Source: Branchiostoma floridae
Taxonomy: Eukaryota > Chordata > Leptocardii > Amphioxiformes > Branchiostomatidae
Reading direction: 5' to 3'
Length of the DNA stretch: 64,000 nucleotides
Assembly: GCF_000003815.2 (NCBI RefSeq)
Contig: NC_049979.1
Span: 10,267,831-10,331,830, forward strand
Part shown: positions 1 through 64,000 of the stretch, piece by piece
Layout of the letters: every line of letters begins with the position of its first letter
How positions within the stretch are numbered: the stretch's first letter is position 1
The notes under the pieces: generated by a model
Told to the model about the DNA's origin: nothing
Database searches by the model: none
Seen by the model: the letters and a program-made list of their open reading frames with translations, nothing else
Program-made: the position numbers and the translations under genes

Positions 1-588
1 AGTGAACAGAACAATAAATCAAAAGTTGTTGTAGTGTACCCATGAGGCCTCTGTCATGTTCATGTGTAGCTTAGCTTTCATATTTCACAGACCAGATTTG
101 TTTCTTAAATTCATATTTCTAATGAATTTTAACAAACCTTCGATAGTAAAACACATGATTTCCAGCATTTTCACCATCACAAAGAAGCAAGAAGAAGTTA
201 TTAAGTTCACTTATTAGAGTACACATGTATAATCATTGTGTTAGGTTGACATTGTATAGAAAATATTTCATGTGCATCGCCAAGTCTTTATTGCAACAAC
301 ACACTGGTCTCCATGCATTGTGCCAAACTTCTGCACCTGACTCCACATTAGTATGATTGTTTGAAATTCCGTTGATCTAGTGATCCTGTCTGGAGTAGTC
401 ATCAGTCTACTGTGACTGCTTTCTTCGCGTTTTCCTGAGTAGTCGCAATAGACAGGTTTGATAAAATTCGTAAAATCCTGCATATGTATGGTTACGTCTG
501 TGGCCACCCTGGTGGTCCTTTTCCCACACATTCCTGTTGCGCGATAGTTCTAAATAAATCAATGACTGAACTTGATGAAAATTTCATT
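1..588. other. Spacer upstream of gene 1; possible 3' end of a minus-strand gene
   Basis: No convincing exon is visible. TTTATT at 287-292 reads AATAAA on the minus strand, and an 87-codon open frame lies just upstream of it on that strand (531-268). The frame matches nothing I recognise. This could be the last exon and 3' UTR of a gene entering from the right on the minus strand, or chance. Confidence 0.2.
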
Positions 589-589
589 G

Positions 590-750
590 GTTGCCATGGT
601 AGTAGGAGATTATAGCGAATCTTATAAGAAGCCCGCCTCTGCTAGTGGCGCACATAAGACGAAGGTCCTGCTTTCGCCACAACGTCTAAAGACAACGGTC
701 TGAAGAAAAACGTCTTTAACAGTCTTCAAGTCGAGTCGTGAACTCCACCA
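590..750 (+). promoter_or_regulatory. Putative promoter and non-coding first exon of gene 1
   Basis: TATAAG at 623-628 is a TATA-like box. GTTGCCATGG at 590-599, about 25 bp upstream of it, matches the strong half of an RFX X-box. Transcription would start near 650-660. A good donor (A|GTAAGT) at 750/751 and an acceptor (TTTCAG|A) at 926/927, six bases before the first ATG, predict a short 5' UTR exon at about 655-750 and an intron at 751-926. All of this is read by eye; the start site is inferred from spacing only. Confidence 0.45.
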
Positions 751-932
751 GTAAGTGTTTGAACCGTGTACTTCAGTTTTCCACAACTCTTGTGTTTTCA
801 CATCTTATCCTTCATATAAAACAGTGCAAGAAACATCCACCTGTGTGGCTGTTTGAGATGGATCTTTTGATGCACATTTGAACCACCCAGGTCTGACGAT
901 GAGTAAAACGTTTGTTATCGTTTCAGAGAGCC

Positions 933-3900
933 ATGGCCAGGTGGCTTTTGGTCGCACTGATGACGGCCATGGTCGTGAGTAACAGCCTTGCCTCTCCCCC
1001 GGAGGGCGCCGACGCCTTCATACAGCCGGCCGACGTCTCCGAATATGCCGATCTCAAGGACGAATCGGCTGCTGCACCAGTTGACGTTATGGTTGAGCCA
1101 CTGGTGAATATCGGAAAGGACATCGTCGCTGAAGCGGCTAAACCGAGACGCCACCCTTACGGGAATGACGCCATGGGCGAACGCAAAGGTACGAATGATG
1201 AAATACTTAACTAGAGGAGAGTTCTGCACAGATAACTTTCAGGCCAGCAGAGAATTTCCTCTTGCACGTAGCCATAGACCGTGTTATAGCTATAGCTGTA
1301 TCTTTCCCCCTGTTGCTCCCTAATCCGGAGCTCTCTACTGGTCATAAAAACCTGCACCCAAAGGGTAATATTGCTAGAGGTGGGCGACCATGCAGTGCGC
1401 TGTCGTCTGTGACAACATGTCCCCGGGTTTCGACAGTTTCTACTATATTTTCAGTCTACAATGGTGTCCGATGGAGACAACCTTTACTCAGAAGTTGGAC
1501 AAGTTATGTATGCCACAGTTAATTTCCCTTAGAAGCGCAATAGTCCAGGGGAGAAACCCAAAAATAAGCATCTCGTCGTGAGCACACCCCGTATACAATT
1601 AGTTCAGTTGCTAAGGAAACGATACTTCCATAGCAACGGAAAATATTGGATTCATCCATACATGAAGTAGTTGTAACTAATTTTCAATAAAGATAAAGCT
1701 GAAATTTGAATTGTATGCGCGATACCCATGATGTATTGGATTTCTGTAGTTTTACTCCAAATAAAGCAGCATTCACGTAACGTGTGACATCGATCACACT
1801 TGAAGAAAGTCCCAAGCGACAGAAGAGAGTTTTTATTTTCTGCCCATAGCGTGTTTCTATGGCGAGCGTTGTTCTGAGAATCTCCTCATAAACTGCTGTC
1901 CGTATCAGAGTCAGTTCATCTGTCTGAGATAGAGAAGATCGAGTCGCCCTGGATGCCTGTCCTATCAGTTCTATTACGTCATCCGGCCCAAGTGCATGTT
2001 AGAATTGAGCTTACAAGTTAAAGAAAATTGTCATGGCTTCATTGTTTTAATGCAACAAAACAGCAAATAGTGTCACAGTTCCCTTATATTGATATGCTGA
2101 GTCATACTACTATATCTATTTTGCTACAAAATCTTTAAGGTACTCTTGTTTTAGATATGCCAATCAATTGTGCGAACACGAGAGTGTAGGGTTCCACCTC
2201 AGTACTCTTTCACCTATCTCAAGATATTGACAATACAAAGGACAATGGATATTTACGTAATACTGAGTTTTGAGTTATGTGTGCCTATAATGTACGAAGA
2301 AGAATGGAATAGCCTCCCTCGATCGTTTAATCATACCCATCGCCTTGTGCAAGAACGCGAATTAACCGAAACTAGGGCACAGCTGCGAAGAAATGTAAAA
2401 AAAAACTGTACTTGTGCATTTTGTTGGGGGAATCATACATGACCAAAATGTTTGGAAAACCTTCCCATGGCTGTTGCCTAAAATACACGCACGCGCGCCC
2501 AAGACTAAAGCTATGATACAGGATGTAATCGCAGTCTTGATGTCAAAATATGGGCGTAGCAAACATCCAAGCAGCAATTATATGAAAGCCGAGCCTGATA
2601 TCCATCCTATTCTGACCCCAGTCCACTCTTCTGATCGCTTTCCGGCCGAAAATTTGCGATCAGAGGAGCGAACCGATGCAGGAAGACGGTGGATACCATG
2701 GCCAGGCTATTGACATTTGTAATACTTGCCGAACATGTTGAGGGGTAGTTCTTGATAAGATTGACATTTTGCTGACATAACAGGGATCCCATATCGTCAT
2801 ATGCCATCCGATGACGCCCCGCTGAGCAGGCCTGTGGATGAGGAAAGCCGAAGGAGACTGGCAGCAGGGTGGGACGACAAGGCGATCTCTACCAAGACGG
2901 GAGATCAACGTTTCAGCAAGACAGACGTGAAGAGGCCAAGACATAAGGATCCAAACAAGATGAAGCAAGGAGTCGATTATCCATCAGAATCGAAGCAATA
3001 CCGAAATTCTCACACACAAGAGCTGAAGAAGCGGCCTACAACACTGGACGAAAAAATGATGAATGGAAAACGGCCCATGTCGTCCATAAATCAACAAAAC
3101 CGTGACAGGGGAAAGGGGAGGGAATCACAACAGAGCAAACCACCCGTGCCCAAACCGAAGCCTTTCTTCACACAGTCCTCCAGCCGTCACTTGATAGATC
3201 GGGTTGATTCAGATAAAGAAAGGGTGGGAGCTATTCCAGAGAAGTGGCGGAAACGAGGTGGATTGAAACCTGATGCACGGCCAACCCAGACTGGACGAGG
3301 AACAAAAGACCATGGTAGCGTTCATGGAGATGGTCAGGGGCGTGGAGATGGTCAGGGGCGTGGAGATGGTGAAGAGCGCGGAGTCGGTAAAGAGCGTGGA
3401 ACTGTCCCAAAGCGTAGAGATGGCCAAGAGCGCCGAGCTGGTCAAGAGCGCGGAACTGGTCAAGATCGTGGAACTGTCCCAAAGCGTGGAACTGGTCAAG
3501 ATCGTGGAACTGTCCCAAAGCGTGGAACTGGTCAAGATCGTGGAACTGTCCCAAAGCGTGGAACTGGTCAAGACCGTGGAACTGTCCCCAAGCGTGGAAC
3601 AGTTGAAGAGCGTGGAACTGGCCCACGGGACTCGCGGAGTCGAGTTGGATCACAGCGTGATAAAAGGCCACCTAAAACCGATCCGAGAACAAACGAACCG
3701 GGCAACTGGCGCGATCGAATTGATAGATCATATATGGCCACGCTATATGGAGCGAATGAATGCCAGAAAGAACCACGCAGCACGTACAAGTAACCATCAT
3801 TCCAGGAATACGTATGCTACTCGACGCAAGTACAGGCCTGTTGATTGGGGTGGGAGGAAGCCAACGAACAGAACAAGCAACATCTCTAGCCAGAGGGTAA

Positions 3901-6900
3901 GCTAACAGTGAATACAATACTCGTTTTACTATTTGTTATCACGGCAGCAAGTATCTAAATTAGGCAATGTTACACATACCCATTTCATGGTTTTGAAAAG
4001 TAAGACAGAACTGATATGTTGAAAAGTAAGCGGAACTGTGAGTGTATGTGCATGACTTAGCGTGTAGATATGTGGATAAAAATTAAAAATTAATTTTTAT
4101 CTAACCTCAACCTTACTAGCGGCATTTTCTCATAAAGGGGAAGTCAATTTCGCCATTTCAGATAATACCAATCACTCTTGTATGTCCAGCGGTAAAGTTG
4201 GAATAATATGGGAATGTACCGATGCATAAAAATGTGTTACCTCTGTGTTCAAGTGAAGCCTCAACTTGTAGTATCAATGTCGATGTTGATGTTTCCAAGC
4301 TAAAATACTGCTTTTAGACAGGAGTTGAATTTACATTCGTTTGTTCGCCGCTTACAGAAAGTACAGAGTGGGAACCCGACAACAGCACGCGCACGGCAAC
4401 AGTACCTGGAACGACAGCGGAACCGACAATCTCAGCAAAGGCTCAACAGAGTCAAGGCAAAGATTGAAAAAATATTAAAGGCAGAGCCAGCCACATCGCC
4501 CCGAGCTAAACGTCTTCAGCGCCAGCTGAATCAAATCTACGATCTCTTGAAGAGACAGATTTTACAGGCTGAAAGGCCGGCCAATAGCACCGTGGCGCGA
4601 GGACAGGGAAGACCAACAACCAACGCGTCTGGCGTTTCCAACGACTCTCCACGGGTGCCAACGCAGCGGCCGAGGAACAGACGATCATCTGACGTAAGTG
4701 ACACAATGTACCATCTCTTCCAGAGAAGCTATCCCTTCAGGTCTTGCGCTTGTTTTCTTTTATGCAATACTTCTGCTTATCGGGACAATCAACATTCACG
4801 CCATGAGGATGATGCCAACATACACGTAGGCATGGTTTCAACATTTACATTGTTCACATTTATATTCAAATGAAAATGATTCTGTAGATTTGACTACGAA
4901 CTCGCCTGGAGTCCAGTCTTGTTTTCTTTACACTCGTTCTCTTTGAAATGTAAAAAAAGGCATTTTTTGGTCGAAACATAAATCGGCTTTATTTTCGGTG
5001 AAAACTACCTGGTTGTTTAGGAAAATTCCTCTTTTAATCATAGCCAATAAATGGCAACTTATTATTTTCTGTCCCATTGGTAATGTATTACAGGGCAGGT
5101 AACAAATGTTACCGGTAACGTTTGTTACAACAGTAGACTTTACCCTGTTTTTTTTTCGAAAGGACTTACATTAATGACTACAACATGCAGGTATAAGTGG
5201 ACATCCCTAGGGACATTTAAAAAGTGGGCAGCTTATTTATACCAGGTCAAATAGAAAGCTTAGACAGCATCGAACAATAGTAACATGTTACAGTAATTTC
5301 TGTACAACATTTTGTTAAGCAAGGTGGGATACAAATGGCAGTCAACAACACTTTCTTGTTTCTTTAGAAAGCCAGAAAAACTGTACAGCGTTAAAAAAAC
5401 GGTCATTTCTAGTCTTATACGTGGACAATATAACCGTGGCAACCATCGTACTCGTGGTGGTAACGTTTGTTACAGAATCTGGCGACAGGCATAAACCACC
5501 TCACACAGCTTCCAAGATCAGTGACAGTAGCGACCTGACGTGATCGGGCAAAGGGCCTGGGTGGCTGGTTTTACCTGCCGACAATCATTCTGTGAACTGA
5601 ATTATTACATTTGGGGCTACTATTTGAATTCTTCGTGTCTTCTCAGGCGACAGCCAATTTCTATTGAGTAAAATCCCACCCGTGGCTATGATAATCTTCC
5701 AAGCCATCAACCAATATGAATGTTGTATCTTTTGTAAAACACTACAGGGATTGTGGAAAAACGAAGGAACTAGTGATTTTTTTGTGAAATTTTCTGCATA
5801 TCAAGTCGCAAAGGCAGGCGACAGCATTTTTTACATTTAAATGAGAATGAGCCTTTCGTCCGCTCCCGAAGGTCGCTATCCCACCGACAACAAAGTAGCG
5901 ACCTTCGGGAGCGGACTAAAGCGAACAAGGCTGGATTCCAGGATACCTACGAACATGACAAACATTCAGCATGTCCTGTCGTATTGGTTATACACCGCCA
6001 TCAGCGAACAGTCCTTTCGTCAGGCCTAAGATAGATATCCATTACAATACCATGTTGCAGAGGTAAGTTATTTGAAATTTTATTACCTCCATGAAATGTC
6101 ATGGAATGGAGGTTATATTTTCTGTTATGTGTCTCTGTCTGTGTAGATGATTACTCAAGAACGGCTGGATGGATTGGTTTCATACTTGTTGTGTTGGTGG
6201 GGTGTGATGAAAGCTCGAATCGATGAGATTTTGGGAGCCGTATCTGTCGTTATAATTGATGTAATAATATCAGAAATCACCCCTATATTTGAGATATTTT
6301 GGTACAGGCATCGTGCTTTATGTGTTTGTTAATGGGCTTAGCTCCAAGCAGATGGTGAGGTGACAGCTGTTTGGGGAACCCCGAGTTTTTTTAATATGAT
6401 AATTAGTTTTATTTATGTCTGCTAAGGATATCATGGAGATGTGAAGCGTAAATATAATTGTAAGAAGTTGAGGTACATTTAACGATAATGCTTAACAGGT
6501 ATGGATGTCTCACATACTGTACTGCTGATTTGAGTGACATGGTGATTAAAATGCCATTAGGTCCTCTCATCTGGGTTGGGTGTCAGAAGTTTTACGGGCG
6601 ATACAGATGTTCTGATTTTGTTACGATAAGGGACAGTTGTTAGTTGTCTCTTTCGTAGCCAATGGTACTTGTTTTTTAGCAGACGGGGTTGGCGCCAAGT
6701 ATTCATCTTACAGTTGGTGTAGGGCTGTCAGAGGAAAGTGTGCATCTCGTTTTTGTACCGTGTGAACAGCTGATGTTATGACATATTGGTGGAAAATCAA
6801 ATCACCATCTGACTAAAGTTGGCCACATCCCTTCTTCTTTCTGAGTTTCCCAACTTCCTCCCACCACACAGCTCTGAGGCACATAGTCGAACCTCAATAA

Positions 6901-9900
6901 TGCTGACAACCTTAGACATTTTAAATGCCAAACATCAAGCTTAAGGAACACCACGCTACCATATGCCGTCGACCTCTTAAACGCACATTACACAATTAAG
7001 TGTCACATTTTGATAATTACTAATCAGATGGACATCCTCTGTGTCATTAAATAAATACACCACTACTTTCCCATAACATTTATATTATATAACCATTACT
7101 CTCAAATACAACCGACTATAAACATACATACCATCCACAAAAAAGCAATAAATATTTCATGGAGGTATGAGGTCCCCGAACTCTAGTTGTGATGTTCTTA
7201 CATCAACATTGTCAGATATCGCCATCGGCGTCAGCAACATGTCAAATTTATGTTGGACAAAATGTCGACTCTGTCTTACGAATACAACTTTCTTTGAAAC
7301 AATAGAGTAGTCTATTTTCAATTTTTTAAGACTCTTGTGTGGTATGGTAAGATTCATTTATTCTTTTCTTACAGAGAACGAGGCCGGCACCACAACAGTG
7401 GCGGCGTGGACGACAGTCATACACAAGTCTCAACAGGTTGAAGGAGAGGATTGAAAAACTTCTGAAGACAGACTCCGGAACATCGCCCCGATCTACACGT
7501 TACCAGGAAAAGCTCGAGCGCATCTACGCATTTCTGAAGAGGCAATTTCTGCTCTTCGAGAAGTCGGCCAAGAGTAGAGCTGCCATGTATGGACGGGAAA
7601 CGTCGGGAAATAGCACGTCTAGTGCTTCAAATGGCACTACACGGACGCAACTTTCAAGGAGCAAACGGTCGTCTGAAGTTCGTCCCTTTGCGAGGACCTT
7701 AGAGGTCATGTCCGAGGCCATGTCCAGCCTGCTTGGGGTACGTGCAATTTTGTACATTACATATCACTGGTTTGCTGTTAATTGATGTTTGAAGGTGAAA
7801 AGGGACTATTAGTTTTTTTTTTTTTAGTGTTTGCTACTCTTCCTGGGGAGGAAAAAGGTAATGCAAAACATTACAGTCAACGTACATCTCCTACAATGAG
7901 TTGATTTTACTAATGTTTATCAGAACGGTTGGCTATAAATCTGGAAATGTTGACGGTATGACCGACATTGCCGGTCTTGACACCTCTAGAAAAGTGTTCA
8001 AATCATTCACTATCTTATGCTTACAGAAGAGACTACAACAACAGCAACGGGAACGCCCAGTGGACCCAAGGCGTGATTTTACCAACAGAGACATGGCAAG
8101 TAAACAACGGCAACGGGGACAATTTTCAAGTCTCAACAACAGGAAGGCGAAGCTTGAAAAAATGTTAAGGACGGACTCTCAAAGCAGCACGTCGCCCCTA
8201 TTTGAACGTCTTCAGGAAAGGTTCCAGCACATCTACTCACTTATGAAGAGACTGCCGCTCATGAATGCTCACGAACAGTCAAAAACCAGCGAATCTGGGT
8301 CGCAGCTTTCGAGGAATAAACGATCGACAAAGTACGACCATTTTCAGAGAAACAACCTTTTCCCATCTGACATGCGTGATTTTGTCAACAGAGCTATGCA
8401 AGCATCAATCAGGGCAATGAAGAGGCTACCATCGAGCTATGATCAACAATATTCAAAGAATGAACTTCCTAGTCCGTATGGAAAGGGGGTTCCAGAGGGT
8501 GTCGTCAGTAGATTGAGTGTGCAGTTAAAACCACAGCCTCCATTTTCCTTGGTAGACACCAGGAGTGGATACGACAGCCCCGATGTGAACCAACTAGCGA
8601 CGATTGAGACGTTGGTGAAGCAAACGGAGCACGATCTAGAAAGGTTGGAGAAAACTATCGACAAGTCAGAGAAACTCGGCACTTATTTCCATGACAATAG
8701 CATTACGAAATCAATGGACACTGCTCGCGACGCGATGCACAAACACATCGCTTCCATCCATCAAACCATCATGACCATTCTCGATCCAAGTGATGATGAG
8801 AAGGAGGAGATGGAGGAAGACTACTATGACGACGAACTAGAGGAAGATATCGACAGTGTCGACGACGACGACGACGACTACCAAGATGATGAAAACGACA
8901 ACCATGACGAAGATGGCGACGATGGCGACTATGACGGCAGGGGTGATAATGACGGTGACGACGACAGTGGCGATGAAGACGACAGTTATGATGATGACAA
9001 AGACGACAGTGACAATGACGAAGACGGCATTGATGATGATGATGATGGCAGTTATGATGATGACGAAGATGTCGATGGTGAAGACGACCTTGATGACGGG
9101 GAAGAAGAAAGTGATGACTATGACGAGATCGACGAAGATGATGACAGTGTCGGAGGAGATTTCGACGAAGATGTCAGTAATGAAGAGGATGAGGATGACT
9201 ATGATGATTACTATGAAGAGGAAAGTGATGGAAATGAAGAGGAAGACGAAAATTATGACAACGAAAGCGTCTATAGTGACACTGACGACAAGGATGCACT
9301 GGTGCAGAAGCTTATTTTCAAATTCAGATCTGGCCTACAAGGTCTTACTACCGTCGTGGATGATCTTGAAAGCCAGGTCAATCCACAGCAAAACATCAGT
9401 GCTGGCAATCTGGAAGACCTGAACGCAACTTCACCGCAAACTCTTCCTACCGACAAACAGTTCCCTCCACCGCCTCCATTTAGGGAACCTGACAGAAAAT
9501 ATCAGCTACAAGGACCAGAGGCCTGGGAAAGGGGTCGCAGAGTCTTGAATGCTGTGAAGTCCTACGTCTGTGGTAGGGTTGACACTGAACACCCTGTTAT
9601 CGGTAGGTTCTGTGACAAAGATATACCGTCCATGGCCCCTTTCAAATTGCTTCGCAGCCGCGATGACTGGAGAAAGTGGGTTGGCGTGTATTTCCGCATG
9701 ATGAAAATGTCAGAAGAAACAGCAATTGCAGAGATCCAACAGTTAGAGGCAGCCGGCTTACTGACTACACAGCACCTGCTTGACATGTTCCTCAGTACAC
9801 CTATCACAGTTCGAGCCATGGAACAGGTCTCCCGCAGCCACGGCGTCCCGGTAGAGCAACTCCGTGAACAGCTGCGAAGTGGTCAGGTCGACATTCAGAC

Positions 9901-10903
9901 CGTCAACGATATCCTGCTTTATATGAAGAAGGAAGCCTACAGGTCGTTCACTATACACACTTTAAACAACAAAGTCACATTGGAAGAGAGCAATGATGAC
10001 CTGACAAAGATAACAGAGGACAAGTCCAAGTTCCCAGACAACCGTGAACAAGAAGTCGGCGAAGAAAATCTTGTTGACCTAGAATCTGAGCCGAACAGGA
10101 ATAGAGAATTACCAGAAGAATTTCAACCAGACGAAATCGAAACAGAACTCCAGATGGACAATGGGATTGACGGTGAAGCACTCCTAGAAATTCCCAATTC
10201 GGAAGTTGTGTTGGAGGCGGAGTTGGAAGGCCAGGAGATGGGCGATGAGGACGAATATCCGGAGTTTGAACCTGTGCCGGAAGACGAGCTTGACGATCCT
10301 GCTTACACGTTACAACCAATGGAGGATGCTACGCAAATACTTGGACAAATTGAGGAGGAGCTGGAGGAACTGGGGCTGAACTTTGACGTGGATGACGAGA
10401 AAGAGTCGGAGTTTGAAAAGTTGAAACCCATCTTCGGAAGTGGTGTAGCCCAACCGGAAACAGCTGACAAACTGAAGAACTTTGCGTCGCTGTTGCAAAA
10501 ACGTCAGGTTTCCCTGCGAAAGCCCGAATATCGTTTCAACATCAAGAAAGTCGCGGATACATTCCTGGACGTCTCCGAGGCGCGGCGCGTGGCCCATCGT
10601 AGCAATGCTGGAGAGGAAAAGGCCAGCTCTGCCGTTCAGGGACCAACCATGATCGCCGTGGTTGCAGCAGTGACTGGGGCAGCCGTGTTCGTCGTCATCA
10701 TTGGAGTGATGCTGAAAGTCAGGTGTGTTATAGACACTACATGGATACCGCAGAGAGTAAAATAACGTTTAGATAAGAGCATCTTGTTGTGACATCGCTT
10801 ATCTGTTATAGAGCTTATGTTTTTGTTTTCTCTTTGTCGCAGATTCAGGCAGTCTCGCCGCGAAGGCAAAACCACCCTACCGGCCACCAACCTTGACATC
10901 TAG
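933..10903 (+). CDS. Gene 1: large type I membrane protein with three furin-bounded duplicated exons (unrecognised family)
   Basis: The in-frame model has exons 933-1188, 2784-3789, 4318-4693, 7375-7737, 8027-10722 and 10843-10903, giving about 1,585 aa with all phases consistent. The ATG at 933 opens a signal peptide (MARWLLVALM..., cleavage near residue 20). Residues about 86-420 are Arg/Lys/Gly-rich with a repeat array. Residues about 421-760 hold three related segments, one per exon, each ending in R-x-[KR]-R-S. Residues about 923-1090 are almost all Asp/Glu. Residues about 1160-1310 look folded and contain two Cys. A second acidic stretch precedes the single transmembrane helix (about 1541-1563) and a 22-residue basic tail. 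I do not recognise the family; secretory-pathway, cell-surface location is inferred. The junction between the second and third coding exons is the least certain: a stronger donor at 3897 would need a frameshift. Confidence 0.75.
1189..2783 (+). other. Intron of gene 1
   Basis: The donor is AAG|GTACGA after 1188 and the acceptor is AACAG|GG before 2784. The interior contains a 14-mer GTTGCTAAGGAAAC (1607-1620) that fits the RFX X-box consensus RYYRYYNNRRNRAC. No coding potential was recognised. Confidence 0.6.
3324..3630 (+). repeat. Coding minisatellite, 18/36-bp units, in gene 1
   Basis: Four near-perfect 36-bp copies start at 3452, 3488, 3524 and 3560 and encode GTGQDRGTVPKR. Degenerate 18-bp half-units flank them (for example GDGQGR twice near 3330-3365). 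The unit length is a multiple of three, so copy-number change keeps the frame. Another forward frame and two reverse frames are also open across it; these are shadows. The product is a basic, Gly/Arg-rich, probably disordered segment. Confidence 0.85.
4318..4693 (+). other. Gene 1 duplicated exon, copy 1
   Basis: The core begins at L-N-R-V-K (4442). It shows two predicted helices separated by T-S-P-R: a K-x-x-I-E-K-x-L-K stretch, then R-x-Q-x-x-L-x-x-I-Y-x-L-L-K-R. After a Thr/Asn/Ser-rich linker it ends at RNRR-S (4673-4687), a consensus furin site. The donor GAC|GTAAGT at 4693 is phase 0. An alternative acceptor at 4357/4358 (CTTACAG) resembles those of copies 2 and 3. Confidence 0.75.
5858..5916. 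repeat. Perfect 21-bp hairpin in an intron of gene 1
   Basis: GTCCGCTCCCGAAGGTCGCT at 5858-5877 plus one more base recurs as its exact reverse complement at 5896-5916, with a 17-nt loop. The high GC stem stands out from the AT-rich intron. It could be a foldback repeat terminus or a structured RNA segment. Confidence 0.8.
6084..7167. mobile_element. TIR element, about 1.08 kb, TA target duplication
   Basis: TACCTCCATGAAAT at 6084-6097 is repeated inverted at 7154-7167. The flanking TA fits a Tc1/mariner-like target duplication. A second copy of the terminal motif folds into a hairpin at the left end (6086-6112). Just inside are CTGTCTGTGT and TACTCAAGAACGG, which match in inverse order the right end of the element at 18980-20354, so both are likely one family. 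No transposase was seen. Confidence 0.65.
7375..7737 (+). other. Gene 1 duplicated exon, copy 2
   Basis: The acceptor is TTTCTTACAG before 7375 and the donor is GGG|GTACGT after 7737; both are phase 0, so the exon is symmetrical. The core starts at S-L-N-R-L-K (7426), keeps I-E-K-L-L-K, T-S-P-R, I-Y-A-F-L-K-R, a Ser/Asn-rich linker and the furin-type RSKR-S at 7657-7671. The residues after the site also occur, in part, in copy 3. Copy 2 resembles copy 1 throughout its core. Confidence 0.85.
8027..8330 (+). other. Gene 1 duplicated segment, copy 3 (start of the giant exon)
   Basis: The acceptor GCTTACAG precedes 8027, phase 0. The core begins at S-L-N-N-R-K (8129), keeps L-E-K-M-L-R, T-S-P, I-Y-S-L-M-K-R and ends in RNKR-S (8312-8326). 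The exon then runs on without a break to 10722, so the third copy is fused to the downstream acidic and membrane part. Confidence 0.8.
8790..9295 (+). repeat. Coding acidic tract (GAY-rich) in gene 1
   Basis: About 165 codons are mostly Asp and Glu with scattered Ser, Tyr, Asn and Gly. At DNA level this is an imperfect GAC/GAT/GAA trinucleotide-like tract, which also opens a Thr/Met-rich shadow frame. The product would be strongly negative and could bind calcium or basic partners; this is inference. Confidence 0.85.
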
Positions 10904-11095
10904 TTTCCCCGATATTGATGAAGATGATCAGAGCAGATCCAGTATCCATATGACGCCATGTTTAATTTCGGCATTCTTCTTCATATCTCTCTGCATGGAT
11001 CGTTCCTTTAGATGACATTTTTTTTTCGAAAGTGCAACTATTCTAGATGTAAGCACTATTTAGCAGCCTCTTTGAAACGTACACGCGTAAAGGTT

Positions 11096-11101
11096 AATAA
11101 A
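11096..11101 (+). terminator. Poly(A) signal of gene 1
   Basis: AATAAA lies 193 bases after the gene 1 stop codon (10901-10903), followed by a GT-rich stretch. It is the first canonical signal downstream of the stop. Confidence 0.7.
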
Positions 11102-12438
11102 CACGATGCATAAACACAACTTTAGCGTTGTCGTCACCCTTGTCATGTGTACATGTTGATATTGCAACGAATGTAACATGGAGTACACACTGTTGCATGT
11201 AGTACTGGTCCCTTAGAGACCTGGGTTGTAGCTGAAAAACCATTTCAGCCAGGCATTTCTTTAAAACTATGCGACAACTTAGAACCCAAAGATATGCTGT
11301 TTTATCTTAACATTGAAATATTTCGGACTGATCACTGATTCATTGCAACGAAGGCGCGATAATCTCCTGTGCGGAGAAAACTCTTCGGTTCACACATTCT
11401 TCTTCCTCGTTTTGAGACAAGCATGTACAAGGCCGCGTCCTTGCCCTTACAACGCCCTTATCCTCATCTCCGTCCGAAGACCTCTTAATCTTTTTTTGAA
11501 AACGGCCTTTTTGTAATGAGTGTTTGTTCCTCCCAGGTAATACCGTTTTAAAGGTCTTCCGTCATTACATTGACAAGGGTTTTCAAACTTACCAAAAACA
11601 ACTCGGTACGCGAGATTATCCAATGTCGGGCGTGACGCAGGCGTTCCTTTACATCAATTTGCGTGCGTCATAGTGTGGGAATGTGTAGTTTGAATTTCAG
11701 CACAACAACTTTTCAGGGGAAAAGAGGGGCTAAAAGGATTTAGAGTGTTTATGGGTGAGTGTTTCTTTGTTTTTGACGTTGTGTTGAAATTCAAATCAGC
11801 CATTCCCACGGTCTGACGCATGCAAACTAATGTAAAGGAATTCCATTGCATCTTATGATAAAATGATGGTCAACTGTGCTAAAAATTGCATTTTGAACTT
11901 AGTTGCTATTGCATGAATAACATTCATCCTGATACCATGTTTCTAACCACATGTTTTTAACCCGCTTCGTTAAACGCGATGCGTTCTGCGCATAACTTGA
12001 AATTGAGACGACAGACAAATGGTAAATACGGGAAAACCGTTGATGCATTCATTTGATAAAACTGACATATACAGCTGGTAACGATATCACCGTTTGCGAA
12101 CAAATACGTACTTGTGGTAATCCTCATTCTTTCCTTTTATTTTCATTCTCTGCACTTTAAAATTCTTCGTGCCGTAACATACGTTTAAGATGGTCTTCTC
12201 GTTTCACTTGCATGCCCCGTGCAACTTAACGAGCTAATGGTATTAAAAAAAAGAATTTTAGATGCAGGAAAGGATGACGTCGTCTTAAGTGAGACTGACG
12301 CACTTTTGGCACTTGATCCCAGCAGAACCTGAACATCTAATTACAATTATATTGTCGAGAAACATCCACAAACATAATAGTAAAAAATTAGATTAAACGG
12401 TATTGTGCTCTTACACGTACCAAGCAAAACAACATGCT
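11102..12438. other. Intergenic spacer between genes 1 and 2
   Basis: No exon was recognised. An imperfect inverted repeat is visible: GCGTGCGTCATAGTGTGGGA near 11661 and TCCCACGGTCTGACGCATGC near 11804, suggesting a small foldback element of about 165 bp. Confidence 0.4.
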
Positions 12439-12470
12439 TATAAAAATGCGCGGAAAGTTCAGTCCCACAG
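12439..12470 (+). promoter_or_regulatory. TATA box of gene 2
   Basis: TATAAAAA at 12439-12446 lies 120 bp before the gene 2 ATG. TCAGTCC at 12459-12465 fits an initiator, although only about 22 bp from the TATA box. Start near 12461-12470 is inferred. Confidence 0.6.
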
Positions 12471-12558
12471 CACTCTCTGACAAACAACCTGCCTCGTCGT
12501 TACCAGCACCAACAAACAGTTTTTGCAGAGCTTACAGAGCTCCAAAGAGGCCGCACCG

Positions 12559-15500
12559 ATGGCATCCCGGACACAGCTGTGTCTTGTCCTGCTGCTTCTG
12601 GCGGGGATGATGACCTCCAGTGAAGCATGGCGGACACGGAAGACATCAGGCAAGACAAGCACCAGCACTGGCACCACCGAGGAGGAGACTGACAACGCTT
12701 TGGCCGCTATGCAGCAGATGTTCGAGTCCGCGAAGGGACGTTTGCCGGAGGACCTGGAATCCAGAATTGGTGGAGGGGGTAATCGACAGCCTGCCCCTGA
12801 CGCCCCGGAGGTACAAGATTTGTTCTCAGATAGACATTGCAAAATATATTCTTTGCGTAAAAGTTCTGATTGTGGAACGACTTATGAATATGTTTGTGAA
12901 AACCTCGTTTATGTGTTTTCCCCTCTTTTCTCTGTCATCTTCTCAGACCTCTGTGACGGAGAATCAGGAGCAAGACGCGCCAGAAGGTGGGTTATATAAC
13001 GTTGACTGTTGCTTTTTCTTTTAAAAACTCGCAGTGTGGTAGTGTTTGAGTCCTGTCGTAAAGAAAGGTCAGAAAAGACATAGTCCTACGATTCTTGCCT
13101 TTTATTACAAATCTTGTATAGTAACCAGGGACATCATATATCTTGGTTACTATCTGTACTGCACGATTTTCTTCTTTATGGCGGCATTTTAGCATATCAT
13201 TTTGTTTGATAACAGCTCAAAGTCGACGGAAGACAGGAGGGTTTCAGATGGAGAACATCTTTTCTAACATCGGTGACAAAGCTGCAGAGAAACTGCAGAA
13301 CCTTCAACCATCCGGAACGTATTCCACAGGCTTTGACGGTAATTTCATGGTGAGAGAATCCCTCCCTCTGCTTAAGATGTTACGCTAGATATTGTCGGTT
13401 GTGTGGAGAAGGGTCGTGAACTGGTAATATTTGCAGGAGGCGTTTTCAGAAATTGGTAATATGAAGCTTAAATCAGTTGAACTTTGCTCTGCTCTACTTG
13501 ACTGCAACAATAGATTTGTTTCGTTTTTTTGGTGGTTCAAAGTCTCTCTTTCACCTCAACTTCCCTAATGTAGCGAACAATGTAAGAGAACACTACGGTA
13601 GCTAAGTTCCTTAAAACAATAGGGAATGATGGATGCCGATTTTTGTATTGTACCGGACATGCGTCTTATACAATAAGAATCATATATCCCGGTTGTATTC
13701 CCAGGAGGCTATGAAAGAGCGGTTCCAAGATTTGGCAGACGGAGGAATAGCAACAGGTGCACGGCAGAAACAAGAAGAACGGAGGCCGTCGGAGGAGGAA
13801 AGGGGAGGCTCTGCTGGACGTCAGCAACAGGAAGAACGCAGGCCGTCGGAGGAGGAAAGAGGAGGCTCTGCTGGACGACAGCAACAGGAAGAACGGAGGC
13901 CGTCGGAGGAGGAAAGGGGAGGCTCTGCTGGACGACAGCAACAGGAAGAACGGAGGCCGTCGGAGGAGGAAAGGGGAGGCTCTGCTGGACGACAGCAACA
14001 GGAAGAACGGAGGCCGTCGGAGGAGGAAAGGGGAGGCTCTGCTGGACGACAGCAACAGGAAGAACGCAGGCCGTCGGAGGAGGAACGTGGAGGCTCTGCT
14101 GGACGACAGCAACAGGAAGAACGCAGGCCGTCGGAGGAGGAAAGGGGAGGCTCTGCTGGACGACAGCAACAGGAAGAACGGAGGCCGTCGGAGGAGGAAA
14201 GGGGAGGCTCTGCTGGACGACAGCAACTGGAAGAACGCAGGCCGTCGGAGGAGGAAAGGGGAGGCTCTGCTGGACGACAGCAACAGGAAGATCGGAGGCC
14301 GTCGGAGGAGGAAAGAGGAGGCTCTGCTGGACGACAGCAACAGGAAGAACGGAGGCCGTCGGAGGAGGAAAGAGGAGGCTCTGCTGGACGACAACAACAG
14401 GAAGAACGGAGGCCGTCGGAGGAGGAAAGGGGAGGCTCTGCTGGACGACAGCAACAGGAAGAACGGAGGCCGTCGGAGGAGGAAAGGGGAGGCTCTGCTG
14501 CACGGCAGAGACAGGAAGAACGGGCACATCGGAGGCCGTTGAAGGAGGAAATGGAAGGCTCTGCTTCAGAAGAGGAAACAGAAGTCGACGAATCCACGCA
14601 GGAGGAAATTGAACAAATTGAGGAATCCGTCCAAGAGGCAAATGAACACATGGAGCAAATGGAGCAAACTCTCCAAGAGGAAATAGAACAACTGCAGCAA
14701 GCCGCACAAGAGGAAAGGGAACAGACGGAGCAAGCCGTACATGAGGAAATGGAACAAATGGAGCAGGCCGTACATGAGGAAATGGCACAAATGGTGCATG
14801 AGCTAGAAGAGGAAGTCGGACACGAGGAAAGTGTTCAAGACGAACAGGTGCTGGAAACTGCAGAAACCGCACTCACTGATGAGGAAAGGGAAGCAATGTT
14901 GCAATCCGTCCATGACCAGGTCAGTGAGGGTATAGAAAAACAGGTGTATGAAGCTATGTTTAATGTACTTGTGCCAGAAGACAGCACAGTGGAAGAGCCA
15001 GAGGAGGAAGTATTGAGTCGAAGCGTCAGGGCAGCACCAAACAAGAAGGGCCGTGTGGAAACCGGTGAAGAAGATGTGGATGGAGACACAAAGGGCAAAC
15101 GGCGTAATAATATCAAAAAGGGAGGTTCGGCTGATGGTTTGGTCAATGATGAATATTTCCTCAGCCCCGACCACCCCAGAAACAGAAAGCAAGAGAACGG
15201 CAAAGACGAGGACGACAAGGAAATGTCAGGAGACGGATCGGGCAGTGGCAGTGGTGACGGAGAAGGCAAGGCGTACGGGCGGGAGAAGGCTGGAGGCCAA
15301 GGGAAGCCTGAAGGCAAAGGCAAGCCTGAAGGCAAAGGCAAGCCTGAAGGTAAAGGGAAGCCTGAAGGCAAAGGAAAGGCTGCAGAGAAGGGCAAGGCTG
15401 GAGAGAAGGGCAAGGCTGCAGAGAAGGGCAAGGCTCAAGGCAAAGCAAAATGGTGGGAGAGAAGCGAGGCGGAGAAAGAACTTGAAGTCGAAAAGGAGAA

Positions 15501-16411
15501 AGAGATGCAGAAAGCAGTTAAAGGAGAGATGAAACAATTGGTCAAGAATTTGATTATGGAATCCCTGAGTGAAATTACGGAGGAGGAACAAGATGGAGAG
15601 ACAGTGGAAGGGCAAAAGAAGAAGCCTGATACAGAAGAAATAAAATCTGCTTTGGCAGATATCAAGGCAAAGATGGGGAAAGGCAAGGGCAGCAAAGGAA
15701 AACAGGCAACGGCCACCGAAACCGAAGAGGAAGAAGTTGTAGATGCGGGGGAAAAAGAGAGCCGGCTGCAGAAGATGCGGCAGCAGCTTTTGAGTCGAAA
15801 GGGCAGGGAGGCGACCTTGGGAGAGTCTTCTTCAGAGGCCAAGGACCTAAGCAACCTGCAGGGCTCCAGCATCGCCGTGCTTGTAGCTGGAACCGCCATG
15901 CTGCTGCTCGCCGTGGGACTGATGGTGCAGAACAGGAGGATGGTCAGGTGAGGATAGAAACTCCTGCCACTGTCTGTTCTCAGTAAGGCCTACGTCACAT
16001 TTCCAAACTGGGGCCCGGCCGGGCTGTTTCGAAAATTAATATTTTTGCCAATAAATATGCACAAGGCATGCTGTTGAATTATTTTTGGTCTGTCTTATGT
16101 TTTTGTTGTTTTTTAAATCGTACTTTCCGTTCCCCCAAACTGCCCGGCCGGCCTCTGTGGAAATGTGACGTTAGCCTTCGTAGATAGTTGTACCGGCAAC
16201 CAATCATAGCAAAATATCTTGAATATCAATTACCACATGTTTATTCCTGTTGGTCTCATTGCTTCTTTCACATACTTTCTTGCTAACTGGGTTCAAAACT
16301 TTGCCCAACAGCGCCATCCTCCAGGGTGACAGCCACATCCCCGGGCGCGTGAGCTCGGAGTGGGCGGCTGAGGCAGGCGCAGTGCCCGGCAAGGCCTTCC
16401 ACGTCCAGTAA
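12559..16411 (+). CDS. Gene 2: repeat-rich type I membrane protein with coiled coil (unrecognised family)
   Basis: Exons 12559-12810, 12947-12986, 13216-13349, 13705-15947 and 16312-16411 join in frame to 922 aa. The ATG at 12559 opens a clear signal peptide (MASRTQLCLVLLLLAGM..., cleavage after about residue 23). Residues about 166-412 are thirteen copies of a 19-residue Arg/Glu/Gln repeat; about 442-511 is Glu/Gln-rich with 11-residue periodicity; RSVR-A (15019-15033) is a minimal furin-type motif; SGSGSG (15238-15255) sits among acidic residues like a glycosaminoglycan attachment site; a Gly/Lys/Pro/Glu stretch follows; the helix is about 863-884, then about 38 cytoplasmic residues. The final intron is phase 2 just after the helix, as in gene 1, and both helices open with Q-G-[PS]-[TS]...I-A-V. 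A diverged paralogue of gene 1 is likely. No function is assigned. Confidence 0.85.
13774..14514 (+). repeat. Coding minisatellite, 13 x 57 bp, in gene 2
   Basis: Thirteen near-identical 57-bp units start every 57 bases from 13774. Each encodes a 19-residue unit containing EERRPSEEERGGSAGRQQQ. A decayed fourteenth unit begins at 14515. Units differ by a few substitutions (for example GAAGATCGG in copy 10), indicating recent homogenisation. The unit lacks stops in other frames, which explains several long antisense frames here. Confidence 0.95.
14602..14811 (+). repeat. 33-bp (11-residue) coding repeats, hendecad coiled coil in gene 2
   Basis: Units such as EEIEQIEESVQ, EEIEQLQQAAQ, EEREQTEQAVH and EEMEQMEQAVH recur at 11-residue spacing, with one 14-residue variant. 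Hydrophobic positions are spaced as in right-handed or long coiled coils, so oligomerisation is plausible. Confidence 0.75.
15985..16178. mobile_element. MITE with about 45-bp imperfect TIRs in the last intron of gene 2
   Basis: AAGGCCTACGTCACATTTCC at 15985 recurs inverted as GGAAATGTGACGTTAGCCTT ending at 16178. The similarity extends through a GGCCGGGC-rich inner part. The element is 194 bp with an AT-rich middle and no coding capacity. Confidence 0.75.
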
Positions 16412-17098
16412 GCTACGGACCTGACGGACCGACCAGCAACCAAACACATCGGACAAACGGACCAACACAATTTCAATTCTGATAGTAAGAACGAGAATCT
16501 AGTTACCCTCTAGTCTCTTACATAGTCTCATCTAACAATCCTGTGTCAAGAAAACAGGGTCGTCATATATTTCATTCAACTAGCAGCAAAGACTTTTTCA
16601 AAATTGAACATCCTGAGATTTGCAACTATATCCTCAATGCCATGTAACACCTGGCACAATTATCGTAACTGTTACATATAAATACTGTCCTAAATCACGA
16701 GACGGATATGATGTGTTTGTTGAAAAGCGCGGATTACGGACAACGAATCGGAATCATTTTGTCGTGTGCTGTGATCTAAGTCAAACGTACTAGTTTCTTA
16801 TTAAATGCTTCGCTGTGTGCGGAAGAGCTTCCAAATCGCTATTTTGTTCATGCTACTTTGGCAACTTGTATTCATTCGTCGCAACTGCACTAATTGTAAC
16901 AAACGCAGACCCATGAAGTAGTGATCTGCCCTGCGATATTTCCTGTTCTTCATGCCATCTGAGGCACTGGAATGTTCGTCGGGATGTGTTGTTGTGTAGA
17001 ACGAGATGCTTTGTGAGTAAACTCCTGATGCTTTTGCTTCCTTGAACCCTGTCATACATTTGCTATTTGTGTTGGTTGTACCTGCGACACACGTGTGT

Positions 17099-17104
17099 AA
17101 TAAA
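17099..17104 (+). terminator. Poly(A) signal of gene 2
   Basis: AATAAA lies about 690 bases after the gene 2 stop codon, preceded by a GTGTGT stretch. The 3' UTR at 16412-17098 has no other canonical signal that I see. Confidence 0.5.
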
Positions 17105-18495
17105 CATATATCATCACATCAAGTTGTCTCAAGTTGCCTTATATTTGTTCAGGCGTTTCATAGGGGTACCCAGGCCTAGGGCAGCTAGTTTCCTTGATGG
17201 TCAGTCAGTAGCAGGGTATATTTTCCTTTCTATTCAAAGTAACCAATGCACCTCCCATTGTATGTTCCAATGGAAATGCCCTACCCCATGACCCAGGATT
17301 AGAACATGGCTCTTTCAGTTACAAGCTAATTGGAACCAAGCCAGTTTGATACTTGTCTCCCACGAAAAAACACATTTAACTAGAAGGATCACATTCTTTC
17401 CTAGAAATCCAGCCAGAAATCTTCCCCGAATTTCAATTTTGCCAGAAAATAACATTCCAGTGGCGGGTAGGTACCTCCCCCGTGTACCCCCCCCCCCCCC
17501 CCAATGTGTGATGTACAAAGGATAAGTCTGTAAGCTAACCATTTCATGACGGTTCTAGTAGGACCGTAAAAGATGCAAAGACAAGTCCGCATCAACTAAT
17601 ACTTCTGAACGATGAAAATGTGTTGTTATTATTAGGAATTAAGGCAAGACAAAATTTAGGTTGCTAGAACGAAATATAGCCTGTTTAATCGCGCTCCTAG
17701 TGACCAGTCTGACTGACCAGATTTAATAGCAACTGGCAGCGGTAGCCTGTGGCTAGACTAGTATATTGCAGATCGATAGAAAGTTGAAAACAAGCAGTGT
17801 AAGAAGCAGACTGTCAATCTGATGTAAAAAAACGTCGTTTGTAAGATGCCTTATTCAGCCGACATCCAATAACGAAAATTTTTGGCCTTACTTGCTCAGT
17901 CTTTGCCACGCTTACTTTCCCTGGTACATTCTCCTTAAACCCCGTTGTTGCACCCCAGTAAAGGCATGCACTGATATCCGTCGAGTAGGTTTGCTCTACA
18001 TGAACAGTGCTCTATCAAACACCCCAGACATTTGTCCCAACGGGGTCCAACCTTCTCAGGCAATTATTGGATGATTAGTAAACATTATGCGATGACGACA
18101 GTTGCCGCGTTTTCAATCCATCCTTTGTGCTCCGTTAATCTCCATGTTTTGGGAAACAATTTCTGCTTTCTCACGGTGTGACGAACGTCGATAAATTGAT
18201 AAAGGTTCTTTCCGTTGTTATTCTGTAGTGGTGGGAACGGTTTTCTCTATGTCTAAGCCTGGGTACGTGTATTATTTTACTCAATGGTCAACGCGTAACA
18301 AGACCCGATGGTCACCTCAATGTATGACTTGAAGTCCACTACAGGGTTACTGGTCACATAGGATGTCAATAACATGTCTTTTTCCTAGGTCGATAACGTC
18401 ATGAGACGACTTCACTAACAGTGAGGATTAACTGACCGAAATATGAGACACAGGGGTTACAAAAGCTGCTAGGGAAATTCCCTGCTCCATTTAGA
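17105..18495. other. Gene-free spacer
   Basis: No exon was recognised. It contains a poly(C) run near 17487-17502 and short unconvincing open frames. Confidence 0.4.
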
Positions 18496-21016
18496 CCGGT
18501 GTGACAGCGATCTCGCCCCCCCGTGATCTCGCCCCCCCGGGGGCGAAATCACTAGCGATCTCGCCCCCCCGGGGCGAAATCGCTAGCGATCTCGCCCTCC
18601 CCAGCTAGTGATCTCGCCCCCCCCCCAAAAAAAACGGGTTTACATTACATTTTAGAAGTTGATTGGTATAAATCACAAAATGCAGTTTCAGAATAATATA
18701 AGTACACGAGTTTGATACATAACTCCATTCATAGTATCAATATTAACGTAATTACATGGTAATAAGATAGTTGAACTTGTTTCAGACAAGGAGGGTTGGG
18801 TCCCTTGTATTCCCATTATTGCATATACCTGAGTCTTGACATAAGATGTATTTCATTGTATTCACCTGTCCTCAAACAACCTATATATCTCCAATATGAA
18901 GTCTCTACCATGAAGTGACCACAAAAGAACTATGTAATGTCTTTATTAATTATGCAAATACTAGAGTTCCACGAACACATACCTTTGCCAAATAAACCAG
19001 GTTTGTTATGTAGAATGATGTCTGTAGACATAAATGTGTTACTCATTACATTTTATTTTATATGCCCGGAGTTGGTTCATAACATTTCGCCATTGCTTAT
19101 ACAAATTAGATCCCTATTTACATAATGATATTAAATTGTATCAAGCATCACTTAACCTATCAGCATACCAAAAATTATGATGATCCTTTCATCCCTTCTT
19201 GACTTATTCTCTTTCAAAGTAGGAAACTAAACCGGCTCCTGCAGTTCAAGAAAAGACGTTACCGGACCCAAACATACACCTCTTAGTCTCTGCCATCTTT
19301 CTCAGTTCCATATGTGTCAAGTTTGAAAGTCCTATCACGGAATGCAGTGGATTTATCAACTTTCCGCATTAATTATGCAAATTGTTAATTTATATAATAT
19401 ATTTTATAGTATCTCATTATGTAAGTTTTTACTTAGGATATCTACATACCAAAAATCATGACGATCCGTCAACATGTTCATATTTTGCCATTAATTATGC
19501 AAATGAGATCATCATCTGCATAATTAATATGTATAGATATTTCTTTCTTTCTCAGCTACAAATGTGACAAGTTTGAAAGTCCTATAAAGGAATGCAGTGG
19601 ATTTACAAACTTTCCTCATTAATTATGCAAATTAGCTGTCGATTTGCATAATTAGAATTCCATCATGTAAGTCTTCCCTTTGGCTATCTACATACCAAAA
19701 ATCATGACGATCCGTCAACACGTTTATATTTTCTCATTAATTATGCAAATGAGGTCGTCATTTGCATAATTAACATGGATTGATTTTTATCTCTTTCTCA
19801 TCGATATATGTGACAAGTTTGAAAGTCCTATCATGAAATGCAGCAGATTTATAAACTTTCCTCATTAATTATGCAAATTAGTTGCTGATTTGCATAATTA
19901 GTATTCCATAATGTACATTGTTACTTGGGCTATCTACATACCAAAAATCGTGACGATCCATCAACACGTTCTCGAGTTATTCTCGTCCTAAGTTTGAAAG
20001 GAAATCGGCGACTGCAGTTCCAAACAAGCCGCTAGGGGGTCCAAACTTGTAGCACTTACTCTCTGTCCCAAGGGCTATGTACCACTCAAAAATTATAACC
20101 ACAGCATGTCCAGAATACGAGATATCAAAAATTGAAGTTCTGCTGCAGTACCTTAGCAAGCCGCTAGGGGGCCCATTATCGAACTTGACCTTCGTTTTCC
20201 CGACCCCTACCCACCTACCAAATATTATTGGGATCCATCAAAGGCTTCTTGAGTTATGCTGTTAACACACAGACAGACACACAGACAGACACACAGACTC
20301 ACAAGCCTAAAACATAACCTTTGCCAGAATACCTTAGCCATTCTGGCAAAGGTAATTAGGTATTAATTAGAATAACGCACATTTTGGTATATGCACCTGG
20401 CCAAGAGATATCTTCACCTCCAACATGAATGTTTTTTCTAGTATTTAGGAACTGATGCATTTACCCGTGTTTCTTAAGACTGGTACTTTACCAGTGTTTG
20501 TGTAGCATTTAGCAACAGCTATATCAACTTGCGCGTAGATAGTGTTTATAATGAGCTATTATTCACGTGTGTTTTTGTTAGTGCTTTGGAAATGTTTCCA
20601 GCACAAGAAAGAAAACACTGTGACAAATTGAAAACATATAGCTGACGTATTCCGTACCATAGACGGTGTTGATTTATACGTTCGCAGTAGCACTGTTTTT
20701 ATGCCACCTCAGCTGCAAAAATTGTCTTTTTCATTTCAATGTTATGTTTGCACCGAACAATATAGTATCGACTTTCGAGGTATGACAGGCATCTTACGGT
20801 ACAGTAATAAGGTGCCATATAGGTACCAGGTAACACACCATACACGTTACTCCCCAGGTACAGTATAGTACCAGGTAGCGCACCTGTAATATGTAGTAAC
20901 CAGCTGCTCTTGGGGGGGGGGGGCGAAAACGCTAAAGGGGGGCGACAACGCTAGTGATCTCGCCCCCCGGGGGGGGGGGCGAGATCGCCGGGGGGGCGAG
21001 ATCGCTGTCACACCGG
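18496..21016. mobile_element. Outer TIR element, 2.5 kb, with C/G-rich termini
   Basis: CCGGTGTGACAGCGATCTCG at 18496 is found exactly inverted, ending at 21016 (CTGTCACACCGG). The inner flanks repeat GCGATCTCGCCCCC and its inverse several times on each side (18507-18620; 20920-21000). The interior is AT-rich, has no transposase, and holds another element (18980-20354). No target duplication is clear. Confidence 0.7.
18980..20354. mobile_element. Inner TIR element with 245-bp internal repeats and octamer motifs
   Basis: TACCTTTGCCA at 18980-18990 and its inverse TGGCAAAGGTA at 20344-20354 bound the element, with TA at the edges. The right end forms a hairpin (20316-20352) preceded by a CAGACAGACACA tract and a TTCTTGAGTTATG motif. 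Internally, units of about 245 bp starting near 19446, 19691 and 19937 carry ATACCAAAAATCATGACGAT. At least nine ATGCAAAT/ATTTGCAT octamers occur between 18950 and 19895, mostly as facing pairs. Confidence 0.65.
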
Positions 21017-21287
21017 AATGGTTTCTGATCCTTTCTCTTTTTTGATGAGTGTGCTTGAGGTATGACTCTCCTCAAATCCACGACCTCCATTAAACGAAGC
21101 TACAGATAGGTACTCATTTCCACCTGTGTGGAGTTGGGAAAGACGGTAAGTAAACAGGTAATATAGTTAATGTGCCTTTGGTACACTCCAGCGCAATCAC
21201 GACAATCAACTTACTAGGTACCCTGACATGAGCGTGTAAGAAGCAGGCACTACCACAATCACCCCTCCTTTATAACACGGCTATAAC

Positions 21288-21562
21288 AATAATAATAATA
21301 ATAATAATCTGGTGTATTTTGCCAGCCAGTAGGTACCCAAAGTATGAGTAATGAGGCTGTTTAACGTGGTCGAGGCACCTCCTCGAGCACGGGACCCCCG
21401 TTTTACGTCCCTCCCGGAAGACGATTTCGTGGAAAACTTCGTGAGGCTACAGCAATCCGGACGTCCTTGGTTGGTCCCCCATCCAAGCACTATCCGGACC
21501 GCGCGTTGCTTAACTTCCGAGATCGAGGGATCGGGTGTACCAACGCGCCACGCGGCCGTAGC
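21288..21562 (-). mobile_element. 5S rRNA-derived SINE (SINE3-like)
   Basis: Read on the minus strand, 21562-21445 resembles 5S rRNA from its first to last bases: it starts GCTACGGCC, contains GATCTCGGAAGTTAAGCA and TGCTTGGATGGGGGACC (the internal promoter region), and ends GCTGTAGCC. A non-5S body follows (21444-21310) and then an (ATT)n tail (21309-21288). A 5S head, unrelated body and simple-repeat tail is the layout of 5S-derived SINEs. It is not a plain 5S gene because it has many substitutions and no T-run terminator after the head. Confidence 0.8.
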
Positions 21563-23142
21563 ACATACAAACATCAAGAACAAACATCAACAATGCGAGT
21601 TATGTCGCAACTGTGTAGTACCCACCTTTGTAATCTCGCTGTTCACTTGTTAAGAAAGCTCCGGTTAAAAGGAGTGATTCATGAAGGGGACCAAACATTG
21701 TTATTATGTCTGGTCTCCGGGTTGACATCTTCAACAATTGCCCAACAGTTAGCCATAGGAGGAGAAACAAATGTCCCCCTCCCAGAGTTGGCACCCTAGC
21801 CTACTAGCCTGAGGTGTCTGAATGTCTAGCTCAGACGGGCCTACGCAAACTATCCTTGGAGGCATGTTGTCTCTGAAGCCTAGGACTGACCTGTCTAGGC
21901 CCTGGGAACAGTCTGGCATTTAGGATATAGTTTGAAACGTTCGAATTTGTGACACGTCCATGTGACACGTTCCGCTCAGATTCTTCTGATCACGCTGCCG
22001 TCCTTACACACATATTGGTAGAATCTTGCTTGTCTGTGATGTACACGAGATACATTTGTTTATTTGTTTGTGATAAACTCATAAGTCGCCAGAATATGGT
22101 AAGTGGTCCATTGTCCCACGAAATGCAACCATCACTTCTGGTAGAGACGCGCCATCTAGCAGTCGCACAGTGAATTCCTGCAGCAGCTAGTCCGTCTTGG
22201 CTTCATGAGCACATAGACTGAATCGTCGATCTAAATGACAACTTAACATGCTCGTTTCTGACTCAAGTGTTATCAAGATTTCCTTCCCTTTTCCACATAT
22301 GTATCACAACATGAACAGATTTGATAACAAGATGTAGGGATATCATCTGTTTCTTATGATAATGCTGCCAGAGTTCGTCACGGGGAATGACACTCAGGGA
22401 CATTTCCGTACGCAACACTCGGCAGCCTAGCAGGAGAGGATCGTCATGTGGCCTGCTGTGGTTTCCACTGACGGACAATTCTCTCCAATCGAGTCCCCCC
22501 TTCTTTATATACAACATCACACCATAACGACAGGCGAACTTTCAAGTTCATACACCATATTCATAAACGTTACGTATCAAATGGATTCTATATATCATAT
22601 ATATATCAAAGGATCTATCATGGAGCTGACAAACCATTTGTTGTGTAACAGTGCGGGGTTTAAGTAGCGCCAAACAACCATGCCAATCGGCTGATCAGTT
22701 TCTACTCCTTTCTTTCAGTTGTCTTAGTTATCAAAAGATTGGTGTTTTTACGTTTACAGTGAGTGTCTTCACGTGAATATTACGTATTTAAGTTGTTTTG
22801 TATGGGAGCGGACGTCTTCGTGTGAATTAATGTAGGGCTTCGGCGTGAATACACTTTACAGTTGTCTGCTAGGGGATTGTTCTCTGATGCAGAAAATGTT
22901 GCCTCAGATCAAGATCTTTTATTTTGCCCTACGTGCGAAGACAAAGATGATTTATTTAACCATTTCAATGTCAATTTCATTTTATTGTTAAACCAGGCGA
23001 TACATCATTTCTCGACTGTGATTTTTTTCACGTACCTCAGAATAAAACAACAACTACAAGAACATAACACAGTGGCCCTCCAAATACTAGTAGATAGTAA
23101 AACAAGAGACATGCAGTACTAATGAATAAATAAGTAAATACA
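21563..23142. other. Gene-free spacer
   Basis: Short open frames only, plus a TA-rich microsatellite-like patch near 22589-22610. Nothing recognised. Confidence 0.35.
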
Positions 23143-24219
23143 TATTTATTCCCGAGATAGGTAAAAGACAAAATGTCATGACAACAAGACAGTGACTTCT
23201 TTAGTGCACCTATGTGATCGTCCATGGATTGTACAACAACAATGCTACATTTTCATAAAACGAAGGTCCCTCGCATCCAGGAGTTCAATGTTTATAGACA
23301 AAGATATAGCACATAATGTCATAGATGTATGATAGCACACAAAATAAAGTAAAATGACAACAGTAAATTAGGTCTTGAAGATTTCATAATGAAGGAGCAA
23401 ACATATTTCACATGTTTTGGACACCCCTTGTGACTACATATCGTACGTTACATTGTGCAACCATTTTTATATCTGTTACATCACTATGGTAAGATGACAA
23501 ATGATTCTTGAGGTCGTCCTCCGGCCAGACGGCACGGTCAGGTAGGGGACAGGTCACTGTTTGGTCCGCCGGTCAAAACTGGAGTCCTGCCTTGCGCTGT
23601 CGACAACTGTCCGAGCCTGGGAAAACAATGACAGGATATAAATGCTGACCTTGCGTATAAAACCTTGCCCATACACCTAGCCTTGTTTGATGACCACCCG
23701 CCGATAAGTTTACACTGTTTCGTAACTTTCCTGGCCAATGCAGCAGTACAGAAGAAATCATGCGATTAACAGATAATTGCCTTTCAACATTTGCAAAATG
23801 TTTTAACTGCAGGGTGCCTGACTTGAGTTGGGGAGGTAAAAGGCAGTGGGAGGTTAGAGCTTTGACTATCTTTAACCTTACCCTACCTTCACCTTACTGC
23901 TATGTTTTCTTTCTACCTTTGATTTCCGGTGGAGGCCATGGACTGACTCAGGAGACAATGGAAACTGGTCATCCCGTGACGATGGAATCTCACTTTACTT
24001 AAGTTACAACATTCTAAGTCAGCTTTGAAGTATGATGAGGACCGCGTATAGCATGCCTATATGGTACATCTATCGTACTTATATCTAACACCACTATATG
24101 ATCCTATATACATTTCAGAGTGAGAGGAGATGTCTTACCAGCTTGTTGTTGGCTCGGATGGCACCGTGTTGCCAGCTGTGTTACCAGCGCCGCCTGTACT
24201 CCTGGTACGATGATCGGTA
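23143..24219 (-). CDS. Possible minus-strand gene end (two exons and 3' UTR)
   Basis: Minus-strand exon 24219-24139 (81 nt; acceptor CTGCAG, donor CTG|GTAAGA) reads a Thr/Gly/Ser-rich segment with GGAGNTAGNT. In phase 2 it joins exon 23616-23538 (acceptor TTTTCCCAG), which ends in ...NSDLSPT and a stop. TTTATT near 23143-23150 would be the poly(A) signal. The composition suggests a mucin-like stalk. Upstream, 25058-24762 has an open frame with a hydrophobic stretch (LLMVIIIVIMVSVV) but no good splice site joins it. This is weak without RNA. Confidence 0.28.
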
Positions 24220-27110
24220 CTGCAGGGATGGAAAATGTTTGGCACATCTTTAGATTGTAGAGCACTGCAGTGCGACAATCAATGGCATTTCGTGGATAGA
24301 TGTTTTAGAAATATCAGCCTCAATATGCAGATGAACTTTAACTTAAAGGATTAATTTGCATAAATTTCTAAATAGCAAACCGACAATAGTTTTTATTTAT
24401 TTAATCGGACGATCCACTCCTAATTAGAATTTCGGTTTCCTAAACGTTGACATTTTCTCAAAATCAACTTAAAAGCAGCAGTTTAACATTTTACAAGGCC
24501 ATGGAACCTCGTACCAACATGAAATGATATAACCATGTAATAAGTATCTACGCTTTGCTCAGAAATGAATATGCAGTCGGGCCCCACGACATACACGTCC
24601 TGTCCAGTGTACGTAGATATGAAAAATGCAAGTCAGATATCTTCTGTTTAAACTGATTTCTTGACCATATGGCAATAGTTCATTATTCCCCGCGTATTTC
24701 ATTACTTAATTCGTTGCATTCACTACTGAAGACACAGCAGTTTTCCCAGTGTGTCTGATATCTACTTTCTTGTTTGTTCTGTTTTGTTTGTTTCTATTTC
24801 ATTTCTCATTTGGTTGTGCTTAATGCCAACCCTCGCATGACAAAAGCGTTTCACTACGACGTTAAAATTGCCCGGTACTTCAAACCTAACGACCGAAACC
24901 ATAATAACTATAATTATCACCATTAGCAATCCATCTCCTGTCATGCTGCTCCGTCTCGCCCCATATTGACCTTCGCGGTACGTATTAACCTCATGAACGT
25001 CACACGCATGTGTCATGAATCCGCTGTATTCCAAACACTTCCTAAGCCCAGTAGACATGCCTAATATTATTACATGACATCCCTAGCTTGTCATGCATTT
25101 CAGCTAGACATAATATTCGTTACCATACCCTCCGACACCCCCCACCCCCAATACCACCTTACACCCACGCCGCCTGTGTTATTACTGGGTCGCTGGACGT
25201 CCTTTGTTCATACCGACACAATTATCAAATCAACAATTTTCGAGTGGTCGGAATATCAAAATAGCTCACGGCGACGTACACATGAAGCACAGGGAACAGT
25301 GACGTGGGGGGGGGGTGTCCAGCAGGCTTCCAGAGATGAGATCTTGTGATGATGTCATCAAATCACTGACTACTACATGTACTACTGATGTTCACACTTC
25401 CTCTCATCAACTTAGTCTGATTCCGTGAGATACATGTCAATAAGACGATGTAAAATTCACTTATCTCAATGTACGCCTATTTTTTTTCGACAGTTGATTC
25501 ACTGCTCCTGTACGGCTGTGAAGCACGGGAGGAATGTTATAGACGGTTACTATACTAGGATGCTTCGATATGTTCTCGACATAAACACCGTACCAACACT
25601 GCAGAAATATAGAGCTGTATGATAGACTGTCCAAGCTATTCCATAAAGCACGTAACAGGCGTCTGAGCTTGGATGGACACTATCTTAGAAATAACAGTGA
25701 AGTAGTGCCCAACTAAGCTTGGTGATGCGGCCCCCAGCATACGAAAATGGGACATTGAAGATAGCCCTCACTTATGTGGATCTCGCCAACAAGTGGCCGA
25801 TATCTCACGACAAATTCGTATCAATTGATAAGTACTCTAGAAAGTCAGCACTGCCTGACTGCTCCTGGCCATTTGTAACAACCTGATGCAGACAGGTGTG
25901 CCTTCCGTCTAACTGGGGTTTAAGAAGCTCGGGAAGGGTCATTTCGGATCAGGGGGCTGTGATGTTTGATTGACGTTTCTTTGATTGTTACTCCTTACGG
26001 CTTACTACGTCTTAAGAAGCAATTTGAGAAAATTGTCTTGATCAAAAGTAGCTATTGTCTCAAAGCTACATTCGCTCTGCGTCGTATGTCCGTCGTATGC
26101 CTTTCTGTTAGGCATAAAGAGTTTGCACGGTGTGTACTCGGGCGTGTAGCGGCGTACCTCAGGGCTGCTCTTATCTCCATGTCTATCAGAGATCGGATCA
26201 CACGTGGTAAGCCCAAAACATGTGGGTGTCCTCATTTTAAAGATACAATAATGCCCTGTGAGATTGGCGACAGTTGAAAGCTGTGATATAGAAAGGACAA
26301 TTTATAAAATCCTCATAGATTACTTAGACTTAGATTTCTCTTTACTGTATGCTCTCAATGAGAAACTATTTTAGGGTGGGGTAGAATTCAGGGCCAAAGG
26401 TAGGGCAAACTGTAGCCTTTTCCAGGCTATCTCAAATTACGGAGTTGTGAATCACAACAGTCTGTATGTTTAGTCCTTATAAAATATAAATTCTACATTG
26501 CGTTACAACTGGTAGCATGTAAGGTTTGCTCTGCACCGTTGCCCCTAACTACCGCGGCCTTTTTAATAGTGCAAACTGATAAAGCCCAAGAAAATGGCAC
26601 AAAGACAACAATGGTCAGGGGCTTGACAGCTGGAAGTAATAAGAGTGTAGAAAGACTGAGCTCGCACAATGAATCATGATAACATTGTCATTTCCCCATC
26701 ACTTCACGGAACACGGAGAAAAGAGCCATAATACTCCTGTTATTCCCGCCCCACAGTCCTGCAGCCTGTAGATTATGTGCTAATGCGCGCAGACTACTCG
26801 TTATTTGGGTGCCTTTAGAAGGTGTGAGAAAAAATGGCTCTGCTTACTGCGTAAAGTATATTAGAGTTTTTATTGTTCCTTTGTTGTGTGCTGCTTTTTA
26901 GGGCGTGTGAGTTTAAATGGGGTTAACAGGTGCAGCCTTTTTCTGCACACAATACTGCGAGTCTGAGAAAGAGGGATGAAAGTTGAACACACTCCACTAC
27001 CATTGGACTTGCCCTTCTTTAGTGTCTGTGACATTTGTGTGGCCCAAGGGCTATAGAAACGAAGATGGGTACTGCCCTACAAAAAAGGGCATGAGAAAGA
27101 TTTTAATCTA
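24220..27110. other. Gene-poor spacer
   Basis: No convincing exon beyond the weak frame at 24762-25058 (minus). A poly(G) run occurs near 25307-25316. Confidence 0.35.
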
Positions 27111-27273
27111 AGTTTCCTTAGGTTAGCCACTCTCCAAGCAAAGGTTGAATCGCGCAGATATAGAAGTAGTCGGAAAAATTACACGGGCGCTCTTCTTACT
27201 AGTATTTTTTCCGACTACTACTATATCTGCGCGGTTCAACCTCTGCTTGGAGAGTGGCTAACCTAAGGAAACT
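27111..27273. mobile_element. Palindromic MITE, copy 1
   Basis: AGTTTCCTTAGGTTAGCCAC at 27111 and its inverse at 27254-27273 are the ends of a near-perfect stem of about 70 bp. It continues through CTCCAAGCA(A/G)AGGTTGAA and CGCGCAGATATAG to a loop of about 25 nt. The inner stem matches the palindrome at 30507-30605. Confidence 0.85.
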
Positions 27274-28471
27274 GTTATGGTGTGTTGGTGAAATTTCGGC
27301 AGATCAGTTGCATACTGTTGACAAGCCAATATATGTAACGTTAAGCATATGCTGCACCCTAGAGATTTACATGCTGGCTTCTTGGCTACACAACTAAAGT
27401 GATTTTCGTCTACATTCGTAAGGACTTATAACACGCTACTGATGTACTCTAATTAACAGTGTAGATGATAATCCCACCTGTGTATACATGTACTAGTCAG
27501 CTGCATAATCATGTAATGCTTACGATGTGACATTACAAGTTGCAGTGCTAGCTGCTCACTTGTTCGCTGACGTGACATGACCATTACAAGTGTTTAACGA
27601 TTGTTTGTCACTCTTGGGCGTCTGCCAGTCCGATACATCACAATATAACGCCCGTGGCTCTAAGTATTACTGTCGCTAGATTGTCAAGAAAGGTACGGAC
27701 AAAGGAAAGCGAAACGGTACATATACTGAGTCTATAGTCAGACTAATGTACAAGGTCATCCCGATTCCGCGCCCGTCTACACGCGTTGTTTGACCCTATT
27801 CACTGGTATTCTTAAGAACTGAAGACCGGTACCTGTTTAAGTGTTACCTAATACTGGGCTAGACGTAATAGACAACACCTCATGAGTGGAGAAACAATGG
27901 CGGATAGTCTTTACGTTAGATTCACAAAACTCGTCGTAAAAGAAGTAAGGTACTATAAAACGCATTGTGAATGACTTAAATACTCGGTACATTGGTCCAT
28001 TACTGTGACATGACAGCAGCCGAGGCGTAACTGCGCCCAGGGGTAACGATATTGAAATTCCTGACGATTACATGAAAGAGGCCAGTACAATAAACAAGGC
28101 ACGATCCAGGGTCAAACCTGTGGCCACATTGCTGACTCCGTCCTTCAATAAAACATGTTATCCTACACATTCAGGTGGGCGCCCCAACAGACGTATTTCC
28201 GAGAAAAGAAAATCTTTATAATCTGAATATTGTTCCGTTTCCTGAACTCTGAAGTCCCTCTGTCACAGCCCTGGAGCAGGTAATGAGATGTTTGTATGAC
28301 AAGCACGCCCACACCGACACACCGGAGTGCCAGAAACAGATCCGGGGACATGCACCGTGTGACAGGCATAGTAATCACAAGAGGCCTAGTGTGCATACCA
28401 ACAGCCCTCCATAACCCTACATCTAAAGGTGCGTGTATATCAATCCGGATGGTGTCCGTATGGGCATTTTC

Positions 28472-28642
28472 TTTCATACGCAGTCGTACGCAAAATACTC
28501 ACTCCATACGCATCTCAATCGTTTTGTGTTTTTTAAAGGTACGCGCACTAGACTGTACAGTGCGTATGTCTGCATACTTCAAACACATAAAACGATTGCG
28601 GTGTGAATGAGGTGCGTATTGTGCGTACCTCTGCGTATGAAA
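28472..28642. mobile_element. MITE with about 60-bp imperfect TIRs
   Basis: TTTCATACGCAG at 28472-28483 and CTGCGTATGAAA at 28631-28642 are the ends. Similarity continues inward via GTACGCA, ATACGCA and CAATCGTTTT, each present inverted on the other arm. Total 171 bp, no coding capacity. Confidence 0.75.
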
Positions 28643-29323
28643 ACATGTCATAGGGGCTTAAGTATAACATGTCATTTGAATTAGATTTTAGTATGCGTGA
28701 CACCAATATCATGAATTTGTAAACGCTGGCACGCTTTCGTGACCCTATATCTGATTAAGAAGGAGATCTGACAGGCTTTATGGGATTTCTCTTGTGATTG
28801 CAAAATTGAATATACAGTTTCTAGCAACCAGGTTATGTAGTGTGTGGAGACTGTGGTTCATTTTAACTAAACACTATCTTTCCTGAGCAAAGCACCGCTT
28901 ACAAGGGTTAAGGAACGGGTTCATTCTAGTAAATCATCGAAACAAAAGTGGTGTTATCGCTATTGTGTCGGTAGATCTGAGTGCCGTGGGAACTAGAGGT
29001 ACACTGACACGGTGCAGGCACGCTGGGACCAGGAAACAGGTGTTCCTTAGTGTTAGGTTGGCACCGCCTCACAATGGCTACAAATGCACGAGGGTTTGGG
29101 TTCAAAACTTCACTGTGCTACAGATGCAAGAGGGTTGGTGGCACAACTTCACCGTGGCTACAAATGCACATGACATAAACTTTTGATTTATTACTACGTT
29201 GGTAATTAACATCCTCTGGCAAAGTTGTCTGTGTGGACAGACATGTAACGTTACGGCAGAATCTGCCTGTGAACGATGTTCGCACGTTACATATTAATCA
29301 GTATCTATACCATCAGACCTTAC
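28643..29323. other. Spacer; presumed intron of the minus-strand gene starting at 29514
   Basis: No further exon of that gene was recognised between here and 23.1 kb. A pair of similar ACAAATGCA.GAGGGTT segments (29080-29170) forms a small direct repeat. Confidence 0.3.
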
Positions 29324-29514
29324 CTGAGAGACAGGAGATATTTGGCCAGCTCGTTGGCCGTGGTGAAGCCCAGCTGCTCTTGCCTGGCCCGCCAGTCCTG
29401 CCACACTTTCGGAGACAGCTTGATCCTCTTGTAGTCTTTGAACACCCTACCCTGCCGGCCGCCCCTCGCCCCTGCCCCGCCGTTCCGCGAGTCGCTGTCC
29501 TGCATGTTCTCCAC
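29324..29514 (-). CDS. First coding exon with a small basic helical domain (orphan exon)
   Basis: On the minus strand the ATG at 29514 opens 63 codons plus two bases to a strong donor (CTCAG|GTAAGG) at 29324/29323. After an Asp/Gly/Arg-rich start, residues about 25-63 read KDYKRIKLSPKVWQDW...LGFTTANELAKYLL. This resembles N-terminal domains I associate with invertebrate proteins of unknown or DNA-binding function, in which a lysine-rich strand precedes a W-x-x-x-K/R helix and an LGF-T...LAKYLL helix. The next exon was not found in this window, so the gene either has a distant exon or is broken. Confidence 0.5.
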
Positions 29515-30331
29515 TCGTGCTTACCTTGGAGAAGAAGGAGATGATCCTGTATAGGGGTGACTAGGGTAAGCCGGTGTCGAACGCGATTATTCCACTAATA
29601 CTTATCTACTTAAGCGGTAACAGACACCAAACAGACCGCGTGCTGAAACCGTTGGTAGACAAACAAATATATATTTCTAACCTAACAACTCACCTGTACC
29701 AAGGAGGTTAAAACTCCTTGCCTGTACCAAGATGACGTACTTTAAGTTGTTGGTCCAAATCCTAGTACCCCCACGTCCCCCCTTAGAAACATGAACGTCA
29801 TGTTATTAGGGTAAATGACCAGTTACACGTACTGCTGACCAATGAAGAGTGAGCACAGCATATCAACGGCCCTGATTGGCAGTTCACGCACGATTACGCC
29901 CAATGAATGACATGACACCTGACAGGCGGGTGTGTTTGATGTCAGATAGCCGTGGTTACCCCTGTCTCCTGCGGTGCTCTGGGCAAGGTAAGGCACGCAA
30001 TGTAACACTGTGGAGCTCGGGGGTGTAATTACCAAAGGAACCCTCTTGCATTGTGTTTTAATGCTAGGTGAGTTGGAACAAATCGAGAATTTGTCCATAC
30101 CATAAAGTCTCTGGAGAGATAATAATAAAACCCATGACCAAACAATACTTAATGGACAAAAAGAAAGGCTAGCCCTCACGTCAGGTTAAAATCAAAGACG
30201 TTACACTACAGAAAGATAAGGCTGGTTCTGATTGATTTGATTCTTAATAAATTGGTCAATTACACAATTGATGCAAACCGCGCCCAAAGGTCGCACATAT
30301 TGTAATTCACACCGTACCTGGGCGATTTTAC
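29515..30331. other. Upstream region of the minus-strand exon
   Basis: Contains a second donor-like AAG|GTAAGC on the minus strand near 29527-29518, possibly the end of a 5' UTR exon, and a small hairpin with AAGGAGGTTAAAACTCCTT (29700-29718). No other gene recognised. Confidence 0.3.
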
Positions 30332-30509
30332 TACAGTAGAAGCCGCTTAATTGCACGGCCTATTTGCCAGTGAATTTGGTGCAATTATCCGGCTGGTGCA
30401 ATAATGCGAAGTTATCTAGCTGGACCGCACCGGTTTAAGATTCAGGGATTCCGTGCAGTTAACAGAAGTGTGCGTTAATCCGATGTGCAATTAACTGGCT
30501 TTCACTGTA
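30332..30509. mobile_element. Pogo/Tigger-like MITE with TA target duplication
   Basis: TACAGTAGAAGCCGCTTAAT at 30332 and its near-inverse ATTAACTGGCTTTCACTGTA ending at 30509 are TIRs of about 25 bp, flanked by TA. CAGTNGAA.CC.GCTTAAT is the terminal pattern of pogo/Tigger transposons. The 174-bp interior has no coding capacity and repeats the GTGCAATTA motif. Confidence 0.75.
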
Positions 30510-30605
30510 TTCTCCAAGCAGAGGTTGAGTCGCGGAGATACAGTACTACAGTAGTTTCCCAACTACTACTATATGTCTGCGACTCATCCTCTGCTTGGAG
30601 AATAC
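30507..30605. mobile_element. Palindromic MITE, copy 2
   Basis: GTATTCTCCAAGCAGAGGTT at 30507 and its inverse ending at 30605 bound a 99-bp palindrome. The stem shares CTCCAAGCAGAGGTTGA and ACTACTACTATAT with the element at 27111-27273. It overlaps the right end of the pogo-like MITE by three bases, so one inserted at the edge of the other. Confidence 0.8.
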
Positions 30606-33600
30606 GATTTTACTACATTATCTTACAATTTTTTTCCATCTGTATACCCAAATTGCCGAGGTTCTAAGAAGTAGGACACTACCGTGACATCCAAATCAAA
30701 GTTACGACAAATAATGTCAAGATTCTTCCGTAAACATTTGCAGATTTCTGTATCGTAACGGGATATCAAAACCGGACGTTCTGCTGCAGTGCTACAACAA
30801 CGTCAAGACGCAACCCCCCCCCCCCCATATCTAAACATTATTGCAATACTGCTAACTAAGTAACTAACTGGTGTGTTACGCCGAACGGCGGTTATACCGG
30901 CTATATAGATACAGATACAGATACAGAACTACAAAGAAAAGAGCTTTTTCAAGAGCTCGAGGCCACTAAATTCATCCCTAATTTTCCCGTGTTTACAGAC
31001 AAAAAGAAAAGTACTTTCTTCCTAATGCGTGACGTGATCTATCAACATTTTGAGTCTTCATTAAGAAACTCCATTAGTGGCGCGTCTAAGGGTACTGCAC
31101 TAATCTTCCTGGACTTCCCGAGAGACAATGCTTACAAACAGCCAGGCATACATATTCGTTAGACACTTCGAGTGAACAGTCCGAGAACTCCTCCTCGTGT
31201 AGGAACTTCTAGTGTGCAAGTTATCTATCACCAGCATCAGTAAATGGTCAAAGTATCGATTGCAGGGTTCAATCTAACATAAATAATTTTACCCATTACT
31301 GTAAGTTATATGTTATATGTTATACAATGATAAAAAAAGTCGTTTCTTCTCGTTGTGTTTCACAGCTAGGCTGTCTTTTGAAATTTCAGCACTCCCAGTC
31401 TATGTATACTGTAATTCGTCTTGGTTGTTTTAATGTGACTTATCGTAAACAATCCGGACCCATGAGCAGTTTGTTAGCTCGGGTATGCGACAGTCTCCAA
31501 TATGCTCCATTATTTTAGCTCATATATTTGTACGTCTTTTCGCTTTGGTATGCACGTCTCGCGACGTGTACATTTTTTCGCTGGTCCAGTGGAAGAAAAC
31601 ATTAGGCAGAAGTCAGAGTCGGGCTGACGCTTGGATCTTATTTATACCCCCTTTCCACTAGGACAGCGCCATACCCGTGCTCTCTCTGAGACCTGATATT
31701 GGACAAATCGCTCAACGAATAGAAAAACGCTTTATGTGTTTTGCTGTCTTTTCAGTCACACTTTAACATTTTGTATGACATGACCAGTATGAAGAAACTG
31801 AAGATTGCGCACATCCATTTAGGTCGCAGTGAGAGCGCAGCGCGATCCCCGTCTAGTTGGAATGTGTGGGGTGTCTGTTCGTAGTCCGCATGAAAGAACC
31901 GTTGATCAGTCATCCGCCTCGACATTTTTGTTTCATGTCAAAGCGACCTTCAACTTATAGAGACACCCGCCCGAGGAAATTCGTTTGTTCACCTCTTATA
32001 TCGACAACTCTGAACGTCCTTTTATGACTGAGACATGCTACAAAATTACGTTATTAATGACTAAACTGTAAAGTGTTGTTTAGTATGTTTACCATGGATC
32101 ACCATTGTATGCAATAAAAGGGGGAAAAAGTAACAATCCTGTAATTGTCCTATCTCAGCGAAGGTTAGGAGGAAATGGTCTCCAAACTTTGTCGGATAGT
32201 CTCTGTCGTCTATGGCATACTACGGCATATTTACGCCGATGCTGTGCGGAAGGATCATTTATATTCTGTAAGTTGTCTCTTTTTTGACACGCACCTCACG
32301 AGCTCTTTCTGTTATCGGGTCCTGATCAGTCGGTACAGACGGTTTGAGACTGACAATGAATCACTTACCTGAGTAATTTATGATTGTAGGTTCTGCGGGG
32401 TCTACTCGTAAAACGCAAAATTGGCGTTAATGTTCACACCGTGTGATCTCACTCTAGTACAAAAATAAGGCCCAGACAAGTACATTTGAAAGCACAGTCA
32501 TTCCAAGCTTTAACATAACACACTGAGAGAAAGTGGTCTGTGATCATGCATAAGTTCGGTTTGCCTCTGTACCTCTCCATTATTTCGGTGACGCTAGGGA
32601 CCATGTCTTAATTTTTCTACCACAGTTCGGTGCGTCACGCCTGGAACAAAAACACATAGACCTCACAAGAAATCTTAACGTTCGTCAGTGCAGTGTCGAC
32701 CTTCGCACACCACCAGAACCACGCTGCAAACATTGGCATGGCAGAATTCAATGTAAACGTCCAAAACACTATTGCGTCCTCTGTTCGCCCACTTTTCCAT
32801 GTTTAAATAAAAGTGTATAGGTTTGCATAGTAACCGGTACAGGTACGACTCACCTTCACACACTGCCGACTTCTGGGGGATTAGCTTCAGAGTTGGTGGA
32901 TACAGAAGTCGTAGCTATGTCTGTATACATGTAGCTATGTCTGTATACATGTGTGTGTGTGTGCGTGCGTGTGTTTATATTAGACCAGTCAGACCAGCAC
33001 ATACCCTTGGGGTGTGTTCCTGCATTCCATACGTAAGAGGCTATAGATTATGTACATGTGGGGCCAAAGGTTGGGACGCGCCGCGAGGCCGTGTTTGAAG
33101 AAAGAAGTTAAATTGAGTGCAGTCCGTCGTAAATGATTCAGTTACATTCTTCGCTCTTGTAGTGCGACTTTTTAATTGGCTGTTTAGTCAGGTTTTTCGC
33201 TACGTTCGCTTGTTGCAGAGGGCATACTGTGACTTGTGGGGCATTTTTCTACAGTCTTGTTTTTTGATATATTGGAAAATTAATCCATTAGCACAGTGAT
33301 CAGACCAACAAACGATTTCCTTTTACCACAACAGAGAAACCGCCAAAGTGTTTGCCCCATGTTGATGTATGGATCTACTGATTCGAAGCAATGGCTGAAA
33401 AAAAAACGCCTAATGTCAGGGATCGGCCGGCGGTTCTGAAATGACAGATCAATGTCAATAATCACACACCCAAAGGCCCCCCGTAGGGACAGCTGGTACA
33501 TGGGTTGGGTACGATTAACTTATTATTGTCACATTCCATCTATACAGCTGGCAAGATGAAATAGTAACGATTACATAACATCTCTATCGTCTCTATATGA

Positions 33601-34786
33601 CTCAGCACTATAATATTTGTCCACAACTTAAAAATTTACATACTACTTCATCGTTTTGTATCGGTATGAAGTAGAAATGTATATAAGCTCTGTGTAGTTG
33701 TTTCATTAAGCGCTTAGCCTATTGTCTGTGTCTCCCTGTCCCTGGTGCCGATTGTGGTTTGTGACAGGCTGAATGAAAATTCTAAATGGGAACTATGCGG
33801 CTCCAGATTTCGTACTGAGCGACGATTGGGGTAGGAAATATGTCAATAGCTTCAGGAATGAGTCCACTCTACTTCAAGTTTGTACTGTTTTGTCCATCAT
33901 ACAAGTATTTGGGGACCTTTACGTATCACAATGTTTGACTTTACACTGTTACTTGTCCATTACCACACTGCTAGTATCATATATTTGTCTGCATTGTAGT
34001 GTCCTTTGCGACAACATAGTCTCAGTTCACTCCGGCACCGCTAGGGGCACCTCAGCAATACCGTACTCCATGATTGAATGGACGGCAGAATGTGATCGAC
34101 TTTATCAAATGATAGTGTAAAATGGGTCTATTGTCAGCGGGGTTAAATACCCCATAGCACATACTGCTATTGGATCTATACCACACATGCGGTGATTTGT
34201 TTAGGGCTAAAACGTAGACATGGATGATGGATTCTCGTTTCACCACAAATAGGGTTACATAACGTTATACATGTAAGCTCTTGGCCAATATCTGATTTTT
34301 CTTCGGCACGTTTTCTATACATGTTTGGTGATTGCGGGAAACCGTGAAATATGTCTGGCCGTCACAGAAGCACTTGGGTTTTCTCATACACGAAGATATA
34401 TTCCTTCAAAGACCAACTCGTGGGAGAAACTTGACGTGTTCTTTGCTTGAAAAATCTCTGCACGCTTTGATGCGTAATATGCGTATTGGCCCACAGTTTG
34501 TGTAAACCATTCATGGAAATGGCTTATCTGCTGTTAGTGGTTAGGGCTGCTTTTACAGCTGACAAATACAGCTTTCCTTCAAGAAACTTTGATTCAGTAA
34601 CGTACCAAGCAAGAACTTTGTTCTTGGCAGTCTTCTGAAATATCAAAGTAATCATAACGTCGTGTAAAGACCATGATAATGTAAGAAACGCAGTGACAGG
34701 CTGCGTGATCGGGCGAGGTGGCAAATAGTTTGTTTGTCATTTCGAGAGGTGTGAATTTTAGCACGGAGGTAGGGGCGGGTTGGAGG
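30606..34786. other. Gene-poor spacer with simple repeats
   Basis: A poly(C) run lies at about 30813-30826. GGTTATACCGGCTATA followed by GATACA repeats (30892-30925) is the end of a dispersed repeat also seen inverted at 54067-54101. A doubled GTAGCTATGTCTGTATACAT (about 32910-32951) runs into a GT/GC microsatellite (32950-32972). No exon recognised. Confidence 0.4.
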
Positions 34787-35231
34787 AAAATCGTCTTTGT
34801 GACTTCTATACCGCAAGAGACACAAGCTTTGCTGTTGCCTGTGCTACAGCTGAGAAGGGAAGTGAATGATTATTAGAGAGAGCGTTCCAAGAAGCCAGAT
34901 GGCCACATGGAGTGTCGCTATCTCCTGCCAATCAGAAATGGAAGAAATATGCTTGGTCGTGGCGCTTTTGGAGTAAACAACATCTGGGATCAATGATCAC
35001 AAACCACCCAGAATTTGCTGCGTTGAAAATACAATTTTTTCCTCGGGGAAAAACGTATTTTACTCTCCTCAAATTCCTAGCTCCTACTCTATAACGTAGC
35101 ATAGAATAAGATAAACAGAGAGGAATGTGCTTGGCGGTACAGAATATTTAATGAGGAGAGTTGAACAGGAATTGTGACAACATGAAAGATTTCCATTGGG
35201 AAAACAATTTCCAATCGTACAAAAATAGACC

Positions 35232-36302
35232 TAAAGCCCCGGTCACAAAGCGCGTACGATTCCTTGCGATGGACTATTCCGCACATCGTACGATGAGCAC
35301 AGTACATCGCAAGAAAATCGTAAGCATCGCAAGCCATCGCAACGCATCAGATGGTGTTCAAAATTTTTCCAGCGTCGCACGATTTTTCACTTGTGTCTCT
35401 TCTGTATAGCCGTCTGACCGCTTTTGTGCTTCTTTAACCAACAAACATGTGGACGTAGCTGTTAAATACCTTCCTATTATATCTTTAACTGTAAAAATAA
35501 ATTTAAAAAAACCATGACAACAAGAGTATTACAAGCAAAAGTTCAAATCAAGCGTGAGTACTGGTATGGTTATCTCGGCCTGCTTGCCGGCTCTACGTGT
35601 CAGGCTCTTTCGAAGATCGTATCATGATATGCTATCAACAAAAAGATGCCATCATACAAAAATCAAATGATAAGCATTATATCATATATATTTCCGACTC
35701 ATAGAGCCTGCCTTTATGTTCGAGTTGTCCCCATGGTTATTACGATTATGGTAAACTGACCCAAGACCAACGAGAGCTGAGATTTGATCTAATTATAAAC
35801 TCACGTGCATGAAGCGATCAAACAATTGTCTGCATCACCTGTGTGTGACGCGCTGTTCTCTGGTTGCGACTGTGGCAGTTGCGACTGATATATTTCCCCT
35901 TTTCGTCAATATCGACAATATCAGGTAAAACTGAAACCATCACAACATACTAAAAAATCATAAATCTATAACCTCATCAGTAGACAAAAATTGCCGTAAT
36001 GAACTCTGCTATGGGGGCAAATAAAACCTTACGACGATAGCGAAATTTTGAACATGTTCAAAATCCATTTCAGCTCTATTTTTCGCCATACGACGCTCCC
36101 CGATTTACTATGATCCACTGCGATTGGCGCAGGCACGCTCTTATGACCTCATCGTACGATGCACTACGCGCTTTGTGACCACGGCTTTATATACTTAAAC
36201 CATTGCTTCCGATTTTCTTCCGACTTACGTCGCACTGCGCTTATCCTGCGCATCGGAAGGAATCGCAAGGAATCGTACGCGCTTTGTGACCGGGGCTTTA
36301 TA
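35232..36302. mobile_element. TIR element inserted next to the SGNH ORF
   Basis: AAGCCCCGGTCACAAAGCGC at 35234 continues to about 37 bp and recurs inverted, ending at 36298; TA flanks both sides. The subterminal regions are rich in CGTACGAT-type palindromes, and a further inverted copy of the terminus ends at about 36186 (GCTTTGTGACCACGGCTTTAT). No transposase was seen. Confidence 0.75.
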
Positions 36303-37415
36303 ATCCGTTTACAAACGGGAACTGTGACTGAAGTGGTTCGAAAATGATGACATAAGGATCAAGACCACCAAATAGCTCACTAACTGTGAGCAGGAAGCAA
36401 AACCGCCAAATGGACGCAGAAATGCGGACGACAAAATGGAGTTGAAAATAGTCACTTACGGTTGCAAGAGCTTGGGCTGGTAGATGCGGGATGAGAGCCC
36501 CACGAATACTTTTGTAATAGTATAGATTTCCATAGTCTGATAGATGTAAAGAATCAGCAGCGAAGTAATCTTTGTTTTTCTGCCACAGACGGCTGTGGTA
36601 CCAACGGGTAACAGACGGAGTGGAATCGATGATAGGCCGGAGAATTGTACGGAATACGCGTAGACGATCGTGAAAGTCTGGTAAGTAGTTAGGGGACTTC
36701 AGTCTCCACAGTGGTTCTGCAACAATGACTACACGGACAGAAGGGATACAAGCTATGGTCCAAGCCAAAGACACAAAAGGTCATGTGCCACTTGGTCAGG
36801 AGATTGGTTTCGCAGACAAATGTCGTTGTGTGCTAAGTCCAGATAAACGATGTGTGGATTAGAGTGTCGCAGAATGGGAAGAATTGTTTGGTAGTACCTG
36901 GCGATGGTGCAGCCAGGTACTCCATGAAAGGAAATGTCCACGTTTTCAAGCCAGAATGTAGGAGAGATGACTCGGCCATGAGCCGTAGAACAACGCCGCC
37001 GAATGAAATGGTCTAGACGGCGAATAAAGGAATGTCCGGTAATGGCTATACGGGTGGTCTGTTCCATATGCCTTGAACAAGAATGAAATAAAGGAAAACG
37101 ATAAAAGTCACAGGCACGCTCACCGTTAGCGCTATGTAACTGCTGGGCCGGGTGGACAGTGGGTGATCCGAACACTATCGCAGTTAGGTCGCAGCGCGTG
37201 GACGGCAGACAGTCGACCGGGGGAAGGCGGCTCCGACGTCCGTTGAGCAGTTCGCGATGCTTGCGGTCTTCAGCAGTAGAACAAAGCAGAACTGAAACGT
37301 GCAACACTAGTCCACAGAAAATGAAGGGTAAGAAGAACGCAGAGTAACAGACGATGGAGAAATGGGTACTCCAGAAAAAATCGTCTTTGTGACTTCTATA
37401 CCGCAAGAGACACAA
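36298..37415 (-). pseudogene. SGNH/GDSL hydrolase-like ORF, frameshifted and truncated
   Basis: The first part (37415-36753) contains IAITGHSFIRRLDHF, GVPGCTIARYY and IVYLDLAHNDI; the second (36774-36298), in another frame, contains VVIVAEPLWR and the C-terminal block DSLHLSDYGN. These correspond to SGNH blocks I (G-x-S), II/III (GN-like, here D-L-A-H-N-D) and V (D-x-x-H). The switch of frame occurs near 36775-36785. The frame stops at 36298-36300, exactly at the edge of an inserted TIR element, so the C-terminus is cut. Most likely a decayed mobile-element gene rather than a host esterase. Confidence 0.6.
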
Positions 37416-37628
37416 GCTTTGCTGTTGCCTGTGCTACAGCTGAGAAGGGAAGTGAATGATTATTAGAGAGAGCGTTCCAAGAAGCCAGATGGCCACATGG
37501 AGTGTCGCTATCTCCTGCCAATCAGAAATGGAAGAAATATGCTTGGTCGTGGCGCTTTTGGAGTAAACAACATCTGGGATCAATGATCACAAACCACCCA
37601 GAATTTGCTGCGTTGAAAATACAATTTT

Positions 37629-38529
37629 CTCGGTGGGGTTTGTCTGACGAATCAAAATGATTTATTTTGTGTCAAAGAAGGCTACCAAGTTTCATGGTTT
37701 ACAAAAGACTAATTTACTTCATATCTTATTTTCCGATGGCGCCCGGGCACACTACCTACGTGAGCTGCCTGGCTCACATAGCTCAATCGCACTATTGGAT
37801 CACCCACGCTGCCTTATGAAAGCTTCATGAAGCGCCCCCGGCCGTCAAATCGGTATACTGCATACACTAATGGCGGCTATAATCTGTGAGGTCACATCGC
37901 CGCTGGGTCGTGTCCTTGATTCCAAGGCGAGAAGACTGTTCTGTCAAGACGTATAGCTCCTCCCCTCGGGCTGCCTGACAAAGTTACAATTCTCATGCCG
38001 ACTAGTGTTCTGGTAGGAAGGTTTACTGACGCGGCCGTTTAGAACGTTGACAGGGCAATGTGTTCAAAAGTTCTTGGTGCCGGGTTATATCAAAGACGAA
38101 TGGTTGGCCTTGAGATCTAAACAATAACACGAGAAGCGAAACTTTCACGAACTCGTGAGACGAGTCAAATCTTTATATCAACACGTCAAGCTGAGCTGAG
38201 CTCTGACCTGATGTAAAACATTTTTAATCTTCTTGCACTTCAGTTCAACGAATTCGAATGGTATTAGCCCCACAGAGATACATGTTTTGCGTGCTAAATG
38301 CGTCAAAATACAATTTCTGGCGCTGGGCGCTGGTTGTAAGTAATGCGATGTCATAGCGGCAGAATGTAGCACACCGAGGGCATGAGGAATTGACTTCCTG
38401 AGTCACAGAGTCGTACGTCTGGCGGGGATTAGTGCTCCTTCTACAAGTACGAGTGATGTCACGTGTTTGGAGTAAAATCTAGGGGAAATAGAGTTATCAG
38501 GGACAGAGAAGCACCACGGTTAACATTAT
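37629..38529. other. Spacer
   Basis: No exon or repeat recognised, apart from short frames without splice or homology support. Confidence 0.3.
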
Positions 38530-39255
38530 GGACAGGGAAACACAAGCACCGCCAGGGACAGGGAACCATAAGCAGCACCAGGTACAGGAAAACACAGTCA
38601 GCACCAGGGACAGGGAAACACAGTCGGCACCAGGGACAGGGAAACACAGTCAGCACCAGGGACAGGGAAACACAGTCAGCATCAGGGACAGGGAAACACA
38701 GTCAGCACCAGGGACAGGGAAACACAGTCAGCACCAGGGACAGGGAAACACAGTCAGCATCAGGGACAGGGAAACACAGTCAGCACCAGGGACAGGGAAA
38801 TACAGTCAGTACCAGGGACAGGGAACACAGTCAGCACCAGGGACAGGGAAACACAGTCAGCACCAGGGACTGGGAAATACAGTCAGCACCGGGGACAGGG
38901 AAACACAGTCAGCACCAGGGACAGGGAAATACAGTCAGTACTAGGGACAGGGAACACAGTCAGCACCAGGGACAGGGAAACACAGTCAGCACCAGGGACT
39001 GGGAAATACAGTCAGCACCGGGGACAGGGAAACACAGGCAGCACCAGGACAGGGAAACATAGTCAGCATCAATGACAAGGAGACACAGTCAGCATCAGGG
39101 GCAGGGAAAATAATCAGGGGCAAGGAAACACAATCAGCACTAGGACAGGGAAACACAATTAGGACCAGGGAAATGGAAATGCCCACAGAAAGGGAAACAC
39201 AGTCAGCTCCAGGGACAGGGAGACACAGTCAGCATCAGGGACAGGGAAACACAAT
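38530..39255 (+). repeat. 26-bp minisatellite
   Basis: About 27 units of consensus CAGTCAGCACCAGGGACAGG plus GAAACA run from about 38530 to 39255; some units are 25 bp (one A lost) and the ends are decayed. Because 26 is not a multiple of three and the unit lacks stops, two forward frames stay open with a 26-residue superperiod. These frames are not genes. Confidence 0.9.
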
Positions 39256-41307
39256 CAACAACGATTATAAGTACGATGTACTACGTAAATGTTCGAATCT
39301 CCGTATGGAACAATTGATAAATGAAGCGTCAATAACAGCATCCCGTACTCCCTATAGTGGGGGACTGCGTCGGGGAAGTGCTTGATGTTGGCAGATCTGA
39401 TGACTGTGTAACAAACGTCCCGGCAGACCAAGTGGCATTTACTTTGTTTGCCCGGTTATGTCATCGTGACGTAACTGGGATCACATTCGGATGTGGTGAT
39501 CATTCAATACTACACTTTACAACGTTACCGGCATGCCGTTGTGGTACGTTAGCAGCTTGCTGCGCTCGTAAATGCTTGTGTGCGTCATGGTTTTCTTGGC
39601 AATGCAGTCAAGCAACCCACTGCCGTAACGGATCATTAATTCCAGTGTATATCCACATGCTTCTCACTAAGTGGGGCGATTCACGTCATTGGTAACGTTG
39701 GACCAGGTAGATCCCGCGGGTTCTCGTGCATAACGATGCATGCCAGTCAATTGACAGTCTCTCTTCATTCTTTCATTGAAATACAGAATCAATGTATCTG
39801 ATAAATGTGTTATCAGATACATCATTCACATCTACGGAGCGCTCAGCCAGAGGCATCACAAATAGCAATCGTTGAATGGAAACCTCTTTCTCAAAGTCCA
39901 CCCGAAGGGAAAATTGAACAGCGGAAATTTGGAAAGAGTTAGGTCGACGTGAGTGCATCTGTCAACAGGCGGTAAACTCCTACACACCTACGCACGGTCT
40001 TATTTTCCTCGCTGCGACCTGTCTTTCCTTTTTAGATAGTTATCACCGCAATGTATTAGTGCCTTCCCTATCATCGTCCTTTGTAATCTGCTGAGCGTAT
40101 CTGAAATTTCAATCTTCCCACTCTTGACGCGTTCTAACGTCACTATGAAACAGCACGGCTAGTTCATCCCATCTGTAACACTTTTGTTAACATGCATCAA
40201 AACTTTGATATGCGTCGATTTTACGTTCCTGAAACCATCGCATGTCTCCACCTGTTTTTCATCTTACAGCTAAAGTATTTGAAATGAGAAGCACGAACTA
40301 GGTGTGTCTGGAAGTTTTGCTGGATAGCTTTTCTCTCGTGCCTGCGCGCTTGTGAAGAGAACATTTTATACATGTCTGTCATGTTTCTTTTCCATGACAT
40401 CGTTTGCTCTCGCTGGATAACTTGATATAATTAGATACTGTTTAGTACTGTAGTGTTTTCTTCTTTTCGATTTGACTTCTGTTATTTACTTCAAGGTTAA
40501 TGAGATTGACGTAGACGTATGTGTAGTAGAAATAGATAACAGCAGAAAATACGTAGTCGTAAGAGCGCGACTAACATGGTTACACGCATGTAGAAGAGAA
40601 TTTCCCGTGACATACAGACTGCCACCAACGCTGCTGATTCTGGGGGTCAGACGTGCATACATATTCAAGTCAGTTTGAGGGTCGTATGGAATTCTTAGCT
40701 TCCATCAGGTTCCACGGGTACTAGGTCGCTGGGAAATAGTCGAAATTGGACAAAAATACACACATATCATGTCAGCGAAATTAGACCCAAACCATACTAC
40801 TGTGACAAATTATGTGTCTATATTTGTCCAATTTCTACTATTTTTCCAGCGTCCCGTGGAGCCTGGTAGAGGCTTAGAGTAAGACTTCCATATGGATCTC
40901 CTACGGACTTGAATATGTACGCACGTGCGAAGCAACTCTTACGTTCTGTGTGTTTTGCTGTTTTCAACCCTACCTGTACATTGTTGTTTTATGAGCGTAC
41001 TCAGTATTGTAGAAGTAGAGGTGCATCATATTCCAACTACAAAATCAAGTTTCACACAAATAAATTTTTCTCGCTCAGCTGTCGTTCAGCAATCGACGCC
41101 CAGTAGAAAGGTGGCCTTCCATCACGGATGCGCTACGGATGATAAAGTACAGAAAGCCACCCGCTCCGTTCCCATTGGACGAGAAGCACGTGTCTGTAGC
41201 CACATTCCGCTGCTGATGTTCCGCTGGCCTGCTCAGGAATCCTTCAGCTCTCTGTACCAACTGTCATGCAGCTGGGACTGGCCTAGCAACAACATTTCCC
41301 TGAGCAC
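39256..41307. other. Spacer and upstream region of the EF-hand gene
   Basis: Contains the foldback element at 40698-40876 (separate entry). CACGTG, an E-box, occurs at about 41188-41193, 120 bp before the EF-hand ATG. No TATA box is evident. Confidence 0.3.
40698..40876. mobile_element. Foldback MITE
   Basis: Left arm GCTTCCATCAGGTTCCACGG...CGCTGGGAAATAGT..AATTGGACAAA is repeated inverted as TTTGTCCAATTT..ACTATTTTTCCAGCG..CCGTGGAGCCTGGTAGAGGC. The two arms are about 75 bp each around an unpaired middle. No coding capacity. Confidence 0.75.
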
Positions 41308-44300
41308 ATGGGCGAAGTACTGGGGAAGTTTCGGGGGCAGGGCAGAGATGGTCAGAAAAAACGGTCGGTCAGTCAGATGTTCACGCAGCTCGAGGAAATC
41401 ACCTACTTCAACAGGAGTGAGATTAAGAAGTGGTACAAGCTGTTTTTGAAGGACTGTCCGGATGGACACTTGAAGGAGGAGCGCTTCGTGGCGTTTTACA
41501 CCGCCTCTTTCCAGTCGGGAGATCTGGAGAGGAAGGAATGCTTGGCCAAGCAGATCTTTCGAACGTTTGACAGAGACGGGAGCGGGACTGTGGACTTCAG
41601 GGAGTTTATGTGCGGCATGAGCGCGCTGCTGAGAGGCACGACTCCGGAGCGCCTGAAGTGGGCGTTCAACATGTATGATCTGGACGGGAACGGTGAATCA
41701 GCATGCAGGAGCTACTTCATGTACTAAAGGTATGGCTGTGCGCTCCGTGTCTACACGGCTGTTGTTGACTTAACAGGGGAGGGGGAACAGTACATGCTTC
41801 AGTAGTTAGAGCTTTTAGACAGCTACAATTTATTTATGATTTCATAATCTGCAGCTCACATGTTGCTCCCCTTCTGGCAATGCGATTCGTCATGCCCGTG
41901 ACTGTACACAAACTGTGTAACGTTGATAGTGGGGGAGAATGGAGGGCCAATATATCTTCCCATTGTACACGCACCATTCGCAAAGCAATAATGTTTTCTC
42001 TTCTTGCTTAAGGCTGCGGCTCAAGACTAAAAAATCCAAGAAATATGTGTTTCCGCTGTGTCGGTAGGATTTGGACACGCTTCGATTTTGACATTTCTAC
42101 ACGCACGATGTCTACCTCCATTTTACGAGAGCGTATATACACACCGGAGTGCATAGTTAACGTTACAGCTCCCTCCGTCATTGACCGTGCGTAAAGACGT
42201 AAAAGTAAGACGTAATGTAGTTGACATGGAGTTTAGATAACTCGCACTGCGACAGTCACGACGGTCCACTGCGGCGTGACTCGTACATCTCCAGGTACCA
42301 GTGACCATTTTGAGACTCATCAACGTCTGTTTTCATTTCGTGTAATGGGCGAAAAGACCACAGTTGCCATGGTTTCACTTCTTATCACTACCACGTGTGC
42401 AATCACACGGGCTTTTTTCTGTCTAGTCGGTTTCACGATTTATCGACATCATAGTCTCATCATGTACTCCAATCTTTATCTTTGTTAGTCGGCAACGATT
42501 ACCTTTGTGGCTAAACAGATATTTCTGTCCATCTAATGTTAACAAAACTAAAAGATAAACCTAGCTGACAGGAACTGCTCTGAATTCTCGCTACGATTAA
42601 CGGTAGAGGGACCATTTACGAGCAATCATCCAGAGGGTCTCGTCCTTTTTGCCCGAGAATCTTGTTATAGGCTGATTAGGCGAGAAGATGCACTGCACAT
42701 GGTTAATGAACGGATGGGTGGAAAACCTGACCAAAAAAAAATCCTCTGCCGAGTCAGATAACATGTAGCACCTATCATCATGCCGGTATCTATGGTTTAT
42801 CTGTGGGGTAGCGTTTGCTACCACATATACATGGACAGACACATCAGACCAACGCAAAGAGTAAATGGGGAACTATAGCTAATTAGTCGGGATGTTGTGC
42901 GTTTTCCAGCTTGTGCTCATTTGATACTCTACAACAGACACAGAAGGATCCAAATACAATATTCGACGAACTCGAAAGTTTTCATTGAGGATTGCAGGTT
43001 TTCTGTTGGGACCTAAAGTCATCGAAAGATGACCATCCGACCTTTTGGGTAGCACACATTACCTTTCGCCCATGGCCAGTCACTGACGAAAGACAAGAGA
43101 TACTACCTGGGACGTCTGGCAGTCAACAAATCTATCTGGTTTCTTGAGTTAGTACCTAGATGTCTAACCTTCATCGCCGGCCGCAACATTGTTACCATTT
43201 CTTGTCACATGTACACAATTCATAACTATCTATTGGCATACATTTAACTGTTTGTCCTGTACTACCTGGCCTGGTCAATGCGGCGTATGGGTCCAAGAGG
43301 ATCGCGACATTTAAATCTACTACATGTACTTAACTACATAACCCATGGTCTGTAACACAAACTGGCATTCAGAGGTATTGCATGGGTGGACCCGGACACG
43401 TTATATCTTGACACTGACGCCAGATGAAATGGCATCATTGTTGGAAGATTTTCAAAACCCCATTGAATCGAAGAGTTGCCTCAAGCATGTTAAAGGGGAA
43501 TGGCTCGCAAAACATCCTTGCAAAACATACCCTGTTACCGAAACAGCAAGGTAACCTTCTTTCCTGTGTGCCACTAGGCACTACAAGGACTTGAACGAAC
43601 GAATGGCTAGGTCATTTACGGAGCAACTTTGAACCGTCAAGATAAAGTGACTGGTAAAATACAGTAACACTAACAGCTTGTTACTGTCCTGATAAAAGGC
43701 GTCCTCATGAGCTAAGCGTGATTCAAGTCATCTTGTGATAAGGTGACAGGTTGGTCCCACACGGACCAGCGATAACGGTCGATGACCCCATTATAACAAT
43801 GATCATCGATCCATGTCTGGTTGATGGGGGTCAGAAGACATTAAGGAAGTATCGTAAATTGAAACAAAAACGTCTTGGTGATAACAAACATCCTCTATCG
43901 AACACATGGTTCTCGCGGATTAAAGAAGCCTGTGGTGCTTTGATTGCAACTGTTCAGTGTTTACCCCAGAAATGTCCAGAAATACAAGCCTCAATTTTTC
44001 ACATTCAGTAAAGCATGTTTTTGTGGAATTCCAATTCAGCTTTAGGTGCGGCAGGGAGATGTCCCCGTGACGATTGTAGATATTTCAAGACTGACTGATA
44101 TCCATCTTCGTCATACTCACTACTACTCCCCATCTCCAGCAGATTCGATTACGATGATCCATATCATGGTATCATTTTGGTCATGCCACAGCTGCACTCC
44201 ATTTGAACCTTGCTGTCTAAGTCAATTTTCATATCTGTCATGCGTTGTACATTGTATTTGCTAGTAAGTATTTTTCTAAGCTGGACAGGGGTTATAAAAG

Positions 44301-47300
44301 GGCGAGTGCTGTTTTAAGAAATGAAGGTTATGTCTGATCTATATGCATATAGACTTGAATAGTGGTTAAACCTACAGTTACATCATTCCTGGCTTCGTTT
44401 CGCAGAACAGATGACGAAGAAAATCTATACAGAGCTCACACATCCTGTCGGGTAGGGAAGTCGTGGCTCTGTTTATTTCCTACCCTGCAGAAGACGACCG
44501 TGACGTGCGAACACGAGTGCAGAACCGCCATGCCACTGATTGTCCCAGCTGTTTCCACACAAGTAGTCATTCACTCAGTCGCTCACTCACTCACTCACTC
44601 AGTCCCATAGCCAGCTCTCGTAGGGATAGTCTCGTGCACAATTGGATGAAAACTGCAGACGAATATCTATTTTTGTCTCATATTACACAGTTTGACGACA
44701 ACACCAGGTGTTTTATTTTCGTGCGTTAGTGGCTCCTGCTGGTGCGACAATAAGGTTTTCCATAAGGCAGCCAGCAGCCGGACGGTAGCCCTGTGGGGTG
44801 TGTGATCTATCTGGGAAAATGAAATAAATTAGTTTCCAGCATGTAATCCTCCTGATGCCCAGCAGTCGCTCACTGCCAGGTTTGATGTTATCATACAGAA
44901 TGAGTATGATCCAGGGGCATGGTCACCCGAATATAACCATCATTCACTGCGAGTTACACAATCTACCCGTGACACGATGCCATCCACCCTACGAATACCT
45001 TCAGTCACTGGAATAACCGTGCAGACATAAACACGATATAGTAAAGAAAATAAAGTAAAACAGAACGTTTTTCATCAATGCATTATCATCTATGTAACAT
45101 TATTTGGCAAATCCCACAGGAACCAGATGGGACCGTTTTTCATTATCAGGTTGTAAACACAAAATATCGCTTTAAGGGTTGTTTTTTTCTTTCAATATCC
45201 TTTATCACAAGCACATGATGAGCAATCGACATTTCATAATGAGCCGGAGACTTTTCTATAACCCGATAGAAATGAAAAATACTCCCCGCCGCGCTGAAGC
45301 ATATAGAAACTTATTTTGCATAGTTATCCAACTATTATATGCCATTCAAGAGAAATAGGTCATAAGGAAAAATCACCAGGAGGGGCCTATGCACGTGTGA
45401 TGTAGAAAGAAAGCTGTTAGTGTTACAACTCTATATTTGTCTCGCTTGTAATTGCATAAATGGACGACGAAGACAAGACTATCGGTGTTATTTTACTTTG
45501 TACATTTTATACATGTACTTTGTTTGCTAAACAACATCTGCTAATAATGTTGCATTTGCTACATGCATACAATCTAAAATGGTTACCATCAAGCCTTGAT
45601 ATACATGTTATCTCTTCAGGAAAAAGGATGGAAACACAAACAAGCCTGATAAATGATATAAGGAACGATATCAGCTTCCATGGCAATGGCTTTTAAATCT
45701 GCCTGGTAATAACTTGCCTGAAAGAAACGTTCTTTCCATCAGCGCTGCTTAGCACTTGACTGACATTAATGTTCAGTATGATATCGAGAAGGTCAATATC
45801 AAGGCGGATTTGGGGGCACCTAGTGTACCCATAAGTTAACCAGTGGACTCGTAATCCGATCAGCATGTTGCCAAATCTGCCTGATGCCGATGTGAAGGTC
45901 CTGAGACGATTCATCAGGCACGCACGCACGTTCTGAGTCATTACAGGCAGCAGCAGGGAGACGACCCCGGGACTTAGCGCAGCAGCGTCGCTCTTAAAAA
46001 CGGCACGTGGTAATGGCACTTTTATGTATTGCGAGTCGTTCCGAGCATGTCGAATTGACTTCAAGTTCCTCAGATAGACGTTACGCAGGCTAATCGGTTG
46101 GCAAGGGTCAGGTCTGGCGTCTACTCGTCACATTTATCAGCCGGCTAGGATGCCCGTGGCAGTCCAGGAGCTTACCGTGACATTCCAGCGGCTTAGAGGG
46201 GCATTCCGTGGGCTTACTGGGATTTCCCGGTTTGATACTTCCAAACCCCGACAGTATGGATTAAACAGTTTATCATCCTATTTGTGAGCTTCGCAATGAA
46301 TAATGATCAGCGTAGCTATGATTGATGACTACCGCTAGAAGTTAACTTTGTTGGGAAAATGAGAAAGATTTATATTGAATAGAGACAGAGCCCAGCTTCA
46401 AGGAAGTTTCGAGTTCACGGCGCCGAGCTCTATCTAGTAATTTGCAATAAAGTGACTACCTTGAGCGTGGAAGTGTAATCATACCTCGTTTTAAGAGGGA
46501 TCGACGTGTGTCGAAAGGCTCGGATCGAGGGGATGGTGATAGAGCCATGTGTTATATCTTCATATTGACGGAGAAGATTTACCAAAATGAAGTCTATACT
46601 TAAGGGTAATAGATTGGCCCTCGGTGATATCGTGCTGATTTATATAAAACTTTAAGCTTTAGCTTGTAGAGTTGCTTATTCAGGTCCTTTACTAGGCATG
46701 TGTCAGTGTCACTGAAAGCAGGACGTTCGTGTAATAAACAGTCATCGCTTGTTCCTGGTGCATCTTATATGACGGCTTCATCTTGTTCTCCACCTACGCC
46801 ACCCCCTGCAACCATGTTACTCCGGTAATACATCAGTATAGGATATGGTTCATAAACACATTACAGGAGGCCTCCGGCTACGTTACTGAATTTTCTCCGG
46901 CATTCATCACAGATTCTCGTCTCGCACGTAAGCAGGCATGCAGCCAGAGCCTATAGGAAGAGCAATCACCGAGATTTACACAGATCTCAGAAGAGTTTCG
47001 TCTCGTACTTTGTATCTTCTTATCACGAGGTAACATAGGGCCGAGGGAAATAAAGAGTGAGGGCCTCGCGGACATGCCACTTGAGTTACACTAGTGTAGT
47101 ACTGGCATCGGAAATTCACGGGACAATCTTATCAACTAAACTAGCGTCGACCGATTCTACCTCTCAAGGCCAATTTCCAAGAAATGCAAAAAAATAACAT
47201 GCCAAAAGCGATGTAACAATCCTTGTCAATGAAGACGGATGAAGAGATTTGACAACTCGTTTGGTCTGCAAAGAACGCCCACCTATTCCCTAGGCGGGAA

Positions 47301-50300
47301 TTACCTGGGAACGCCAAAACGGCTTCAGAACGTGATGATGGAAATTGTTGGGAGTATGAAGACTTACTTTGCGGATTGATCAATCTCCAGATACGGACGT
47401 CTTGCTGGTACCATACTGTGATGACATGCCTAACAGAGGCAAGTAGGCGCCAAATGGACCAATCTTGCCTCTGGTTTCCCGCCAAGGCCACAAATCACGC
47501 CAACGCACAGGCTGTCTGGCTGTAACGACAAGATAAGGAGCTCCCGCGCATTACTACTGAGCGCCGGGAGATGGGAAGATAGTATCCGTGTTAGCACTAC
47601 AACCTGCGGTGCGTCGACTTTTGCTTAGACACAAATTAGCTTGTCATCCCTGCTTCCTCACTCAAACATGTATTGTGGCCCTGTGGAGTTTTTAAAAGGC
47701 TTAAGAAGGAACTGGGTGGTCCAAAGTCAAGTAGGAGTCAGCGAACTACAAAACCATTTCCTAAACGTCAACGGAGCGTAAAATTTCCAGGAAGAAATGT
47801 TTAAAAGGTGAGCGCATAGATCGAAATGGCGCCAACTTGATCAGAACGCCTTGCTGCTATTGCTTCTGTAAACTGCTTTCTTCTATGCTGCCTTACTCTT
47901 TCGTTATTCCCGTCTTGGCACCGGCTCAAAGGGAATTAAGTTGTAAGAACCGCGTCCAGGAGTTTTAATGAGACACGAGCAAGGGTTTTGTCAAGTTTCC
48001 TTTGCCTTTGCAACAAAGTCGTTACAACTTGGCTACAAAGGCAGCTTCCTTATTGTGTTCTTTCATTCAGGTCTTGATGCATGTTGGCTATTCAGTGCTT
48101 GGTAGTTTGAAGCATACCTTTATTTCATTCCCTTATGATACACACAAAAGGAACCGTCTTGGTTTCATTTGTGTGAAATATTGTCCCTGTATCCGACAAA
48201 GAAAGCTGACCTCCTTGTTGTGACGCGTCGTACGTTACCTGTGAAATAGCTTCTCAGTCTATAGAACTTACAACAAGAAGGCTATTCAGACCAGAAGCTG
48301 GTTGCTCTTTCAACTAACCGTGAAAATATTTTTGCCGGTAGCCTGCAAGGAAGATATTACAACTTCGGGCAGTTTCTTTAAAGTTTCCATCTTTGGCAGG
48401 CCATATCCATATCCCCCATAACGAGATGTCATAAGCTTCTGACTATATCTCAATCATGTAGTCCTCCGCTACAGTACAGAAGACATCTCACATGTTAGGT
48501 ATGGGGAATGATATTGGGTGTAAGTGGGACGTTTCTGCACTGACGGAGTCTTGGACTTCCAGTTTGATCTACTATGCAAATAAGGGCGGGCGGGTGGGCC
48601 TTTTAAATCGCTCACATGTAGGCGGTTTACCACACCCCTTCCGATCCCCCAACCCCCTTTCCCCTTCTGGCTTCTTTGCTGCTATCCCTCCCTCTTCCGT
48701 CGCCCTTGTTCCGAACGTTCGTATCTGCCTCGTGTATGCGTGTTCTTCTCGTTTAAATACATACGAGGCATCCCTAATTATCACCTGTCAGGTTTCACCT
48801 GTTCTTAATTGGATTGCTTGCGTTCTCTTTACTTCCGCGGGGACTACATGATTAAAATATGACTATATCTCAATCATGTAGTCCTCCGCTACAGTACAGA
48901 AGACATCTCACATGTTAGGTATGGGGAATGATATTGGGTGTAAGTGGGACGTTTCTGCACCTCCTTCGTCTTTCCTCTTCCCTATGACCTCTCTTTCTGT
49001 GACACCCAAATCACCTCTCCTTACACCCCGAATATTATCCCCTCCTTCTCCATTTTCCCAAACCTCATATCATTCTCTAATCCCCAAACCTTATATTTTC
49101 CCAAACCTTATCCTTGCCTTACACTGTCTTATCCTCCCAAACCTTCCCGATTTTCCAAACCTTTCTCTACTCAAATGTCGCGGTGTTGCATAATCAGGAC
49201 AACACAACGTGTACCTGTAACAGTTTTGACAAACAACCTTGTTCAAATTTCATCTTTAAAATTAAGATTTTAACTGTCACTCTTCATCCTATCCACAGTG
49301 TCAGGGCCTGTGCCTACGCTTCTCTCAACAGAGTATTACATCCTATATATCAGATTCGCCGTATATGTGTTGTTTGTCACAAACTCCGCCTCTCCTGTGG
49401 CGCTGACACGCCTCCCCCTCCAAATCTATTTAACGGGTGGCAGGGAGAGGTGCCCGTGATTGTGAGTAGGGTCTACTACCCCATAATTTCCGACGTGATG
49501 TTTCATCCCGGTGACGTAACCATCACCTAGTATTAACGAGCATGAAACAAAATTTGGAGGAGAGGAGGCGTGTCAGCACCCCAGGTACTGAGGCTCAGAA
49601 TGACCTGGTCGCCAGAGTGCATGACTACCTCCCCTAAGTGCGAAAAGGAATCATCATGAACCCGCCTTTCTAATTTACATAGTCTGGGATTTCTAACCTG
49701 ATCAATTATTGCACCGCCGTATGTCAAAAAAAGTACTCAACACAAACCTCACCTATACAGTGAGACGCCAACATCTTCTCCTGTTGTAGGAACTTGCCAG
49801 CTTTGCATAAGCAATGTCAACTGTAGCGATACACTTGCTCCCTTTCATGTCAAAGTAACCATGGCAACACAATGGATTGAAACTTCCGAATTTGTTCTTA
49901 TGGTACCTCTTCGAGTAATGTTTAGCAACGTACTGTAACTATTTGTACCATTAATCCACCACAACCAAATGCCACTTTTTTTTTCAATAACATGTGAATT
50001 TACTACTTCCATTCCACCATTGTTTTCATTCATACCGTGCTCTAAGTCCAAACTTACAAATTACGTGAACAAAATCTTTCCATTCCATGGGCAAATTCCT
50101 TCCATTACACCATTGTGTTCCTCAATACCTGACTCCCAGTTCAGCTTACACATTACATGGCCGAATTCCTTCCATTCCAATCAACACTCAACACAAACCT
50201 CACCTATACAGTGAGACGCCAACATCTTCTCCAGTGAGACGCCAACATCTTCTCCATTCCATGGCCAAATTACTCTCGTTGCCCTATTGTTAACATATAC

Positions 50301-53103
50301 CTGGCTCGTCCAGGTTACAAGTTCCATGGCCAAATTCCTTCCATTCCTTGGTCAACTTCTTTCCATTACATGGCCAAATTCCAATCCATTCCGTGGCCGA
50401 ATTCCTTTAATTACATGGCCAAATTCCAATCCATTCCGTGGCCGACTTCCTTTAATTACATGGCCAAATTCCAATCCATTCCGTGGCCGACTTCCTTTAA
50501 TTACATGGCCAAATTCCAATCCATTCCGTGGCCGAATTCCTTCAATACATGGCCAAATTCCAATCCATTCCATGGCCGCATTCCTTTAATTACATGGCCA
50601 AATTCCAATCCATTCCGTGGCCGAACTCCTTCAATTACATGGCCAAATTCCAATCCATTCCGTGGCCGAATTCCTTCAATACATGGCCAAATTCCAATCC
50701 ATTCCATGGCCGCATTCCGTTAATTACATGGCCAAATTCCAATCCATTCCGTGGCCGAACTCCTTCAATTACATGGCCAAATTCCAATCCATTCCGTGGC
50801 CGAACTCCTTCAATTACATGGCCAAATTCCAATCCATTCCATGGCCGCATTCCTTCCATTGCCACATTTTCTACAACAATACTCCCCGTCCAGGTTAAAA
50901 ATTACGTGGCCAATTGCTTCCATTCCATTGCCAAATTCTTAACTCAAACTTATATAAACTATATGGCCAAATCCTTTCGGTCCCTGGGCCACCGTGTCCA
51001 CAATTGTTATCGGTATAAACTACGTGGCCAAATTCCTTCCGTTCCAAGATTGTTATGTTAATGACCGTCTACCAGTCCAAATTTGCAGTACACATGGTCA
51101 ATTCAGTGCAATACTCGTACCAAGGCCCTTATAGTAAAAAGCAAACATGGAGAGCAACTAAACAATCAGAAAATGTCCAATACTTGCAGCGCTCAATTCT
51201 CCGTTCACCTGCCGCACACTCTTCCCCCAAGGCCCTGACGCGGCTCGGCTGGTCGACCTGTCGCTATCCGTGGCGACAGCAAGTCTCCAGGCACTGGGCG
51301 GCTTTGCGAACCGAAGCGTGGTCTCCTACTTGTCCCTTAGCCGCGTCAGGCCGGGCGGGGTGGTGGTATACCCTTGGCATCGAGGTCGTTAAACCTTGCT
51401 GCTTTCCTCGCGCTTCCTTCGTCCGGTGACGAACGTTCGTATCTGCCTCGTGTATGCGTGTTCTTCTCGTTTAAATACATACGAGGCATCCCTAATTATC
51501 ACCTGTCAGGTTTCACCTGTTCTTAATTGGATTGCTTGCGTTCTCTTTACTTCCGCGGGGACTACATGATTAAAATATCTATAAGAAATGAAGGCACGCG
51601 AGCATGTCTTTAAAGCTTTAACAGTAAGCCCTGAACATAACGTGGGATCTGCGCTCATTCCACCCGGAACCCTGCAGCTCATCTCCACAGTAAAAGGCTT
51701 CATCTCATCAACCCCACGTTAAGGTCACAAAACACAGGATCTAGCCGAGATCCCGTGGATCAAAAATTATTTCGGGCAAGAATCAATGAGTCACGGTACA
51801 GGTGGAAACTGTGGTGAAAGTTAGAGGAATGCAATGATTTTGAGACTGTATCATCATCATCATATGAGACTGTATAAGTTGCTCTAACTTGCGATGTTTA
51901 TTCGGTCTGTGTGAATTTGCGCCTTGATACTGTTCACGGCTGCCGCCTGTGCGTTGGCTGCAGTTCTATGACCTCCGCTGGGCGTCAAATATGAGCTAAT
52001 TTTAAAAGAGAACTAGCCCAAAAATTAGTTTTCTCATATTTTCCAGATTGTACCCTGAACTCAAACACATTCAATTTGTGAACCTACCTTCTATGTGTAC
52101 GCTGCTATAAATGTCGAGGCGTTGAACCGCCTCACTTTGTGGTCCTTTAGCAATGTAAATCTAAATAAGCAAGATACTTTGTTTTGCTACATTAATATTT
52201 AACGACACGCATTTACACAGACACCGGGGGGGGGGGGGACTTGTCAGGCACGAGAGTTGGATAAGTCTAGTCCGCGCACAGTGTCTATATGCTGGTCTCA
52301 CAGTGTGGGGTGCTTACCAGTGCGCACGTGCCGAGCTTGCCAACACCACTAACTTTGACCCGATACTACAGGGATTATAAAGAGAGAGTACTGCTGTACT
52401 TTGTAATTAAGTACAAATTTGACAGATATGCCAGAGCACACATATGACACGAATACCAATTACCACTGCAGTAACAAGTGGAAAATAATAACGTAAGCCA
52501 ATCAGTTCATTAACGTCAGTCACAGTTCTCTTCGTTTGGCATCAAATTCTTATCAAATGAAGTTCCGGGTAGCTATAAGCTTTCAAAATCTATCATTCTA
52601 CCATGAGAGGTACCATTTGCAAAAAAACATTATCATCTTTGTCTTTACCAAGAATCTTATCAATTTATTTCATCTTGAAGACACCCGGGAAGCCCCTTCA
52701 GAATGTTTGCTGATTTCCAAGGGGGTTCAGGTAACAAAACATGATATAATGTAATGTAGTATTTCAGACCTCAGTTCTAATGATATAGTAGTTTGGATTT
52801 ATTGGAGTGTAATATAGACACTCTGCCATGCAGGCTATTGCTAATATCATTGAAGTGTAGACTGCACATTTTAACGCGTTACATTTGCCGCCTGCACAGC
52901 TGATGTACGAGCTGAGGAGCCCTGACGCCACCTTAGAGGAGCTAGAGCTGGCCGAGACGGACTTACGGGAGGTGGCAGACAAGATCTTCAAGGAGCTGGA
53001 TGAAGACGGAGACGGGAATCTACAATGTAGGGAGTTTGTAGACGGCCTGACGCGGATGCCCTATCTCTTTAGGATGGCTGACGGGCGGCCCATTATGCAG
53101 TGA
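41308..53103 (+). CDS. Neuronal calcium sensor (recoverin/visinin-like) EF-hand protein; frameshift in EF3
   Basis: Exon 1 (41308-41729) and exon 2 (52900-53103) join in phase 0; about 208 aa once the lost base is allowed for, close to the family's usual 190-220. EF1 is the family's degenerate form (KDCPDG). EF2 (DRDGSGTVDFRE) and EF4 (DEDGDGNLQCRE) have all calcium-liganding positions. In EF3 the frame breaks after DLDGNGE: the next bases encode ISMQELLHVLK only after a one-base shift at 41695-41697, then end at a donor AAAG|GTATGG. Read literally, exon 1 stops at 41725-41727. A homopolymer consensus error (GAA for GAAA) is more likely than decay because everything else is intact. Gly2 suggests myristoylation, though Glu3 disfavours it. 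Expected role: calcium-dependent signalling at membranes. Confidence 0.8.
41730..48440 (+). other. First part of the 11.2-kb intron of the EF-hand gene
   Basis: No exon recognised on either strand. Minor features are a (CACT)n tract at about 44581-44599 and four decayed units of about 21 bp at 46160-46235 (CATTCCRYGGGCTTA-like). Confidence 0.5.
48441..48860 (+). mobile_element. Helentron-like non-autonomous unit 1 (420 bp)
   Basis: It begins with a 100-bp segment A (48441-48540) and ends with a 149-bp segment B (48712-48860), both identical to the ends of unit 2. ATCATGTAGTCC near the left end and GGACTACATGAT near the right end are inverted subterminal repeats. B also holds a hairpin from GCCTCGTGTATG to CATACGAGGC. 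The 171-bp interior differs from unit 2. Confidence 0.6.
48861..51578 (+). mobile_element. Helentron-like non-autonomous unit 2 (2.7 kb) with satellite core
   Basis: It starts directly after unit 1 with the same 100-bp segment A (48861-48960) and ends with the same 149-bp segment B (51430-51578). The interior is different: a pyrimidine-rich stretch, an inverted repeat (49403-49425 with 49552-49576), a 46-bp direct duplication (49736-49781 and 50187-50232) and a 45-bp satellite. Inverted subterminal repeats, a 3'-side hairpin, a tandem-repeat core and head-to-tail copies are the described features of Helentron-associated elements (DINE/HINE). No helicase or Rep is present. Confidence 0.6.
50330..50870 (+). 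repeat. 45-bp satellite core
   Basis: About 11-12 units of TACATGGCCAAATTCCAATC then CATTCCGTGGCCGAATTCCT and TTAAT. Each unit is itself two related half-units of 22-23 bp built on (C/T)(A/G)TGGCC(A/G)AATTCC. Decayed copies extend from about 50085 to 51050. Open frames in both directions here (MAKFQSIPWPNSF-type repeats) are by-products of the 45-bp period. Confidence 0.9.
51579..52899 (+). other. Last part of the intron of the EF-hand gene
   Basis: Ends at the acceptor CTGCACAG before 52900. A poly(G) run lies near 52226-52237. No other exon recognised. Confidence 0.45.
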
Positions 53104-53202
53104 CGTAACACACAGCAGCACGACCCCTGGGCATATTACTATTAAAGTCTGTTATTTACCAAGCTCAGTGGGTAGGAGCTGCCAGGGAACAGGTATTCTC
53201 AA

Positions 53203-53208
53203 AATAAA
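53203..53208 (+). terminator. Poly(A) signal of the EF-hand gene
   Basis: AATAAA lies 100 bases after the stop codon at 53101-53103. Confidence 0.7.
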
Positions 53209-53560
53209 ACATATTCATGTCATTTACGTGGAGTGTGCGACATAAACTCGTCCAGAGTACACCAAATTACGCGCTTGCCATCACTGTAGATGATCTCTCG
53301 TTTAAAATATGTAAAAATGGAACAACCATCGTAGAAAACGACAATCTCCAGACTTTTCGATTTGTACATGGGTGAAAAAAAACTAATGTAAAACTAAAGG
53401 AAATTTGGGATATAAGCCAAGTACATGTCCATACCTATTTATCACACTGTATCCAAGACATAACCGCTTGTGACAAGTACTGTACCAATCGCACGAACCC
53501 TTTCAGTGACTCATACTTCAGTGCACATTCATTTCGTCACACAGTGAAACAAATAGGGCA

Positions 53561-53875
53561 GTGTTATGCTTTGGTCACATTCGGAAAAACGGGCCCTGCC
53601 AGGCAATTCATTGGCTATTCTTTGTGACTTTCGGGACTCCATGGCACACCCTGCGGCTACCGGTGTATTTTGGGGCAAGGTTGGGTCCCGGGCTGATTTT
53701 AACTCGGAGTTAAGTCGGGATCCGATAACAAATGGACGCCGTAAGCTAATCATGAGCACACCGAGAGGCACCCTCGCGGTACCCAGCAGTCCACAGGGAC
53801 AAATGTGTGGCGTTAGGGCCCGACCAGGGCTGCACCCCTACGGGTACCCGCGCAAATGTGACCAAAGGCGTTAAG
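53561..53875. mobile_element. MITE, 299 bp, with possible 8-bp target duplication
   Basis: CTTTGGTCACATT at 53569-53581 is exactly inverted at 53855-53867. The outer eight bases, GTGTTATG and GCGTTAAG, agree at six positions, suggesting an aged 8-bp target duplication (hAT- or P-like). The GC-rich interior opens a 100-codon frame without other support. Confidence 0.65.
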
Positions 53876-55052
53876 CAGCTCCATCACTCCCGGTGTGAAG
53901 ATGTTATCCTGTGGTCGTCTTTGTCGCTGTTAGTCAGTCACGAAACACCCATAAGCAGGTGTTCCCTCAGTCCTTACCTCGGTCCTGTGGTTTGCCATAG
54001 ACTCGGTTTTGTACCTGATTGTTTATTTAAGGTAACATTACATGTTAGTGAAGAATATATTGCCGAGGGAATCTGTATCTGTATCTGTATAGCCGGTATA
54101 ACCACCAGACCGTGTGAGTAAATGGGCAACTGACTTCTTGTCGTTAGGATAAGGAAGAAACTAGAACAATAAAATGAGACGCAACACAACATCGTTCTGA
54201 GAAATGGAATGTTTAATTATGCAATAAGGGTCACTGGTTATCTGGAACAACTGTTGTCATCATCGGCACAGCAGAACAGATAATCGCTAGTATAATATAC
54301 ATGACGTAGTAGGGCATTATCAATTGTTACTCAGTGTAATGCGATTAAAAGGTTTTTGCCCACGTCAGATACAGAATTGGCTTACACTTTGTATTGCTTG
54401 ATCAAAATGCCGGAAGGAATTTTTCCACACATCTTGTCAATGCAATGAATATTCACAAAATACAGAGTGACGGCCATTTCATCTAGCTTGTTCAAAACAA
54501 ACAGATCAACCAAACACAAGTACCCCACCACGTAAGCGATCAAATAACTGTATCCAACCAAACATCAAACCAACTAAATATCCACCTAGATATGAAAACA
54601 ATCGATCCACCGACCGACCAAATATCCAACCAACCAAATACCAACTAAATATTCAAATAGTCAGACAACCAACCTACTAACCGGTTAACCAACCAACCAA
54701 CCAACCAACCAAACAACCAACCGACCAACCAACCAACCAACCAACCAACCAACCAACCAACCAACCAACCAACCGACCAACCAACCAGCCAGCCAACCAA
54801 CCAACCAACCAACCCACCAACCAACAAAAAAACAGCTTATAACCTAATCGACCAACAAGTAGGTATAACTAGAGGCAATCCCTTATATAGGGACCGGTGA
54901 CCTCAGCCGTAGTCATCAGAACCAACTATGGGACAAATTTCCGTGGGTGTGAACAGCGTCCAAATGTCCCCAAGCAAGGCCAACATGAAACTAACCAAAA
55001 AGCCATAAACTACGTCGTAAGATATGACGAACCTGAAAGGCATTGAAACTAT
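53876..55052. other. Intergenic region with (AACC)n microsatellite
   Basis: CTGTATCTGTATCTGTAT then AGCCGGTATAACC (about 54072-54101) is the inverted counterpart of the repeat end at 30.9 kb. A degenerate then near-perfect CAAC/AACC tetranucleotide tract spans about 54580-54825 and opens a Gly/Trp/Leu-repeat frame on the minus strand that is not a gene. Confidence 0.7.
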
Positions 55053-58000
55053 TCACTGTGCAATTTGACGGAAGCTAACCAGGGAGATGGACGATCCCAT
55101 GGAGCTGGCATTTTCGTCCTGATTGCAACCATCCAGGTTCTTCTTTTTCGACTGTTTTGTCCCCATGTTGAAGAGATACACGGCGGCCACGAGGCTACCG
55201 AGCAGGGAAGAAGCGAGGGTCGTCACGTAACTCACCGTCTGGAAGGAGAAGGCAGAGATGATCAGGTTGGATGTGAAGACGACAGTCAGCAGAGCAGATA
55301 TCCAAAACGCTTCCATTAGTTCTTTCTTGGACAACTTCGGGCGCCGAGTCGTCAGACGGGAGCGGCAGATGGCTGACGTGAAGAACACGTCGGCTGCGGT
55401 GCTGAGGAGCAGGACGCCGCCATAGGAGGTAATAGTCGCGTACGGTGCCGTAGAACAAGAGATAACGCCATCAAACGGACCGTGGGAGGGTCCGAAACAT
55501 GGTGGCTGTGGGTCATACAGGATGATTGCGGTGAGGGTAACAACGCCGGACACTGCCCAGATGAGCACCAGAGGGGCACACGCCGTGGTAGCGGACAAAC
55601 CTGTGGGTCTACATCGCGTGGAGGCTGCACCAAATTTGATGGTAGCCGTAAGTTTTGAAACAAGGCAGAACAGCATTGTGCATGCAACAATCATCTTCCA
55701 GGGTCCCCCGGAGGAGTCCACAACCTGCCCCGCTGTCTGACCGCCGTGGAACAGGAAGAGAGCCAATACCAGGTGCAGCCGTAACACAGAACCTGGCGAC
55801 CGGCGGCTTTTACCGATCAGGGTGTGGATTAAGCCAAACACTAGAAGTAGGAGCATGGAAGAACTATTCGCTACGATTAAGACTGTACCCCGTCCAAGAC
55901 AAAGGAAGCATAATGGTGGGCAAGGATTGGACATTTGGCCATGTAGTGTATGTCGGTGATTCCTCAGTGGGGCGTCTGCCGAAGTCGATTGGGTTGGTGG
56001 ACGGTAACAAAGAGATACCACTCGTCTGAGTGGTATCTTCGCTGTTGTCAGATTGCATATTCCCTTTTATTGGGGGTCTAGATTTTGTATTAATTTTTCC
56101 TAATCTGGCGCCTGTAATGTTGAAGATCGTATGTCTGAAACTTTCATCATGTACGAGACTTCGACAGGACAATCGAAATGGATCGTACACCTTGCCGAAA
56201 GGACATGACCTAGTCCCAGTACGGTCGTTCAACTGTGTCTTAGTTCTGCTCATTTCGGAGAAGTCGAATAGGATTCGAATGCTTTGTGCGCGGGCGTACC
56301 CAAGATCCAACTCGGAGGCCTCATCGCTAAAGCAAGTGACATTAGGCCACAGGCTGGCGGAGGCACAGCGAGCGCAATCGATGTTACGATATTTCTTGAC
56401 ACCAGTTGGGCCATGTAGGTACACATTGGCTGTGTAAGAAAAACACCTGTCCCTATCACAGCTGCTGTTTGGGCTTTTATCTATGCTTCTTGGTACACAA
56501 GATCGCTCCATGACTCGTGGAACCAATTCCCAATCACAGAATGGATTGTTTACAGGGCGACTAACCATTCTCCGTATTGTTCCCCCCATGGAGCACATGA
56601 CATACCCTACCCACGACAGTTTCTTGGTGGCGTTATTACAGTATGCACAGTACAGGTTCCGGTAGGATGTACCTGTTGTGGGGTCGAACACCGGCAGGTG
56701 ACGCAACGCATCTTCATCTGGATCGGACGGGCCCTCGCACATATTCCGTACAGTGGCGTCCTGGACGGCCGGTGGGCAGGTTGCCACCATCCAGTAGTAG
56801 CCGTGGAACCCGGGAGTGCCGATACATTTCAGGGGCTTCCTGTCGTCGGGATGTTCCTCCTCTCTTGTGCCGTTCCGCGTGCAGAAAAGGTGGTGATCAG
56901 CACAACAGTTCCCGGCCCTCACGCACCCAGCCACGCAGGAGCAGGGCCAGTCTGACGTGTCGTCCTCACATCGCCAGCGGCAGGAGTCCGCCATTATGAC
57001 CTTGACAGGCCCACGGTCGCCGCCTGTGACGTTGCTCGTCGTTCCACACTCGGTGTGATGATCTCGGCAGCAGTCGTCGAACTCGTGGCAGTCGGGGTCG
57101 CACTGGCAGTTGAAGGTGCTGTTCCACTCACCGCACCTACCCGCACAGCTCTCCAGCTCCCCGCAACCGGCAAACTCGCCTGTGGAGCAAACTTTGTCTA
57201 GTACTGGACTGCCATGGCAAACTCTAATTCTGTCTCTCTATTTCTTAACATGCATACTAGTATATACTTTTTATCTTGTCAAAATACATGCTTTACACAT
57301 GGTCTGCTTCTGATGCTTCATAACATCGTAAAAAAATGGCATGTAAATATTCCAACTCTTGTTTTTTTTTACATTTGATATCGACATTTTTTCCTAAACT
57401 TTTTTTTCTAAGCTCGGGGAACTTTAAATAGATAAATGCACGATTGTATCATATTGTCTAATCTGTTGTTTTCACTGTCTCAGCAATGGGATTCAAATAT
57501 ACTTGGGCCATTCTAAAGGCCTACATGACAGCCCTACATGACAAGGCATACAGGTATTGCACGTTTACAATAACTGAAGACGTCCCTGGCTTACGACCTA
57601 GATTCGGGTCTGAGTGACTAGGTCGAGATCTGCCTGTAGACATATTTTGTATGCCATGCTGGTAACACAAGCGGGGGTACCAAAATGAGCTCCATACTAC
57701 ATGCAAGTCTATGAATACCGTAAAGAATTGTTTAAAGACCGACCAGTACCTACCATGTTCTTCGTCGCCCTTTTCCCGTTGATCTGTCTTGTCAGCGTGC
57801 GTGGCCGGGTGTACTGTCTGTACAGGTTCCGTTGCAACAGCGACGCTTTCGGTTACAACCGGCTCCGTGGTAGCTCCCACTGCGATGGCTGCAGCCGATG
57901 TCCCGTGCGTGTGTGGGGTGCTCTCGGGATACCAACGTCTTGGCGGTACTCGTCCAACGAGGAACGGCGGCAGTCTCGAAGGGAGACCTCTCCGTCTCTG

Positions 58001-58189
58001 CCTACTTCTACCGGCATCGGGATCAGCCGGCTTTGGACGGTTCGCCTGGAGGGAACATCCTACCGCGCCGTCTGGTTCGGACACGGGAGGGCGGACCCCT
58101 CTACTGAGAGAACTGACTTCTTCCGCGTAAAGCATGGCGATGGCGGAAAATACAAGCAGCCACAAAAGCGAAGCTCGTGTCCCTGACAT
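55053..58189 (-). CDS. 7TM receptor with tandem somatomedin-B domains (adhesion/secretin-like)
   Basis: Minus-strand exons: 58189-57754, 57179-56019 and 55882-55053, giving about 808 aa. Exon 1 has a signal peptide (MSGTRASLLWLLVFSAIAM) and a Thr/Val-rich linker; its donor ATG|GTAGGT is phase 1, matching the acceptor CCACAG|GC. Somatomedin-B domains lie at about residues 156-190 and 210-245, each with eight Cys in the family pattern (C..RC...CxC...C...CC....C). Two Y-R-N-x-x-C-A-x-C motifs follow. Seven hydrophobic helices then run from TVLIVANSSSMLLLLVFG to LLGSLVAAVYLFN with a short Ser-rich tail. Ectodomain and 7TM are in different frames; a 136-nt intron (56018-55883, GTATCT...TACAG, phase 1 both sides) restores the frame. 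Plasma-membrane receptor; ligand unknown. Confidence 0.8.
57180..57753 (-). other. First intron of the somatomedin-B receptor gene
   Basis: Bounded on the minus strand by G|GTAGGT at 57754/57753 and CCACAG|GC at 57180/57179, phase 1 on both sides. AT-rich with T-runs; no other content recognised. Confidence 0.7.
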
Positions 58190-60656
58190 ATCTGCACCTG
58201 CAACCACGAGTGAAAAAGAAAAATCAAGACTACGAGCGCAACGTTCTTGCGTTATACAACGCAACACCTTGTTTGTAAGCCACTTTTTGATTAGCATGAG
58301 ATTGGGAGCTTGACATTATGACCGTAGGAGATTAAGAATTGTTTCGCAATCTGTTTTCCATTCAATCCGTTCTTTTAGCACGATATATAAAGATATGCCA
58401 CGATGACGACGTGCATAACGCTATAAAACTACAGGATTTAGTAACATACGGGCAACTGACACAAAGTGAGCCTGTCTGATTACCCACAAGCATGTGTGCG
58501 CCTGACACCTACAATACCTGTTTCAAGTAGCTCAGTCTGAATATTTGGGCTATAAAAGCCAGACTTTGTCACTAATGAAAACAACTACATATGTAGGCTT
58601 AGGCCTGGCACTGTGTGCACTTTATAGTTTTAATCATTAAAGAAAGATTGTCACCTGTTGACTTCACTACTGAAGTGGCAGTCCGCCGAGAGACGAAGAT
58701 GGCTCGCACTTGTCCCTCCCAGCTCAGCTGCCCGTCTGTGCCGCGAGCTGCCCAGAAGAAGCTTACTTCTTAAGGTAGGAAATGCATCAGGTGCCTTAGA
58801 TAATTGGGTATGAAGTAGAAGATAATTAGATGGGGATGAACTGGTCACGTTTCACAGCTGGGTGGTGGCGTTATCTCGGCAACTGCGGTGTTTAGATGTG
58901 TTTTCCCTAGAGCCTCCTGTTCCACGGAGATGAAGCACAGCATGTGCATCCTGTTGACTTATTGACTGAACGAATGCGCATTGAGAGATCATCAAACGAT
59001 ACAACATGTCTACAAGGAAAGTATTATCAAGCATGGAATTCCCACGACTTGTTGGATCAGTATTACAAAATACAATTTGGGGGATTTTCAAACGATACAA
59101 ACTTACCGGAAAACCTTGTTAGGAAAGCGTTAGACCAGGTTACGTTTCAGCACCAAGGACAGTGACCAGGTCTTGTTGATTGCACTTTCGCGGATTCCCC
59201 GTTATGTTGGACAAAATTCTGTGCCCTTAAAACAACTAAGCTACCAGAGTGTTATACGAGAGAAAAGCGTAAATGAGTGTAGATTATATACATGGTATAA
59301 ATGTTCTGATAGTTTTTATAATGGCAGGGTCTTGTTGCGCATTTTTGTCTGATCCTGGTCAGCAACGCACAGAGCATAAAGGACAACGAGAAAAAAACGA
59401 CAGTTAAATGACAAATTGAAAAAAAGACAAGTAAAGGGTACGGATCGTAACAACAAAACATGCATGTTCTAATAATAAGCATGTTCAGATGCCTCTGCTA
59501 ATCCAACAGTTAATCACGGTGACAACCAGGTTAATTTCCGTAGTGAAAGGAAGTCTGATCTCGCCTGATTAGTTCCGGATTATTCCGCACCACCTGCCAT
59601 GTCTTCGGAGATTATGAGAGCTCCAGAGAGCGGGATCTTGAAGACAACATGCTGTCCTTAGATAACACCCAATAAGGACGCCAGCAGTTTTGCTGTAAAC
59701 ATCTGATACCGCCAACAACAGGTGAATATTTCCTTGTTGGGCATTACTATGCAATAAAAAGATGAAGTGGCCGATCTCAGACTGTGACGAAATCTAATGA
59801 TGCCTGTTCAGATAGCACACCGGGTAACCCCTATTCCTCTCGATATGTTTGTTGAGTTCATCAATGTGCAACGGTTTGGCAACTTAAGCTCCCGCATATC
59901 ATGGGCTGCCTATCTAACTTGTATACAATAAAGTTAGTTGTTTTTGTGCGGCTACATAAAAGGAATAAATGTAGGCCTGCAATGACTTCTAACACAGCAT
60001 CCATACAATTACAAACATTGCAAACCAGCATGCAGCCACATGTTACAACATGCATGAAATGGTCCAACTTGCCTTTCTAATAAATGACCTGCAGAAATAC
60101 TTACAGACTTACCAAATAGCAGTCAACATAGTGGACTCTTGTAGGCAATAGCTATTGTATGTTTTAATTTATAAAAAGAACACATGTTGCAAAAACATGC
60201 TTAAGTTTAGTTTACAATATAGATGAGTTATACAAACAACACATACATCATTGTCTTTAAAAACCCTGTTGTAGCAGTCCCAGTTCTTCATGTACATTTG
60301 GCACATGATGTTCTCAAATCAAACTTCTATAGTCAATTATCGTAACATCTTTGTTCCTGAGCACACAATAGCAAACCTAATACAATTGATACAGAGTCTG
60401 TCATGAGAACAAAATCTAAATCAAAAACTTCTCCTGAGTAAAAAATGTTTCATATCTTATCCAATTTATTAAAAATTGAGACTTTCATTACTGAGACTAA
60501 GATTGCAAAGTCTTTGTTATAAAGTACCAATACTTTAAAACTGCACATATTGTACATCCAACAGGGTATGTCACTGGACAGAAAAACACAACAGAAGGAA
60601 CGTGTAAAAATGTATTTTTATCAATACCTGCTAATCATCCTAAATACATGTATCTG
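58190..60656. other. Intergenic region
   Basis: TATAAAAG at 58551-58558 on the + strand is a good TATA box, but no coding exon follows that I can support. Otherwise nothing recognised. Confidence 0.35.
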
Positions 60657-60662
60657 TTTATT
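60657..60662 (-). terminator. Poly(A) signal of the 5-alpha-reductase gene
   Basis: TTTATT on the + strand reads AATAAA on the minus strand, 186 bases after the stop codon at 60850-60848. A second such motif lies further downstream near 60464-60470. Confidence 0.55.
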
Positions 60663-60847
60663 TCAACCTGTCACAACTATCTTGACATACCACGTGCGGA
60701 TATTTACACAGCATGTGCAGATGACAACTAACTTGGGATAGTCTTTTAAGCTTTAGTAGTTCCTGAGTGGTGAGTGCTGCCTGGCCATTCTCTGCTTGTA
60801 TGGCAGGAATTTGAAGTTGTGTGGTTTACTATGTTAGACAGAGAAGC

Positions 60848-63166
60848 TCACAACAAGAAGGGGACGATAGCTGCTCTGTCCTTGGGGTAGTTGTCAAACT
60901 TCTGCAGGTACCACCTACATTGGGACAGGGGAAGTTCAAGGTGAATAAAAGCATACAACACAAGTACAATGCAATATTGCCCATGGCTCTATGTACAATA
61001 TGGTTTCATCAGTCTATCTGCCCTCTAATCTACACACACAAAGAAACAAGCACACAGTCTTATTATACAAACAAAAGTATACTTCAAACAGAAAGCTAGC
61101 AGCCCTTACTTGTGATGAGTGAATGCCCGAGGTCCAACATTGAGAGCAGTGAACGTGGCAAAAGCCACAGCCTGGAGGGACCAGCATGCCACTGCAAACC
61201 CTGCCCACTCCAACGTCTCACCGAAGAAGTTGGCACCAGAAACATATGTAAACATTCCTCCTGTGGTATCCATGAAGAACACAACAAAAATCAGTATCTG
61301 TAGATGCAAGATGAGCTACTTTTTGAAATAAAAGATACATCCTGACACTCTGCATGACGTCAATTTAACACCACCAGTACAGAAAGTGAGCTCTTCTGTA
61401 AGTGTATATGTTGACCTCAGCTGACAACTCTGGGAACAAATGCACATATCTCACACAATGCACATGTAATAATCTTAGACATTTAATGTTAGTTATGCAT
61501 GGCACCTTCTCAATTCTTTTTAATTCAGTACATGCACTAAAGCCTTTTCATTCTATAGCCCTAATAGATCTTCTTAGACATAAATGAACAATGACATATG
61601 ACGTTATGTACAATGTATACTGGACAATTATACATGTACTTTGTGTAACAGAGCATCATCACACACTGTTAGGTCACATTAGAAGTCACATCAGAAGTCA
61701 ATCCTCTAGGGGCACACAGATGGTCTCTTGAGAATTGCCTATGACATACTATACAGATCTGGAGTGCTGCATATCAACACAGAATGGACATAGATTTCTA
61801 GTATGGTGTGGCCGTCTGAAGGTCTTGTTTCTGAACTAATGATGGTCTTTAATCACCAGGATATTGCTATATGAATCTGACCAACATAAAACATTATCCT
61901 GTCCCAGACAAAGGGTTGTAGAACAGTGTGTACCTTGTGGAATCTTGTAGCCCGTCTCCCCAGGCTTCCTGAGGTTGCGCAGAATGTGGTCTGAGTGAAT
62001 GTTTATGGCCATTCCAACAGCAAACATGAGGATCCCTGAAACAGAAACAATGTACATGATACAACATGACACATACATGTCATCACAGCTCAGTGCAGGT
62101 TTCTGTCAGAATTTCCAAGTTCTATCCACTTGCTTGAGTAACCACACCAGTCATGTTAAGTAGAAAGAGATACATGATACACACCTACAATAAACCTGGG
62201 ATCAGTCAGCCAGCCGTCTGGGTACCGTGCATACTGGGACAGGTACCTGGCCTGCATGTAACCATTGTACACACAGAACAGGAGGGCAAGGAGGAAGGGA
62301 ACCAGGGGGGTAGGCTTTCCTCCACGGATCAGCATTGGGAAGATTAATGACCTGAAGGGAGAAAAAGATAAGAAGCTCATGTACAATGAGAATTCTTTCA
62401 CTGACATTTACATCCATATCCATAGTGGACTGCACACAAAAATGCATTTATAATGCTAAGACTCACAAAACTTTAAAACAAGAGAATATCCATGAATGTA
62501 AGTTCATAAGTAGTCAATATTACATCCAGAGCGGATTACTTTCTCAGGGGAATGAAAGAGTCCATTTATATCAAAGCCCACTAACCTTCTCTCAACTGAG
62601 AGGAGGCTGATACCGACTGCCAAGCACCTTTGACCCTTTGCTGACGTCACACTTCTGTTCCGGATGTGTGACTTAGGTGTTGGGTCATTTTAACTGAGAA
62701 GGATCAGAGGACTGAACGAAAGCTTGTTGGTAAGCGCTTTATTTTGTGCACGGATATTAAGTCTTAAAATTGTAACATAAGAGAATATCCAACCAGCTAA
62801 TTGTCAAACAAATGTTGACAAACCAAAATAATCCATGACCAGACATAACCAGTGCGCATACCTGTGGAAGTAGTGGACCATGTACAGGGCCAGCAGTAGT
62901 CTGTTGGGAAGATAACCGATCCTGTCTGCCTGTGTGGTCAGGAGGAGGAGACACGGCACCACAAACGCAGGCAGCTCCTGTATCACCCACGCCACACGCG
63001 CGGGCAGGAAGCCTGGCACGATGAACTGTGTCGAGTTGCGACCGTACAGCGCCGTGGTGACAAAGGTGAGGAGGAAGCAGGTAGGGATGGACACGGCTAT
63101 CATGCCATAGGCCAGGTAGTCCAGCAGGACCAGTTCATCACCGGGCAGCTCCAGGGAACCAGGCAT
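60848..63166 (-). CDS. SRD5A1: 3-oxo-5-alpha-steroid 4-dehydrogenase (steroid 5-alpha-reductase 1-type)
   Basis: Five minus-strand exons, 63166-62862, 62351-62185, 62035-61934, 61260-61110 and 60914-60848, join in phases 2, 1, 1, 2 to an intact 263-aa protein (vertebrate SRD5A1 is about 259). Diagnostic segments are LPARVAWVIQELPAF, HYFHRSLIFP, the NADPH-side block INIHSDHILRNLRKPGETGY, GGMFTYVSGANFFGE and the C-terminal KFDNYPKDRAAIVPF. Hydrophobic helices span most of the chain, as in this ER membrane enzyme. It reduces the delta-4,5 double bond of 3-oxo-delta-4 steroids using NADPH (testosterone to dihydrotestosterone in vertebrates). The ATG at 63166 is chosen because it aligns with the usual N-terminus; an in-frame ATG 16 codons upstream (63214) also exists. 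SRD5A1 versus SRD5A2 type cannot be settled without a tree; the invertebrate gene may predate that split. Confidence 0.93.
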
Positions 63167-63725
63167 GATTACCCAGGAGTGAAGCTGTCTCTCTTTAGGT
63201 GAAACAGGACACATGTATGTAAACAGGACACATGTTGCAGTAGTTTATCACATCTCGAGGTTCGGACTCATTTCTATAATGGTAACATCAGACACTTATT
63301 GGTATTTGCAACGACTTTTTATTAACTTCTGTAACATTATATGCAAATACAATTAAGAAGATGAACATTAACAACTGATGCATATAAATTATAATAGTAT
63401 TGTTACATTTATGCACATTTTCTATTAAGCAAACACTTTATATTTGTATAGGTTGGTAGCAGCATAGTTTAATGTTACAACCAACAAACTTTACATTGTG
63501 ATAAAAAATGGGTATCAATGGATATCTTATTTGTTATTATTGAGTATATGATATATTGGACAAAATGCCCTACAATTTCAACTGTCTGCAAAGTGCATGT
63601 AGGGGTCGGAAATGACAAAGCCCCGTCCCTTATCACACACCTTTCACACTGTCCGTTTGCTTAGTCGGTCCATGCCCCCCTCCCACTTTCCTTAGTTACA
63701 CAACATTCTGTTATGTGGTTTATGG
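63167..63725. other. Region between divergent starts
   Basis: Lies between the 5-alpha-reductase start (minus) and the TATA box at 63726 (+). AT-rich; no TATA box was seen for the reductase gene, so its promoter remains undefined. Confidence 0.3.
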
Positions 63726-63932
63726 TATAAAAGACGCATACAATATATGAGGCCTTATCTGTGTTCTTTTCGTTCAAGTCAGTTAAAGAAATGCCTCCTT
63801 CGTTAGCTAATGGTAACGTCATTGTAACGATAGCTGGTTTTAGGATCATGTTTTACATGGACGCCGGGTCGGTGATTTTGAGACCAGTGAACAACAGTAT
63901 TAAACGATTCCACTGTCCTGCAGAAGTTAGAA
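63726..63932 (+). CDS. Possible TATA box and first exon of a + strand gene leaving the window
   Basis: TATAAAAG at 63726-63733 is followed about 65 bp later by ATGCCTCCTTCG (63791). The frame reads MPPSLANGNVIVTIAGF..., stays open, and reaches a good donor (AATG|GTGAGA) at 63932/63933. No domain is recognised, and continuation lies outside the window. Confidence 0.3.
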
Positions 63933-64000
63933 TGGTGAGACAATGAGACAACAGTTAGAAAGCTGCACAGCTTGAATGCTCCACGGCCCAAGTGTTATCA

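Follow-up and report, generated by a model that had tools for sequence, protein, structure and literature searches.

Gene 1 of the amphioxus Branchiostoma floridae carries three tandem homologous basic units, each with a furin-type R-x-[KR]-R-S site at the same aligned position, in a predicted chain that turns strongly acidic behind the array and is hydrophobic at both ends. The gene lies in a stretch of 64,000 nucleotides (contig NC_049979.1, positions 10,267,831 to 10,331,830), referred to here as the window. We tentatively read its product, at a confidence that stops a little short of probable, as a precursor anchored in the membrane, with two or three basic peptides that would be freed by furin-type enzymes.

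Gene model and layout

Gene 1 is predicted, with splice boundaries taken from the sequence alone, to be a spliced gene on the + strand with six coding exons. When exon 2 is ended at 3783, the joined frame encodes 1583 residues, of which 3 are Cys. The main features are as follows, with the basis of each call in brackets.

933..1188, +, exon 1, with the ATG and a signal-peptide-like N-terminus, MARWLLVALMTAMVVSNSLA... (translation, splice context, hydropathy)
2784..3783, +, exon 2, basic and of low complexity, containing a 36-bp minisatellite; one of three frame-keeping versions, the alternative ends being 2868 and 3223 (translation, donor scoring, TRF)
3386..3625, +, 36-bp minisatellite, 6.7 copies, coding for GTGQDRGTVPKR and variants (TRF, translation)
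4318..4693, +, exon 3, unit 1, starting at 4318 or 4322 (splice context, alignment)
7375..7737, +, exon 4, unit 2 (splice context, alignment)
8027..10722, +, exon 5, running from unit 3 through an Asp/Glu-rich block and a two-Cys region to a hydrophobic segment (ORF, splice context, translation)
8729..9301, +, acidic block, residues 900-1090, net charge -102 (charge count)
10652..10708, +, hydrophobic segment IAVVAAVTGAAVFVVIIGV, residues 1541-1559, a candidate transmembrane helix (Kyte-Doolittle mean 2.8)
10843..10908, +, exon 6, a short basic tail and stop (translation, frame joins)

Exon 1 ends in phase 1 (AAAG|GTACGA), and the choice of exon-2 donor sets which of the two exon-3 starts is used. 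Exon 5 lies in an open frame of 967 codons, the exon itself taking up about 899 codons (2.7 kb), and the predicted introns within the array measure 2.7 and 0.3 kb. Skipping exon 4 keeps the frame, and skipping exon 3, or exons 3 and 4 together, breaks it when exon 2 ends at 3783. A direct join of exon 1 to exon 3 stops early, at codons 89 and 134.

Charge per hundred residues runs from +9 to +16 across residues 101 to 800 and reaches -47 and -51 between 901 and 1100. In a hydropathy ranking the C-terminal segment comes top at 2.8 and the N-terminus next at 1.5 (1.47 across residues 4-22). The opposed charges suggest neutralization within a precursor.

Three homologous units

A first-pass annotation of this DNA had proposed three tandem homologous segments with common core motifs, and both proposals held. 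Pairwise local alignment scores were 178, 112, and 123, compared to maxima of 70, 69, and 65 among 1000 shuffles per pair, so that the homology exceeds chance; the other two units are 44% and 35% identical to unit 1. When the whole gene-1 protein was compared to the window by tblastn, every unit matched both others (E 1e-13 to 2e-4). All three units have a 38-residue core with L-N-x-x-K, x-E-K-x-L, T-S-P, and I-Y-x-[LF]-[LM]-K-R, in which 21, 19, and 19 of the 38 residues are identical pairwise once a two-residue insert of unit 3 is left out. None of the units contains Cys, as had also been claimed.

4442..4555, +, core of unit 1 (unit alignment)
7429..7542, +, core of unit 2 (unit alignment)
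8132..8251, +, core of unit 3 (unit alignment)

The boundaries predicted inside the array are phase 0 with AG/GT, which agrees with the annotation. Alignment, phase, and the shared sites support an origin of the units by exon duplication, with the furin-type motif in register. The homologous units stand in tandem in one chain insofar as the predicted splice sites join them.

The array appears to be confined to these three copies. A profile hidden Markov model (HMM) of the units detected no further copy in gene 1. Of the 1664 stop-to-stop frames in the window that span at least 25 residues, the three holding the units were the only ones to pass inclusion, and the next-best frames had E values of 2.2 and more. 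Across the genome (513,431,437 bases, 431 contigs), a query with the opening 102 residues encoded by exon 5 hit the same three places and nothing else at E<=0.001 (each of the 3 candidates was scored). Unit 1 was recovered in that search at merely 5e-4, so a more distant paralogue may escape it.

Two stretches at the end of exon 2 were considered as relatives of the units and set aside. For 3641-3790, protein and DNA results conflict, and it was not counted as a further unit. At the protein level it scored 41 against the exon-5 tail (P 0.0005, 4000 shuffles; other exon-2 stretches <=30), the best of eight such comparisons; an earlier version of the comparison that used the whole unit had P 0.02, the exon-4 tail gave P 0.40, and DNA likeness gave P 0.86. 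The second-frame end of exon 2, which by eye resembles the start of exon 5, was rejected (shuffles P 0.41, DNA P 0.90).

Furin-type sites

The three sites named in the first-pass annotation were located at aligned positions, with the R-x-[KR]-R-S columns matched in all three units.

4673..4687, +, RNRR-S, furin-type site of unit 1 (motif and alignment)
7657..7671, +, RSKR-S, furin-type site of unit 2 (motif and alignment)
8312..8326, +, RNKR-S, furin-type site of unit 3 (motif and alignment)
4703..4738, +, start of intron 3, resembling exon-5 coding sequence behind its site, 8327-8362 (DNA comparison)

That each exon ends in such a site, as had been stated, is true of exon 3 only, whose donor sits just behind it: 3 residues, including the P1' Ser, come after the last Arg there, exon 4 has 23 such residues, and the exon-5 site lies about 100 codons inside its exon with about 800 codons running on behind. 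The likeness at the start of intron 3 bears on this difference. Over 36 nt it scores 14, compared to no more than 10 in control stretches of the same intron (n=127), a score reached in 1 of 5000 single-base shuffles; read as protein, it gave a shuffle P of 0.02, and none of 253 control stretches was as good. From this one short match, the ancestral unit probably ran past its site, which would have been internal to the ancestral exon.

Motif frequency was assessed within residues 86-801 using 5000 shuffles. R-x-[KR]-R occurs 5 times against 3.6 expected (P 0.29), which is unsurprising in such a basic stretch, and R-x-[KR]-R-S, at 3 against 0.33 expected (P 0.004), is surprising. The three copies are homologous and hence are not three independent events, so what can fairly be asked is whether the site was preserved by selection. 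Further copies of the shorter motif are RDKR in exon 2, followed by Pro, and RAKR within the core of unit 1; the latter means that a motif match need not mark a cut between units. Pro in that position makes a poor furin site by general rules.

The site block is also alignable in DNA. Between exons 4 and 5 it covers 47 nt at 74% identity, a result equaled by none of 2000 dinucleotide shuffles; none equaled the block of exons 3 and 4, and exons 3 and 5 gave P 0.001. Within the site codons, P2, P1, and P1' each differ in one of the three copies. The linkers ahead of the sites (39, 38, and 20 residues) align poorly among units and are rich in Ser, Thr, and Asn; units 1 and 2 have five N-x-S/T sequons between them, and unit 3 has none. 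Such linkers would suit an exposed luminal position.

Selection and drift

In general, estimates of dN/dS depended on the method and on the region compared. By NG86 across whole units, bootstrap medians were 0.31, 0.62, and 0.50, with upper 95% points of 0.52, 0.94, and 0.79. YN00, on the other hand, gave values near 0.98 for units 1 and 3 and 0.69 for units 2 and 3, and in the 38-codon core dN/dS was about 1 for both comparisons involving unit 3.

Retention of the sites by drift was simulated with branch lengths set either by the whole-unit dS (about 1.1) or by the dS that two pairs show in the core (about 0.4). All three sites were retained in 0 to 1.6% of runs under the former and in 1.6 to 22% under the latter, depending on the constraint assumed. 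Strong selection on the sites was therefore not accepted, as R-x-[KR]-R-S gave P 0 to 0.03 in the long-branch simulation but up to 0.22 with the lower core dS.

Proposed precursor and alternative readings

As we picture it, the gene-1 precursor would enter the secretory pathway and be held by its one C-terminal membrane segment, and a furin-type convertase would cut after the three duplicated basic units, at RNRR, RSKR, and RNKR. The annotation had suggested a possible release of several similar peptides. Three cuts would free two single-core peptides, residues 542-642 (101 residues, 11.7 kDa, pI 11.4) and 643-764 (122 residues, 14.4 kDa, pI 11.2), the first core staying on a long basic N-terminal fragment. 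The acidic, membrane-bound remainder would have a net charge of -136, and its acidic block would probably bind the basic units and keep them quiet until cutting. After release, the basic helices, which lack Cys, would most likely attach to anionic partners, for example membranes, glycans, or matrix. The annotation's helix hairpins find weak support: of the 6 candidate helices, 2 have a helical hydrophobic moment above shuffles at P<0.05, another 2 reach P 0.05-0.06, and the remaining 2 do not stand out.

We count in favor of this precursor the phase-0 homologous units, sites kept in register beside poorly aligned linkers, the alignable site block, the signal-like N-terminus and the hydrophobic segment, the charge layout, the sequon-bearing linkers, the NG86 estimates, and proprotein-convertase P-domain matches at 16 places in the genome, some of which are probably parts of one gene. 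Counted against it are the stop brought in by a donor at 3896, the drift simulations, YN00, the core dN/dS near 1, RAKR inside a core, weak helicity, and the sequon-free unit 3. A more specific form holds that gene 1 encodes an orphan, membrane-anchored polyprotein founding a new family of multi-copy secreted factors: a basic helical factor and the furin site for its release would have been copied jointly by exon duplication, and the acidic block would hold the factors until they are cut. We regard this form as unlikely. If the cuts are made, gene 1 would be a further tandem repeat polyprotein, with repeat, release site, and charge counterpart in one gene, so that one could trace how a multi-copy factor arose through exon duplication. 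Candidate secreted factors would then be named in a lineage near the chordate root.

The same layout would also fit an uncut, membrane-anchored bipolar scaffold with a basic and an acidic half, serving adhesion or matrix, in which R-x-[KR]-R was inherited with the units and is unused. We consider this somewhat unlikely. The number of R-x-[KR]-R expected in so basic a stretch, the range of simulated drift values (which varies with branch length and constraint), and the exon-2 copy standing before Pro all speak for it; the enrichment of the Ser-extended motif and the greater divergence of the linkers ahead of the sites speak against it. Alternatively, if the units are cut free, they could be cationic host-defense peptides kept harmless by an acidic pro-part, a subcase of the precursor that we think very improbable. 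Their pI of 11 to 12, net charge of +12 to +22, lack of Cys, and partial amphipathicity would agree with such a role, as would the large acidic block that the chain also carries; against it stand their length (about 100 to 120 residues), a negative mean hydrophobicity in all 6 candidate helices, and the lack of a family match at the Pfam cut-off.

A different doubt concerns exon 2. By a hand-written donor matrix, whose scores carry less weight for that reason, its strongest donor follows 3896 and scores 5.0. The 11 GT sites that come next within 2800-3899 score no more than 1.73, and the weak donor at 3783 scores -3.9. With either exon-3 start, the donor at 3896 brings the frame to a stop at codon 422, ahead of the array, and the sequence before 3896 is open in a second frame. 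The minisatellite (period 36) can be read through in several frames of either strand, and its lack of stops is hence no sign that it codes. Were exon 2 to end at 3896, the main product would be a short secreted basic protein of 421 residues, with the array belonging to another transcript or with a small assembly length error in exon 2. We judge this distinctly unlikely, as donors 2868, 3223, and 3783, each with its fitting exon-3 start, keep the frame to the natural stop and thus place the signal-like start and the array in one frame for three of the four donors tried, the strongest being the one that breaks it. The 967-codon frame of exon 5 and a whole-unit NG86 dN/dS below 1 likewise suggest that the array is translated.

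Searches for relatives

Eight pieces, six of them from gene 1 and drawn from exons 2 to 5 outside the acidic stretch 8822-9310, gave no Pfam match at cut-off; the best was a tape-measure model at E 0.0044, with 17.2 bits where 41 are required. In the PDB, the unit profile had no match at E<=10 and 9311-9976 had none at E<=1. The 413 residues coded by 9482-10720 matched only themselves in the genome at E<=1 (6 candidates scored). By these searches, gene 1 appears to be single-copy, and the pieces compared are assigned to no family by Pfam or PDB. No title among those listed by a literature search named the gene; coverage of subscription papers was limited, so this is no proof of novelty.

Two apparent relatives were not accepted. 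Among 90 pattern matches in viral_contigs, one stretch is 25% identical to residues 23-102 of unit 1 (score 72, 2000-shuffle maximum 42) and gave P 0.41 and 0.22 with units 2 and 3; by eye it reads as what we take to be a phosphoesterase fragment. It was picked by pattern from a huge collection and fits one unit only, and we therefore ascribe it to chance. None of 5 pattern-matching stretches of that collection was a relative of 9482-9976. Homology to the next gene (12562-15951) was likewise set aside, with P 0.72 for the N-terminus, 0.70 for the middle, and 0.012 for the C-terminus, round the hydrophobic segment.

Comparison with known systems

Nematode polyprotein allergens (NPA, ABA-1 type) have units similar in size to those of gene 1. 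PMC3079579 describes them as tandem helix-rich repeats cut at regularly spaced furin-like basic motifs and encoded by genes with very small or no introns, and it counts tandem repeat polyproteins as a rare class. They would be the closest system working like gene 1, by analogy and with no claim of membership. The sizable introns between separate exons here differ from the very small or absent ones of the NPA genes (PMC3079579). Gene 1 also has three diverged units rather than a dozen or so and, unlike NPA, is strongly basic, with an acidic block and a C-terminal hydrophobic segment. Pfam includes an NPA model, which did not appear among the matches of units 1-3 at E<=1. Profilaggrin, which resides in keratinocyte granules and has an S100 domain, is basic and without Cys, like the units of gene 1. 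Its repeated units are cleaved at furin-like motifs, according to PMC3079579. The Pfam matches of gene 1 at E<=1 include no S100 model.

Multi-copy neuropeptide or prohormone precursors and granins combine a signal peptide with repeats, dibasic sites, and acidic stretches. The exon-2 minisatellite, with its short peptide repeats, is the only part of gene 1 with that look; the units, at >100 residues, are too long for short dibasic-flanked peptides, the three furin-type sites have no Gly before them, and the C-terminal segment is hydrophobic. Membrane-anchored type I precursors cut by furin, such as ZP proteins and growth-factor precursors, have an N-terminal signal, a furin-type site, and a C-terminal membrane segment. 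No ZP or EGF model was among the few weak Pfam matches of gene 1 at E<=1. Gene 1 resembles these precursors in its signal-like start, furin-type site, and C-terminal hydrophobic segment.

Exon 2 and intron 3 of gene 1

Features of gene 1, the candidate membrane-anchored, furin-cut precursor
3386-3625: exon-2 minisatellite, coding for repeated GTGQDRGTVPKR
3641-3790: end of exon 2, RDKR-P included
5853-5921: 69-base stretch in intron 3 matching its own reverse complement (75%)

The end of exon 2 resembles the tail of unit 3, the furin-site end of the last of the three homologous basic segments, at the protein level (P 0.0005); the same comparison in DNA gave no likeness (P 0.86). This end is possibly the remnant of a fourth unit.

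In the exon-2 minisatellite, KR separates the GTGQDRGTVPKR copies, an arrangement that resembles a multi-copy peptide precursor in miniature, and the repeats may be mere minisatellite drift. The self-match in intron 3 has the look of a hairpin or small inverted-repeat element.

Neighboring gene and other elements

Features downstream of gene 1
12562-15951, plus strand (as gene 1): next gene
19296-19971: tandem repeat, 246-bp period (2.7 copies, 84% match)
21444-21563, minus strand: 5S rRNA-like match (54.6 bits, full model length)

Sequence comparison did not establish homology between the next gene and gene 1. Like gene 1, this neighbor has a signal-like N-terminus and a hydrophobic segment at its C-terminal end. 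The motif R-S-V-R-A occurs in it, and its long minisatellite, with a period of 57 bp, runs to 13.4 copies at 96% match.
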